Positions 1 through 64,000 of a stretch of 64,000 nucleotides of DNA are shown here, one piece after another. This DNA comes from Ulota crispa (lineage: Eukaryota; Streptophyta; Bryopsida; Orthotrichales; Orthotrichaceae), in assembly GCA_963920765.1 (NCBI GenBank), contig OY987249.1, positions 18,076,483 through 18,140,482 of the forward strand. Reading direction: 5' to 3'. The notes under the pieces were generated by a model. That model worked only from the letters and a program-made list of their open reading frames with translations. It made no database searches and was not told the DNA's origin. How positions within the stretch are numbered: position 1 is the stretch's first letter; every line of letters begins with the position of its first letter. The translations under genes were made by a program, and so were the position numbers.

Positions 1-142
1 CACCTCGTTGTAGTTGAATTTGTCCTTTCACCTTGCCCCTTGGCCCTTGGCCAATCACAAATGATCAAATCGACGGACAAACACACAAACACACAAACAC
101 AAAATACACCACCCAAAGTGGGCATTCTTTTATAAGGATAGA
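1..142 (-). mobile_element. Helitron 5' end (partial; body lies left of the window)
   Basis: Read on the minus strand, this segment starts TCTATCCTTATAAAAG at 142 and runs out of the window at 1. Positions 30-142 are repeated nearly unchanged at 4681-4793, where the same terminus precedes a Helitron helicase. TC followed by an AT-rich TATAAAAG-like stretch is the usual 5' start of Helitrons, which move by rolling-circle replication. The base before TC here is G rather than the expected A, so the junction is not a simple insertion into AT. No coding part of this copy is inside the window. Confidence 0.6.
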
Positions 143-197
143 CGAGTCTTGAGACCATTTTGCGGTAGCCGCAAAATGGGATCAAGACTCGTCTATC
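137..197. repeat. Nested imperfect hairpin overlapping a Helitron 5' end
   Basis: GATAGACGAGTCTTGA (137-152) is perfectly complementary to TCAAGACTCGTCTATC (182-197). Inside it, ATTTTGCGG (157-165) pairs with CCGCAAAAT (169-177) around a TAG loop. Only four bases on each side between the two stems fail to pair fully. The outer stem includes the first bases of the Helitron terminus. It could be a Helitron 3' hairpin abutting the next element's 5' end, or a tiny foldback insertion; I cannot decide between them. Confidence 0.75.
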
Positions 198-1020
198 ATG
201 GTGGTGTGAAATTCAAGTTGGGGGATTCAAATAGGAACTCCGTGAAATGGTCTCATATTGGACGCTTCTGTTTAAAACAGCTGCACCACGTGAAGGTAGC
301 AATCCATGTAGCCATTTTTGCTTTTTGCAAGGGATTTCAACCTTTGAGTACCGTCATTGTAAATAATTCTACCTAGGTCTTCTAATAAATCTCATGGTCA
401 AACTGTGCTCCAAATAGTCACCGCAAGAACTCCTTGTACACGACATTGGTCATTGTTTCACCGTCCTGACAATGTAGTGCCACATTTCCAACACTGATAA
501 CTCAAGACAATGCCACATACAATTGACCACGCTGTCGGGTTGAGAGGAGCGCGCCTTGAGAACACGCAGGGTGTCTTGCTGCGATCGTGCGTTGCCGACT
601 GAAAACGTTGTCAATCTTGATCTTCTCTTCAAATCTTCAGTCTTCAGTCTTTCGTTGGCCTATCCTGTGGCTGGCTCTAAGGGTATAAGGGTCAAGGTAG
701 GGATAAGAGCCCACTGGATACGGGACGGGTAGATTGGGACAGCAGACACAAGCTGCCGTCCGTATGACGGGATCCTAAAATCAAATTCACGATCTGCTGG
801 CCAAAACTCCAGATCGTGAGAACAGAGCAAGTCTCGACCATGTGGGTGATCAATCCCACTTCGTCATCACGACAATAAATGGGGTTAAGTTTGGTTTAAC
901 CCAAACTGCCCGCAACAAGGTTTACAAAACAGAATGGAAATGAATTGACAAACGAGCCTCCAAAACCGGCTAGGAATAACAAAGCCACATCCCACACATA
1001 CATAAAAAATAAACCCAAAA
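198..1020. other. No gene seen; single-copy-looking DNA
   Basis: No reading frame here resembles a known family and all frames are short. The section from about 640 to 960 is more GC-rich than its surroundings but shows no terminal repeats or splice-consistent coding. It may be internal Helitron or captured sequence between the two Helitron 5' ends. Confidence 0.5.
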
Positions 1021-1023
1021 CAT

Positions 1024-1109
1024 TCCTCTTCAAATCTTCATATCTTCAGATCTTCAAGTCTTCATGTCTTCAAGTCTTCATGTCTTCAAGTCTTCATGTC
1101 TTCATGTTT
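1024..1109. repeat. CTTCAAGT/CTTCATGT simple tandem repeat
   Basis: An 8-bp unit alternating between CTTCAAGT and CTTCATGT is repeated about ten times, giving a 16-bp higher-order period in the middle of the array. A shorter, degenerate stretch of the same motif lies at about 620-650. Confidence 0.9.
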
Positions 1110-1139
1110 TAATGAAAACAATGGGGAAAATCACAAATA

Positions 1140-2080
1140 ACAAGTCCTAGAAAAGGCAGCAACCTTCTATCTAATGCCACAGATGGCTCAAAGATTCAAA
1201 TGCTAAGTGTAATAACAATTTGAAAAGCTCTCCTAACCTTCTAACATCCCTCTAAATTTCAACTCAATCTAAGATACTGTCCAAAAGTTATGCGAGTTCA
1301 AAGTAGAGGCTCTTCTTCCTCTTTACAAACTAAACACTGCCTCTAAAAACCTCTATAACTTTTGTTCTATACATCACCCATAGAAATGTGATATCAATTT
1401 AGAAAGATGATATCACTGGCTTCAACCCATAAAATTTGCACTTCAAAACAAAACTTTGTCCGAAAGCTCTAGTCAATCAAAGTGTGGGTCTCAATTTTTT
1501 AGAGAGCACCCAAACCCGCAACTTCTACCCACTATAACTTCTTCAATAAAACTCCAAATGAAATGATTAAAGACAATTTGAAAAGCTATGACAACAAACT
1601 ATCACTCCTAAAATTTTGAAAAGAAAATCTCATACTGTCCAAAAGTTGTAGCTCTTCAAAATCTCGGCTTTCTCCTAACAAAAGGGCAGCCACCTCCAAA
1701 CCTTCACACTTCCATAACTTTCTCGTCCAAGCTTCAAACCTCAAGTTTAAAGACTTTCTAGAAAGCCAATAATAAGATAAACACTCTCTCCAAATCTTGT
1801 TGCAAAATGATATACAGATCATAAGTTATGGCTTGTCGAAGTCTCAGCCTTTCTTCATAGTTTGGCTTTTTGATTCCAAAATTCAAACACTCATAACTTT
1901 TGCATCACAACTCCAAATTAAACTTGCAAACTCATTTTGGAAAGGTAATCACACAAGGAACAACCTCCTCAAATTTCAATTCAAAATCACGTATACACAG
2001 AAAAAAATCTCCTCTCAAAGTTTCAGGATTTTTCCCTTTCTTCCCACCAACACTCATACACTAACTTCCAACAACTAAGG
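1140..2080. repeat. Degenerate tandem repeat, period about 181 bp, five units
   Basis: Three landmarks recur in register. The CAATTTGAAAAGCT-like block is near 1216, 1393, 1573, 1752 and 1932. The TGTCCAAAAGTT-like block is near 1267, 1452, 1636 and 1810. The ATAACTTTT-like block is near 1347, 1531, 1712 and 1891. Spacings are 174-185 bp. Units are strongly diverged and carry no open frame. It may be a satellite remnant or the internal repeat array of a larger element; the family is unknown to me. Confidence 0.7.
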
Positions 2081-2329
2081 GATTTTTCCTCCACAATTTC
2101 GACCCTATCTAAGGTAGGGAGGTGGGGCACATCAGCCCATGCTCCTCCTTATCCTAACCCCACCATAGATGCCAAAACCCTTTTCCTTTCACACCTTTCC
2201 CATTGACTTCTAAATCCTTAGTATTTTTATTCAAACAAAGGCAAAATATATGAGCCTTCCAAAATCTCTAGATAAACATATGAAAATGATTAAATTACAA
2301 AATAAACACCATCGTAAAATGGCCACGTG

Positions 2330-2640
2330 CTCTTGCGAGCATATAATAGCGTCAAACGCTTGTCTTCAGTTGCCAAGTCGTGGACTTGGTTGGCTGAAAA
2401 AGCGGTCGTCTCTGGCCGCCCGCCGGTCCGGGTTCGAATCCCATCGAACTCGTCGAGCGGTGATGGCGGCTCACGGCTTGGCAGCTAGTGAGGCAGGAAA
2501 TTGGCCCAGCCAACCCGCTACCTACCCCCCTGAGCTGTGCATGTGACAAGACGGCGCAGCGCATTGGAATCTATGGCCGCTGCGCTGTCACCAAACCGTG
2601 GTCCTCACCACGACCACCCCTTTTGCCTCAACTGTTGATT
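2330..2640 (+). mobile_element. tRNA-headed SINE-like element
   Basis: A GC-rich segment carries an RNA polymerase III type 2 promoter. A box-A-like TGGACTTGGTTGG lies at 2381-2393, and a perfect box B, GGTTCGAATCC, at 2431-2441. The roughly 50-bp spacing fits a Leu/Ser-type tRNA with a long variable arm. A stem like an anticodon arm, GCGGTC..GGCCGC, lies between the boxes. The arms of a true tRNA are incomplete, and unrelated sequence follows, including a hairpin with GCGCAGCG and CGCTGCGC arms at about 2555-2588. That is the head-plus-body structure of a SINE rather than a tRNA gene. No poly(A) tail or target duplication was resolved, so the ends are approximate. It sits just beyond the C-terminal end of the Helitron helicase. 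Confidence 0.55.
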
Positions 2641-4793
2641 TATTGAAATCAACACAAATATAAAGAAATAACAAGTATTTACATGATGGAGGAAAGTCCA
2701 TCAGGACAACGCGTGAATATGGGCTCTGGCAAATAAATGCCCACCGTTCCCATGGTCCTGCCTTGCGCCTTGTTGATTGTCATTACAAATGCAAGTTGTA
2801 TTGGAAATTTCCGCCGCAAAAGTGTAAACGGCCAGCGATGATCGGTGGACGATGTGATAATTCTCGAGATGTTCCATACGGTGCCCGCATGAATACCACC
2901 AACGATCTTTGCCACAATCAAAAGGCGTGCAAGACGTCAAACAATGAGTTGGGTCTCATTGCATAGGCCAGAACTTGCATCCAAGTTTTGCAATAATATA
3001 ACAGGTACTCCAATCTTCAAAGCCAGCTGATGTGGGGGCATTCCAGCCAAGGTGATCACGTTAAGAAACTCGCTTCCAATCCCCATGGCTCGATTGTCTC
3101 CCGCTGCAACTGTGTCTGCTGACAAAAAAACATGCTCTTCTCCGAGCATCGTCGCAGCAATCTCCGTGTTAATTTTGTTCACAATCGCGTTTTTTGTTGT
3201 TAAGATGGCCCGGCCATCCATATATCCGAGGTTTGCATATCGCATTGGAAGATTTGCAAACATAATGTCGATAAGGTTTTGAAGACTTGTGCAACGTGTA
3301 ATTCCAAGATATAGAGCAACCTCCATTCCAGCAGATGGTGCAGCGCCCACATGTGGCCGAGGGGCCTGATCCGCTTCAAGAACTGTAGCTTCAATACCAT
3401 CTCTGATACAAAGAATGCATTTTGCATATGGTCGAGAATCTGGGTCTGCACGCAATCGCATATTTTCTATTAGTGTTAGAATATGCACACGCCTCCAAAG
3501 CATTGACCGCTTGAAGGCCGCACCAACAATTGCCGAGCGCAATCCTCAAACCACAATAGGTGCACACTGCCGAATGTTGCCGCCAAATACAACCACTTTT
3601 TCACCAAAAGGAGAGTTGGACCGTTACAGTATGTCTCGCAAAGTTCAATCCACTGCTTTGGCGCAATGTCTGTGCTGGAATGGGGCCTCATCCCAAACAA
3701 TAAATTTAGCTGCACAAAGCACGTTGGCAATGTCAGATCTTGTTGAGATGCTATAGACGGAATCTCTATCAAAATCTATAGGGATCTTGAATACTGAATG
3801 CACCGTCCGCCCACCATCCAACAAAAGAGCTGCAATTCCAGAAGAAGCAACAGCAACAGCCACGTCACCTCCTCTCCGAACAGAAGCCAGTAAGATGCTG
3901 TACACAAATGTCTTGCCGGAGCCTCCTGGTCCATCAAGGAAAAAGACTTTGCCTTTGTCAAGGCGTACAGTGTCAAGAATTGATGTGACGGTCCTTTCTT
4001 GGTCGATGTTTAGGAGAGGTAAGCTTCTTTCCACTAGGATCTGCAGTGCAATCCTGTCGTAATTAAGCTTCGTTGCTAGGTACGCATTGGCGCGCTCTAC
4101 TCTTACAGGTGCGACCGCCAATGGCATTTGCGGAAAGTCTTGCAAGCTTTTATTTGCCAACGCTAATCTTGCATCCATAAGCAAAAGGGAATCATTATAC
4201 GCCTCTTCAACGGTCCTGCCCTCATTTCTTCTTTGATAACGCGTGTCATGGGACATTTCATCTTGATACCTCTCCCACAATACCTCCAGATGCAAATGGG
4301 AGCAAAACAATAATAGAATGACAAATAAATTTCTCAATCGCCTTGCATTTTGATCAACGCACGCCTCACACATGCATGCATCCCACTCCATGTTGTCTTG
4401 TAGCAAACCCAATGCACCGCATGCAGAATGAAAGGTTGGATATATAATGCCATCTATTGTCCGTACATTTTCAAATGACGTCGCTCTTAGTACGACGGTT
4501 AATATTAACATCATTTACCTCCTTAATGTTTGAATTTGAATTTCAAATCAATTTGCCTCTTCATCTCTCCTTCCCACCCCTTTGTACTTGAATTTCAATT
4601 CCAAGTTGGAAAAAGATCCAATAGGTTTCCACAAAGGATGCCCTTCCACACCCAACACCCAAGCCATTGTCTTTTCACATAGATTGCCCCTTGGCCCTTG
4701 GCCAATCACTAATTATCAAACCGATAGACAAACACACAAACACACAAATACAAAACACACTATGGAGAGTGGGCATTCTTTTATAAGGATAGA
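2640..4793 (-). mobile_element. Helitron, internally deleted and decayed
   Basis: The 5' terminus TCTATCCTTATAAAAG begins at 4793 on the minus strand and is preceded by A, as expected for insertion between A and T. About 280 bp downstream the Helitron helicase begins directly. The Rep/HUH endonuclease domain that should precede the helicase is absent, so the copy is internally deleted and cannot have been autonomous. The 3' end (a hairpin followed by CTRR) was not found; helicase coding stops near 2680 beside the SINE-like segment. The left boundary is therefore a minimum. A direct repeat of the 5' 113 bp lies at 30-142. Confidence 0.8.
2679..4514 (-). pseudogene. Helitron helicase (Pif1-like, SF1B), broken
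   Basis: Three open stretches in different frames together cover most of a Pif1-like Helitron helicase. At 4514-3645 they begin with the family signature ATSFENVRTIDG..YPTF. Next come Walker A GPGGSGKTF (residues 195-203 of that frame, about 3932), motif Ia VASSGIAALLL and motif II VWDEAP (about 3698). Part of the next block, KVVVFGGNIRQ, is readable near 3590. At 3542-2937 follow LTLIENMRL, ILTTKNAIVNKIN and GMPPHQLALKIGVPVILLQNLD. At 2921-2679 come FPIQLAFVMTINKAQGRT and LPEPIF. The usual last motif (YVALSR) is missing. The frame changes at least twice and has a TGA stop where the family has Arg. The helicase would have unwound DNA during rolling-circle transposition. It is clearly non-functional. 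Confidence 0.9.
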
Positions 4794-4807
4794 TATAGAA
4801 GATTAAA

Positions 4808-6148
4808 TTAACCCCTAAAATCCTTTTGTGTTTAGAGGCCCAAAAGTGCTTCAAAATACTAGTCCCCAAAGCAAGGTCAAAATCTTCATTGAAACTTACT
4901 TTCTAACAAATCCAACCATAGGATCCTTTGGTTGACTTGCACAAGTACATTGTCCCAAAATTTTAGAATGAATATCACCACCAATTGCAAGATCAATGTG
5001 CCTAAACTTCAAAATGTAGGCTTCTCTAGTCCTTCCAAAAGGTGAAGTTTTAATTTTCAAACTTTTTAGAGAAAAACACATATGTTGTATTTCTTGTGCA
5101 ATTTTTGCAATATGTTGGAAAATGGATTGAAAGCATACATAAACAAAATTAACCAAAAAGAATTTTGGATTCATTTTTACAAAAATTGTAAAGTGAAAGG
5201 TAATGATGAATGAAATATGTAACTAAATAATATGCTAATAAGTTTTGGAAAATTTTAAAAATTGTTAATTCCAATGGTGAGAATGCTCTAACAAACAATT
5301 AATGACTTTAATTTTCATTTTTATTTGAAAATTTTCAAAATTGAGAGTAAAAGATAAGGGAATTGATATGCATACCACACCTTCTTGACTATCCCACCAC
5401 ACCCCGGGGTAAATTTCAGATTTCTACCATCAAAAAGTTGAATTTGAGAATTTGGAATTCAAATTAGGACTCAGAGACTTGGATTTTGTTTAGAACCATA
5501 AAAAATGTTATAATTGAACAACACCCAATGAAAAAGCTTAACTTGAGGGGAAAGTATAACGTTTACTTTTGTTTATAAAAAAGATAAGCTTTTTCATTGG
5601 GTGTTGTTCAATTAAATTTTTTTTTTGTGATTCTAGACAAAATCATTGTCTTTGAGTTCAAATTTGAATTCCAAATTCTCAAATTCAACTTTTTGATGGT
5701 AGAAATCTAAAATTTACCCCAGGGTGTGGTGGGATAGTCAAGAAGGTGTGGTACGCATATCAATTCCCAAAAGATAACTTTATATGTTTTTTCTACCCTC
5801 TTCCTACCTTCATTGCCTGCAAAATAAAACTCATTTAACTCTTACCTCATTATTTGGATTTGAGTGATTCAATTTTTTTTGAGTAGGTATCAATCTGTAC
5901 AATTCTATAAAAATTAAAAATTAAAATTTAGAATGTATTTTTTGCTGCCCAGTTTGACATTGAAATTGAAAAAACCTTATAACTTTTGCATTACTTATCA
6001 AAATGACATGGAATAAAGCGTCACATGTAGATTATGATGAGTAGCATCCATCCTAAAAAATTCATGAAAAAATTCCAAATTATGAAGTCAATAAAGCCTG
6101 CCCAAGTTCTCACAAAGCCCAAAGTGGGCTTGGTCCTTGAGGGGTTAA
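4808..6148. mobile_element. piggyBac-like MITE, family A copy 1
   Basis: TTAA at both edges (4808-4811 and 6145-6148) flanks inverted ends, CCCCTAAAATCC on the left and GGNCCTTGAGGGG on the right. A second copy of the same family, without the internal insertion, is at 25776-26695. A minus-strand open frame at 5174-4896 is shared with that copy but matches no family I know. TTAA target duplications are diagnostic of the piggyBac superfamily. The element carries a Mutator-like foldback at 5358-5768, which explains its extra length. Confidence 0.85.
5358..5768. mobile_element. Mutator-like foldback MITE inside family A
   Basis: The ends GGGAATTGATATG and CATATCAATTCCC are complementary, and homology between the arms extends about 190 bp inward, so nearly the whole element folds back. 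It is flanked by a perfect 9-bp duplication, AAAAGATAA (5349-5357 and 5769-5777). The sister copy at 25776-26695 has a single AAAAGATAA at this point, which proves the insertion. A 9-bp duplication and long inverted ends are typical of Mutator-like elements. A related, older copy is at 36533-37289. Confidence 0.9.
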
Positions 6149-7230
6149 ACTACGAAACATGTGGATCACATGAGTGAAATAGTTCCCCTGTAAAACAACA
6201 CGAAGAGAGATTAATCACAATAATCATAGATATTAAGTGGTCTTGAGTTCTACCCAAAAAACTTGACCAAGTACTAACCATTGTACACCCAACTATGATG
6301 AGGGATCAATTAACCTTGTCATTGCATGCAGACATGAGAAACTCTCTTGCAAAAGAGCATGTGGATTCTTTATAAGGTCTATCTCCTAATAAAGATGTCA
6401 TGAATGAAATTTGCCATCTAAGCCAATGAAGCTTAAACAGTTGAATTACTACTCCCACCAAATGCTTCATCTATGCTAGTGTTTCAGACAGGAGTTAACC
6501 TTCTTCTTTGTCAATGGATACCATGGGCACAACGCGAGTCACTAAAGTTTACCATTAAAACAAAATTTATAGACATTTCAAGAGGTAACCTAACGAGGCA
6601 AAAACTTAAAAGAAAATGAATGTATCAATAATCAAGTAAGCTTATATTTACTTACCGTTTTGAGAAGACAGCTCCGGGGAGAGAATTCCCAGAAGGTATG
6701 GACCTGCACCATGATCTCCTCAGACCCACTGTCCAGGGGTGGGGTTTATTTGGGAAACTCAGTTGGCTGCATTGCCAGCATGAGTGCCAGTATTGGAGCA
6801 TGCTATGATTAAACATTCGACATTAGTCCCGAGATTAGCCCCGAGATTAGTCATGTGATTAGCCTGGTTCTACGTGTGATTGGCCAAGTGATGTGCACAA
6901 TTGCTTGGGACTTCAAAAAAGAGGAAAAATTTGGGTATTTCTATTGGTTGTTTACTCATTCAGTGTGTTTGGGGTTCCTCCTTTGCAGGGTCTGTCCTGG
7001 GTCGAGGCTAAACATGGCACTACTGTATTTTGGTGTAAAACCTTGGCTTTTCGTTGGTTACTATGCTGGGCATGGGATCGCATAGGAGAAGCTCCTGGAA
7101 CATGGAGAGGCCAGAAAAGTGCTTGGGGAATTAATTTAAAAATTTCAGGACAGAGTGATTTCCGCGATTTCTGGATTGGGGGGATTGTTGAATTTAATCA
7201 GGGAGGAGGGGAGGCATGCGCGCGTTATTA
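6149..7230. other. No gene seen
   Basis: Mixed-composition DNA between two TTAA elements. The longest frames (plus strand, about 6855-7234) overlap one another in two registers and resemble no protein family, so I read them as chance frames. No terminal repeats were found. Confidence 0.5.
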
Positions 7231-7883
7231 TTAACCTCTAAATGCCCAACGCACCCAATTTGGGTGTTTAGTAAAACTTTGAAGATGAATAACACCTTAT
7301 CAAATCACTATTTTTGGTCTTTTCTTTTGAATAAAAGTTTGTCTTGAGGTCTGTTTTCAACGTCAAAAATCTGATTTAACAAATGAATATTCATGGTTTT
7401 TCTTCTCAAGATTTTGTGAAAGGGTGTCCACTGCAATCTTGAGTTTTCTAGTGTTGGAAGATTTTGAAAATGAGTCTCAAATACACTAGAGCTTGGAGAA
7501 AAATTTGCATTAAAAATCCATTTAAAAAAATACAAGAGTAGATTTTGAAACCTATAAATTGACTAAAGTTAAACACGTAATGACCTTAAACCACATATTT
7601 TTTTGATGACCAATTTTATAAATTTGACATGTGAAATGAGGATTAGAAGACTTCAAGTCACTTTTGCAGTTTTAACACCCTCATGTTCAAACGTTCTAAT
7701 CTTTCAAACTATAAGTGATATTGCTATGTTTTCTTTTTCCATGTAGTCTCTAACATGTCAAGTTTAAATTTATACGGTTATAGTTTTAAAAAAATTAATG
7801 AGATTTTTGAAAAGGTTGGTTGATTGTTCACTTTCTAGAAATTGCCAAGAAGTTCAAAAAGGCATTTGGCATTTAGGGGTTAA
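7231..7883. mobile_element. piggyBac-like MITE, family B copy 1
   Basis: Bounded by TTAA (7231-7234 and 7880-7883), with ends CCTCTAAATGCCC and GGCATTTAGGGG. It is 653 bp long and related over its length to 53239-53888 and 53955-54606 (650 and 652 bp), with a more diverged relative at 31347-31935. It has no coding capacity. Confidence 0.88.
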
Positions 7884-7964
7884 GACACCCACCTACAGTA
7901 AACGGTAGGAGACATGGGAACTTGGAATAGAAATTGCTGATCATAGTCACAATCTTCTCTCTTA

Positions 7965-8567
7965 GGGCCGCTTTACACACTGCAACAAAACCATGGTTGA
8001 ATTTACAAAAAGTTGACAAGAATTGTGACCTAATCTACAATATACTGTAGATTAGGTCATAATTTTTGTCAACTTTTAGTAGATTTGACCATGGTTTTCT
8101 TGTAGTGACACTAAAGGTGGGAAGCCATGAAAAAAATCCCTCATTGGCCATGGCTTGTTTTTGAAAGGCTGTTCTCTAGAGGTAACAGCCGTCGATTGTA
8201 ATGTAAAGTGAGAAGGAGTCACAATATTGAGGTTTTTTTTTTTTTAACATGTTTGCTAAAAAAATACTAAAAAAATGCTAAAAAAATATATGATTGGTTG
8301 TAAGAATTTTGGCCAAATGGTCCCTAGAATTATAGTTAGGCCCACCTCCTTTGGTGGGCTTGACTACGATTATGGGGACCCAAAAATTGTGTGCTTTCTT
8401 TGCCACAAAGGACAAAAGTGTTGTCCACCTCATTTTTCTTCTTCTTGTTGTCTTTTGAAAAAAAAAATCCAATACAAAGCGGCATTGCTTGGTCCTCTCA
8501 ATTTCTATAGTTTTCATTGGCTAAATTTTGCTCTCTGTGAATTCTCACCTCTAGTGTAAAGGGGGTC
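7965..8567. mobile_element. Harbinger-like MITE, family F copy 1 (with CACTA insertion)
   Basis: The ends GGGCCGCTTTACAC and GTGTAAAGGGGGTC are inverted repeats, flanked by TTA (7962-7964 and 8568-8570). Relatives are at 22387-23064 and 23401-23783. TTA/TAA duplications suit PIF/Harbinger. The left end is interrupted by a 130-bp CACTA hairpin at 7978-8107. Confidence 0.8.
7978..8107. mobile_element. CACTA-type mini-hairpin (family E copy 2)
   Basis: Begins CACTGCAACAAAACCATGG and ends CCATGGTTTTCTTGTAGTG, a near-perfect hairpin. It is flanked by a 3-bp duplication, ACA (7975-7977 and 8108-8110). A CACTACAAGAAAA-like end with a 3-bp duplication is characteristic of CACTA (En/Spm) elements, common in plants. 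Removing it restores the left end of family F copy 1, so it is the later insertion. A second copy is at 13299-13420. Confidence 0.82.
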
Positions 8568-8570
8568 TTA

Positions 8571-8849
8571 ACTAAATCTTGCATTTAGGTTGTCTTACCC
8601 CACAAATTTTCCTCATGAATTCATTGTTTGATTACTTAGAGGCAAATGCAACTCTCTCTAAATACTAGGATTTCACATGGTTTACAACTTAGACAGTATT
8701 GGGTTTCTTCCACTACCTTGTTGTTGTTGCCAAGCCCTTTAAAAAAATTGCAGATACCTATTGATGAAAATAATTGTAGTACCAAAGTACTTACTTGATG
8801 TAAAATGTCAAAAAACTGATGTGGGGCAACTTAAATGCAATATTTACTG
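8571..8849. mobile_element. TA-flanked MITE, family L copy (degenerate)
   Basis: The left end ACTAAATCTTGCATTTAGG and right end AAATGCAATATTTACTG match the family L consensus CACCAAATAGTGCATTTAGG. TA lies at 8569-8570 and 8850-8851. The left TA is part of the TTA that closes family F copy 1, so the two elements lie end to end. About 279 bp, non-coding. Confidence 0.6.
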
Positions 8850-8932
8850 TAGTTAGTGTATGGCTAAAGCTCCTCCACCCACCTCTGTAATAGGCTTTTT
8901 GGACTGAACCATGAGCCTTTTTCCAATTTTCA

Positions 8933-9180
8933 TTAACCCCTAAGTGCCCCACAGGCGATAAATGGGGCGCTCAGTTTTTGAAAATGTCCACGTTTAACTC
9001 TTATCCTTTTTTTAATGGTAAAGTAAAAGGAATTGTACTTTTTCATGTACCTTTAGGCATGTGTCTACTACCACTCAAAAAAAATCAAGTTATTTGACTC
9101 TACTTAGGTAATACTTTTATTAGACTAAGTACACAAGGGTATGGATTTGAGTGAATATGGCCTGGATGCTCAGGGATTAA
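8933..9180. mobile_element. Short piggyBac-like MITE
   Basis: TTAA at 8933-8936 and 9177-9180 encloses 248 bp with ends CCCCTAAGTGCCC and GGATGCTCAGGGA. The right end resembles that of family I (GGACGCTTAGGGG). No reading frame is supported. Confidence 0.68.
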
Positions 9181-9285
9181 GAGGCAGCATGTGGTTTCTA
9201 AAAGACTTGAAATGGAACTAGCCCCAAAGTATGCCAAAGTAGGAGCACTTTTCCCTGGAGGAAGATTGCACATTTTAATGGGGTA

Positions 9286-10160
9286 GTACAGTACCCAAAA
9301 GAAAGAGTACATAATACCTTTATGGTATCCAAAGAAGTATGTATAACAAAGAATATAACTCATATTTCATTCTCACATTTTTAATATGCGATCCTCATGC
9401 AATCATAATCAAGCACATCAAATTTCAATTACTAGAATCCAAAATCCTATTTTTGGTAAATGGTTTTGTTTCAAAATCATGGTTTTACAAGAAAGTTGAT
9501 TAATAAATAGTGGTGATGAATTTTTGAAATTTGATTGCATGGATATGTAGGAGACATCCATACGCACATCTTCCTTTCAAACAAACATTTCCAAAAATAT
9601 TCAATTTTCCTTTTGTGAAGATTTTAATGTCAAAGTGATTATGACCAAATTTTGTGAAGTACATATTTCTTCATGGAAATTAGTTTTTGTTATTTGACTC
9701 ATACATTGGGATTAAGTTTGTACCTTTAAACATGATGATATGTCTTTTTTGCCAAAAACTAATTTCCATGAAGAAATATGTATTTCACTAAATTTGGTCA
9801 TAATCACTTTGACATTAAAATCTTCACAAAAGGAAAATTGAATATTTTTGGAAATGTTTGTTTGAGAGGAAGATGTGCGTATGGATGTCTCCTACATATC
9901 CATGCAATCAAATCTCAAAAATTCATCACCACTATTTATTAATCAACTTTCTTGTAAAACCATGATTTTGAAACAAAACCATTTACCAAAAATAGGATTT
10001 TGGATTCTAGTAATTGAAATTTGATATGCTTGATCAAGATTGCATGAGGATCGCATATTAAAAATGTGAGAATGAAATGTGAGTTATATTCTTTGTTATA
10101 CATACTTCTTTGGAAGCCATAAAAAGGTGTTATGTACTCTTTCTTTTGGGTACTTTGTAC
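9286..10160. mobile_element. Large foldback element, arms about 400 bp
   Basis: A left arm from TACAGTACCCAAAAG (near 9288) to about 9690 is matched in inverted orientation by about 9755-10160, ending CTTTTGGGTACTTTGTAC. The arms differ at only scattered positions, with a spacer of about 65 bp. The whole unit is non-coding and would form a very long hairpin. No convincing target duplication is visible, so the superfamily is unassigned. Confidence 0.8.
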
Positions 10161-10221
10161 AGTGGACAGACGGGTGGTATTTCTTTTTGCCCTAGAATTC
10201 CAATTTTACAAGCTGGAATTA

Positions 10222-10624
10222 AGGTAGAAGCACCCAAATGTGACACTTACCGCAGATGTGGTAATTGGGAGGGTCTCCTGAGAATCTAATGGCATGGGCT
10301 TGTTAAAAAATGGATACAAATGCAAGGAAAATGGTTTCTGGAATTTTTTGAGATTGTACAAATAAATTATGAATTGTTGAAGACAACTCCCTAGGCTTAC
10401 CTATTGTAGACACTAGACCTCTAAAAAAGTGACAACAACAAGACCATGTCATGCGCACGTCACACCCAATCAAAAAGTGCTACCTACACAATTTCTATTC
10501 CCTTATGTCGACTTGCGTGTCTTGTTTGGGTGCATTTGTGTCTTGTTTAGGTGCAAATTTGTCTACTTAGGTTTAATTTTAGATGTCAAAGAATGGCTGA
10601 TGTTGCAATTGGGTGCTCCTACCT
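10222..10624. mobile_element. TA-flanked MITE, family C copy 3
   Basis: Inverted ends AGGTAGAAGCACCCAAATG and CATTTGGGTGCTCCTACCT-like sequence are flanked by TA (10220-10221 and 10625-10626). Relatives with ends AGTAGGAGCACCCATAAGC are at 12852-13165 and 46296-46599. Its right TA is shared with the next element. Confidence 0.72.
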
Positions 10625-10626
10625 TA

Positions 10627-11036
10627 GGGTAGTACGCTCAAAAACCGCCCATCTAAGGGTTCATCCCTCTTTTTCATGGTCTTCCGTGGATGGAAGGATT
10701 TTTAGTTCATTTTTCAAACAAAGAGAAATAGATGCTCAATGCAACACAAATCGTTTCATATTTTTTGAAGCATTTTTGAGTTACTTAGGAATTCTCAAAG
10801 TGCATGTGTCATAGGTACCTATAATTAACCTTAGACCTTCCAAGAACCGTTCACTTGCAAGTTGTGAACAGATTTGAGAAAGCAGGGAGAATGATTGGCT
10901 CTTGCAATTAAAAACAAATTTTCTTTTGTACATTCAATGAGTTGTAAGAGGCTAATGTAAGAACCACCAGTGCACCATTTCACAACAAGCTACTGAATGG
11001 TTCAAAATGAGCAAACAATTTTTGAGCTTACTACCT
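10627..11036 (+). mobile_element. TA-flanked MITE, family D copy 1
   Basis: A 410-bp element with ends GGGTAGTACGCTCAAAAAC and GAGCTTACTACCT, between TA at 10625-10626 and TA at 11037-11038. A near-identical 410-bp copy lies inverted at 15344-15753. The high similarity of the two copies indicates recent activity. The right TA is embedded in the TTAA that starts the next element. Confidence 0.85.
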
Positions 11037-11953
11037 TAATCCTTTAAAGACCACACACATTTTCACAAAATCCATTAGAAACCACGGTAGTAAACTTGGA
11101 TGTGCGTTTGAATCAATTATGGACCCAATTTCAATAATCCAACCATACAAATGAGAAGTAGACCTTGTTTACTATAAAGCATCAAAATCTCAATTAGATC
11201 TTCCGTTGGAGATGAAATATTATAATGATTGAGTGAGTTGTAGGCAGGAACTCTCTAGTTTTCATGCTTGTGTGGTTTTGGATCTTATTGCTTCATACAA
11301 GCTTTGCTTGAGAAGAGCCTTATATTTCTAGAAATATGGGTTTCCCACCTTTCTAATGAGACTAGTTTCACACAAAATGGATAAAAATAGCAATCACAAG
11401 GTGTAGCTAAGTGGATAAAAGGGTCAAAAATCCCACTTTCTTTGCTACCCAAAAGTATTTTTACAAGAAACTTGATAAATGCTATGGAAAATCCAATTGG
11501 TGAAAACAATAAAGAATTGGCCTTAAATGTAGGACAAATTTTTTAAAGATGAAATGATAGCATCATTTCAATAGATCTTCAAATACTACAATTATACTAC
11601 TACTGTATTGGAAACCAATACAAGCATATTTCTTGACCAATCTGAATTTTTTTAGGATGGCATAATTGATATTTGGCATTCTTCTTGGATGTTTGATGTA
11701 TTGTGTTGTTGCTTTGATCCATCTTTGACCAAATATGAATACGTGTTTTGAGGCCATGCCGTATAAACACCATTATTTATGAACTCACATACCCGATTCC
11801 ATTGTTATTTTTTTGGTTGGATGCAAAATTCTAGTGATCACAAGCATTCTTCAAGACTAGTTTCCAAATTGTTGAGCGATTTTTCTCTATATGCCAAAAA
11901 CCAAAACCACTCTGCTGAACCAAAATATGGTTCGGTGGTCTCTAAAGGGTTAA
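11036..11953 (-). mobile_element. piggyBac-like MITE, family H copy 1
   Basis: TTAA at 11036-11039 and 11950-11953, with ends TCCTTTAAAGACCACAC and GGTGGTCTCTAAAGGG. The full length matches the inverse of 52327-53242 (916 bp against 918 bp). The end nearest 11953 adds an inner palindrome of the form ACCAAAATATGGT. Non-coding. Confidence 0.85.
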
Positions 11954-12851
11954 TACCCGGAGCAATTCAAGCCCGTATGGCCGCAGTATGATTGCTACAG
12001 CAGTGCTGCTACATTTCAGAGCCTAGAGTCTGATATTTACTGAAGGTGTAAAGTGTAAACCCCCCCTCCCCCCAAAGCGCCTTTGGGTCAGTCATTTATG
12101 AAAACTGAAGATAAGCCTTGTTCATATCTTGTCCTGTACTTATTACTAATCCACACACAAGCCATCATTTCAAAATTTGTTGATTATGGTACTCTTTTTG
12201 TTCATAAAGACGGAGATTGACGCCTTTGTTTGAGTACCTTTGTAGTTAGTATGCAAGTCAAACTGACCATGTGTGTGGGACTGTGGGTAGACTATTATAT
12301 TATTTATATATACATATACACCATTATTTCCTAAATTAGCACTTATAGTAAGAATAACCTTTGTGACAATTGACAACCAATGTATGGACATACAAGGCTC
12401 ACTTGTTTGGGTTTTTTATGGAGTGGGTAACAAGCAATGCATGCAAGTAAGGGAGATGGATATAATCATCCACACGTGCACATTCATTCATACTATCAGC
12501 TAATATTTAGCAACTGTCATCCAGATTTTTTGTGCACCTTCTGTTTTTTAAAGAGGGATTTTGCAGTTCCATTCATGTTTCACCCAATTAATTTAGTGTT
12601 CAGGCAGTCAGTTTCAAAGTGCAGTAAAATTTTGGCAACATAAAAAATTGATGATCTTATTTTTACACCTGGGTGTAATGGCAATTGGGGGATTATCTGA
12701 CCCAGTAGTTGGGACCAGCTTGCAAACCAAGTTAGAGAAGCAGGACCGTTGAAGTGTGAACCACTCCCATTAGACAACATATGGACAAAGGTTTGTTATC
12801 AATATACTGTTTTTGTTTTCCTAAGCTTTTGATATAAAGATACACAATATA
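11954..12851. other. No gene seen
   Basis: AT-rich spacer with a short C-rich run near 12060-12075. Frames are short and unrelated to known families, and no terminal repeats were found. Confidence 0.5.
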
Positions 12852-13165
12852 AAGTAGGAGCACCCATAAACTTCAAACTAAGGGTTTTGAACATGATGAC
12901 TATTAATAAACAACTAGCAAATTATAGGATTCTATTAGGACCAGGAAAATAATCAGTTTGCACTTTCAAATGTATTATTTGGATACTGTGAGAATAAGTT
13001 ATGAATTTTTAAAAAGAAAACTGCCATTGCACTCATAACCACTTTTAAGAATTCATGTTCACATGTTGTACATTCTTGTCATTGCATTTATTCACTTCCA
13101 CATATTTTTCAAGATTTCAAAAGTGACGGTTATGGGGACACTGACGCTTATGAGTGCTCTTACCT
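12852..13165. mobile_element. TA-flanked MITE, family C copy 1
   Basis: Begins AAGTAGGAGCACCCATAAAC and ends GACGCTTATGAGTGCTCTTACCT, between TA at 12850-12851 and TA at 13166-13167. It is homologous along its length to 46296-46599. Non-coding. Confidence 0.78.
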
Positions 13166-13298
13166 TATGCGCAATGTGTTCAAAAACATTGTAACACATA
13201 ATCACAACTCTAGGGGCCAACTTTCATCCTGCATCGAAATATGAGCATTGTCAAAAAGTATGATGGTAAACAATGAAGATGAAAACTGAAAATGGTAC

Positions 13299-13420
13299 CA
13301 CTACAAGGAAACCATGGTCAAATTTGCAAAAAGTTGACCAAGATTGTGACTTATATATTGTAGATTAGGTCACAATCTTGGTCAACTTTTTGTAGATTCG
13401 ACCATGGTTTCCTTGTAGTG
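13299..13420. mobile_element. CACTA-type mini-hairpin (family E copy 1)
   Basis: A 122-bp near-perfect palindrome starting CACTACAAGGAAACCATGG and ending in its complement, CCATGGTTTCCTTGTAGTG. The arms continue inward with an AAAAGTTGACCAAGATTGTGAC-like stretch around a short loop. The terminal CACTACAAG is the CACTA superfamily signature. Flanking trinucleotides are TAC and TAT, an imperfect duplication. Too small to encode anything. Confidence 0.82.
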
Positions 13421-13531
13421 TATTTTAGCAAGTTCTTTGCAAGAAACAACAAGAGTTTTTGGGATTGTAGATTTTTGAGGTTAATAAATGTTGGTCTTTG
13501 TAACCAGTTCCAATGCAATATGAAATTAGGG

Positions 13532-13903
13532 TTAACCCTCAAATGTCCCATGGGGATAGTAGATAAGTTGCCATATAATTGGCATTTGTTACTAACAAGA
13601 AGTTTTGATTTGGGATCTCAATGCAAATAACTCACTAAAATCACATTGATTTATATTCCAACATTTTTGTAAACCCCTAAAGAATGTTGTTGTATTGTAT
13701 ATGCTCTCGTGTGTTATATATGGATGGAGTGTTTGGGTAGCGCATAAATCCTAGTGGAGATGTAAATTTTAAGCCAAGACACAAACATACTACTTGTCAA
13801 TTGGGATTTTTTGGGGATTTTATGACATTTGTAATAAAGCTATTTCTTAGTACTAAATGGTCCTTGTATGATTACAACCAACACATTTGGTAGGCAACAT
13901 CCT
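13532..13903. mobile_element. piggyBac-like MITE, family J copy 1 (right end missing)
   Basis: TTAA at 13532-13535 followed by CCCTCAAATGTCCCATGGGG. The first 130 bp or so matches the complete family J copy at 45865-46098. The closing inverted end is not found before the next element starts at 13904, so it is truncated. Confidence 0.55.
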
Positions 13904-14656
13904 TTAAACCTTGAGCGCCTCAACAATGGGATCCTATTGAGCATGATACCAAAGGTTTGTTTGAGGCACTAGATTTACTTTTTTGATCATTTTATAAACT
14001 ACAATTATGAAAAGCATTTAAGTTATCCATGCCAATGGGATAATGGGGAGGAAAGCCAAATGTTGTACAAGTGCTGCAAGAGATTTGATTGGGTGAAACA
14101 CCATACTAGGTGTTGTGGCAAGCAATGGCTACAATCGGTCAATAGCCCTTGCAAGCTTCCTTGTGTGTGCTTTGCGGTAGCAGGAAATTTGATGGCAAAG
14201 GTTCAAGCATGTCTTAGACCCTTATTATGGCAACCGTCACCAATTGTGCCAGTCATTGTTTTCTGTGCAATAGCATTTTGAAGCCCTAAAACTTGACATA
14301 AAAAGAAGTACAATTTTCAATCATTTACAAGTGTATACATTCACATCTAATCTTGCACCCCACAAAATTTAAAATGGGTCAGGGGCTTATAGAATTTGTA
14401 AAAATCATCAGGTAGCAACTACCTACCAAAAAATGAGATTTTACCATCACATGTTGTTTGATCAAATGCTATAATCTCCCATCTCCCATGGTCGATTGTT
14501 TGCAAAATTTCCAAGCCATTTTCTAAGTAGGTGTACCACTATTTTCAATGGTTACTTTTTGTGAAGCATCCAATTGACTAAGATAAGATGCATCAAAGTT
14601 ATAGGTCTCCCAAAACCCTGATTTTGTTGAAAATGACCTGGACGCTTAGGGGTTAA
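13904..14656. mobile_element. piggyBac-like MITE, family I copy 1
   Basis: TTAA at 13904-13907 and 14653-14656, with ends ACCTTGAGCGCCTC and GGACGCTTAGGGG. It matches 27883-28644 throughout. Both copies contain a short plus-strand open frame with the shared string CKLPCVCF, but no recognisable domain, so I do not call a gene. Confidence 0.82.
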
Positions 14657-15343
14657 GGGTTAAGGTTAGGTGGGTTCCATTGAGCACATCCATTATCGAT
14701 TTCCCATGTGCTGGTCTTTTAGGCCATGTGGGGTCACAGGAACGCTTCCCCACAGGCCCACATCAATCAAAACATTAAACCATTTCCGCTGATAAAAAAC
14801 TAATTCCGATGGTTAGGTAATTAAACAATATTAGTTGTGATACGATCCTACCAGCAACATCTGAAGAATGGCACCGAGAGTAGCTGTAACTTACATATTG
14901 AATGCAAAGAACGATTTGATTCCCCTTGGGAAGTGCTGAGGCTTGCTTTGCCATTGTTAATTACCAGAATTCAGGTTTTGGTCTGTAAGGTGGTCCTGCC
15001 ACAATGCCGTGCATTCAAAGCCGAACTAAAGCCGAAGAGAGATCATATCTCCACAATCTGCACATCTCCAAACCACGACAACGGGCAGTTAAGCCAAACG
15101 AAAAAAGGAGCAAAAAAAAAGGAAGGTAGAGGGAGAGAGAGAGAAAGACCACCAATTCACACTGCATTTGGTCAACATATATTAGAATATGGAGAAAATC
15201 CCCACTAAACTCCAGAGAAAATACCATTTTCTCTGGCTTGAATATAAATTGGTTAAGCACATGATACCGGGGCCACACAGGCCAAAACAGCAGGTTTGAA
15301 ACAGATGAAGAAGCAGCTTGTATTTTTGGAAACCTGGGTGATA
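14657..15343. other. No gene seen
   Basis: A spacer of moderate GC content. Opposite-strand frames at 14837-15208 and 15015-15383 overlap each other and resemble nothing known. A purine-rich GA stretch lies at about 15105-15150. Confidence 0.45.
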
Positions 15344-15753
15344 AGGTAGTACGCTCGAAAACTATTCGCTCATTTTGAACCATTCAGTAGCTTGTTGTGA
15401 AATGGTGCACTGGTGGTTCTTACATTAGCCTCTTACAACTCATTGAATGTACAAAAGAAAATTTGTTTTTAATTGCAAGAGCCAATCATTCTCCCTGCTT
15501 TCTCAAATCTGTTCACAACTTGCAAGTGAACGGTTCTTGGAAGGTCTAAGGTTAATTATAGGTACCTATGACACATGCACTTTGAGAATTCCTAAGTAAC
15601 TCAAAAATGCTTCAAAAAATATGAAACGACCTGTGTTGCATTGAGCATCTATTTCTCTTTGTTTGAAAAATGAACTAAAGATCCTTCCATCCACGGAAGA
15701 CCATGAAAAAGAGAGATGAGCCCTTAGATGGGCAGTTTTCGAGCGTACTACCT
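15344..15753 (-). mobile_element. TA-flanked MITE, family D copy 2
   Basis: A 410-bp element with ends AGGTAGTACGCTCGAAAAC and GTTTTCGAGCGTACTACCT, flanked by TA (15342-15343 and 15754-15755). It is almost identical to 10627-11036 in inverted orientation. Intact ends and near-identity mark it as one of the youngest elements here. Confidence 0.88.
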
Positions 15754-15971
15754 TAATGGCTTTTTCAAAGTTTCACTCATTGTTTTACTAAAGATTACTT
15801 TTCCACCATTCTATGGTAGGAGATTTGAGATGTTGGTTTGTTAACTCTCAAAAGAGTCAATTTTGAACAAATCGAAAAAGTGGGTGTAGAAAATTAAAGA
15901 ATCTACTTTTACTCATAGAAGTAAACAATGTCACCTTTTTGTACAAAATGTTGTTTTGAAACGCCAATTTA

Positions 15972-16301
15972 GAGCATCTCCCCTTATCTGACATTTCTTT
16001 GTGTTAGAGACACTTTTGGATGAAAAGGAGATTGTTGATGCTCAAATCTGTCAAACAATTCCCTCCTACACTACAAACTTTCCATTTTCATTGTGCATAG
16101 CAACTTTGGCAAATGCTATTTTTTTTCAATTGAGTAAGCCATGATACAAAATCTATCTACTTTTTCAAACAAGAAGGCTTCTCATTGGTTGAACACTAAA
16201 CTGTCAAGTTGCACAAGTGGAAGAAATTGCAGATGAACATGAGAAACAAGAGTTGTAGCATTTCCTTCGAATAAACTCCTGCTAGTGTGGTAGAGATGCT
16301 C
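15972..16301. mobile_element. Harbinger-like MITE, family G copy 1
   Basis: GAGCATCTCC at the left and AGAGATGCTC at the right form inverted ends, flanked by TTA (15969-15971 and 16302-16304). About 330 bp, non-coding. The right TTA also opens the next element. Confidence 0.8.
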
Positions 16302-16304
16302 TTA

Positions 16305-17309
16305 GAGCGTTTCCTGCCACTTGCCAAATGAAGCCCCTAGAAATTAGGTTTGGAGGGGACGGGAGCAGCAAGTAGCGCAACATGGCGTGAAGTTCCCCTA
16401 CAATCCAGCGTGTAGTCTCTACAATAGCCCGATAGTAGCGCCAAGGAGCCCTTCCATCCTAATTTTCTTGCTTCTACTTCTTGAACATCACAGAGGCCGT
16501 GAAGGTGGCATGTAGTAAGCTAAAATTTGACGTGAAAGTGGCTAAGCCTAAAAGGTCCCGCTCTTGCACATCAATGAGTTCAATGCTGTTGGAAACTTGA
16601 AGAGCAAAAGCCATTGTCGTGATGTAAATCATAGCATATGGTAAAAATAAGTAAAGTCATTAGATCATAGTATGTGTAAGGTATTGTACTCTTTTCCCTT
16701 CATTTACAATTTTATCCTTGATTAGTAAGGTTTTTCCGGATAAGATTTTGATGAGGCAACAACCTTTTAGAAATGTTAGTTAACTGGAGTTCTTTAGAGT
16801 TTATTTAAAAAGGGATTCGTAAACCAATGGTCTAAAAGGATTTTACTTTGGAGTTTATTTTAGGTAAAGTATTTTATAGACCTATGGTAGAGGAGAACCT
16901 TTTACTATATATTTTCTCTCTTTAGTATATAGATGAAACCCTATTTGGAAGAGGGTGTCTTGTCTTGTATTCTTTTGAGACCAATTCCTATTTGATATTT
17001 AATATATATTTGTGTTCTGAGACCATTGTTCTTAGAAACCAATTATTATTTGATATGTATTTTTGTTTGTTGAAACCAAAATATATTTTTGTATACCTTA
17101 GTTTACATTTTCATGTGTTTTGTTCTCTTATGTTTTGATTATTTTGGAGAGTTATTTTGATAGTGATTGTGTGCATACTGTCTCTCGCTCGATTCTCTGA
17201 GACAGTCGCAATCAGACACCCCGAGTGTTCCCAAAACGTGCTCCTCTCTACCTGACACCATTACGAGTTCTACGCAAAGGGCTCATTTGGCGGGTGGCAC
17301 AAGATGCTC
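16305..17309. mobile_element. Harbinger-like element, family G copy 2 (long)
   Basis: Begins GAGCGTTTCCTGCC immediately after the TTA that closes copy 1 and ends AAGATGCTC before TTA at 17310-17312. The first 300 bp resembles the left part of 19876-21200 (GCGTGAAGTTC..CCTA and GCTA..AATTTGACG blocks). A GC-rich front part and AT-rich rear part suggest a further insertion or a composite. No transposase frame is visible. Confidence 0.6.
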
Positions 17310-17312
17310 TTA

Positions 17313-18788
17313 CTTTGGTGTGGCCCGGCCTTGAGAGAGCAAAAAAATCACCACATTCTGTATGGGAATATCCACGGTGAGAGGCTAGGAATGAGGGGAA
17401 TTTATAATCTGGGGTGCATAACTGTGACCGTGGACCCAACTTTCGAGAAAGGAAAGGATGATTGGGTACTGGGAATGGGGACATGACTAGACGGAGTGGG
17501 GGGGGAACGAGGCCAAACCAAAATATAATTTTGGACGGAACCTTCCCGAGGGCCGGACATGATAAAGTTTTATTCATCCAGAGGCAGTGGCGCGCTTGGG
17601 CAAAATGAGGGGCTGCCCACTTGCCACTGGGGGCCCCCACATTAATGGCAGCTAAACGAAACCACACACTGCGTTTGGCACCAAGCAAGCTAAAACTTGA
17701 CTATAATTAAATGCCGCCGTCGTGGGTCGGAACCTCCTTAATCTGTCAGGGAACCTAGGGAACTTGGGGAACGGGAGAAACTGTATGCTCCCGTGCGGAG
17801 CGTTGAGGGCATGTGCGGGACTTGAGCGGTGCGGAGCGACGATCCCAGGGTGGGGAACGGCTGCCCTTTGGATCTACCCCAACGTGTCAGCTATCACCGT
17901 GTTGGAATTTGTGTCCCAAAAGGAGAAGTGGGTGGAGAAAATTAGAATGATTCCATGGCTTGGCAAATCAGGCTGTTTTTAGCCCCCCTTCATTCCCAGC
18001 TGGGTTCACTATTGGTTTCGCTGCCCAGCCCATCCCAGCCCTGCCCTGCCCTGCCCGGCCCTGCCAGGGTTGGTTACTGGTTGACGGTTACTCAGCCACT
18101 GTAGCCATTTTCCTGGTCATGGGACTCTTCACATTCAGACCTCCTCCTGCTCATGTGGTTTCCCTATTCTCCGCTCCATGGTCAGTCTGTACTAGAAACC
18201 GGCATTTCTTCCTGCCTTACAGATGATCAGCATCCTTTGCATCGTGCCTCTACAAACCATTTCTTTTTCATATAAATCAACAGTAGCTTAGGCTGGCCGA
18301 AAAAAAACAACAACAAAAAAACTTTAAAAGTGGCATGATTTAAACAGCATTTGTATCAGTTCGTGTGTCATTTCCAATGTACACTTGTGGTACATTTGAC
18401 GTAATCACAGTCTCAGAGAAGCAGGTTTGTAGAATGAACTCTCTCTTTCTCATTGACAATACACATGCATCAGGCTCGGTTCAGACTAGCGAATCTCTAA
18501 CCTCATTGTTTGAAATATCATTTTTGTCCACTGAAGTGTTCACACTTAGGGTTTGTGTAGTACCTTGCCATGTCACCAATCAATATAGCCACGTCAGTGG
18601 ACAAGATAGTGAAATTTTGGAGCTTGCGATGAGGGTGGCTCCAAATTTGTCTTGTAAACGAACACTCATGCTTTGTAGCAACTTGCTTCTCCAGCACTCT
18701 TGGATTACGTGGAAATGCTCTGGAGGATGAAAGACCATACAGAGTGCCACTTTTTGTGTTTCATCCGGCTGCTGGTTTGAACTAGGCA
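17313..18788. other. GC-richer island, no identifiable gene
   Basis: Higher GC than the window average, with a CCCTG pentamer run near 18035-18065. Frames on both strands (17688-17248 minus, 17722-18226 plus, 18365-18730 plus) are open for 80-146 codons, but none shows a domain or matches a neighbour. It could hold a host gene fragment or an old element interior; I see nothing decisive. Confidence 0.4.
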
Positions 18789-18791
18789 TTA

Positions 18792-19094
18792 GGGCATCTC
18801 CAATGGTGGTTCAAACATGCTCAAAGTGGATGAAAAGTGTTGATGCCCCTCTCAAAACCCTCTCAAGACACTTTGTCCTACCGTGTCTAGCAAGGGCCCT
18901 TTAAGACATTATTCATCTTAAGTTTAGTGAACTTTATCCTCTACTTTCCTTGATAAGTGGTCAATTGATTATTTGTGGGGCATGTTGGAGTGCAAGGCCA
19001 CCTTTTTGAAGAACATTAGTGAATATTGAGGGGCTTGAGGGCTGGCCAAAACATATGGAAAACTTTGAAAGAGCCAAGACCGGTGAAGATGCTC
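18792..19094. mobile_element. Harbinger-like MITE, family G copy 4
   Basis: Left end GGGCATCTCCAATGGTGGTTC after TTA (18789-18791), right end ACCGGTGAAGATGCTC. The same sequence lies inverted at 60444-60754, where both TTAs are intact. Here the right-hand triplet is ACA, so one flank has mutated. Confidence 0.72.
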
Positions 19095-19872
19095 ACAAGA
19101 AGAAACCAACCTTCAAAGGCAATGAATGGGGAGAGCCAAAAAATAATAGAAAATTAACTGCACGAAATGTGCAAAAAACCGATTGAAATCTAAATAAATT
19201 TGCTAAAAACCAACTAATTTTAAAAAAAAATCCAATTATAGTGTAGATATGTGGTGAATAGCCAATGTATCCACTGAAAAAACCGGATGAAAATGAGAAA
19301 TGTAAAAAGCTCAAATTCTCCCCGCACACTGTTCGGACTTCGGAGGCCACTGTGCAAACCCCAGATATTTCTCCTGCATGCAACAAGGGGGTGGAGGAGG
19401 GAAAATATCTTGCACTGACATTTACTACCAAGCTTCGAAGCCCCAAATGAACAGGACCCGCACATTTGGCTGGTGGAACATCTACCAATATAGCTCGCGT
19501 GACGAGGCGCTGACCTGACACCGACGCGCCCCGGCACAAACAGGGGAGGAGTGCACTGTTAGGCGCTGAAAATAGGAGAGTCAACATCCAGGCTGGTTTG
19601 GCGGGGGAGTTCCAGAATCCAGATGATTATTCCGGGATGGAAGCTAAGCTGCGGCAGGGTGGGGCAGGTCACAGGTGGAGGTGGAGGTTCTCCGCAGTTC
19701 ACACATGTCTGGAACTGCGGCACACCTGTAGTCCTGTACACGTACAGTCACTACAGTATGATCATTTTCTGTAGTCGCCTCGGAGCCTTTTTGGTCGTGG
19801 AACTTCCTCGGTGACGCGTCGTGCATCTTCAGGATTCTGCCATTCCGCAAGCCCCCCCCTCCCCCCCGCCTG
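19095..19872. other. GC-rich island with CpGs, no identifiable gene
   Basis: From about 19320 to 19870 the DNA is GC-rich and retains many CpG dinucleotides, unlike the surrounding repeats, ending in a C-run at 19852-19867. A minus-strand frame at 19587-19093 is long but mostly low-complexity (Phe/Ser-rich) and overlaps other frames. It could be a promoter-proximal host segment or a former element interior. Confidence 0.4.
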
Positions 19873-20215
19873 TTAGAGCATCTCCTGCAGCACGACCTGG
19901 AAAAAATGAGGTTTCATGGGAAGAATGACGCAAATCTGTAAGGCAAGGCTTGAAGTTCTCCTATAGCCCTGAAGATCTCAGGGAGTGTACCTGCATTACA
20001 ACAAATTGCACAAGTACACTGGCTATGAAGTGGGGTTGTGCCTAAACAATGCATGAAGAGTGCTTCAAGGGACCTTGAAGGGGGTTTGGAGGAAGCTAGA
20101 ATTTGACGGGAAGGAGCTCTCACCGTGAAGGCCCTGCGCATGTACAAGGACGCTTCTAGTGCTATTGGGGACTTAAAATGCAAAAGCCGTTACGGCTAGG
20201 GAACGCGGGGCTATT

Positions 20216-21181
20216 TTAACCCCTAAATGCCCAAGGCACCCAAATTGGGTGTCCAAAAAACTTCAGAAAACTTTGAAACCATGTTGAAGGTATGGATTTC
20301 ATCATTTTCAAGTTTTTTTTCTTGGAAAAGTTGCATGCTGCTTCACCGTTCAAATTCAATTTCCCCCATATGCTTCACCGTTCAAATTCAATTTCCTCCA
20401 TATCTTATTCCATTTTTTTTTGGTGGAAGGTTAACTACAAGCATACATTTTGTGACATGAATAATGTTGTGAATAGTGTCATGAATAGTGACGTGAATAG
20501 TGACATGAATAGTGTCACAAAGCCTATGAGAAGTTGCCACATTGAAAAGGTGGGCATCAAGTTGAGCAAAAGGTGAAGATTTCCTTTGGACACTCCCTTG
20601 GGCAATAAGGGCCTTTTTATTAAAATTTTGACAGCTAACAAAATCTAAAAGTGCTTTTGGACTAATTTCACTTGGAATGTCTTTGTTATATAAATTAGGA
20701 TCCTTTCACCATTGAATATTCTTTCATTCATAATGATTTTTGGTCAATAATTGAAGCCAAAAATTTCTTTGTATTAGACGGTTGCGTTTTGACAATTGCA
20801 TTGCAGGCTCATTTGTGAAATTGTGGTCATGGATTTGGAAGGGGGGTCGTTGGTATTGAAGTAACAACAAATACTAAAGCATCTTGAATGATTGTTTTCC
20901 AATTTTGTATCCAAAAGTTGCCAATTTGCATTAGAAGTTTTGGGCAGCTCCAAAAAAAGCAAAAAATTTCATACTCACCATCTTTCAGTCGCAAATATCT
21001 TAAAATTCACGGGACCATTTTGGATTCTTTTTGGGTAGTGCCATCTAGAAGCCTTGAAGTTCAAGATTCAACGGTTACAATTTTGTTTTGATGTTTAATA
21101 ATGATCTTACAAGGACAATTCAAAATCTTAAAAACTGCCTTCCAAAAACAAGAAAAACACCCTTGGGCATTTAGGGGTTAA
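20216..21181. mobile_element. piggyBac-like MITE nested in family G
   Basis: TTAA at 20216-20219 and 21178-21181 encloses ends CCCCTAAATGCCCAAGG and CCTTGGGCATTTAGGGG, an excellent inverted repeat. The first 45 bp resembles family B (CACCCAAATTGGGTGT), but the 966-bp body differs. It contains a short tandem repeat at 20455-20519. Confidence 0.9.
20455..20519. repeat. 12-bp minisatellite (GAATAGTGACAT)n
   Basis: About five units of GAATAGTG(A/T)C(A/G)T lie in tandem inside the nested piggyBac-like MITE. Confidence 0.8.
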
Positions 21182-21203
21182 CGTGCTGCAAGAGATGCTC
21201 TTA

Positions 21204-22383
21204 TCTTAAGGGGTTCTTTTTTTGTTTTCTCAGGGTAGACAGATAGACTTGCACCTCAAAATGCACGTAGGTAAGGAAAAATTGGCTAAAATTGGAATGA
21301 TGAGTGATTTGCACATGTTCATCCAATAAGGTTACTAATTTAAGCTACTTTCATCCAAAATATGGCGATCATGGTGTTTGGTGTTTGGGTGAGGTGGAAC
21401 ATGGCGATTTCATCCATTTTTTCTCGCAAATTTTGTAGTGTATCGGTCGCCACTCGCCAGGGGCATTCTGAGGTAAGAATTAGGCAAAAATCAGCCAGAA
21501 AAAAGTACCCAGGGTCGCCCCGGCCCAGCCCAGCCCCTGCAGTCGGTGGCAGCGCCATGTGTTTGCAGTTTGCACCTTTGCGGCAGCAGCTGATCATTCG
21601 CAACTTACTGCCACAGTGCCACCCCTCCTGCAGGTCTGGAGACTCTGGACCCTGGACTGGAGGCCTGAACTCTGCCGTTTTACTGGAAATAAAGCAAAGG
21701 GGGAGGGTGAGGTGGCAAAGTCAGACTGCGAGAGTGCGGGAGGGAGAGGCTTGATTAGAAACTGCAGCGCTGGGGCGCAGTGTGGAATCAATCAATGGTG
21801 AGGCACGGTGGCTGGACGACCGTGGAGGCCGGCGTGACCGCACCCTCGCGGCCTGCGGCCTGATTCGGAAAGGAGCGTGACTTGAGCCAGGGCCGCAGCG
21901 AGAGTCACCGCTGCTGCGCTTCGGCAAACGGGTGCCGTGGATGCGGAAAGTGCTTGGCTCGCTTTGCCTTTGGCTGTTTCGGCTGCTTTGGCTGGCTTTG
22001 GCTGGCTTTGACTGCGAGGGCCGAGGGCGTGGTGTGTGATGATATTTCGTTCATATGGCTTGATTTGCTTTACCTGCCTTGAGAGCTGCACATGGATTTC
22101 TGTGACTACTCGGGACACCTCACCCCCCGCCTTTATGAATGCACAGCCTAAGATAAGGAAGGCGAAATCAAAAAAGTCTGCTCCCATTACTGCCCCTATA
22201 AGTATTACTGCCTCCATTAGCCCCTTCCCCTTAATGCCCTACCCTTCCATGTGCTGCTCTTTTACTGGTAGATTTTTCCTTTTTAACGTTGCCAATCAAA
22301 GAAAAGAGGAAGAAAGCGAAAGCGAAAAAAAGGATTGTGCACTTGAATATATTTTTGGTTGACATCAAGACAAATCAAAGATG
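21204..22383. other. CpG-rich island, possible host gene end; no product identified
   Basis: About 21480-22080 is the most CpG-dense stretch outside the piggyBac element, including GGCTTTGGCTGG-type repeats near 21965-22010. Plus frames at 21362-21754 and minus frames at 22217-21792 are open but overlap and are compositionally biased. No domain, splice pattern or homologue is recognised. An unmethylated promoter is one reading; a degraded GC-rich transposon is another. Confidence 0.35.
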
Positions 22384-22386
22384 TTA

Positions 22387-23064
22387 GCCCCCTTTAAACT
22401 AGAGGTGAGAAGTCATGGAGAGCAAAATTTTAGCCAATGAAAATCTCAGTCATAAACTGAGAAAACTAAGTAATGTCGTTTTATATTGGAACTTTTTTTC
22501 AAAGGATAAGAAAAAGTAAAAATGAGGTGGACAACACTTTCGTTCTCCGTGGCAATGAAAGTGCACAATTTTTGGGTCCCTAGAATTATAGTCAGGCTTG
22601 CTGAAAGAGGTGGGCATGACTATAAGAGCCGGTTTCCATTGAGGGCTGGAGGGATCCAAGCCTAAACCTCTAACCTCCATCTTTGCAAAAGTTGACTAAA
22701 ATTCTTGGACCTTTCAAACCCTAGACCTGATCTTGCTTTTGAAAATGTACTCCACCTCAAGATTTTAGAGTCTTTTCTTTTCTCTACCCATGGTCAACTT
22801 GGATGTCCGGTCTAGTTTTGGTCCCCAATGGAAATTGGCCCTAATTCCAAGGACCATTTGGCAAAAAAAAACAACTAATCAATTATATTTTTAAAAGTGT
22901 TTTTTTAGCAAATATGCTAAAACTCTGAAATTCAATTTTATTTCCCATTCTCACTTTACATTACAACCAAAAGCTGTTACCTCCAAAGACCAACCTTCCA
23001 AAGACAAGCCATGACCCATGAGGGATTTTCTTCACGGCTTCTCATCTTTAGTGTAAAGAGGGCC
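22387..23064. mobile_element. Harbinger-like MITE, family F copy 2
   Basis: Ends GCCCCCTTTAAACTAGAGG and AGTGTAAAGAGGGCC lie between TTA (22384-22386) and TTA (23065-23067). The body is homologous to the inverse of 7965-8567. A smaller element is nested at 22626-22841. Confidence 0.82.
22626..22841. mobile_element. Harbinger-like MITE nested in family F
   Basis: 216 bp with ends GAGCCGGTTTCCATTGAGG and CCAATGGAAATTGGCCC, flanked by TAA (22623-22625 and 22842-22844). The sister copies of family F have continuous sequence here with a single TAA, which confirms the insertion. Confidence 0.85.
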
Positions 23065-23400
23065 TTAGACTTGAATCTTAGGGCCTCCTTCCATGTGTGG
23101 GGGGTGGGGGTTATTTTGTAATAGCATGACAGGTTGTGAATGGAAGTTCCTCAAATTAGAGTCACTAATTATTGCATTTGGCATTTCTATGTAGAAGAGG
23201 TGTTGCAAATAGCAGCTCGAATAGCAGTCACCTATGATAAGCAGAAACAATAAATAAGCAAATTCAAATACAACCAATATATCACTAAAAAGTCATCAAA
23301 TGTTTTGACACTAAAGTTGCTTATGTGAGCACCAATTAGGCAAACTATTGTTGGCTAGTGCTCTTCTCAATCACCAATGCATCATGGAAGGACACCCTTA

Positions 23401-23783
23401 GACCCTATTTATATTAGAAGTGCAAAGTTATGAAATTTTCCTTCCAAAGGACAAGAAAATGAGGTAAACAACACTTTTGTCCTTTGTGGCAATGAAAGTG
23501 CACAATTTTTGAGTTTGTCGGAACTTGAGTCATGCTTGTCAAAAGAGATAGGCTTGACTAAAATTCTAAGGATCATTTGGCCAAGATCCTTATAGCCAAT
23601 TAAATCTGATTTTTAATGTTTTTTTAAGAAAATACGTTAAAAGAATTTAAAAAAAATTGTGAACCCATCTCACTTCACAATACAACCAAAGGTTATTACC
23701 TCCAAAAGCCAACATTATAAGAACAAATTATGGCCCATGCACAATATTTTTCATAGCGTCTTACCTCTAGTGTAAAAAGGGCC
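23401..23783. mobile_element. Harbinger-like MITE, family F copy 3
   Basis: Starts GACCCTATTTATATTAGAAG after TTA (23398-23400) and ends CTAGTGTAAAAAGGGCC before TTA (23784-23786). It is homologous to 22387-23064 but without the nested insertion, so it serves as an empty-site control. Confidence 0.78.
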
Positions 23784-23794
23784 TTAGATTTTTG

Positions 23795-24734
23795 TTAACC
23801 CCTAAAGGACCATTATCCTTTCAAAGGACAAATGGAATTTTGGGCATGTACCTATGGCTAAACTACTTTGTTTGATTTTTTGAAACTTTTATTGAAGGTG
23901 GGGAATTCAAAGATCTATGTGGGCATCCAATTTTTTCTTCATTCCAACATTTGACAAAGAAGTTATGCATGAACTTATGAAAATTTGGGGAGGGCTACCC
24001 ATCCGTACAACACAAAAACTTCTTTAAAATTCACATTCTTTAAAAATGAAAATTTGAGATTGGCTCTTTAGATTTTTTTTATACATGAAAAACTTTGAAT
24101 CATTCAATTTCAATCAATGATATGAAAGTTATGAGGATTTTTTGTTTGCAGATATTTATGAATTCTCTACTCTAAAATAAACTTTGAAATCCTTTATTTT
24201 ACTCAACTTTCAATACTTTGGAAAAAAAATTAAACCTAAGTAGATTGTTTATTACAACATTATAACTATTGGGGTTTGCATTTTTCATATCAAGAATTAA
24301 ATTCTTAACAATTTAGTGATTTGACTCATTCTCTACTTCTTTTTACTTATTATTTTTTCCCATGTGTTGTATAGTTCCAATTGATTTGAAAATTCTCCCA
24401 CACATACTTAGTACTTGATTTCCTACATGGAAAAAATAAAGTGCAACTTTGGGTAGAGCAATTTTTTTGTTATAAGAGTGGTAAAAGGCTTCTAAAATTT
24501 TTGGGTAGCATGGAAAAAAACTTGTTTTTTCAATTTGGATGTAAATATCTCACTCCTCTCCATCTGGAATGAGCTGATTTTTTTCCCCACAAGTACCTCT
24601 TCTAGTTTGGGGCAAGATCCTATGGTTGGATTTCCCCAAATAAAAACATAAAATCCCTTTTTACTAGACCTCCTAGAAGTGGTAGTTTTTAGTGATTTTC
24701 ACAAGAAAAAAGGGCTTGATCCTTTAGGGGTTAA
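23795..24734 (-). mobile_element. piggyBac-like MITE, family K copy 1
   Basis: TTAA at 23795-23798 and 24731-24734, ends CCCCTAAAGGACC and GGATCCTTTAGGGG, 940 bp. K is the most repeated family in the window, with other copies at 29061, 30173, 33824, 34850 and 44157. No coding capacity. Confidence 0.88.
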
Positions 24735-25775
24735 AGCGGTTCAAAACGATTATACTTCTCATGGAAAAAAACAGTAATTCTTGTTGAAAATTCTTTGGTA
24801 TTTGAGTGCTGTTAAATCATTGCTAGTTGTAATGCAACTGTTTACATGATTGTATGACCGCTAAAATAAAATTGTAAAAAAATTATAAAACAACTACAAT
24901 CAATGGTATTGCAGTCAATTGCAATTATAATGCACTCATCATTAGCAATGTGTTGTGATGTTTGTGGTGCTGTCATTGCAAACAACATTTTTAACCAAAA
25001 ACACCACATATTTGTAAAATGTGGAAATTGAAAATGTTATTCATCCCAATATTATATCTTAAAAAATGAGTGGAAAAAACATATAAAGAGATGTTAATGA
25101 TGTAATAAATATCTAATAAATGGATTGTTTGTTAAATGTAGAAAATTTAGAAGAAAAACAAAGTTGTATCATTTGAAGATGAAAAATTTTATTTTTTATT
25201 TTTTAGCAAATAATTCATCAGTTGTGCCTTTGCAAATATTTGATAATATGATTGTTTTTGTATTTGAAATACTCATGGGAAATGCTAAAGACATAATAGT
25301 AAATTACGTGGAATTGTTAAAAAATCAAAATTAGCTTATAATCACCTTCTAATTTGAATTGTTCATTTTTGATGCTAGTAAATTAAAAAATTGTGACAAT
25401 AAAGGCAGCTCTACTTACATCAGAAATAATATTAACCTTTGAATTGAAATTGTTTGATACAAAATGGCCAAACCATTGGAGCCGTTTTCTTTTCTAGCCA
25501 AGTTTTACAGTTTTTATTTTAAATGCTCAAAGTAGTGCAAATTGAAAAAAAAATTATTGAAAAAAACATGTGCTAATAAGTTTATGGTGAATATTTTGAA
25601 TATTTTTTATTACACCCAAGATAGAGTCAAGCAAACTTGTTGCACGAAAGCAATTTTTAAAGAAATTATAATCAAATTTTAATGGTGAAGTCAAACAATC
25701 TGCAAAAAATAATTTAGTAGCATGTGCAAAGTATTAGGCGTCTTTTAATAGTATAAATATTGTTGTAAGCAATGT
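24735..25775. other. No gene seen; very AT-rich
   Basis: AT-rich spacer with long A and T tracts. The only longer frame (25125-25334, plus) is Phe/Lys/Ile-rich, as expected by chance at this composition. Confidence 0.5.
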
Positions 25776-26695
25776 TTAATCCCTAAAATTCTTTTGTGTT
25801 TAGAGGTCCAAAACTGCTTCAAAATACTAGTCCCCAAACCATGGTTAAAATTTTCATTGAAACTTACTTTTTAACAAATCTAACCGTAGGATCCTTTGGT
25901 TGACTTGCACAAGTACATTTTCTCAAAATTTCAAAATGAATATCCCCACCAATTGCAAGATCAATGTGCCTAAACTTCAAAAAGTAGGCTTCTCTAGTCC
26001 TTCTAAAAGGTGAAGTTTTGATCTTCAAACTTTTTAGAGATAAACTTGTATGTTGTATTTCTTGTGCAATTTTGGCAATATGTTGGAAAATGGGTTGAAA
26101 GCATATATAAAAAAAATGTAACCAAAAGAACTTTGGATTCATTTTTACAAAGATTGTAAAGTGAAAGGTATTGATGAATGAAAGATGTAACTTATATGCT
26201 AATAAGCTTTGGAAGAATTTGAGAATTGTTAATCCCAGTTGTGAGAATGCTCTAACAGACAATTAGTAACTTTAATTTTCATTTTCATTTGAAAATTTTC
26301 AAAATTGAGAGTAAAAGATAACTTTATATGTTTTTTCTACCCTCTTCCTACCTTCATTGCCCGCAAAATAAAACTCCTTGTAACTCTTACCTTATTATTT
26401 GGAATTGAGTGATTCAATTTTTTTTGAGTAGGTATCATTCTATACAATTATATAAAAATAAAAATAAAAAATTTAGAATATATTTTTTGCTACGTGCTTT
26501 GACATTAAAATTGAAAAACCTTATAACTTTTGCATTTCTTATTGGAATGACATGAAATAAAGCTTCACATGTAGATTATGATGAGTAGCATCCATCCTAA
26601 AAATTTCACAAAAAATTTTCAAATGATGAAGTCAATAGAGTCTGCTCAAGTTCTCACAAAGCCCAAAGTGGGCTCCTTGGGCCTTTAGGGGTTAA
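25776..26695. mobile_element. piggyBac-like MITE, family A copy 2
   Basis: TTAA at 25776-25779 and 26692-26695, ends TCCCTAAAATTC and GGGCCTTTAGGGG, 920 bp. It matches 4808-6148 apart from the foldback inserted there. A minus-strand open frame (26262-25864) is shared with copy 1, including the string SLKSLKIKTSPF, but has no known domain. Confidence 0.87.
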
Positions 26696-27882
26696 TGTAT
26701 AATGTAATGACATTAGAAACATGAGTCAGTGCTTGAAACATTGAGCAGCAGTAGTCATTTTGAAACTTAAAAAATATCCCTATTTTGTTGAAGTTACTAA
26801 ATATGTAAAATAAGAGTGAATACTATTATGCCAAGTAATTTAAACGCAGTTACATATTAGCCATGTCCTCAAACAAGGAGAAGGAAGATTGCAAAATATA
26901 TCATATATGCAACTATAGTACAATTGTAGAGTGAACTTGTAAAATCTATCTATATAATAGAATACGTTTTACCACATGACGATGCTTTTACTTTGGCTAC
27001 GGGGTAAACTAGATAAACACTGGTAAAACTTGTAACTAATAATTTGAAAAAACATATTCTTGAACAATCAGAACGCAACTGCAATACAACCATTATAATA
27101 TAATACATTCACACCAACTTTGGAAAAGGCAAATGCAGAGAAGGTTGCTACCCAAGACATCACACCTTGAAATTATACAAAAATAAACAATATTTCAAGA
27201 ATTACATAAGCCAGTCATAGTGCATTTATTTTTGAGTAGTATTACAATAATGAAGCAAAACTAGTCACTTCCATGAACAACTAAGGTACAACTACGTTGA
27301 TCGGTGTTGTTTACATCAGCACTTTCATCCCACTATTGATTGAAAGTTGCTGTTGAAAAAAACTCCCTCCATTGCAATTGCATTTTCATTCTTTGTAGTT
27401 GCAAGTGACACTACATTACAACTGCCAAAAGTCCAAGTTGAATTGGAAGCGGCTCAATTGTATTTTCAATCAAGTTGGAGTTGTTTAGGACACAAAGTTT
27501 ATAACGTAGTCGGTGAGATTTGACACATTGTTCTTCTAATGTTAATGAAACGTTATCATAAATTCATTTCTAAAGCTATTAGAATCTTTTTTACTTATCC
27601 TCTAATCAAAAGAAGAAAATCAATGAAATAAACCATAATTTGGCTTTTCTTGATTTGAGTTAAGTTTCATATTATACTTCACCCGATTTTCATATCTTGG
27701 TTCCATAATAGACTGGATAAAGTTTCCAATAACTCCAAAGGAATGTGAATTTGGATTTTAATCAGCAGGTTGCAACTATCTTAATAGGATGTGTTTCACT
27801 GCAAAGTTCAAAAGCTAAACAAATTTATGATCAAATTGCAAGCCATGCATGTATTTATCCAAGCCTCTAATGTTTGAGTTTC
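26696..27882. other. No gene seen
   Basis: AT-rich DNA without long frames or resolvable element ends. Confidence 0.5.
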
Positions 27883-28644
27883 TTAACCCTTGAGCGCCCC
27901 AAAGACAGGAGTATGCTGTCTCCGGGATTTCAAGAGCTTATTTGAAGTACCATATTTAATTTTTTGATCTTGCTATAAACTACAAGTATGCAGGTATTCA
28001 AGTTGTCCATGCTAATGGAGTAATGGATAGGAAAGTCAAATGTTGTACAAGTGATGCAGGAGATTTGATTGGATGAAACACCATACGGGGTATGGTGGCA
28101 AATAACATTTTACAGGCTGCAACTAATCATTATCCCTTGCAAGCTTCCTTGTGTGTGCTTTGTGGTCGCGGGAAAGTTGTTGGGAAGGGTTCAAGCATGT
28201 TCTAGACCCTTATTATGGCAACCGTCACCAAATGTGCCGGTCATCGTTTTCCATGCAATAGCGATTTGAAGCCCTAAAACTTGACATAAAAAGAAGTGCA
28301 ATCTTCAATAATTTACAAGTGTGTGCATTCACATCTAATATTACTGCTCACAAAGTTTAAGATGAATCAGGGGCTTATAGAATTTTGTAAGATCATCAAA
28401 TAGCAACTACCTACCAAAAAGTGAGATTTTGTCATCACATGTTGTTTGATCAAATGTTATGATCCCCCATCTCTCACTAACAATTGTTCCCAAAATTTAC
28501 AAGCCATTTTCTAAGTAGGTGTTCCACTATTTTTGATGGTCACTTTTAGTGGATCATTTGATTGATTGAGATACAATACATCAAAGTTATTGGTCTCCAT
28601 AAACCTCGATTTTTGTGAAAACAGCCTAGGCGCTCCTGGGTTGA
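27883..28644. mobile_element. piggyBac-like MITE, family I copy 2
   Basis: TTAA at 27883-27886 with left end CCCTTGAGCGCCCC. The right end, AGGCGCTCCTGGG, is followed by TTGA, a mutated TTAA. It is homologous throughout to 13904-14656. Confidence 0.8.
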
Positions 28645-29007
28645 ATAGTTAAAATGGTTGAAGATTAGTTAGTTTGAAACATTAAAAACGTGTATCATTG
28701 AATATTACATATTATTTTTAATAAGATGTCACCATAAGAAGATAACATATAAATTTAGCAACAGACCTGCAAAGGCATCCTAATATTTAAAAGTCTTGGT
28801 ACAACTACAACCTCATTCTCTCACCTAACTTCTTTTTAAGAGGTAACCTTGTTCAAATAAGGAGAAGGAAGACATCATGATTAAAATAAGTTTTCACACA
28901 TGAGATATTTCATGTATTTTAAGCATAATTTAAGTTACAACTAGTAGAGAGAATTTCAGAAATGAAAAAATATAACCATCTTATTCATAAGCATAGTGGT
29001 AACGTGT

Positions 29008-29761
29008 TATTCATTAAATTGGGAAAAGTGACATTTTGGGACTTTTGAATTTTGTGTTTTTTAATCCCTAAAGATCCAACTGTCCCCGGGGGACAAATGG
29101 ATTTTGGGCATGTACCTATAGCTAAACTATTTTGTGTGATTTTTTGAAATTTTTATTGAAAGTAGGAAATTCCAAGACCTATGCGGGCATGTAATTTTTT
29201 TTTCATTTTGACATTGACGAAGAAGCTATGCAAGATTTTCTGCAATCTAGGGGAGGGAGGGCATCCAGGCAACCCAAAAACTTCTTTAAAAATTGTATTT
29301 AAAAAAAAATACTTACTATTTTTTTCCCATGTGTTGTATAGTTCCAATTGATTTGAAAATTCTCCCACACATTCCTAACTTGGTCTTCTACATGAAAAAA
29401 ATAAACCTCAACTTTGTGTAGAGCAATTTCTTTCATGTAAGAGTGGTCAAAGGCTTCTGAATTTTTTGGACAGGATGGAAAAAAACCTCTTTTTTCTCTT
29501 CAGATGTAAATATCCCCCTCCTCTCCATCTAGAATGACCTGATTTTTTTCCCACAAGTAGCTCTTCTAGTCTAAGGCAAGATCCTATGGTTGGATTTGCA
29601 AAACAAACTTTATTTCTTACTTTTATACTCATTCCCCCATGGCAGTTTTCAGTGACTTTCATAAAAAAAGGGACTTGAACCTTGAGTATTTATTGAACAT
29701 TATTTAAAAAACATAAAATCCAAAAGTCCCCAGATGTCACTTTTCCCAATTTAATGAATAA
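29008..29761. mobile_element. Foldback MITE (family M copy 1) split by a family K element
   Basis: The left arm TTATTCATTAAATTGGGAAA and right arm TTTCCCAATTTAATGAATAA are complementary, and homology continues inward about 50 bp (GTGACATTTTGGGACTTTTG). The arms are separated by a family K element starting with TTAA at 29061. A related foldback with ends TATTCAATAATTTGGGAAAA is at 49291-49525. Confidence 0.75.
29061..29690 (-). mobile_element. piggyBac-like MITE, family K copy 2 (internally deleted)
   Basis: TTAA at 29061-29064 followed by TCCCTAAAGATCC and family K sequence. About 300 bp of the family's middle is missing at about 29310. The right end is eroded (CTTGAACCTTGAG) and its TTAA is no longer clear. 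It lies within the foldback of family M. Confidence 0.75.
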
Positions 29762-30172
29762 GCTACTAAGTAGCTTTCCTCCTTATCTATCAGTTTTATC
29801 TTATTGCTAAATATTAATAAAAGAAAACCACTTAAAACTTTGACAACAATAGAGAATGTACTGGCATGAAAATTGCATATGAAGATTGGCATTGTTGAGA
29901 ACATTGATCAATGTGTTCTTTACAAAATGACGTACCATTTCAATAATAAATTCTAACTTTTTTAATAATCAAATGTCTTACATCTCCTTATATTAGGGTG
30001 TTTCATTTTCATTATTGATGTTTAAAAATGAATTATCTATCTACTCATTAACAAAGAAAATGACGTGCTCATTCGGATAATAGGAATGTACTTTGAAGAG
30101 TTACTTTAGAAACAGAAAAATATTATCATCCGAAGGAAAGCCCTTTGAATGATCGTGTCCAAAACATAATCG

Positions 30173-31095
30173 TTAACCCCTAAAGGCCCAAGCCTTTTTT
30201 TGTGTGAAAGTCACTGAAAACTGCCACTTTGGAGGAATGAGTAGAAAAGTAAGAAATAAAGTTTGTTTTGCAAATCCAACCATAGGATCTTGTCTTTGAC
30301 TAAAAGAGCTGCTTGTGAGAAAAAAATCAGGTCATTCTAGATGGAGAGGAGGGGATATTTACGTTTGAAGTGAAAAAAAAGGTTTTTTTTTTCCATACCG
30401 TCCAAAAAATTCAGAAGCCTTTGACCACTCTTACATGAAAGAAATTGCTTTACACAAAGTTGAGGTTTATTTTGTTCATGTAGAAGACCAAGTTAGGAAT
30501 GTGTGGGAGAATTTTCAAATCAATTGGAACTATACAACACATGGGGGAAATAGTAAGTAAAAAGAAGTAGAAAATGAGTCAAATCACTAAATTGTTAAGA
30601 ATTTAATTATTGATATGAAAAATGCAAACCCCAACAGTTACAATGTTGTAATAAACAATCTACTTCCTTAGATTAAGTTTTTTTTTCCGAAGTATTGAAA
30701 ATTGTGGAAAGTAAAGGACTTCAAAGTTTATTTTAGAGTAGAGGATCAGTAACTGCCCACAAACTAAAATATCTCATAACTTTCATCTCATTGATTGAAA
30801 TTGAATGATTCAAAGCTTCCCATATATACAAAAATCTAAAGGACCAATCTCAGATTTTTATTTTTTAAAAATACAAATTTTAAAGAAGTGCAACCCGGAT
30901 TGCCCTCCCTCCGTCGGGTTGCAAAAATTCTTGCATAAAATCTTCATCAAATGTTAGAACTAAGAAAAAATTAAATGCCTGTGTAGGTCTTGGAATTCCC
31001 CACTTTCAATAAAAATTTCAAAAAATCATACAAAATAATTTAACTGTATGTACATGCCCAAAGTACCACTTGTCCCCTAGGGGATAGTTGAACCT
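30173..31095 (+). mobile_element. piggyBac-like MITE, family K copy 3
   Basis: TTAA at 30173-30176 followed by CCCCTAAAGGCCCAAGCC. It is full length compared with copy 1 but inverted. The right end keeps the TTGTCCCC..GGGG palindrome, while the terminal TTTAGGGGTTAA has decayed to TTGAACC. Confidence 0.82.
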
Positions 31096-31346
31096 TTCCA
31101 AACAATTGAATTAATTGAAAAAGTTCTCATTACTTTGTCATCAAGACTTGGGAAACAAGTTGATTAAGCAAAACAAAATGATATTATAAATAATATTGGA
31201 CGGTCTTTTTGTCTTTCATAAAATATAAGGAACCTTCTAAAACTTTGTCATATTGTTATTGGTTATTGAGTATGCTTTCTAATGTTTCAATTCTTCTAAA
31301 AGAGAGTTCACTTTGCATTGTGTTCTACATCCCAACTCTACCAGTC

Positions 31347-31935
31347 TTAACCCCAAAACAACCTTGAGGACAAAATGTGTCCTCAACCAATTTTTGAAGT
31401 TAAATAAAACCTTACCAATTATATTTTTTAGTAGTTTATATTTTTGAAAATTAATTTTAGCTTCAACAATCTCATTTTGCTTGTGCACGGGTGTCCATTG
31501 CAATCTTGACTTTTTGTAGTGTTGAGGGCTCTTGGGAATGAGCCTCAAATACACTAGATCTTTGAGAAAAAATCACGATAGAAATTCATTTTAAAAAATT
31601 GTAGAGTAGATTTTGAGAAGTCATAAATTGATTGAGGTTACACATGTTAAGTTCTTTACCTCAAATTGTTTTAGTGACCAATTTTTTAAATTTGAGATGT
31701 GAAAAGAGGATTGAAAGACTTCAAATCACTTTCACAGTTTTAACACCCTCGTGATCAAACATTATAATTTTTCAATCCATAAAAGATATTGTTGTGTTTT
31801 CTTTTCTAATGTGACCTCTAACATGTTTAGTTTGATTTTATAAGGTTACAATTCAAAAAGAATTGATACAACTTATCAAAATGTAAGTTTTTTTGGTTCA
31901 AATTAGAGCAAATTCCATGGTCATTTTGGGGTTAA
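31347..31935 (-). mobile_element. piggyBac-like MITE, related to family B
   Basis: TTAA at 31347-31350 and 31932-31935 with ends CCCCAAAACAACC and GGTCATTTTGGGG. The interior shares long blocks with family B in inverted orientation, including the AATACACTAGATC-type region. It is more diverged than the other B copies. Confidence 0.72.
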
Positions 31936-33080
31936 TTGAACATTACATTTCATTATGTTTGTGTTTTCAAAAATTGTTAAAAAAATTTAAACACATCATT
32001 TTTTGTTAGAACTAGAATGCAAAGTTGGATATTTACATTTGCAAGGTACAAGTCTCAAAACAAAATCTTACTTTCCTAACGCCAAAACTCCCCAAAAATG
32101 CTATCATTTAAGTATTTCTAAGTGAATCAATATTTAAAACGCAGTGTGAAGCTACAAGTCATGAGATTCAACATCTTCACCAATCAAGTTTTGAACACCC
32201 ACTGTGTCCCCCTTGCATGTAGTATAAATCGCCCTCTACAAAAAAAAGAACATACAAAAAAGCATTCAATAGCCATGTTGACCTAGTTGTGACACATCAT
32301 ACGATGGCACGAGGATTTCACAATAAAATCAAACAATACTCTTAGAAGTATTGCTATTTGGTCTCAACCAAATTCAACGTGTCCTTGATGGATGTAGTTA
32401 TCTTGTAAAAAAAAAAGATGAGCACATGCCATTTTTGGACTTGCTAAGCTTGTATTCAAAACATTTGAGAAAAAATTACATGTATTCCAAAGCCGAAATA
32501 GTAAACTGAGAACCCTATGTAATGGGATATTCACGTGATATTCGAAACTTTAACTCTCCTACTCCTCCATTTTAGCATTTTTCATATGACATTCAAGGAA
32601 AATTGATAAAAACCCTTGTATTTTGCAATATTTTGATGAATATCTTTGATTGTTTGGAAATTGTGGGGATATCCTTGAGAATAAAGGGATTACAAGGAGC
32701 TTTGGGATTGTTGTGCTTATAGGTTTTAACAATCATATCTTTGACCATAGTGTTGTTGTTTTCTTTTTGTTTAGCATCAAACAATGTTGGCATGCTCACA
32801 TCACTATGTCAAAATTGCATTTGTTGCGCTCCCAAGTGTTAAGTATTGTTTGTTATGCAATTAATAACATAACTTGCATATCTGTTGCAAGTCGCATCAA
32901 GCGTGCACCACAGCACCACATCTTGTCATGGGAGTATGCACATAGGCAACTTGTTTTGTGACAAATAAGAACAACAATAATTGTCCTATCTCTAAAACCC
33001 CTACGACGGTATCTCAGCAATTTACAAAAAATCAAGGATATCCATCAAATAATCCCAAGCTATACGGGTAACTATCAAAT
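31936..33080. other. No gene seen
   Basis: AT-rich spacer. Short frames at 32593-33035 overlap on both strands and show no family resemblance. Confidence 0.5.
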
Positions 33081-33760
33081 TTTCTGTATTATTTACAACA
33101 GTAACCTTCCCACCAAATTGAGGGTATCCAGCGGTTACCAGAGCTATACCAGAACCTTTACCAGGAGCTTCAGTGCTAGCACTAGAATGTCTGCAGCCTT
33201 TAGTTGTTGAAGTTCTTCGCAGACGACGACCTGGAGAGTTGACACCTGGCAGTCACTGAGATTCTTCAAGAATTTATCAGCAGATGATGAGTTGGACCGG
33301 TGCCTGCCGTCAGCGTATCTGATATACCAGTGATGATGGGTCCCCAGTATGACACGTCAGACGGCAACTAGGAGTTCTGACCAACGATAGGACTTGGCGC
33401 CATTTCTGCCAATTCCAGGCGCCAATTCACAGGGCAGCTGACAAAACGGGGATATATTATAAAACAAAGGGGGCTAGTACCAGTACCAGCAGCAACATGT
33501 GATGATGGTGTTCTAGTGATGGGAACTGGCCTGTTCTTTTGGCCTTATTATGTGGAGACTGTGTGTTCCCTTTGGCATGTTTCCAGTTTGACTCATCATT
33601 GTGTCATGGCCGCTCTCCCTCTCCATGTTGTGTGTGGATTATATGCAGTTGGTTATGCTCGGCAACAAATTATGTTCCCCGTTCCCAGCTCCCATGCATT
33701 CGACAGTCTTTCTCTGTAAAAGAAACTTCGCACACTTGAAGAACTGAATGTGTAAGGTAG
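33081..33760 (+). promoter_or_regulatory. GC-richer island with a TATA-like box; tentative promoter
   Basis: An isolated stretch of higher GC and CpG content contains GGCGCC twice (near 33400 and 33420), a CACGTCAG motif near 33352, and ATATATTATAAAAC at about 33453-33466. The arrangement resembles a TATA promoter reading rightwards, but the following frames (33516-33739) end quickly and match nothing. At 33753 there is a lone AGGTAGGTAGCTCGAAA that resembles a family D end. An element interior is just as possible. Confidence 0.25.
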
Positions 33761-33823
33761 GTAGCTCGAAAGACTGATCTGCCTTCACATGGGCATTTCG
33801 AGACATTTTTTTTTGGGTCCAAT

Positions 33824-34755
33824 TTAACCCCTAAAGGACCAAGCCCTTTTTTCTGTGAAAATCATTGAAAATTGTCACTTTTGGGGGAATGAGTAGAAAG
33901 GTATGAAAAACAATTATCTTTGGAAATTTAACTATAAGATGTTGCCCTAGATTATGAGAGGTACTTGTGGGAAAAAAATCAGCTCATTTTAAATGTAGAG
34001 GAGTGAGACATTGACATCTGAAATGAAAAAAAAAGTTTTTTTCCCTATTGCCCAAAAATTTTAGAAGCCTTTGATTGCCCCTAAATCAAAAAAGTTGCTC
34101 TACGCAAAGTTGAGGTTTATTTTTTCCATGTAGAAGACCAAGTTAGGTAAGTGTGGGAGAATTTTCCAATGAATTGGAGGTGTGAATCATACTTTGTAAA
34201 ATCTTGCAATGCCGCAAGGCCATGAAATTTGCAAATACACTAGGCAAAATCGGAGGATTTATGTAAAATTGAGAAATATGAATAACGTTGATCCAAATGG
34301 TGAAAAACAAGGAATCTCAGTCTACTACAACTTGGAAAAAAAAAAAAATCAAAAAACAAATTCACAAAGAGCACAAAAAAGTAAAGTACCAAAGGCAAAA
34401 GAAAGGAATTATGGGAGTCCCGTACCCGCCCACAAACTAAAACTTTTCACTCATAATTCCAAATTGAATGATTTAAAGCTCTCCACATATATATAAATCT
34501 AAAGAACCAAATTCAGATTTTTATTTTGAATTATTATTATTATTATTATTTTAAAGTTTTTGACTACTCGATCTCACATGTTTTCAAAAATTCATGCATA
34601 ACTTCTTCAATAATTGTTGGATGGATGCCCACGCAGATCTTGAAATCCACATCTTCAATAAAAGTTTCAAAAAATCACGCAAAGTAGTTTAGCCATAGGT
34701 ACTTGCCCGAAATCCCATTTGTCCCCCGTAGGGACAATGGTCCTTTAGGGGTTAA
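33824..34755 (+). mobile_element. piggyBac-like MITE, family K copy 4
   Basis: TTAA at 33824-33827 and 34752-34755, ends CCCCTAAAGGACCAAGCCC and GGTCCTTTAGGGG, 932 bp. The outer parts follow copy 3 closely. The middle (about 34188-34420) is unrelated to the other K copies and seems to have replaced the normal sequence. An ATT microsatellite lies at about 34530-34551. Confidence 0.87.
34188..34420 (+). other. Foreign segment inside family K copy 4
   Basis: This stretch interrupts K homology after GGGAGAATTTTCCAATGAATT and before CGCCCACAAACTAAAA. It contains an A-run near 34339 and an open frame over its whole length (34209-34496 continues into K sequence) with a Lys-rich, hydrophilic translation. 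It could be captured genomic or transcribed sequence, or filler DNA from gap repair. No domain is recognised. Confidence 0.45.
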
Positions 34756-34849
34756 AGACAGAGAGAAATGGATGCCAAATGTAACACAAGCATTATTAAA
34801 TTGTTGATAAATATTCAAAGTTTTATGTAGTAGGTACCTATTTAAGTTG

Positions 34850-35477
34850 TAGGATGTTTTAGTTTGTGGGCAATTACGGATCCTCTACTCTAAAATAGAC
34901 TTTGAAGCCCTTTATTTTCCACAATTTTCAATATTTTGGAAAAAAAAACTAAACCTAAGAAAGTACATTATTTATTACAACATTATAACCGTTGAGATTT
35001 GCATTTTTCATTTCAATAATTAAATTTTTAACAATTTAGTGATATGACTGATTCTCTTCTTCTTTTACTTACTACTTTTTTCCCATGTCTTGTATAGTTC
35101 AAAATTGATTTGAAAATTCTCCCACACATACCTAACTTGGTCTTCTACATGGAAAAAATAAACCTCAACTTTGTGTAGAGCAATTTCTTTCATGTAAGAG
35201 TGGTCAAAATCTTCTGAACTTTTTGGACAACAATGTGTTTTTTTTTTTTTTTTTTTTTTTTTTACACTTTAGATGGAAATATCTCCTTTCTCTCCATTTA
35301 GAATGACCTGATTTTTTTCCCACAAGTACCTCTTCTAGTCTAAGGTAAGATCCTATAGTTGGATTCCAAACAAAACAAAAAAAAAAAAAAAAAAAAATCT
35401 ACCTTCTTACTCACCTCCTAGAAGTGGTAGTTTTCAATGATTTTGGTAAAAAAAGGGCTTGGTCTTTTAGTTATTAA
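34850..35477 (-). mobile_element. piggyBac-like MITE, family K copy 5 (left part missing)
   Basis: Homologous to the right two-thirds of copy 1, ending GGGCTTGGTCTTTTAGTTATTAAG, a decayed K terminus. It contains a 26-base T run (35238-35263) and a 21-base A run (35377-35397). The left terminus is lost. Confidence 0.72.
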
Positions 35478-36532
35478 GAGAGTAAACTTACACGACACTT
35501 AAAAAATACATTATTGTGGGTGGATAATCCTCAAACTCAAATTTAAGGAAAAAAAATTCGGGAAAAATTTACAACTATGTTCATTTTTCATAAAAACTCT
35601 TTATAAAGCACAAAATAGAGGTCATTCCTGTGGTAATAGTTTTCATTGTTTTGGGAGATATCTTGTTAACCAGTATAACATTGTAGCTCAAGGGCCAAAA
35701 TTTTAATATCCAAACCCTAAATAGAAATGCACCCATTTTGGGTTTTCAAAATTACTGAAAAATTTCGTATGATTGGCACCAAATCTTAATTTTAACCATT
35801 TCTTTTTATGGATAACATATGAAAAATATACCTGGAGGCCTTCAAATAATCATTTGAGCGTGCTTCTCTTAATAAAATTGCCTTATTATTTATTGGGATG
35901 ATCCATTCTACGCATGTGTGGTTTGTATGCGTTTAGGAATTATATCATTGGCAAAGAAAAAGTGGGTCTACACAACTCTAAAATAGTGAAGTTTTACATT
36001 GTAGATTCTATGAGCACATAGAAAGTACATTTCATACAAATGTAATCCTTGTTTCTATAAAACCTTGTGAGAACTTACCATGCCTTTTTCTTTTGTTGAA
36101 CAGCATGAACAAATTTCAAACTTTTGAATTAAATATTGAAGGTGCATTAATTCTTCAAGGACCATGGATGTTCTGAATTTTTTTTAAATGTGAAGATGTG
36201 TTATATAATGCAATCCAGAAGTACAATGAAAATCGACGACTTTCAAACAAAAACTTTACATAGTGGAATCTACAATTGCATTCATCAATATTTATAAAAT
36301 AAATAATCAAAAAGATTCCTTCACTAAAACATGATGGATTGAAAATAATAATTTTCACCAAAAGCGCTCTTTGCCCTAAATTTTGGAATGTTCTATTTTG
36401 ATTGTAGCATTTTTTACAACTTTTTACCATTTATTTTATTGAAATCACATTTTAGTTCAAAAAAATCATTGGTTGAGAGGTTCCTACACACAAAAACTAA
36501 GGGATATTACAAATAGGGGCATGAAAACAAAA
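35478..36532. other. No gene seen; possible decayed element
   Basis: AT-rich. CCCTAAATAGAAATGCACCC at about 35716 resembles the left end of family B, but no partner end or TTAA was found. The stretch near 36490-36532 belongs to a repeat also present inverted at about 45190-45290. Confidence 0.4.
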
Positions 36533-37289
36533 GGGAATTCATACATGTACCACCCCTTCTTCACTATTCTACCACACCCTACTATATATGGTTAGTATTT
36601 ACAATATTAAAATAGGTGTGAACCACGAGAAAACATTAATAATTTGAAATACATCTTGACATAAAAAATGCACTTTTAGTTTAGTTTTTTAGTTCTTAAC
36701 TCTTATGCATTTGCGGCTTGCTCATTATGCAGAAGTTACGGTGTTTTGATAAATGTGCATCAATAATATTGCTTGTGAAAGTTGCAGAAGTCAACAGTGC
36801 ATGTTGACCTCTTGAAAATTGTAATAAGGATAGCTTGAGATCTAACATTTGCTTTTGAATTTTCTAACAATTTGAGTTACCTAAAAATGTGAGTATATTT
36901 GATGAGATTTTTTTTTGCCTCTATGATGAACCATGTACTTACAATCACTTTTGAAAAAAAATCACATGAAAAATGACTTTCTTTTGTAGTACAAAATGTT
37001 TTTTTGGGGCCAAAGGATGAAACATCCCCATGGACGTTTAGGGGTTAATCCTGCTCAAAGTAAAAAGTAGAAATTAAATTAAAATAATTTAGATTTTTTA
37101 ATTGATATTGTGAGCAAGATCTAAAGCTAAAAAACAGAATCAAAGCTGCATCTTCTATGTCAAGTTATATTTTCAAATTGTTGATGTTTTTTCTTGTGCT
37201 CCACATTTATTTTTATATTGTAAATATTGGCTATATATAGTAGGGTGTGGTAGAACAGTCAAGAAGAGGTTGTACATGTAACAATTCCC
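36533..37289. mobile_element. Mutator-like foldback MITE, copy 2
   Basis: Ends GGGAATTCATACATGTACC and GTACATGTAACAATTCCC, with inner blocks TTCTTCACTATTCTACCACACC and its complement. It resembles the foldback at 5358-5768. Flanks are AAACAAAA on both sides (36525-36532, 37290-37297). The repeat around it is uninterrupted at about 45190-45290. A TTAA element is nested at 36696-37048. Confidence 0.8.
36696..37048. mobile_element. piggyBac-like MITE nested in a foldback element
   Basis: TTAA at 36696-36699 and 37045-37048 with ends CTCTTATGCATTTGC and GGACGTTTAGGGG, 353 bp. The left end is degenerate. It sits in the spacer between the foldback arms. Confidence 0.6.
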
Positions 37290-37975
37290 AAACAAAAAAT
37301 ACTACATATAGAGGCACAATTTCAAAATAATTTGTGAGCATTTGTAATATTGTTTGGTTTAGCTATTGGTTGATTTAGATACTCACATCAAATGTTAGTT
37401 CTTAACCCTTAAACGCTAGTGGGGCCCTCTGTGGCCAGGATCATGACTTTTTCCGGTATTTGGAGATGTTGACGGTCAAGTGATGGAGCATGTTTTGGTC
37501 CAAGTTGTATTGCATGTTTTTGGAATGGTTTAGAATGTTTGTTGGAGTGAGGGTTTGTCTCTGTTGTATTGTAGGGTCAATTGTACAAGTTTGACTATAT
37601 GCATACATATTTGTATAGGGGTTTGGCCACCCGGTGAGTGGGTGGGTCACCAGGATGCCAGGCTGGCGTGAATGCCATGGTGCCACATCCAGTCGCCATG
37701 TTGGCTGGCCCAGACGTCACATCGACATGACATGACCTCCAGTGTGGCGTTGCAAGGTCTCCGCCATGGCGAAACATTTATGTGGCCCCCTCGATTCTTC
37801 TTGCAGCGCTCGCGCCTTAGGGTTATCGTGTGGGCGTACTTCACTAGCGATTTCACATAATCACAGTTGCAGATTAAGGTTGGGCAAATCCTTAGGTACA
37901 GTTGCACAGTCTGGTAGTGCAGTCCGCATCTCGGCGGTTTCAGCTGAAACAGTTATGATGCATTGTAAGTGAGGT

Positions 37976-38692
37976 ATGGAAAGAGGGAGAGTGGTGTTCC
38001 TCTTTAGTTTTGGACGCAAGAGTCTCTACAACGCAGTAGATGCAGTTATGAACTCGTTACTGCTCCCGCTGCCAGAGGATGAAATGCAAGTAGAAGCAAA
38101 AACTCTATATGCCTGGGCTCTCAATCGCGGTGCAACAACATTCCAAGGCAGGTTCATTCTTGGATTGATCTCTGTCCCATGGATGTGTGGATTGCCTTTA
38201 CCGCCTCGCACTCACCAATTGCCCAGAAGAATAGATGAGGAGTGGCATTGATTCTTGTTTCGTAGACACGTACATCACGTTCTGAGGTGGACAAAGCAAT
38301 TAGAGGAGGGGGATCCGCGCGGTTTCAGCGACGCTGTGAATTCCTTGATTAGATTCACATTCTTCCCTGACGCAGACATTGAACGAGATGGGACGATTGA
38401 AGGAGGAAGCTTGGGATCCGGCTCAGGTTCGGCAGCCGACGAACTCGCCCAGCTTGTGACCCTCGCTTCAACGGAGGCTGCTCGCCACAAGAGACGAAGG
38501 TGCCTCGATCGCAACAGGGTAGACACTCGCAATTGCAGTGGGGGGAATTACCCTCCAGTTCTACTCCAGGAGCAGCCTTGCCAAGCAAACCCACCAAATG
38601 CAATACTAGAGACCAGCTCAAACGAGTTCACAGCAGTCCTTCCGAGTTCCCACAATCCACACATGGTAGTGGTGATGGGGAATCCACCCTAG
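37976..38692 (+). pseudogene. Upstream reading frame of the piggyBac element, function unknown
   Basis: One frame runs from an ATG at 37976 to 38692, interrupted by a single TGA at about 38249. The translation (about 238 residues) looks protein-like rather than random. Its first part is mixed hydrophobic/charged (LYAWALNRGATTFQGRF), followed by RRHVHHVLRWTKQLEEGDPRG, a Gly/Ser linker and a basic stretch RHKRRRC that could be a nuclear localisation signal. I do not recognise a domain. It lies on the same strand as the transposase, about 1 kb before its first supported part. It might be an accessory protein, a captured gene or a distant N-terminal exon. Confidence 0.45.
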
Positions 38693-40722
38693 CTAGGAAG
38701 CTAAGGAGAATGTTACTTGCAACCTTCTGAAAATCTAGTTTTGCCTGTCAACTGCGCGGATCATTCCGAGAAGCAGCTTCGAGGAGGGCGTCATGTCAAA
38801 GTGGGGTTGCCGACTGCAGCACTAGGAAGCGTTCCAAATCCAGGGGGAGCACTGCTGCTCGCACGACAACATCTGGTCAGTAATTCAGTCACACCTCCTG
38901 AAGGACCGCCTGTTCCATCAATTGGATCCATGGCAGCAGGTGACTTGGATTGAAATTCAAACGGTGGAGGGAGAATGAATGCAACTTCACGAGGGTGTGC
39001 AACTAACCGCGGAAGGCAGACGGGTCAAGAAAAGCAGGCTACTACCTCATAGCGTCAAGGGCTGGATTCAACTTCCCAACAACCGCGTGCAGTGCTGGAG
39101 GGGTGGATTGCGCCGGGCATAGCTCTCGTCTGAAGGAGTCTAATCCTTTTGCGGTCAAGATCGACAACTACCACACTGACCAGGCAAGTTCATACACTGT
39201 CCTTGCGTTTCTTGGATACTGTTAGGCCTCGATGTTAGAAATGCTTTCAAATTTCTACTCTATGTGTACTAAATGATTTCAAACACCCTCAGTTGCCTAG
39301 GTAATCTTTACGGGTCGGGGTGCTCCATATTCGAGTCCCCTGGTTCCTAGATCAACGTGGAATACATAGAGGGCAGAAACCTATGTGTGCTTGGGGTGCA
39401 ACTAGTCATGGATGCACTTCATTAGATGGGAAGGATGGTAGCAGATTCATGCTAGTATTTGGTACTAGATTTCATGGGTACATCTTGTCTTCTGTAGGTT
39501 TTCCAGTTTGTACTTGTCTCCTAAATTTGAGCCCTACATGTGAGGCTTGATTCTTGGGACACGTCGTCTCCTTCGGCAGTTTAGTCTGTGTTTCCAGTAC
39601 TAAGTATCTGCTGATTTGTGGGCATTCTCCAAGAACCAAATCGCTCTTGGTGGCACAATGGCAACCCAAGTTATCGAAGAAGATGTAGTCGACATAATAG
39701 CGGTGGATGACATTGACATTGCCACAACATTGGAGGCAGGATTTGTCACGCATGTTTAGACCAAGATTCCTTACAATACTCGAACCCAAGATCCAGCTTC
39801 TGACGGGACCAGATCCGCTACATTCAATTGCGGTTTATTGTCTACTAATTTCACACCGGGTATACCATCCACGCGCACTTTAGCCCATCAAAGTCTCCAC
39901 GGCCCGGCATGGCTGCACCTTTGCGAGAGCATGTCGTGCCCATTCCAAAAGGAGTATTGGGTTGCTAGTGCCAAAACATATGCACAAAGGAGGCCGGTTG
40001 CAGACGTGTTTGCTACGCGGGATCAATTCACCTTGACTTCCGAAGCTTGGCCGCAGAAGTTGTTCATCCGGGTCCAACTACTGGCCCTTGGATACAACTC
40101 TCCCCTTTGGGCAGACTCACACACTTCCAAGGCAAGGTAATTGCACGTTTCTACCACCGGATATCCGAGCTTTCAACGTTTACAATCGACATTGGGGGCT
40201 CTATTGGATTCAGACATCAGCTGGTGCAAGACACGAAGGTTGACAATGCCGACATTCTAAGTGTGGTCGAAGTTGCCCATGCAGCACAAAGAGCTCTATA
40301 TTCTCTGAGCCTCAAAGCATATCCCCCCCCTCTGGTCCTCATGGCTCTTCTTGTTGTGTTGCAAGCGAGGGATCTCTCTCAAACCCAAGTAGTTTTGACT
40401 GGAGGGGTGAGTTTCACAATTTTGAAGACGGGAGTAGCAAGAATGTCTGGTCTTCCCCAGAGGGCTCCTTCCATGAGTTTCCAATGGCACAACTGGGGTT
40501 CTACGATCCAGAGGAAGATCTAATCAACTAGTCCTTCGAGGATACTTGGGCCGATGATCAATGGCAGGAACCTGTGTTGGAGCTGTAGGGCGATCGACTT
40601 TTCAGTGGACCCACACTTGGAGCAAAGAGGAGCTTGCAAATGGCTCTAGCGTCACCCATGGTTTATTTCCTCAAGTTCTAGCCGCCAACGATGCTAAATT
40701 CCATAGTTAGGGAGACAAACAG

Positions 40723-40974
40723 GTAACATTCTTGAGTTTCCCATTTTCTTCAGTGTGTACAACTCACTTATTTTTGTAACATTAGTAATGTTGGATAGAT
40801 TCATGACTGATTGGTTCTTGCAAAATTGAGGTCATTCCGGTGTTTCTTCATACTGTTCTCTGTACCCCGGCCACTCAAGCTACTCGCACAGCTAGCCATA
40901 CCTGTGCCAATGTCGGTAATGTTTTTAGGTTTCATGCTGTAATATTTTGAATGAATGGACAGGCATGTGCGCAG
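40723..40974 (+). other. Intron 1 of the piggyBac transposase
   Basis: The coding motif IVRETNR breaks at AACAG/GTAACA (intron from 40723) and resumes after GCGCAG at 40974 with YAKQTDRKK. The split codon restores Arg and joins the two halves of the family motif ETNRYA. It is 252 bp with GT-AG ends and phase 2. Confidence 0.85.
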
Positions 40975-41448
40975 GTATGCAAAGCAGACAGACAGGAAGA
41001 AGCCGCACTTGACTAATGGCCGCAGCAACTGGGTCGAGCTCACCAACTAGGAATTGCTGTGCTGGTTTGGCATATTGATTTTGATGGAGCTAAAGGTCGT
41101 TTCCCACCAAAGGCTTTACTTAGACATCAGGTTCTTCTACCATTGCCCCATTGTGAGTTCTCTTATGAACCGCCATTGATTTGAGGCTATTGTTTGATGC
41201 ATCCATCTTGTGAACAACAACAACCTGGTGAGAGATGTGAATGATGTGCGCTATGATAAGATTGGCAAGGTACAAGCTCTAGTTGAAGGATTCACACGGA
41301 TCAGCCAATCATTGTATAACAATGAGGCCATATGCACAGTGGACGAGATCATGGTCCCTTATAAGGGCCAATATTCTGCAATCCGTCAGTACATAAAATC
41401 TAAACTCGCGCAATTTGGGATCAAGATATGGGCATTAGCCTCTACTTA

Positions 41449-41709
41449 GTCCAGATAAGAGAATCCTACTTCTTAAGAATTTTTTGCATATTACTTTGAA
41501 ATCTTAAAATGCCTTGCCCTTCAATGCTATGGTTTCACCGGCTAGTAAAGATTGTATGTTGCTTGCTTAGCTTCCAAATGGTGTTCACTGTTTCTAGAGA
41601 AGGTTTGCAATCATGGTTGTATTTGACCTCTTCATGATGTTTAGGGTTTCTGGGGTTGCTTTTATATCTTCCTGACTTTCTCACATTTCCCCCCTCCCTT
41701 GCCTGCAAG
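41449..41709 (+). other. Probable intron 2 of the piggyBac transposase
   Basis: Family homology stops after GIKIWALAS (about 41446) and resumes with HVSNVMVYLGAG from about 41710. The intervening 250-260 bp has no homology and is T-rich with a pyrimidine tract (CCCCCCTCCCTTGCCTG) before the resumption, as in an intron. The donor and acceptor dinucleotides in the register that keeps the frame look altered (ATAAG and CAAG), so the boundaries are approximate. Confidence 0.65.
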
Positions 41710-42591
41710 CATGTCTCCAATGTTATGGTGTACCTTGGGGCTGGTACAAAAGTGGAGGTTGGAGCCCTAGTTGGTGAGGATGTTGTGCTTCAAATTGTCC
41801 ATGGCCTTGAGCATTGAGGTCACATGATTGTGACGGATAACTTCTTCACCGGTATAAAGTTATTCATGAAATTGTTGGAGAGGGGGTTCTATGCCACCGA
41901 GACCGTGAAGAAGGGGTCCAAAGGATTCCCTACTTCACTTAGAGGGTTCCCTAAGACAAACCTCCCTCCTAGAGGTACATTGATAACTAAAATGCACCGT
42001 TCGAGATCGATTGCTGCAATTTGCTGGATAGACTCCCGCCCTGTTTGGCTGTTGAGTACGGCAACCCATCCGGTCCATGATGGAGCGGTGGTCGGGCAGT
42101 GGATCAAGAGAGATCGTGTGCAGTTCCCCACTAGCCCGATTCTTCTGGAGTACCAAAAGAACATGCGTGGGGTGGACGTGGTGGACCAGCAGCGCGATAA
42201 TTATATCGTGTAGCTGTAGTCTCACAAATGGTGGCAACGCATCCTCATGTTTATACTTGATTCTTCTTGTTTGAACTCTTATATTTTATATTGGGAGGAC
42301 GCTGAGCAGGTGGGATTGCAGGTGACAGCTAGGCTTCAGTAGCACTATGAGTTAGGGATGGCGTTGGTTTACCCACACTTGTAGACGGGTATTGTACATG
42401 GGCCATACCGGACAGTGGCACGACCGAGCTTTCACCACATAGAGGGACACCCCACTCATTGATGCCTTTGCGTTGTTTGTCGCCGTAGAACAAGATATTT
42501 CTGTGGTGGATGTGGGTGTGCGTTTATGTGCAATGGCGTCTGTTACGTCACTGTGCATACTCAGCCAGGGTTCCGCATGGGAGGACGTTGA

Positions 42592-44152
42592 CGCCTATAA
42601 TTGGAGGAAGTGTCGGCATTTTGCAAGACCGGCAGAAGTGGTCAAAGGTAGCTGGCCGCAAGCACTAAAAGCAGGGATGCGTCATTCTATAAGAATTATG
42701 TAGGGCGGGGGAGGAAACCTTAAGCTAGCTCTATTATTCTGGTAGTTTCCGAGGAGTTGGATTGAAGGCAGGGTTGTAGCTGCACATTTTGTGCATCCCT
42801 TTTGAGTTTGTAGAGGGCTTCGTGGGCCTCATCGGATTTTTTTTTGTTTTCAGAGCCCTAGCGTGGTTGTTTACTGAGTTACATTGATCCAGCGCTCATA
42901 GAATTTTTGGTGTAATACCCTATGCATCAGCTTCAATGTAATAGAACTTACTATAATTTTGGACTTTTGCTTTCAATATGTTACGTGAACTCTTGTTGTT
43001 TGGATGAGGAATGTGGCGGGCTTCCAACCCTTTCTGATTGTGGCCGTTGGAAATGAGAGCCTATGTGAGGCTGTGTTCATCTATCTGGAGCCATCGTCCA
43101 TTGTATAGCATGGATTCTTGTGAGTGAGTTCCTCAGGACTAAAAGAACTTTCCTTTCCGATGCTAGTTCAAAATATGAAAGTGCTCGTTTGACCCGCAGG
43201 CTTTTGTCAAGACTGCATAGCAAATACCGCGTGGGTTGTTTGGTTTCAGGGAAAGCTTGTTACGTAGTTTGCGTGTCCAAGTGAATCATGCGGGGCTGAA
43301 GAACACCCAAGAAATGTGCAAACTCCCAAATACATGTACCAAATGAGCAATTTTGCTGAAGTGCGACTTGAACCACCCGAACCCGGAATTCTCGAGAAGA
43401 GAATGCGTGTTTCAAGAACCAAAGTCGTGACTCACAACTTGAACAAAATCTAAATCGATTGGGTCTCTTCAAGCCGTAGTGATCCTGACTTTCAATTAGG
43501 GGCACTGCTCTTTTGCTGCTACTCTCTAGGCATAGTAAACCTCGCGCTATATAGGCCTCTCGCATGAAACGACCCTAGCAGAGAAATGAGGGCAGAAGCA
43601 ACTACGAGGCTCAATGGAAAAGGAGTGTGCAAACGGTCATGAAGCAACCTTGTACATCAAACACAACAAACACTTGTATCAGTGCGTCATCAATCCCTCG
43701 AGCGAAGCGAAATTGTTGAGGAAGAGAGTGACTGTCGTTCACTCGGAATTGTCGAATCCAAGAGAGCTGGCAGTGCCAGATCCATGTCATCTCCGAAGTT
43801 CAGCGACCTGGCACCCCAACGCATTTGAACGGACCAACTCATGCAAAATCTTGCCATGACTACGCACAATGGCTCCAGAGGTGGCAGTTGACGTGGTCCG
43901 TATAATCACCGCAGACTAGCTTTCTGGTAGGTGACCGAGCATTGGCTTATGGACGGTGACGCATCCACAAATTTTGAAACACACTGGGCGATTTCGCGTG
44001 CAACACGTGCATATGAACTGCAAATCGTGCACAAGCGCATCGAAACAATCGGATCAGCCGGAGTCGCCCCAAAAAGCTTGAGAAACCAGCAACAACAACT
44101 ATAGAACTCCTCTACAGTTGCCCAAATACGATCCCCTTTGGGCGTTTACGGG
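42592..44152. other. 3' part of the piggyBac element, no gene identified
   Basis: Between the transposase stop and the right inverted end are two open frames, 43565-43260 (minus, 101 codons) and 43614-43859 (plus, 81 codons). Neither shows a known domain. The composition stays CpG-rich, like the rest of the element. They may be remnants of a second gene or chance frames. Confidence 0.4.
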
Positions 44153-44156
44153 TTAA

Positions 44157-45000
44157 AGTCCTAAGCTAAGTTTTTAATCAAAACAGCTCCAAAACTGTCA
44201 TTTCTAGTACAAGTATCAAATTTCAAAAAAAAAAAAAAAAAAAAAAAACGGATACATGTAGCTGTAAGATCTTGTACTACATTATACCAAAAGATGGGGA
44301 AAAAATTAGAAATTTTTACCATGTAGATTGTAAGATATTTGAGTTTCAATTGACAAAAAGCCAATTTTGTCCTTGCAAAAATTTGGGCACCTGCACTTCA
44401 CAAGGTCATATTTGTATAAAAAAAATTCCAAAATGATTGTGATTTTTTAGGTTTGTTCTTGAAAGCAAGTTGGGTATACATGATAAAATTTTCCAATCAT
44501 TTGGAATTGTACAACACATGTGAACGAAATAGTAAGTAAAAAGTAGAGATTGATTCAAACCACTAACTTGTTAAGACCTTAATTATGGAAATTCAAAATT
44601 CCAATCCTAGTGGTTATGTTGTAATAAACAATTTACATTCTTAAGTTTTATTTTTTTTCCAAAAGACTAAAACGAGAGTAAAATAAAGGACATGAAAGTT
44701 TATTTAGAGTAGAGAATCCATAACTACCCGGAAATAAAATCTCCTCATAACTTTCATTTCATTGATAAAAATGGAATGATTAAAAACTTCCCATGTATAT
44801 AGAAATCTAAAGAATCAATTTTAAAAAAGAAGATGTATGAAATGTAAATTTTAAAGAATTTTTTTGTTTGCCCAACAAGCAAAGAAAACTACATATCATG
44901 CAATAACTTTTGAACCATGTAGCCAAAAGTTAAGAAAATTATTGGGCCTTAAAGCTACTCCTTAGACATATCATGTGTGAAATTTTCAAAAAAATAATAA
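44157..45000 (+). mobile_element. Diverged family K-like element
   Basis: From about 44420 the sequence follows family K (GTAAGTAAAAAGTAGAGATTG and GTTGTAATAAACAATTTAC blocks) but is more diverged than the other copies, and both inverted ends are eroded. A 24-base A run is at 44225-44248. It starts at the TTAA closing the piggyBac element. The right boundary is uncertain. Confidence 0.6.
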
Positions 45001-45179
45001 TGAAAAACCCATTGGTAGTGAACTACCCAAAATTGCTGTGTTGCCAAAAAAGGGTGTTTAGGGCTTTTAACTTTCTAAAAACAAAAAATTGTCATTCACT
45101 TCCTAAAATTGCTTTATTTGGGCTTGATTTATAGAGGCTTTTAATTTTTTTGAAAGTTAGTTAACATTTATTGTAATGT

Positions 45180-45295
45180 ATCTAAATGAACCAATTTCCA
45201 AACCAAAAAAAATACAAAAATGTACAAATTATTTTGAAATTATGCCCCTATCTGTAAAAAAATTGTTTTCATGCCCCTATTTGTAATTTCCCCCA
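45180..45295 (-). repeat. Repeat shared with 36490-37320 (empty site of a foldback)
   Basis: TTTTCATGCCCCTATTTGTAA and TTATGCCCCTATCTGTAAA here correspond, inverted, to the sequences flanking the foldback element at 36533-37289. The repeat is continuous here, so this copy shows the pre-insertion state. Confidence 0.7.
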
Positions 45296-45864
45296 AAATC
45301 TTCCTCCACAATACAAATTTAAACTCTTTACAAATTTAAACTCTTTTTAATCTTGTAGTTTAGAAGAGAGATTTTGAGGGGCAGATAACGTTTGTTGCAC
45401 CTCAAAACTTCTCTAACCTAAAGATCTTTTCTAGCATGCCCAAAGCCTATACATAGTTCAATGTGCCATTGTTCCAATGCTCTTAATATTTACCATATAC
45501 TTTTCCATAACTATTGTAAGGGCAACTTTACATTCAATATCAAGGTAGTTTTGGAGCTCCAACATGTCTCCATCCTTGTCTCTCACTGGTTCAATTTTTT
45601 AAATCAATCCCAGAACCTTTACACGAAAGAATAGGCCAGTATTTTGAAAATGTTCAAATATTCACAAAACTAAATCTCAATTGTCCTAAATTTTAGAACT
45701 ATGTTCACCAATAATGAAAGGCCGATTTGTGACCTCCAAGACATCCCCAAGTTCGTTAAAATTCAATTATTTTAAGAGATGGTATTTGTTTAAACAAACA
45801 ATTCCTTAGAATAGTAAAGAAATCTCAACAATTCTACTTGGTTTCCTTTTTCGTTATTCCTCTG
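45296..45864. other. No gene seen
   Basis: AT-rich spacer with no resolvable element ends or supported frames. Confidence 0.5.
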
Positions 45865-46098
45865 TTAACCCTTAAAATACCATAGGGCATAGTATACATG
45901 CTGACATATAATTGTCATTGGCTACCAATAAGAAATTTTAATTTGGGATCTCAAGTAACTTATTAGAATTGCATAGATCTATTCTCTAGCTTCTTTATTG
46001 ATCTCAAATGTAGTAGAGATGTGGATCCAGTCCAAATACAAGAAAAATTCCCCGTATTGTACTGGTTGCAAAGGACATTTTGATTGTTTAAGGGTTAA
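45865..46098. mobile_element. piggyBac-like MITE, family J copy 2
   Basis: TTAA at 45865-45868 and 46095-46098 with ends CCCTTAAAATACC and GATTGTTTAAGGG, 234 bp. It is homologous to the start of the truncated copy at 13532. Confidence 0.78.
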
Positions 46099-46295
46099 AA
46101 TTCTTAAAGCTTGTATTAATTACCCTCACTTTTGGCTTCAATGCTTTTAAACACATAAGAGAATTTGTCCCATTATACTTTGTTGATAACAAGAACTTGG
46201 GACCAATGCTCAGAGAATTTTTGAGCTCCATCAATAAAATCCAACATTTTTTATATTTTCAATCAGTGTTTTGAGTATGTACCAGATATTCCCTA

Positions 46296-46599
46296 AAGTA
46301 GGAGCACCCATAAGCATCAAACTAAGGGTTTTGAACATGACAAGTGTTAATAAACAGCTAGCAAATTATAGGATACAAAAAAATATTGAGTTTGCACTTT
46401 TGAAGGTATTATTTGGATACTGTGAGAATAAGTTGTGAATTTTTAAAGAGCAAACTGCAGTTGCACCCATAACCAACACTAAGGTTTCATGTTCACATGT
46501 TGTACATCCTTGTAATTACATCTATTCATTTCCACAGATTTTCCAAGATTTCAGAGGTGACAGTTATGGGGACACTAACGCTTCTGGGTGTTCCTACCT
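46296..46599. mobile_element. TA-flanked MITE, family C copy 2
   Basis: Begins AAGTAGGAGCACCCATAAGC and ends GGGTGTTCCTACCT, between TA (46294-46295) and TA (46600-46601). It is homologous to 12852-13165. Confidence 0.78.
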
Positions 46600-46614
46600 T
46601 ACATATTTATACTG

Positions 46615-46921
46615 GGGAAAATTTCATCCTCCTAAAACCTGCAATAATTTCATAGATACCTCTGCTTTTTCAAAAATATCACAAATACCCTTGGATCAAG
46701 AATTTGAGGCATTTGTTTTGTTGTGCATGTCACTTCCCTTCTTCTTTTGTGCGCACGCATAACAAGAAAGAAGTAGTGTGCCCACAAAGGGAGAAGGAAG
46801 TTACATGCATAACAAAACAAACGCCTAATTTTTTGGTCCAAGGGTATTTGTGATATTTCTGAAAAAGCAGGGGTATCCATGAAAATATTACAAACTTCAG
46901 GGGTATCCATGAAATTTTCCC
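46615..46921. mobile_element. Mutator-like foldback MITE, copy 3
   Basis: Ends GGGAAAATTTCAT and ATGAAATTTTCCC, with complementary arms of about 90 bp (CAAATACCCTTGG and CCAAGGGTATTTG-type blocks). Flanks are TTTATACTG (46606-46614) and TTTATACTA (46922-46930), an 8- or 9-bp duplication. The middle is non-coding. It has the same terminal style as 5358-5768, but a different interior. Confidence 0.8.
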
Positions 46922-46936
46922 TTTATACTATAACTA

Positions 46937-47238
46937 CACTAAAAATTGCATATTGGCTGCCTCACACTAATTCCTTAAAGTTTTACACTATATAAATACT
47001 TATTGATACTACAAAAAAATCGTCAATAAATACTACAACTAACAAATGTCAACAACAATAAGGACCTGGCAACAACAACCACAACTAAATAAACAGACTA
47101 GCAAAGTTCAACCATGTGAAATCTTAGTATCTAGAGAGTTGAATACACTTCCAGAGTGCCCAAGTGATGAGTCAAGAGGTAACTTTCTAAGGTAAAGCAA
47201 CCTAATTGTTAAGGCAACCTAAATGTACTATTCATTTG
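46937..47238. mobile_element. TA-flanked MITE, family L copy 1
   Basis: Left end CACTAAAAATTGCATATTGG after TA (46935-46936); right end GGCAACCTAAATGTACTATTC. It is homologous to 58146-58458, 58461-58757 and 60763-61074. The right TA has been lost. Confidence 0.72.
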
Positions 47239-47339
47239 AAAACATTTTTGAAAATTCTGACCAAAATTTAGCTTGTAAAATTCAAATTTCTACCGATATT
47301 TTGGTCATTTTTATTTTGTTGACTTCCTATTATTTGTTA

Positions 47340-47787
47340 GAGCATCTCCACCGGCTGACAAAAAACAAGAGGATAGCGTGACCGGAGGCTTTTTGCCCAT
47401 CCCGGATCTCCACCTGTGGCACGGGGGCAAATTTTTTTGACCGGCCACGCTTAGTCTAAGGCCTCCTGGGACGCTCACGTCCCGGGACTTTGCGTATGTT
47501 GAGCGAGCGGAATTTCAGCTCAGTGGTTGCCTATTTTGAGATCCCAGATTGTAGGAACGAATGCGAGTGCAAGGCGATGGAGTATTAGAGTGATGATATG
47601 TCACACACTTTCAAAATTGCTAACGTGGCAAACTCCAGGAGGTACCTCTCTCCCTCAAACTTGTTGGCTTGTTATTTTTGCCTCGAACCGGTGAAGTTCA
47701 GCATCCTCGCCGCTCAGAAAACGTGTAACCGTCCCCGCTCAATTACACTTTCCCCATCCTGGTGTCACCGGGCCGGTGGAGATGCTC
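47340..47787. mobile_element. Harbinger-like MITE, family G copy 6
   Basis: GAGCATCTCCACCGGC after TTA (47337-47339) and GCCGGTGGAGATGCTC before TTA (47788-47790) are perfect inverted ends. 448 bp with a GC-rich interior. An open frame at 47598-47840 crosses the right end, so it is not a gene of the element. Confidence 0.86.
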
Positions 47788-47790
47788 TTA

Positions 47791-47893
47791 TATCTCCCTG
47801 CTCATTCCTTGGGACTGTTCTTGAGGCCGTTTTGGGCTGATTTTTTTTTCAACAGCCTCAAGTTTTCATGACCTCCAATCCTAGTGTAAAGGA
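47791..47893. mobile_element. Family F fragment
   Basis: ACCTCCAATCCTAGTGTAAAGGAGCCC followed by TTA reproduces the right end of family F (CTAGTGTAAAG..GGCC). The left part is missing, so this is a truncated copy adjoining family G copy 6. Confidence 0.5.
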
Positions 47894-49290
47894 GCCCTTA
47901 ATGTACAATTGTTAACTGTCAGGACCGGTATTGTGAAATTGTACTTTAAAATATTGTCTAGTAGCCCCTGGTCACCTCTAAGGCCAATTAAATACTGCAA
48001 AAGATTTTCACTTGCCCTGTTCTGGGATTCTCATGATAGTGACCCCCCTTTTAAACTGTCCTTTAATTGCCTCCTTGTAAAGTAAAAGTTCGTGGGATGC
48101 AGGAACTGGGCCCCACCACCCCCTTACATAATAACTTCGTCTGATATTCACCTAACCTTGCTAGGACAAGTCAAGGACTGCTGTCCATAAACTCCATGCC
48201 CGGCCCCCCAAGGGCAAAGGTCAGCGGAAAAAGGAAAAAAGAGATACATGAATTTTTTGAATTAAAAATCACGAAAGATACATTTTTTTGCGTTATTAAA
48301 TCATACTATTAAAAAACAAACAAGTAAATATTTGACAAGGAAATGCCAACCTTACCCTTGGATAAGGTAAGCTTTACACTAGAGAGTGGTTGGAATTATT
48401 AGAAATGTAAAAAGGTGTTGTCAAGTGCAACTTAGAAGATTAATTCAATGGTGGCTTTTACCCGAAGTTAAAACAATGACGTTATATTATTTTTGTACAA
48501 TTCAATCTACCATATCCCTCAACAATCTACATCAGTAGAATTTCATACACAACATCAATCATATTTCTAGCTTTAATTATGAAGTTTACATTAGTAACTT
48601 TCATTAACATATCAAACATCAAAATCTGAGTTCCTAATCCAATTTTGTTTATGGCCATGTCTTGACTTTGGTTCATGCGTTTGTCTATAAGGTCAAAAAA
48701 AAGTTAAAGAACTGTGAAAAGATGTTATTTTGTGAGGTTAGGCAAATTTGTACTTGTTGATTTTTATTTTTAAGAGAATTATTTCGAAAATCTTGTAGTC
48801 TAAAGAAGACAATTTTTGTTTGTTTGTTTTTGTTTTTGTTTGTAGAAGTAGCCATGGTTTTACCACTTCAATTTGAAAAGATGACTATTCTAGTATGTTA
48901 AAGTTGGATTAGAATGGAAACTAGAAGAGAAATTCATATGCTGTAAAGTATTATGAGTTTGTTGCTTTTTTAATGTATATTTTTAACTAGTTATCTTTTT
49001 AGTTAGATGAAAAATACATATGTATTATTATTGTCTTTGTTCTTATTCAAATGTATTCTGGTCTATTTTGTTCCCACTAAGTAAAATTAGTGAAGTTTGA
49101 GACAATGTAATTGAAACATATTAGTTGAATTGAATGAAGAGAGATTGAATTGGGTACATGATGGTAGTATGGTGCATGATTGTGTGTTGCATGCATCAAA
49201 ATTTTCATTAAAAAGTCAAGTGGACTAATCAAATTAGTGTGTACTACAATAATTAATGGTCATTTTTATTGGCTAAAATAATTAACACTA
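47894..49290. other. No gene seen
   Basis: Moderate GC to about 48240, then AT-rich. No supported frames or paired ends. TTTACACTAGAGAG near 48372 is a possible isolated family F end. Confidence 0.45.
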
Positions 49291-49525
49291 TATTCAATAA
49301 TTTGGGAAAAAAGGTATATTGTGGGACTTTGAGGTGATCACCTCAACTCGAGCTGGCAGTGTTTTTTTGGGTACATGCGGCCTCACTTGAGAGAAGGAAT
49401 TTGCAAAAGAAAAAATCTTAGTGGCTCTGACTGAATTTGATACCTTTGAATCTGGTTTAAAGTAACTTTTTGGGTTTGAGGGGGAAAGCAAAGTGGGACA
49501 CCTCTTTTTCCCAAATTATTGAATA
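49291..49525. mobile_element. Foldback MITE, family M copy 2
   Basis: TATTCAATAATTTGGGAAAA at the left and TTTTCCCAAATTATTGAATA at the right are complementary. The inner blocks GTGGGACTTTG and CAAAGTGGGAC do not continue the palindrome simply but match family M copy 1 (29008-29761). 235 bp. Confidence 0.72.
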
Positions 49526-49740
49526 TGATGTTAATTGAGATTACAACACTTAGAGTATTTGAATTAGTTGAAAGTGAATATGATGAAAAGGTGAAATTGA
49601 ACATTGAGATTTGTCAAATGGACTTGAAACAAAAAAACTCTAAATAAATGCATGATACTAAAAAGTAGAGAGAATAATAACTCTAAGTTCAAATTGGTTG
49701 ATTATTGAGAAAAGTAACACTAATAAATTGTGATGTGTTT

Positions 49741-50631
49741 TTAACTCCTAAAAGCCCATTGTCCCTATGGGACATCAAATGGATTTTGGGCATGCTTGTT
49801 CTATTGGGATTTTTGATGGATTTTTTTGAATTTTATTTTTGAAACAAGGTTTTGCAAAATTTACATAAGAATATCATTTTTATTGAAAACAATTTAAAGT
49901 TCAAAAGTTATTGGTGATTTATGGGGTTTTTGTGTTCAAGAAGAAGTCTAGGCATGCCATTTTTTGTTGACTTCTCTCAAGGGTAACCAATGAAAACATG
50001 ACCCTTCATTGGAGTATATAAAAAGTAATAGTGTATTAGTTGAATTTATTATTGTATTTGATAAATACATCAAAATTTGAATTGCAGTAGCTATTAGAGA
50101 TTTGGTTTTTTTCTTTTTTGTGTGGTTCTCTATCAAGGTAAAATCTTTCAATTAATTTATGGGATTTCTAGTTTTCAAAACAACCCTTGGAAATCTAGTT
50201 TGCAAAAAGCCTTAGTGTAGTATTAATTTCAAGCACATGTTTGCAATGCAAGCCCATGTAGTAAATGTTCCAAGTTTTTATTGGCTATGAGAACTTATGG
50301 AGATATGTTCAACATGATTTAGAGCATGTTGGAAAAATCTCATGCATCCATAGTACAAAAAAAGTCCACCACATGTGGTTAAAGGGGCCTAAAAATTTTG
50401 GGTAGAGGTTAAAACAACTTTTTATACTAACTTCAATTGATCATGCCCCTCAATCCATATGGTCAAAACTCATGAAACTTTCACCATGGTTCCTTGCATA
50501 AGTCTAATGCAAGATTCTACCATTGTATATGTAAAAATAAGAAAAAGGTTGTTTTTGAGAGATAAAATGTTTGGAAACTGCAGTTTCTAGTGTGTTTTGA
50601 GAAAAAACAGGCTTCCGCATTTAGGGGTTAA
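49741..50631. mobile_element. piggyBac-like MITE related to family K
   Basis: TTAA at 49741-49744 and 50628-50631, ends CTCCTAAAAGCCC and GCATTTAGGGG, 891 bp. The start shares K's layout (CCCATTGTCCC..GGGAC palindrome, then GGATTTTGGGCATG), but the remaining body is distinct. Confidence 0.8.
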
Positions 50632-51777
50632 GAGTGAAAATTGCATTATTTTGAAGGAGGAAGTTCAGAAACATGTTGATTAGTAGGACGTAGGGCAGGA
50701 GATGTTTGATCGTGATGCATGAAGTTGTCATGCATAAAACCAAAAGACTTGGGTGCATATGTATGCACCTATAAAATAAAATGAGTTGGTTGACATGAGA
50801 GAAGGAAGTTGGTAAAAATTTCCAAGTAAGTCATACGGACTTAATCCTTCTTGAGGTGGATTGAAAAATAAAAACAAGGAGTTTTTTAAAAAAAAATTAA
50901 TAGGTAAAACCATGGGAATTTGTGCATAAACTCTTTACAGAAATTGGTCACCTTCTAGAACAGCTATTGCATTGACATTAAGTATGATTTTACTATTTGT
51001 TCCTCTATTTTGAGAAAAGTCAATTACAATGTTGTTGTAGATTCTATAAGGTGTTTTAATGAGATGATTGGAAGCCAAAATACTTTGAAAGAAAATGAAC
51101 ATTAAAGATGAATGACACGAGGATTGAAATGAAAGAGGAAAACAATTTGCAAGAGTTTGCTTTGAATAAGCGTATGTTCTTAATATTTCCTTGTGTAGAA
51201 TTCTAGAGGGGAATTTATATTTAAATTTAATGTTTTAAATGGAAAACATGGACCACACCCAAAAAGGGAGTACCAAAGAGTAACATATCATGTCCATTTG
51301 ACTTTAAAGAGGGATAACTTTGCTTTCATTGATCCGCATAAAGGAGAAATGGGTAAAGAAAATTAACTAATTCGCTTGAAAAAAATTGTACAACTGAATA
51401 GAGTTTTGGAAGTCACTGCACTTATCGACCTAGTTTTAACAAATCATAATTTTTACAACTGACCTCATTAAAAGTTAAACAACTTCACCATTTCCAAAAA
51501 GAACTCTATCTGAAAACAGCTTGGAATTTATTTCTTAGATAATGTATGAATCTACACCATAATAGAATTGTTAGAAAACAACCAAAAGAAGATAAGAATT
51601 TTTGGATCAACTAGAAAACGTGACATTTGTAAACGATCGTAACAAATATACACTTTTGTTTTTAAATATTATAGAAAATGTATTTTATTTCAGATTAACA
51701 ACCACTTGAAATAACAACTTTGACATTTGCTTCTATATGACGTAGGCTCCACCATTTTAATATTCACCATCTTCAAT
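50632..51777. other. No gene seen
   Basis: AT-rich spacer without supported frames or paired terminal repeats. Confidence 0.5.
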
Positions 51778-51793
51778 ACACATACACACATAC

Positions 51794-51826
<33 letters not shown>

Positions 51827-51888
51827 TACACACACACATACACATACACACACATACACATACACATACACACATATACACATGTTTA
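51778..51888. repeat. (CACATA)/(CA)n microsatellite
   Basis: About 110 bp of CACATA, CACA and TACACA units in tandem. Open frames over it on both strands (Thr/His-Thr and Val/Cys repeats) are artefacts of the repeat. Confidence 0.95.
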
Positions 51889-52326
51889 CACCTCTACACA
51901 TCTACATGTATACAGATATACATACATACACACGTATACACAAATCCATCTGTATACAGATATGCGTGGGATTTGTTTGGTAGACACACGTTATGTAAGC
52001 TAGTACCGGTAGTTGTTGAAAGTTTAGAATGAATAAAGAGTTTTCATTTTCATTTTTCAACACTTGTGTGTTATTTATATGCCCACTCAATATACAATGT
52101 ATTGTATGTGAAGTAATGATTTTGGTGCATTATTATTGGGTATTGACAAACAATGTTTGAACATCAGGTGATTGGACAGATATTATCATTCTATTATCAC
52201 CTATTAATAATATAGGAATGGTGTAAAGTGGGAGTAGTTCATCAACCTTTTAGGGCTGCTTTCTGCTAGGAGTTGAGGCTGTGAAAATCTGGGACCATAT
52301 CAACCAAAATATCGACTCAAACAATC
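51889..52326. other. No gene seen
   Basis: Flank of the microsatellite, TA-rich at first; no element ends found. Confidence 0.5.
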
Positions 52327-53242
52327 TTAACCCTTTAAGGACCACACGACCATATTTTGGTCGTTGGGAATGGTTTTTGGCATGTAGGTTGAAATCGTTC
52401 AATGATTTGGAATTTGATCTTGAAGTATGCATGTGATCACAAGAATTTTGCATCCATTTAAAAAAAGAACAATGCAATTGGATATGTGAGTTGATAAATA
52501 ATAGTATTTATACGGCATGGCTTCAAAATACGTATCCATTTTTTGTCAAAAATGGGTCAAAGCAACAACACAATACATCAAGTATGCAAGAAGAATGTCA
52601 AATCTCAATTGCACAATTCTAAAAAAAATCAAATTGCTTAAGAAATACGCTTGTATTGTTTTCATATATGGTAGTAGTATAATTGTAGTATTTGAAGATC
52701 TACTGAAATGTTGTAGTCATTTTCGCTTTAAAATTTGTCATCCTACATTTAAGGCCAATTCTTGATTGTTTTCACCAATTGGATTTTCCAAAATAATTAT
52801 CAAATTTCTTGTAGAAGCATTTTAGGGTAGCAAAGAAAGTGGGTTTTTTTTATCCTTTTTGTCCACTTAGTTACACCTTGTGATTGCTATTTTTGTCTAT
52901 TTTGTGTGAAAATAGTCTTGTTGGAAAGGTGGGAAACCCTACTTTCTAGAAATGTAAGACTCTTCTCAATCAAAGCTTGCATGAAACATTAACATTCAAA
53001 ACTGTACAAGAATGAAACACAAGAGATTTTCTGCATATAGCTCACTCAATCATTATAATATTTCACCTCCAACGGCAGATCTAGCTGAAATTTTGGTGCT
53101 TTACAATAAACAAGGTTCACTTCCCATTAGTACGGTTGGATTATTGAAAATGGGTCCACATTTGAGTAAATTCCAAATCTAAGCTTACAGCCCCTATTTT
53201 CAGTGGATTTTGTGAAAATGGGTGTGGTTGTTAAAGGATTAA
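52327..53242 (+). mobile_element. piggyBac-like MITE, family H copy 2
   Basis: TTAA at 52327-52330 and 53239-53242, ends CCCTTTAAGGACCACAC and GTGTGGTTGTTAAAGGA, 916 bp. It is inverted relative to 11036-11953. The inner ACCATATTTTGGT palindrome follows the left end. Its right TTAA is simultaneously the left TTAA of the next element. Confidence 0.87.
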
Positions 53243-53888
53243 CCCCTAAATGCACAAGACACTTTTTGAGCTAGAAATTTGTTCTAAGTTGAACAAAAAA
53301 AGCCAAAATTTTGATAAGTTGTATTGGTTTAGTTTTTTTAATAATTGTACAAAATCAAACTACATATGTTAGAGATTGCGTAGGAAAAGAAAACACAACA
53401 ATATTATTTATGGATTGAAAGATTATAGTATTTGATCAAGATGGTGTTAAAAATACAAAAATGACTTGAAATCTTTCAATCCTCTATTCACATGTCAAAT
53501 CTAAAAAAATGGTCACATGAAAAATACAAGGTTAAAGGACATAACATACGTAACTCCAATCAATTTTTGGTTTTTCAAAATCTCCTCTCCAATTTTTTTA
53601 AATGAATTTCTAGTGTAAATTTTTCTCCAATGTTTAGTGTATTTGAGGCTTATTTCCAAGAGCTCTCAACACTAAAAATGTCAAGATTGCAATGAACTCC
53701 CTTGCACAAAATCTTGAATAGAAAAATCATAGTCAATCATTTACAAAATCAAAATTTTGATACTAAAACCAGACTTCTGAAAGATTAGTTTAAAAAAAAC
53801 TACTAAAAATAGAAAATTAGTTAGATTTTATAAAAGTTCAAAGTTTTGTCAACACTAGAATGTGGTGCCTGGAGCATTTAGGGGTTAA
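53239..53888 (+). mobile_element. piggyBac-like MITE, family B copy 2
   Basis: TTAA at 53239-53242 and 53885-53888, ends CCCCTAAATGCACAAG and GGAGCATTTAGGGG, 650 bp. It is closely related to the neighbour at 53955-54606 in the same orientation. Non-coding. Confidence 0.88.
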
Positions 53889-53954
53889 GAGCAACCCCAA
53901 GTATCTAATATTGTAAGAGTAAAATTGGGGTCATTTCCCTGATGTGTAAAGGCC

Positions 53955-54606
53955 TTAACCCCTAAATGCCCAAGGCTTTTTTTGAGCTTCTAGGAATTTG
54001 CTCTAAATTGTACAAAAAGTCAACATTTTGATAAGTTGTATCAATTTAAAAAAACTATAACCGTACAAATTCAAACTAGATATGTTAAACATCACATGAG
54101 AAAGAAAACGGAAGAATACCACATATGGATTGAAAGATTATAATGTTTGATCAAGAGGGTGTTAAAACTACAAAAATGACTTCAAGTCTTTCCATCCTCT
54201 TTTCACATGTCAAATCAAAAATGTTGGTCACCCAAAAATATGAGATTAAAGGACATAACATACATAACTCCAATCCATTTACGGTTTTTCAAAATCTCTT
54301 TTACAATTTCTTAAAATGAAATTTTAGTGTGAAATTTTCTCCAAGATGTAGTGTATTTGAGGCTCATTTTCATGAGCTCTCAACACTAAAAATGTCAAGA
54401 TTGCAATGGACACCCTTGCACAAAATCTTGAATAGAAAATTTACAATCAATGATTTTCAAAATCGGGTTTATGATGCTAATACTAGACTTCAAAAAGAAT
54501 AATTCTAAAATTAAAAAATACTAAAAATGGCAGTTTAATTAGGTTTTATTAAACTTCAAAATATTGTTGGCACCAAAATGTGGTGCCTTGGGCATTTAGG
54601 GGTTAA
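53955..54606 (+). mobile_element. piggyBac-like MITE, family B copy 3
   Basis: TTAA at 53955-53958 and 54603-54606, ends CCCCTAAATGCCCAAGGC and GCCTTGGGCATTTAGGGG, a perfect 18-bp inverted repeat. 652 bp. Direct orientation and only 66 bp after copy 2. The best-preserved termini in the window. Confidence 0.92.
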
Positions 54607-55716
54607 GGTTTAAAAGTTGGGGTCATTGGTGGAAACCTTGAGAGTTTCACCAAATAGAGTTGTTGATATTTATATCCCATCTTGGAGTGTTGACTATCTT
54701 AGAAAGGTATTTCTTTATTCAATTAATAATATTTTGGTAAAATCTAAAAATGGTCCAAGGGTCAAGAATTGACCTCCCATTTTTAGAGAGTTACATTTTT
54801 GAAGTTGGAGTTATGTTAGATCTTGTTATTTAAATATGGAATTATGTTTTAAATCTTGGTCTTAACTCCCAATGTAAAGGCCTCAAGGTCATTTTCAAAA
54901 AATCAACCAATAGGAAGTTAGCATTGGGAGTGTCAAAGGCTCCAAACTAGCATTGATTCCTAATGTACAACAACTTTATCCTCATTTCAAAGAATTTGCA
55001 CAATTTACAACAATTCAAAAAAATTTGAGCCAATTCTTGCTTGGAAGACAAAAGTAAGGCAAGTAAATTTCACATTTGATTGGATTTAGGATATTTGGGT
55101 TGTTGAATTAAAAAATAATAATTTGACAAGTGCATGCAAAACCCTTTCACACTTAGTTGGATGTGAAAATTCAATTCATTAGGTGTAATTAGTATAAAGG
55201 TTTGGCATGCATCCCACCTTGTTATGTGAGTAGAGTTTGGTGACAACCTTTTGTTGTTCCTCATACAACGACTTGGATGGGCAACCTTTGTAATGTGACA
55301 TATTTTAAGCACTTTCAAATCGGGGTGTAAGCTCACATAATTTTGAGGATTTTGGCCAATGGATTTACAAAATTTGAGATAGTATTTACATGTTGCCCAA
55401 TACCCATAGTATACAGTGTATAAATTTTTTATTTCATGTGAAATAGCATAACTAGTGCTCCTTACAAATACACTTATTTTTTTGAATTAGTCAGAGTTAA
55501 CATTATTGGTGCAAGACACAACAATTGAACAGCTTTGTGTAGTTAAAATAGAGTGGCACATGAATAGTGTCCCTAGTTTGAAATGTTCACCGTTAGTACT
55601 GTACATTGGAGTCCCAAATTGTACTTCTTTTTATAATTTATGTCTTGGACTCAAAAAATACACGAACTAGGGATAGATGGCATAGAAATGGTGGGCCCAC
55701 CATACTTTTTAGGTGG

Positions 55717-55751
<35 letters not shown>

Positions 55752-57005
55752 ATTCTCAAAAAAGTGGGGTCCTTATCTTTTTTTGTTTTTGGATATTTTG
55801 AAATTTGAAGTACAAATCAGTTTACCATATATATACCATATTACTAAGCACATAATGGAGAAAATTTAAAGAATGATTGTGTTGTAAGAAGGTCCATGAA
55901 ACACAAATAATAGAGGGGTGTTTTTTATTTGAAGCTTCACAATTTGGCATGCCATTTTAGCCTTGGGCAAGCTATAGCAATTTAGTTTTTAAACTTACAT
56001 ACATAATAGTTCTCATAAGAAAAACGTGTTTCAAACAATTGATCTACAATGATTGCAAATATCCACAATGAGTGTAAATGTGACTATTGGATAACTCAAT
56101 TACAATCATAGTGGACCAGTTGTTTAGGATAATTTTTTCTTGTATTAAAGAATACTACTACTTAAAATTGTAAAAATAATGTGTACTTAAATTGATACCT
56201 ACAAATCAATATTACAAGGAGCCAATTAAAGTATAGTTTATTACAAACAAGCTTGTTAAAAACATAAAAGTGCAAATTTGAACAATGAATAAACTCAAAC
56301 ATGTCTCATATTTGCAATAATTGTGCTTTTACTCAACCCAACTGTTTTGATAATCTTGTTCCTTCGTAACATTCTCTACGAAGGCCCTATATATTACTTG
56401 ATGTTGATTTGTTAATTCTAACATAACCCTATCCAAATCTGGATGATAATACTCTTCCATAATTTAAGTATAACTATGTAGAAACATTATCTAATGATAG
56501 TTTTTTTCTTCTTCCTCTAGTGACTCGTACAATATATATTCTTCTTTAAATCATTACTATGTGTTCCATTAACCCTACAAGTATGACTTAAACAACACCA
56601 ATAAGTTTTTTAAAGAATATAACAAATTTTGGAACAGAGCTTCCAACTCTTTATATTGTTAGTCAAGGCATTTGGACTTAATAATACCGATATGAGGTTT
56701 TTCCACACTACATTTGAAAGTATTTGGACACTGAAACCTTAAGAGTGCCTTTTCACTGAAAACAATTTGTGGACAATGAGCTTTATTCCTGCATGTGTAA
56801 TTAATTTGTGGACATTTATGTCGTATTCTCTTGAGAAATATCAAATCCTTGGATTTATAGAAATTTACCCTAAACACTGCTAATAAGTCATCCAATAGCT
56901 AAAGGGCACATAGTGAAACCCAAAGTCCAAAATGAAATTGTCCTAAATCTGATTTTATAAATACATTTGTCTATAAATATAAGTGAAGGATAGTGCAAAC
57001 AACAA
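54607..57005. other. No gene seen
   Basis: A long AT-rich spacer. A 27-base T run lies at 55717-55743. Short frames on both strands have no recognisable family, and no paired element ends were resolved. Confidence 0.5.
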
Positions 57006-57008
57006 TAA

Positions 57009-57490
57009 GGGCCACTTCACACTATGGCTAACCAAGTCGAGAGGCATGGGATTGAGTGGCCAAAGTGTGTTGGCATGTCAAAGAAATGGTTTGAAAATAG
57101 GTAATAAAATATTGTTTTTGACACCTTTGGCCGCCCTTAGGCTTTGTGTGAAGCCTCCAAAGGCCAAACCCAAAGTCTAAAGTCCAAAGTCAAAACATAT
57201 ATTGGACCTTCCAAATCTAACGGTCAAAATCTTATCGGCTTTTGAATAATTTATGAATAGAAATTGATGGCCTCTCAATCATAGTTTGGGTCTCCATTTT
57301 TTCTAATCCAAACTTTTCTTGAGAGGCCGTTGTTTTGGACGAAAGGATGATATCATAAGGGGGTGAAGGACTTTGGACTTTGGCCTCTAGTCACGTGTGA
57401 AGGGTCAAGAGACCAAACTCTTGATTTCTTAGAATGTGATTGGTGGAAACTGACAACCACTCAACCTTTGGCCATAGACTAAAGTGGCAC
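57009..57490. mobile_element. Harbinger-like MITE resembling family F
   Basis: Left end GGGCCACTTCACACTATGGC after TAA (57006-57008); right end GCCATAGACTAAAGTGGCAC before TAA (57491-57493). The interior has a second inverted pair around AAAGTCCAAAGTC / GGACTTTGGACTTTGG. 482 bp, non-coding. Confidence 0.82.
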
Positions 57491-57493
57491 TAA

Positions 57494-58143
57494 GAAGAAC
57501 TTATTTGTATGAGTATATGCATATAAATATAAAAGTTTGAAAACTATGAAGTAAACCTCTTAAAGGTCTAGATATGTCTAGCATGTATAGGTCACTTTCT
57601 TTGGGGTGGTGTAAAGTGAGAAGAGATCGCAAAATGAATTACCAATAATTTTGTCACAACTTTCAAAAGTAATTTCGTTTTATATTTTCTTTTGATTCCA
57701 AATGAACAATTCGACACAAAAATATTTTCCCAAATCTGGGGCTGACAGGTGGGAACAATTGCTCAGCACGCTGAATATAAGTAATGGGTGCTTTTTTGCT
57801 TTTACAATTAAGTTTTCTAACGTCTACACCTAAAATACCAACACATTGGAATTAATAATAACACCAACAATGATATCTCTGATGACGGCTAAAAAATGTG
57901 CTCCACCTACCCCCTAGTTGGTGAAAGGCAGGGCTAAAAATATATCATTACAGTAAGTTCTATATTGTGGTCACTAATATCCTCTTTGCCGCAATGGCCC
58001 CTCCACGACCTAGAGGCCACCTAGATAAGATCAAGTTTTATGTAAAAGCAGCCCCTCTTCTGACACTAGCTAGCGCCACCACCCCCACTCACCCCGTCCT
58101 TTTTATATTTATGGGAGTACTTGTCTGGCGAAAATAAACATTC
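57494..58143. other. No gene seen
   Basis: A spacer with a slightly GC-richer patch near 57990-58100; no supported frames or ends. Confidence 0.5.
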
Positions 58144-58145
58144 TA

Positions 58146-58458
58146 CACCAAATAGTGCATTTAGGTTACCTCATACTAATTTTTCTACATTTCATGATAT
58201 TGAAACATTTACCAACACTTCAATAACTTTTGTCAATAATTACTGTGATAAACAATGTAGGAAGTAAGTAGAGGTTGGGGGCAACACAAAGCGCCAAAGC
58301 TAAGGAGCGTGGAAACTGTAATTATAAACAAAGTTAGGAATAATTGTAGCATAAAGAGAGTTGCATGCCCTTCCAAGTGCCTAAGGGTGAGTCATGAGGT
58401 AACTTTGTTAAGGTAAGGTAACCTAGTTGTTAACAAAACCTAAATGCATTATTAAGTG
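58146..58458. mobile_element. TA-flanked MITE, family L copy 2
   Basis: CACCAAATAGTGCATTTAGG after TA (58144-58145), ending CCTAAATGCATTATTAAGTG before TA (58459-58460). That TA is shared with the following copy. Confidence 0.85.
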
Positions 58459-58460
58459 TA

Positions 58461-58757
58461 CACTAAATAGTGCAATTAGGTTGCCCCACACTAATTGAAC
58501 AATGTTTCCCACCATATAAATACTTACTCAAAACTACAATAATTTTCATCAATAATTATTGCAATTTAACCAATTTTAACAAACATAAGAGCTTGATAAT
58601 AACAACTTTGCTACTAAAAAGATAAACTGGTAGGCGTCTAGGCCATAAATCATGTGAAAATCTGGTATTTAGAGAATTGCATGAGCCTGTAAGTGCCTAA
58701 GCAATAAGTCATAAGGTAACTTTTCAAAGTAAGGCAACTCAAATGCACTGTTTAGCG
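58461..58757. mobile_element. TA-flanked MITE, family L copy 3
   Basis: CACTAAATAGTGCAATTAGG directly after the shared TA (58459-58460), ending AAATGCACTGTTTAGCG before TA (58758-58759). 297 bp, same family and orientation as copy 2. Confidence 0.85.
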
Positions 58758-58759
58758 TA

Positions 58760-59219
58760 GTGATTCTACAGAATGGTACAATCATGCACATTTTGGATAG
58801 AAATTTTTATTTTCTCCCTTATATTATTTTCTTGGTTCCTCGCTTGTATTATTTTACTCTAAGTAAGGTGATTCCATCTGCAAGTTTGTGGCCCATTGAT
58901 AGCTAGATAATATTTAATTTATGCAATTTGGTGTTTTTTTACAAAAATTAATAATATACATGTTGTCCACAGTTTGAAGTCCTAAGTTCCCCTATATTCA
59001 CAAAATTGGATTGGTTGAGAAGTTGAAAATTGAGACTTATAGCTTTATAACAGTTCCCTTGGTCCCGTTTCACTATGAAATGTATACGGAATTGTCCGTT
59101 TGGAAGTTTGGATCTAAAGAAGTGGGATTTTGCTCTAAAAATTAAAACAAAACCAAAGAAAAACTCAAATTGTGAGCCAATTTTAACAATTCTCTTGCAT
59201 AAAATGTTATGTCATATGT
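58760..59219. other. No gene seen
   Basis: AT-rich spacer with nothing recognised. Confidence 0.5.
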
Positions 59220-60097
59220 TTAATCCCTAAAGGACCGAGTGTCTGTTTGAACACTTGAAAACTTGGATAGGGTCATATAAAGTTAATTTTTATTTGATGT
59301 TCTCAAAACTGTTACACGAGGTGTAAATATGTATCCTCAAATGGAAATGTAATTTTTTTTCAATCAAAAGTTGTGTTGCTTGAAAGAATCAGGGCAACTC
59401 GAGCGGTTTAGTCATTTTTGGAGAATCTTTTGTTAAAACTCTCATCAAATTTTGAAATTTGGCATGTATGTAACTACTAAAGTATGGTATTTGTCCAAAA
59501 AAAAAAAGAGTTCTCAAATTACATTCTAAATGGAGTCAAGCTTTGTTAACTATGTTTGGGTGGTTTCAAGAAAAAATTTCTTCTTCTAACTTCAAGTCCT
59601 ATTATCTTGCAATCTATAAATTCAAAGCCCTTGAAACTTTTTTCACATACTTCAAAATTTTGCCTATGAGTTCTTGCTATTGAAATTTCAAAAGAAAGAT
59701 TTTGTCATTGCACAAGTAATCATGAAAAAATGATCACTAGTGTATTGCTAATTCACTTAACCTCCTTGCATTGCAAGGTGATTTAAGATTTTATATATGT
59801 TTTTGAAATTTTCCTTGAATGAATTTAACATCATATTCCTATGAATGGTCAAAAACCTCATTTTTGTGTAGAACAAAAAATTAACTCCTACAGGGCTCAA
59901 AATCTGCTGACCTTGTTTTGCACAAATGAGAAATACTTGTTCATCTCACTGCAAACAATATAATTTTACAATTCACGTGATCAACGGTTGGAATTCAGAA
60001 AAATAACAATCAATGAATCAATTTTTGGCAACGCACTAAAAGTTGGCAGTTTGTAAGGCTGTCTCTCAAAAAACACCCTTGGTCCTTTAGGGATTAA
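59220..60097. mobile_element. piggyBac-like MITE, unassigned family
   Basis: TTAA at 59220-59223 and 60094-60097, ends TCCCTAAAGGACCGAG and CTTGGTCCTTTAGGGA, 878 bp. The termini match the K type, while the body does not. Confidence 0.87.
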
Positions 60098-60440
60098 TAT
60101 TTCATTTTGCCTTTACAACTCATCAAAAGTTAAAATCTCATATTTTGGATTTGGACTTGCACATTTCAAACTAAGCTCACAATATGAACCACTCTCATGG
60201 AAAGTTTTCGTTCGTGGGAATTTCTTGCACAATTTCCATTTAGTAGTTCGTTTTAGAATTTTTTTTCACATCCTCAATTTATGAGTGGAAGATATCACCC
60301 AAAAATATTTCAAATTACGATGATACAACCATGTTAGGACAAATGTGCATGTATGGTATGGATGAATAAACAAACTTTTGCCAACAATCTACATACATAT
60401 GCACGAAAAAAAAGCTTTTTTTTATAGTCAAGATTACAAC
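60098..60440. other. No gene seen
   Basis: AT-rich spacer with no supported feature. Confidence 0.5.
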
Positions 60441-60443
60441 TTA

Positions 60444-60754
60444 GAGCATCTCCATTGGTTCAGGTTCTTTCAAAGTTTTCATATGTTTGGGCTGGCCCTC
60501 AAGCCCCTTGATCTCCACCCATGCTTTTCAAAGAGGTGGCCTTGCACTCCAATACGCCACATAAATAATCAATTGACCACTTATCGAGGAAAGTAGAGGA
60601 TAAAGTTCACTGAACTTAGCATCAATAATGATGAATAGTGGCTTGAAGGGCCCTTGCTAGACATGGTAGGACAAAGTGACTTGAGAGGGTTTTGAGAGGG
60701 GCCTCAACACTTTTCATCCACTTTGAACGTGTTTGAGCCATTGGTGGAAATGCC
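60444..60754. mobile_element. Harbinger-like MITE, family G copy 5
   Basis: GAGCATCTCCATTGG after TTA (60441-60443) and CCATTGGTGGAAATGCC before TTA (60755-60757). The full length is the inverse of 18792-19094. An open frame at 60378-60596 crosses its left end and is not a gene. Confidence 0.85.
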
Positions 60755-60762
60755 TTACACTA

Positions 60763-61074
60763 CACCACATAGTGCATTTAGGTTACCTCAACAATTAGGT
60801 TGCCTTACCATGGCAAAATTACCTCATGTCTTACCCTTGGCCACCTAGAGGGGCATGCAACTCTCTTATGCTACAATAATTCTTGGTTATGTTTAAAGTT
60901 ATAGCTTCCCTACTCCTTAGCTTTGGCGCTTGTTGCTGCACCCAATCTTTACTTTCTTCCTCCATCATTTATCACAACATTTATTGACAACAATTACTAT
61001 AATATTGGTAAATACTTAAAAAGTGTGAAATGTCAAGAAATTAGAATGAGGCAACCTAAATGCACTATTTGGTG
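60763..61074. mobile_element. TA-flanked MITE, family L copy 4
   Basis: CACCACATAGTGCATTTAGG after TA (60761-60762), ending CCTAAATGCACTATTTGGTG before TA (61075-61076). It begins a few bases beyond family G copy 5. Confidence 0.85.
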
Positions 61075-61173
61075 TAGCTTGAAATACCCAAAATTGAAAC
61101 CAACTAAGGGTCATTAACAGTTGGATTCAAAAGTAGAGTCAATGCTTTAAAAAGCACACTTGAGCAACTACAG

Positions 61174-61648
61174 TGGTGCTTGGTTAGCGTCAACACTTTG
61201 GGCTAGTAAAAAGTGTTGACATTATCCACACATTGATCATAAACAAAGCCTCCATTTGTGTTACTTTCCCTAGTTCTAACGATTACAACTTTGGAGGTAC
61301 TTTCCTATTGATGTTTTTGGTACACTAACCAAACACCTTTCTTACTAAGAGCTTCTCCACTGCACCCTGCAAGTAGATCCAGAATATCGAGTTTCATATA
61401 TTAAGAGCCATCATATCATGATTTGATGGCTCTTAATATGTGAAGCTCGGTATTCCAGATCTGCTTGCGGGTTGCAGTGGAGAAGCTTTAAGGAGTCAAA
61501 ATGAGAATTAATGAAAAGAAAACGTTGACCATATGCAAGCACTTGACCTTAATCAAGCTCATAATACATACTTTTGAACAAAAGGGAAGTGGGGCTGTGA
61601 TCTTATCCAATTATTGCTCTTACAAAAGTTGACGCTAACCAAGCACCA
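61174..61648. mobile_element. Inverted-repeat element with GGTGCTTGGTTAG ends
   Basis: TGGTGCTTGGTTAGCGTCAA (61174-) and TTGACGCTAACCAAGCACCA (ending 61648) form 20-bp inverted ends. These resemble PIF/Tourist termini (GG.CT.GTTTGGTTA). The flanking triplet was not resolved. A smaller palindrome is nested at 61349-61488. Confidence 0.72.
61349..61488. mobile_element. Palindromic MITE related to family G
   Basis: GAGCTTCTCCACTGC and GCAGTGGAGAAGC at its ends, flanked by TAA (61346-61348 and 61489-61491), 140 bp. The centre, ATTAAGAGCCATCATATCATG and its complement, makes the whole unit a hairpin. Confidence 0.82.
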
Positions 61649-62207
61649 ATGTATTAGGCATAAGGTTAGATTTTATATAACTTACAAATTTGGCACCACC
61701 AAAATGTGGGACCTGGGACCTGGGCATGTAGTAAAGCTGTTGGACAATAACACACGCAAATGAAGGAAAAAAATACTAATTTAAAAGGATGGACGGCCGG
61801 ATGAACAGAATGATGGAAGGATGGATGAAAAAACAGGCACATGGACGGAGTGACGGACAGACGGACGAAGTATGGGATGAAAAGAGCCGGCCAGGACGGT
61901 ACCAGCCAGCTTTTCTGTCAACCACAGTGCAGTCCGGCAGAATAGAACGGGCTTGTTTATAAAACGCCAGTGGTGAAATGGAAACCAAAAAAACAAAAGA
62001 GTAAAATAGATAAACTTCCTTTTGCCTTTTTAAAAATAAACCAAAAGTCAGAATTAATAGAACATTCATCTTCTTTTTTTAAATTAGCGCAGAGAGCCAG
62101 CAGTGAGCAAAAGGAATTGTTTTAATTTTATTATATATTCAATGCAAAAGTTAGGACTGCTAATAACCCATCCTTTAGCTTGAAGTGACTCTTTGGGAGT
62201 AAAGGCC
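61649..62207. other. No gene seen; degenerate GGATGGAC-type repeat
   Basis: About 61785-61875 is a degenerate tandem of GGATGGAC/GGACGGA units. The remainder is unremarkable. The minus-strand frames over it derive from the repeat. Confidence 0.55.
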
Positions 62208-62210
62208 TAA

Positions 62211-62598
62211 GGGCATCCCCAATCAAGTAGTTATATTAGTCCCATCAACTGTAGAGGAGGGCCTTTTTTCAATTCACCACCTCCCAATGCACATACTTTA
62301 TGACACTCACTAACCAATTTTTTTTATTAGTTTATGTTTTTTTTAAGTGCTTATGTGTGACTTATTCATGTCAGAAGTATATGAAATTCCCTAAAATTGC
62401 ATCACTGTCAAAGCTAGAGTGGTATGCAGGACTCTCCAAATAGTAAAAATTTGCAAGGGAGGGGCTCTTATGTGGGGAGCCCTAAAAAATGCAGTATGGT
62501 TTAACTGCTGCATTGGAGCCCATGTTTTTGCTCAAGTCATGTTTAAAGCCTTGCACAAGCTTTTGCTTGCCTTTCTTACGACTACATTGGGGATGCCC
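62211..62598. mobile_element. Harbinger-like MITE, family G copy 8
   Basis: GGGCATCCCCAATCAAG after TAA (62208-62210) and CATTGGGGATGCCC before TAA (62599-62601), 388 bp. The ends are a variant of GAGCATCTCC. A frame at 62419-62601 ends in the target site and is not a gene. Confidence 0.83.
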
Positions 62599-62601
62599 TA
62601 A

Positions 62602-63873
62602 GAGTAGCCTCAATGGCCACTCTATGTGGACCCTTTATCAATAAAATAAAGGAGACAAGAAAAAAAAAGGACCCAGTGGAAATAGTAATCAACACATTTA
62701 GTTTGAGTATGCACCAAAGGAAAGTCTTGAAGTAGTGTTTTGCAACTAGTTACAGTGCCACTCCAAGTGAAGCAAAAGGTGTAGCTAAGAGGGTAATGGT
62801 GACAAATTAAGCTTGTTTGAAGAAAAAAAAGGAAGGGATTCTTGAAGTGACCCCACCCTGTGTCATAACTTGTGTAAGAGAGCTTGCACTTTTCTAACTT
62901 TAGCCAATGGGCCCATTAAATCCAAATATCTTGTGAGTGTGTTAGCACTGTGTCAGCTCACTCTCGTGTCAGCTTAGTCAGTGAACCCAAAATATCTAGC
63001 TCCATTGGGTGCTTCCACTTTGTACAAGAGGCAATACTTACAAGCCTGGTCTGCACGATCTTTTACTGCTTGTAAATAGGGCCTCACCATTGAAGCTAGG
63101 CATGTAGGAGTCACATCCCTAAACTCATTATTGGCAATTTAATGACAAAAGTGCCCGAAAAAAGGAGGTCGAGTGCAATGATTTACATCATTCCTTATTA
63201 CAAAAAGAGGCAAATATTTCCCATCATATAGGTTCTCTAGTCCTATTAAGTGTGTCATTGTCTATAACTATCTTATGGAATGATTTCCAAAAAGCTACCT
63301 TTATAGGTAATGTAGCTACCTAGGTTGCAGATAAATAAAAAGTTTATCTATACTAAGAGGTGTGTTTGAATAACTTTTACCACACCTATGTGCCAAATGT
63401 GCCAAATAATGAAAGTTCTAAGAAGATCCTAGAGTTGCCATTGGTAAAATTAATGTATTTTGTGGAATTTGTAGTGCATTGTACAGACTTTTTGGAGCGG
63501 TTGCAAGCTTTTAAATGTTTTCCAAATAAATTTTTCTTGAAAGACACATGAAAGTTGCATAGAATCCCACTTTGATTTTTTTTAAACTCTTTTGGAACTA
63601 CTTATGAATTTTTCAGTTGAAATGAGATAGGACATTAGTAGTGTTTGGTTCACCATGAGTACAATGAAAGTTCTTCATGTACCTCTTTTATATGAGGATA
63701 CTTTTAGGATGATAGTAAATGTAGAATTGTCTACCTTACTAGTGTCATTTTGTTGCTGTCATAGCAAGATCCACACCAATCTTGTTTAAATTTGTCATGT
63801 TGTTTCTTCATTTCAACATAAATGCTAGAACATAACATTGCAATATCAATTAAAACTTTTTTTACAGTAGATT
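62602..63873. other. No gene seen
   Basis: A spacer starting with GAGTAGCCTCAATGGCCACTC directly after the TAA, possibly the left end of another element, but no partner end was found. No supported frames. Confidence 0.45.
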
Positions 63874-64000
63874 TTAACCCATAAAGGACCAAGGAGTCCA
63901 CTTTGGGCTTTTTGCATATTAAGGCAAGCACATTCTGAGTATATACTTGAGAAAAGAGTATAAAAATAAGGGTGTATGTGCTCATATTGAAAAGCTTGCA
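63874..64000 (+). mobile_element. piggyBac-like MITE, left end (continues beyond the window)
   Basis: TTAA at 63874-63877 followed by CCCATAAAGGACCAAGGAG, matching the K/A-type terminus. The segment CCACTTTGGGC next to it resembles the family A right end inverted. The remainder lies outside the window. Confidence 0.7.

Follow-up and report, generated by a model that had tools for sequence, protein, structure and literature searches.

A decayed piggyBac transposon in a moss, from a family of long, intron-containing elements

The piggyBac superfamily is best known from animals, where it is a major genome-engineering tool, and has been little described in plants. The classic piggyBac element is 2,472 bp long. 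TTAA with CCC-type ends is a feature both of the element behind the transposase in PDB 6x67/6x68, which we take to be that of Trichoplusia ni, and of the piggyBat family. Within the available text of published sources, TTAA plus a CCC start is given as the piggyBac rule (PMC10175614; PMC10813416), animal elements range from 1.23 to 9.51 kb with transposases of up to 1,316 aa (PMC10813416), and a MITE paper on corals often mentions piggyBac and TTAA (PMC2872659). The available parts of other sources list PiggyBac among the superfamilies present in all taxonomic groups of a survey (PMC4438587), report 1,230 RepeatMasker PiggyBac copies in a fern assembly (PMC6890710), and name PiggyBac in a further plant repeat annotation (PMC10004981). 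The first-pass annotation of the present locus had considered such elements rarely reported in plants. Land-plant PiggyBac is already in print in these sources (PMC4438587, PMC6890710), but among the matches listed we found no account of piggyBac in mosses.

We analysed a stretch of 64,000 nucleotides (the window). A piggyBac element of 6,755 bp occupies positions 37402..44156 on the forward strand, as its ends, its Pfam matches and another copy elsewhere on its contig (L010) demonstrate. Its 5' terminal inverted repeat, TTAA included, lies at 37402..37417 (TTAACCCTTAAACGCT), and L010 starts identically; the 3' repeat at 44141..44156, again with its TTAA, reads TTAACCCGTAAACGCC on the reverse strand, and L010 ends correspondingly. 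Of the 16 bases of each end, TTAA included, 14 agree between the two, and the ends have a CCC/CCYT-type start. The window holds 7,679 TTAA..TTAA pairs spaced 5–8 kb apart, of which 7, this pair among them, match this well. The coordinates given in the first-pass annotation are exact, and its TTAA borders and inverted ends are confirmed.

Membership of the superfamily, also proposed there, was borne out by a profile search, in which DDE_Tnp_1_7 matched at 41198-41446 (E 1.6e-9) and 41818-42210 (E 6.9e-12), both above the curated cut-off. The expected motifs TVDEIMVPYKG, IVTDNFFTG and MRGVDVVDQ are present, and with them the three catalytic Asp motifs (DEIMVPYK, DNFFTGIK and GVDVVDQQ). PDB matches of the transposase were to piggyBat and to the 6x67 transposase. 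In alignment, 9c0f covers all three Asp motifs and 6x67 the first two; a separate PDB comparison pairs the third 6x67 motif with a relative, L033. A phage RNA polymerase returned by the PDB search with a window exon (E 0.0039) was taken as chance. A C-terminal zinc finger had also been proposed; visual inspection shows an in-frame Cys/His-rich tail near 42463-42558, but zinc-finger profiles gave no match there. Scans of the window for tRNAs and Rfam families were empty.

The element seems to have inserted precisely at a TTAA within an older dispersed repeat. The end of that repeat remains on the left at 37393..37401 (forward strand), carries a piggyBac-type end and probably belongs to an older miniature element; by flank comparison, the repeat continues on the right at 44157..44356 (forward strand). 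Support for precise insertion comes from the flanks: placed end to end with a single TTAA between them, they align through the junction with further genomic copies of the repeat (query 175-404 and 194-404). TTAA at both element ends, together with these matches, fits a TTAA target duplication. The paralogous copies read CTAA rather than TTAA at the junction, and in one of the three copies opened (L069) the BLAST match begins only at that point.

The catalytic part of the transposase gene, all on the forward strand, is divided among three exons. Candidate exon B/C, an N-terminal part of the transposase (39634..40722, start inferred), has 1-base gaps relative to L010 near 40118 and 40323; in L033 its 3' end weakly matches DDE_Tnp_1_7 positions 1-25 (E 0.12, below the cut-off). 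Intron 1, at about 40723..40974, retains GT..AG, in agreement with the earlier claim of at least one clean intron. Exon D (40975..41454) encodes the first half of DDE_Tnp_1_7 with the first catalytic Asp, and has in-frame stops at 41048, 41177, 41195 and 41447. Intron 2, at about 41455..41708, reads AT..AA here, both splice sites being lost, but relatives keep GT in 8 of 9 cases and AG in 7 of 9. Exon E (41709..42594) carries the second and third Asp motifs and the Cys-rich tail, with in-frame stops at 41815, 42211, 42217, 42340, 42382, 42460 and 42589. The same exons of L033 match the profile above the cut-off (exon D 5.6e-32, positions 30-166; exon E 1.2e-25, positions 166-349).

With its stops, its frameshifts and the loss of both splice sites of one intron, this copy is dead, a state that the first-pass annotation had overlooked. 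The element shows C/T decay at CG and CHG sites, as do eight pairs of miniature elements picked from a longer repeat list. Transversions are also commoner at CHG than at CHH sites (odds 1.8), so methylation is not the sole reading of this decay.

Upstream lies a candidate first coding exon, exon A (38048..39183, forward strand), whose start and end (AG|GCAAGT) are inferred. Stops interrupt it at 38249 and repeatedly from 38690 on. A region of about 105 residues within it is conserved at the protein level, with 121 matches in the genome (some loci are listed twice, as also in the list of 120 DDE_Tnp_1_7 matches), and 84 of the 121 lie upstream of piggyBac exons. Exon A had no Pfam match, except for one member at E 0.057; its best PDB match had E 0.21, and a single-sequence AlphaFold model was uninformative (mean pLDDT 41).

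From order, strand and distance we infer that exon A is probably part of the transposase protein. It could instead be a separate gene of the element encoding an accessory protein, which we consider a serious possibility, if somewhat less than an even one. Such a gene would be compatible with the gap of 0.8-2.4 kb between exons A and C (60 of the 71 cases with exon C downstream), and with the broken frames. Against it, order and strand are constant (no listed piggyBac exon lies antisense within 8 kb of any of the 121 matches), and exon A ends at a donor-like AG|GC site. These two observations do not decide between one protein and two.

No listed piggyBac exon follows the remaining 37 of the 121 exon A matches. 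Of these, 36 are on C1-C10; the remaining one, on C11, was set aside for lack of a C11 length. Among the 36, 8 lie no more than 50 kb from a contig end against 0.14 expected, and 17 within 500 kb against 1.36 expected. We rejected subtelomeric targeting as the cause because the two loci that we opened are one duplicated block (91.7% identity over 4.07 kb, containing a piggyBac 5' fragment) and not independent insertions; one of the two adjoins 304 telomere repeats. One scan of viral contigs with one protein found no carriers.

Many neighbours of the element in the window are TTAA/piggyBac-type miniature elements (MITEs). The window has 37 piggyBac-type end matches against 1.09 expected, in short non-coding elements and as inverted pairs, and 38 of 144 repeat boundaries coincide with such ends against 1.6 expected, although these cases are not all independent. 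For instance, an element at 52327..53242, of the same family as 11036-11953, abuts another at 53239..53888, and its right TTAA belongs to both. Genome-wide, a 17-base end motif has 19,465 exact copies, compared with 1 for the reversed control and 0 for a control with AATT in place of TTAA. The first-pass annotation missed the piggyBac-type nature of these repeats and the superfamily's large presence in the genome. It named CACTA, Helitron and Harbinger neighbours instead; a Helitron-like PIF1 helicase is real in an ORF scan, but no CACTA or Harbinger protein appeared in the other six window ORFs scanned.

That the short elements belong to another TTAA-using superfamily and were not moved by a piggyBac transposase is improbable in our judgement. 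Only the end sequence is common to them and the coding element, and the element's interior has no DNA match to the window's miniature elements. However, they have TTAA and the CCCYTAAA start in common with it; the 5' end of L010 shows, letter for letter, the variant TTAACCCYTAAACGYCC, of which the genome has 1,020 exact copies against a control of 0; and the available text of PMC10175614 and PMC10813416 gives TTAA with a CCC start as the rule for piggyBac.

The length of about 6.7 kb belongs to the family. L010 aligns over query 1-6753 at 87% identity and is colinear throughout, with no indel longer than 9 bases, although its right end reads TTCA in place of TTAA. Of ten long-family loci examined, five have both ends and measure 6.6-6.8 kb; they include three distant elements (L035, L036 and L048) of 6.6-6.7 kb with near-identical length and order, from a set with a mean transposase identity of 59%. 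An ordinary 2.5-3 kb piggyBac enlarged by nested insertions is thus very improbable, even in a repeat-dense window with some nested repeats, and we rejected it. The first-pass description of the element as about twice the usual length is apt beside the classic element but not beside the published animal range (PMC10813416, available text). The long family forms one clade with support of 1.000 in a tree with two outgroup transposases; nine of the ten loci were used, L010 being left out because its exon D match is split, and for L036 and L047 the alignment loses the frame at the third motif. We found no intact long-family copy in the genome, so the candidate exon model for the N-terminal half is built from broken ones.

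Judging by its genes, the host is a moss, which agrees with the plant lineage first proposed. LEAFY on C4 matches 4bhk best, at 372.9 bits, the next chain scoring 286, and light-harvesting (LHC) genes have matches in the genome, also on C8, the contig of the window; the top match by score for LHCB is to a multi-domain chain, 9vfj_2. These comparisons depend on the species taken for the PDB chains. That the contig came from some organism living on the plant (an animal, a fungus or a protist), an idea prompted by the superfamily's fame in animals, is hardly credible and was rejected: the contig is 21.2 Mb long, has a TTTAGGG array at the one end read and holds LHC matches, LEAFY is moss-type, decay occurs in CHG context, and the 120 DDE_Tnp_1_7 matches spread over C1 to C11.

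Taken together, the locus very probably belongs to a moss lineage of long piggyBac transposons with introns, and this copy has decayed. In an intact element, the encoded DDD transposase would act on the short inverted ends of CCCYTAAA type to excise the element and reinsert it at TTAA sites; the transposase gene would have three catalytic-domain exons after a long N-terminal part with the conserved region. Related transposases probably moved many short non-coding copies with ends of the same type. Hairpin excision, TTAA integration and mobilisation of short copies are here presumed by analogy with the known family. More tentatively, and with some doubt outweighing our belief, mosses may harbour an old plant-resident piggyBac branch whose transposase is spliced, perhaps 1,200 residues long, and has a conserved N-terminal region unlike described domains; this branch may also have been a major MITE source in the genome (tens of thousands of TTAA insertions).

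The superfamily has been very successful in this moss, with many genes and thousands of short relics. Several coding lineages and clear TTAA ends make it a source of native plant piggyBac ends and transposases, and allow a test of vertical versus horizontal descent in land plants. A role of the conserved N-terminal region in end recognition, targeting or regulation is testable. Our results also suggest that moss repeat annotation may leave such MITEs unclassified.

New here are a gene of several exons, whose long N-terminal part holds a conserved stretch of about 105 residues, and abundant piggyBac-type miniature neighbours. Compared with 6x67/6x68 and piggyBat 9c0f, the moss family has the same DDD motifs and DDE_Tnp_1_7 order at about 24% identity, but differs in its catalytic-domain introns, long N-terminal part and length of 6.6-6.8 kb. 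Long animal piggyBacs fall in the same size range (up to 9.51 kb and 1,316 aa); in the available text of PMC10813416 those are single-ORF elements, whereas the moss family appears to have several exons and a conserved N-terminal region unmatched among known domains, in a plant. The plant annotations share the superfamily name and, in their available parts, offer counts, a table entry or a list (PMC6890710, PMC4438587, PMC10004981). Beside the piggyBac-type MITEs of animals, for example of corals (PMC2872659), those described here come from a moss that carries 19,465 exact end motifs.

The element runs on the + strand from a 5' end at 37402 (TTAACCCTTAAACGC) to a 3' end at 44156 (GCGTTTACGGGTTAA), with inverted arms identical at 14 of 16 bases; when all 7,679 TTAA pairs lying 5–8 kb apart in the window were compared, seven reached this score, the element's own pair included. 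The first-pass annotation had called it a piggyBac-type transposon from the sequence alone. Two of its stretches scored above the cut-off for the Pfam domain DDE_Tnp_1_7, and all three Asp motifs are retained. PDB comparison of the window's own exon yielded piggyBat (E = 0.0011), while L033, a better kept relative, matched piggyBat at E = 1.3e-8 and the 6x67 transposase at E = 0.00023.

To examine the insertion site, 200 bases from each side were joined over one TTAA. The element appears to have inserted at a TTAA (CTAA in three copies) of a dispersed repeat, inside that repeat's piggyBac-type end, because the joined flanks match repeat copies across the junction, at C7:10277131-10277352 (query 175–404) and C5:21750350-21750556 (query 194–404). 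The BLAST match to a third copy, on C9, covers only query 202 onward, with the preceding bases alignable by eye. At the junction, the three genomic copies read TTTAACCCCTAAAGCTC, TTTAATCCCTAAAGTCC and TTTAACCCCTAAAGTCT and the joined flanks GTTAGTTCTTAAAGTCC; numerous further right-flank matches begin at query 199–210. The repeat hosting the element is probably an older miniature element, known from one end. An end variant of the miniature elements, CCCTTAAA (37393–37401 plus 44157 onward), has an internal TTAA, the kind of site that the element seems to have used.

Translated comparison placed conserved protein blocks on the + strand at 38081–39190, 39655–40723, 40973–41455 and 41707–42594. 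Intron 1 of the window copy is bounded by GT..AG and intron 2 by AT..AA; among relatives, the intron 2 donor GT is retained in eight of nine and the acceptor AG in seven of nine. In L033, blocks 3 and 4 align with DDE_Tnp_1_7 positions 30–166 and 166–349, and block 2 of the four weakly with positions 1–25 (E = 0.12). The window copy is dead. It has four stops in exon D (40975–41454), seven in exon E (41709–42594) and a single stop early in the candidate first coding exon, exon A (38048–39183), with additional stops there from 38690 on, and shows 1-base gaps near 40118 and 40323 relative to L010, a second full copy.

L010 was found by DNA search of the genome at C8:11359398-11366172, with 87% identity over query 1–6753. 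The 47 other matches in that search, for which 40 of 47 candidates were scored, had 65–78% identity, and every one lay inside query 3554–5172, the transposase exons. Ten long-family loci were examined (the window copy, L010, L033–L036 and L047–L050), and five had both ends, at 6,755, 6,777, 6,595, 6,666 and 6,682 bp; absent ends at the other five carry little meaning, since some were cut by the fetched stretch.

The window copy and L010 differ at 859 of 6,747 aligned sites, 689 of them by transitions. C/T differences between these two copies fell at 181/896 CG, 181/1,013 CHG and 327/4,512 CHH sites; in eight MITE pairs, the corresponding counts were 35/126, 46/182 and 338/2,864. The CHG excess persists within CA, CT and CC. 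It is consistent with CHG methylation of the plant type, but transversions too are more frequent at CHG (43/1,013) than at CHH (106/4,512) sites.

Exon A codes for a protein region of some 105 residues in which 12 columns are invariant across eight sequences from at least two lineages. Exon A and the transposase exons may make one protein or two. Among 121 genomic matches to the region (a few loci entered twice), 84 are followed on the same strand by a piggyBac exon (DDE at most 8 kb away in 42, exon C at most 6 kb away in 71). No match has a listed antisense piggyBac exon within 8 kb, and 37 of the 121 have neither DDE nor exon C downstream. Exon A lies 1.5–4.0 kb upstream of 15 of the 120 listed DDE_Tnp_1_7 matches. 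Pfam, PDB and fold prediction gave no evidence as to its nature. Where exon A matches stand alone, they lie near contig ends far more often than expected. Two subtelomeric loci, L067 (C8:21154400-21161110) and L068 (C7:23500-29500), share a block with 91.7% identity over 4.07 kb on two contigs; it carries a piggyBac 5' fragment, with its end at L067:3047 and exon A at about 3677–4072, truncated in L067 by a TTTAGGG array at 4572.

Family search of the genome gave at least 120 DDE_Tnp_1_7 matches, from C1 to C11, a lower bound given that 116 of 528 candidates were scored, with some loci entered twice. Many contain the entire domain in a single frame without introns. In a tree of nine long-family sequences, nine other moss sequences and two PDB outgroups, the long family forms a single clade (support 1.000); moss and PDB transposases share a mean identity of 24–25%, and a tree with two outgroups allows no statement on descent. 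L066 (C4:3587900-3594400), from another moss piggyBac lineage, has a 476-aa open frame at 3828–5255 whose domain is free of stops. Its transposase is perhaps non-catalytic, judging by the sequence of its third motif, GVNVGDQ.

The window holds 37 sites resembling piggyBac-type ends against 1.09 expected, and none of 100 shuffles was as high. Self-alignments of at least 200 bases end at such sites in 38 of 144 partly non-independent cases (1.6 expected), and end pairs within 1.5 kb, some of them weak, span 11,725 bases, or 18% of the window. Genome-wide, TTAACCCYTAAANGNCC occurs in 9,725 + 9,740 copies (reversed control, 0 + 1) and TTAACCCYTAAACGYCC in 483 + 537 (control, 0 + 0); TTAACCCYTAAANGNCC with AATT replacing TTAA was found nowhere in the genome. 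Because the motif is matched exactly by 10 of the 43 window sites having up to three mismatches, extrapolation puts the actual count of ends at probably several times 19,465. At 52327–53888, two piggyBac-type miniature elements have one TTAA in common, which would fit insertion of one at the end of the other. Helitron-type PIF1 helicase fragments lie on the - strand at 2940–4514, in two ORFs (PF05970, 6.3e-37; PF21530, 8.3e-18).

The window corresponds to C8:18076483-18140482 in a genome of 274.8 Mb and 157 contigs. The host is a moss, as follows from its chlorophyll a/b, LEAFY and LHCB matches and a TTTAGGG contig end. Chlorophyll a/b proteins gave 56 genome matches, some on C8 itself. The LEAFY C-domain matched 4bhk, which we take to be moss LEAFY, at 372.9 bits (next chains 286, 284, 271 and 163). 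The LHCB search was topped by a multi-domain chain, 9vfj_2 (521.5 bits), followed by 8htu and 7xqp, presumably both Physcomitrium, at 457 bits; the remaining single-domain chains listed reached at most 437. At the single contig end that was read, on C8, there are 304 TTTAGGG units.

Among the literature matches listed, at most 15–40 papers per list out of up to 4,615 containing the terms, and mostly outside subscription journals and preprints as well as outside repeat databases, none dealt with piggyBac in mosses. The main text of the Sphagnum and Fontinalis genome papers does not contain the term (PMC9946827; PMC9631980), and two text matches for Niphotrichum are the word "piggybacking". Elsewhere, a survey places PiggyBac among the superfamilies present in every taxonomic group that it studied (PMC4438587); other sources mention piggyBac-like elements in plants (PMC8086355), list PiggyBac MITEs in angiosperms (PMC10004981) and count 1,230 PiggyBac copies in a fern (PMC6890710). 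Animal piggyBac elements range from 1.23 to 9.51 kb and encode up to 1,316 aa (PMC10813416).
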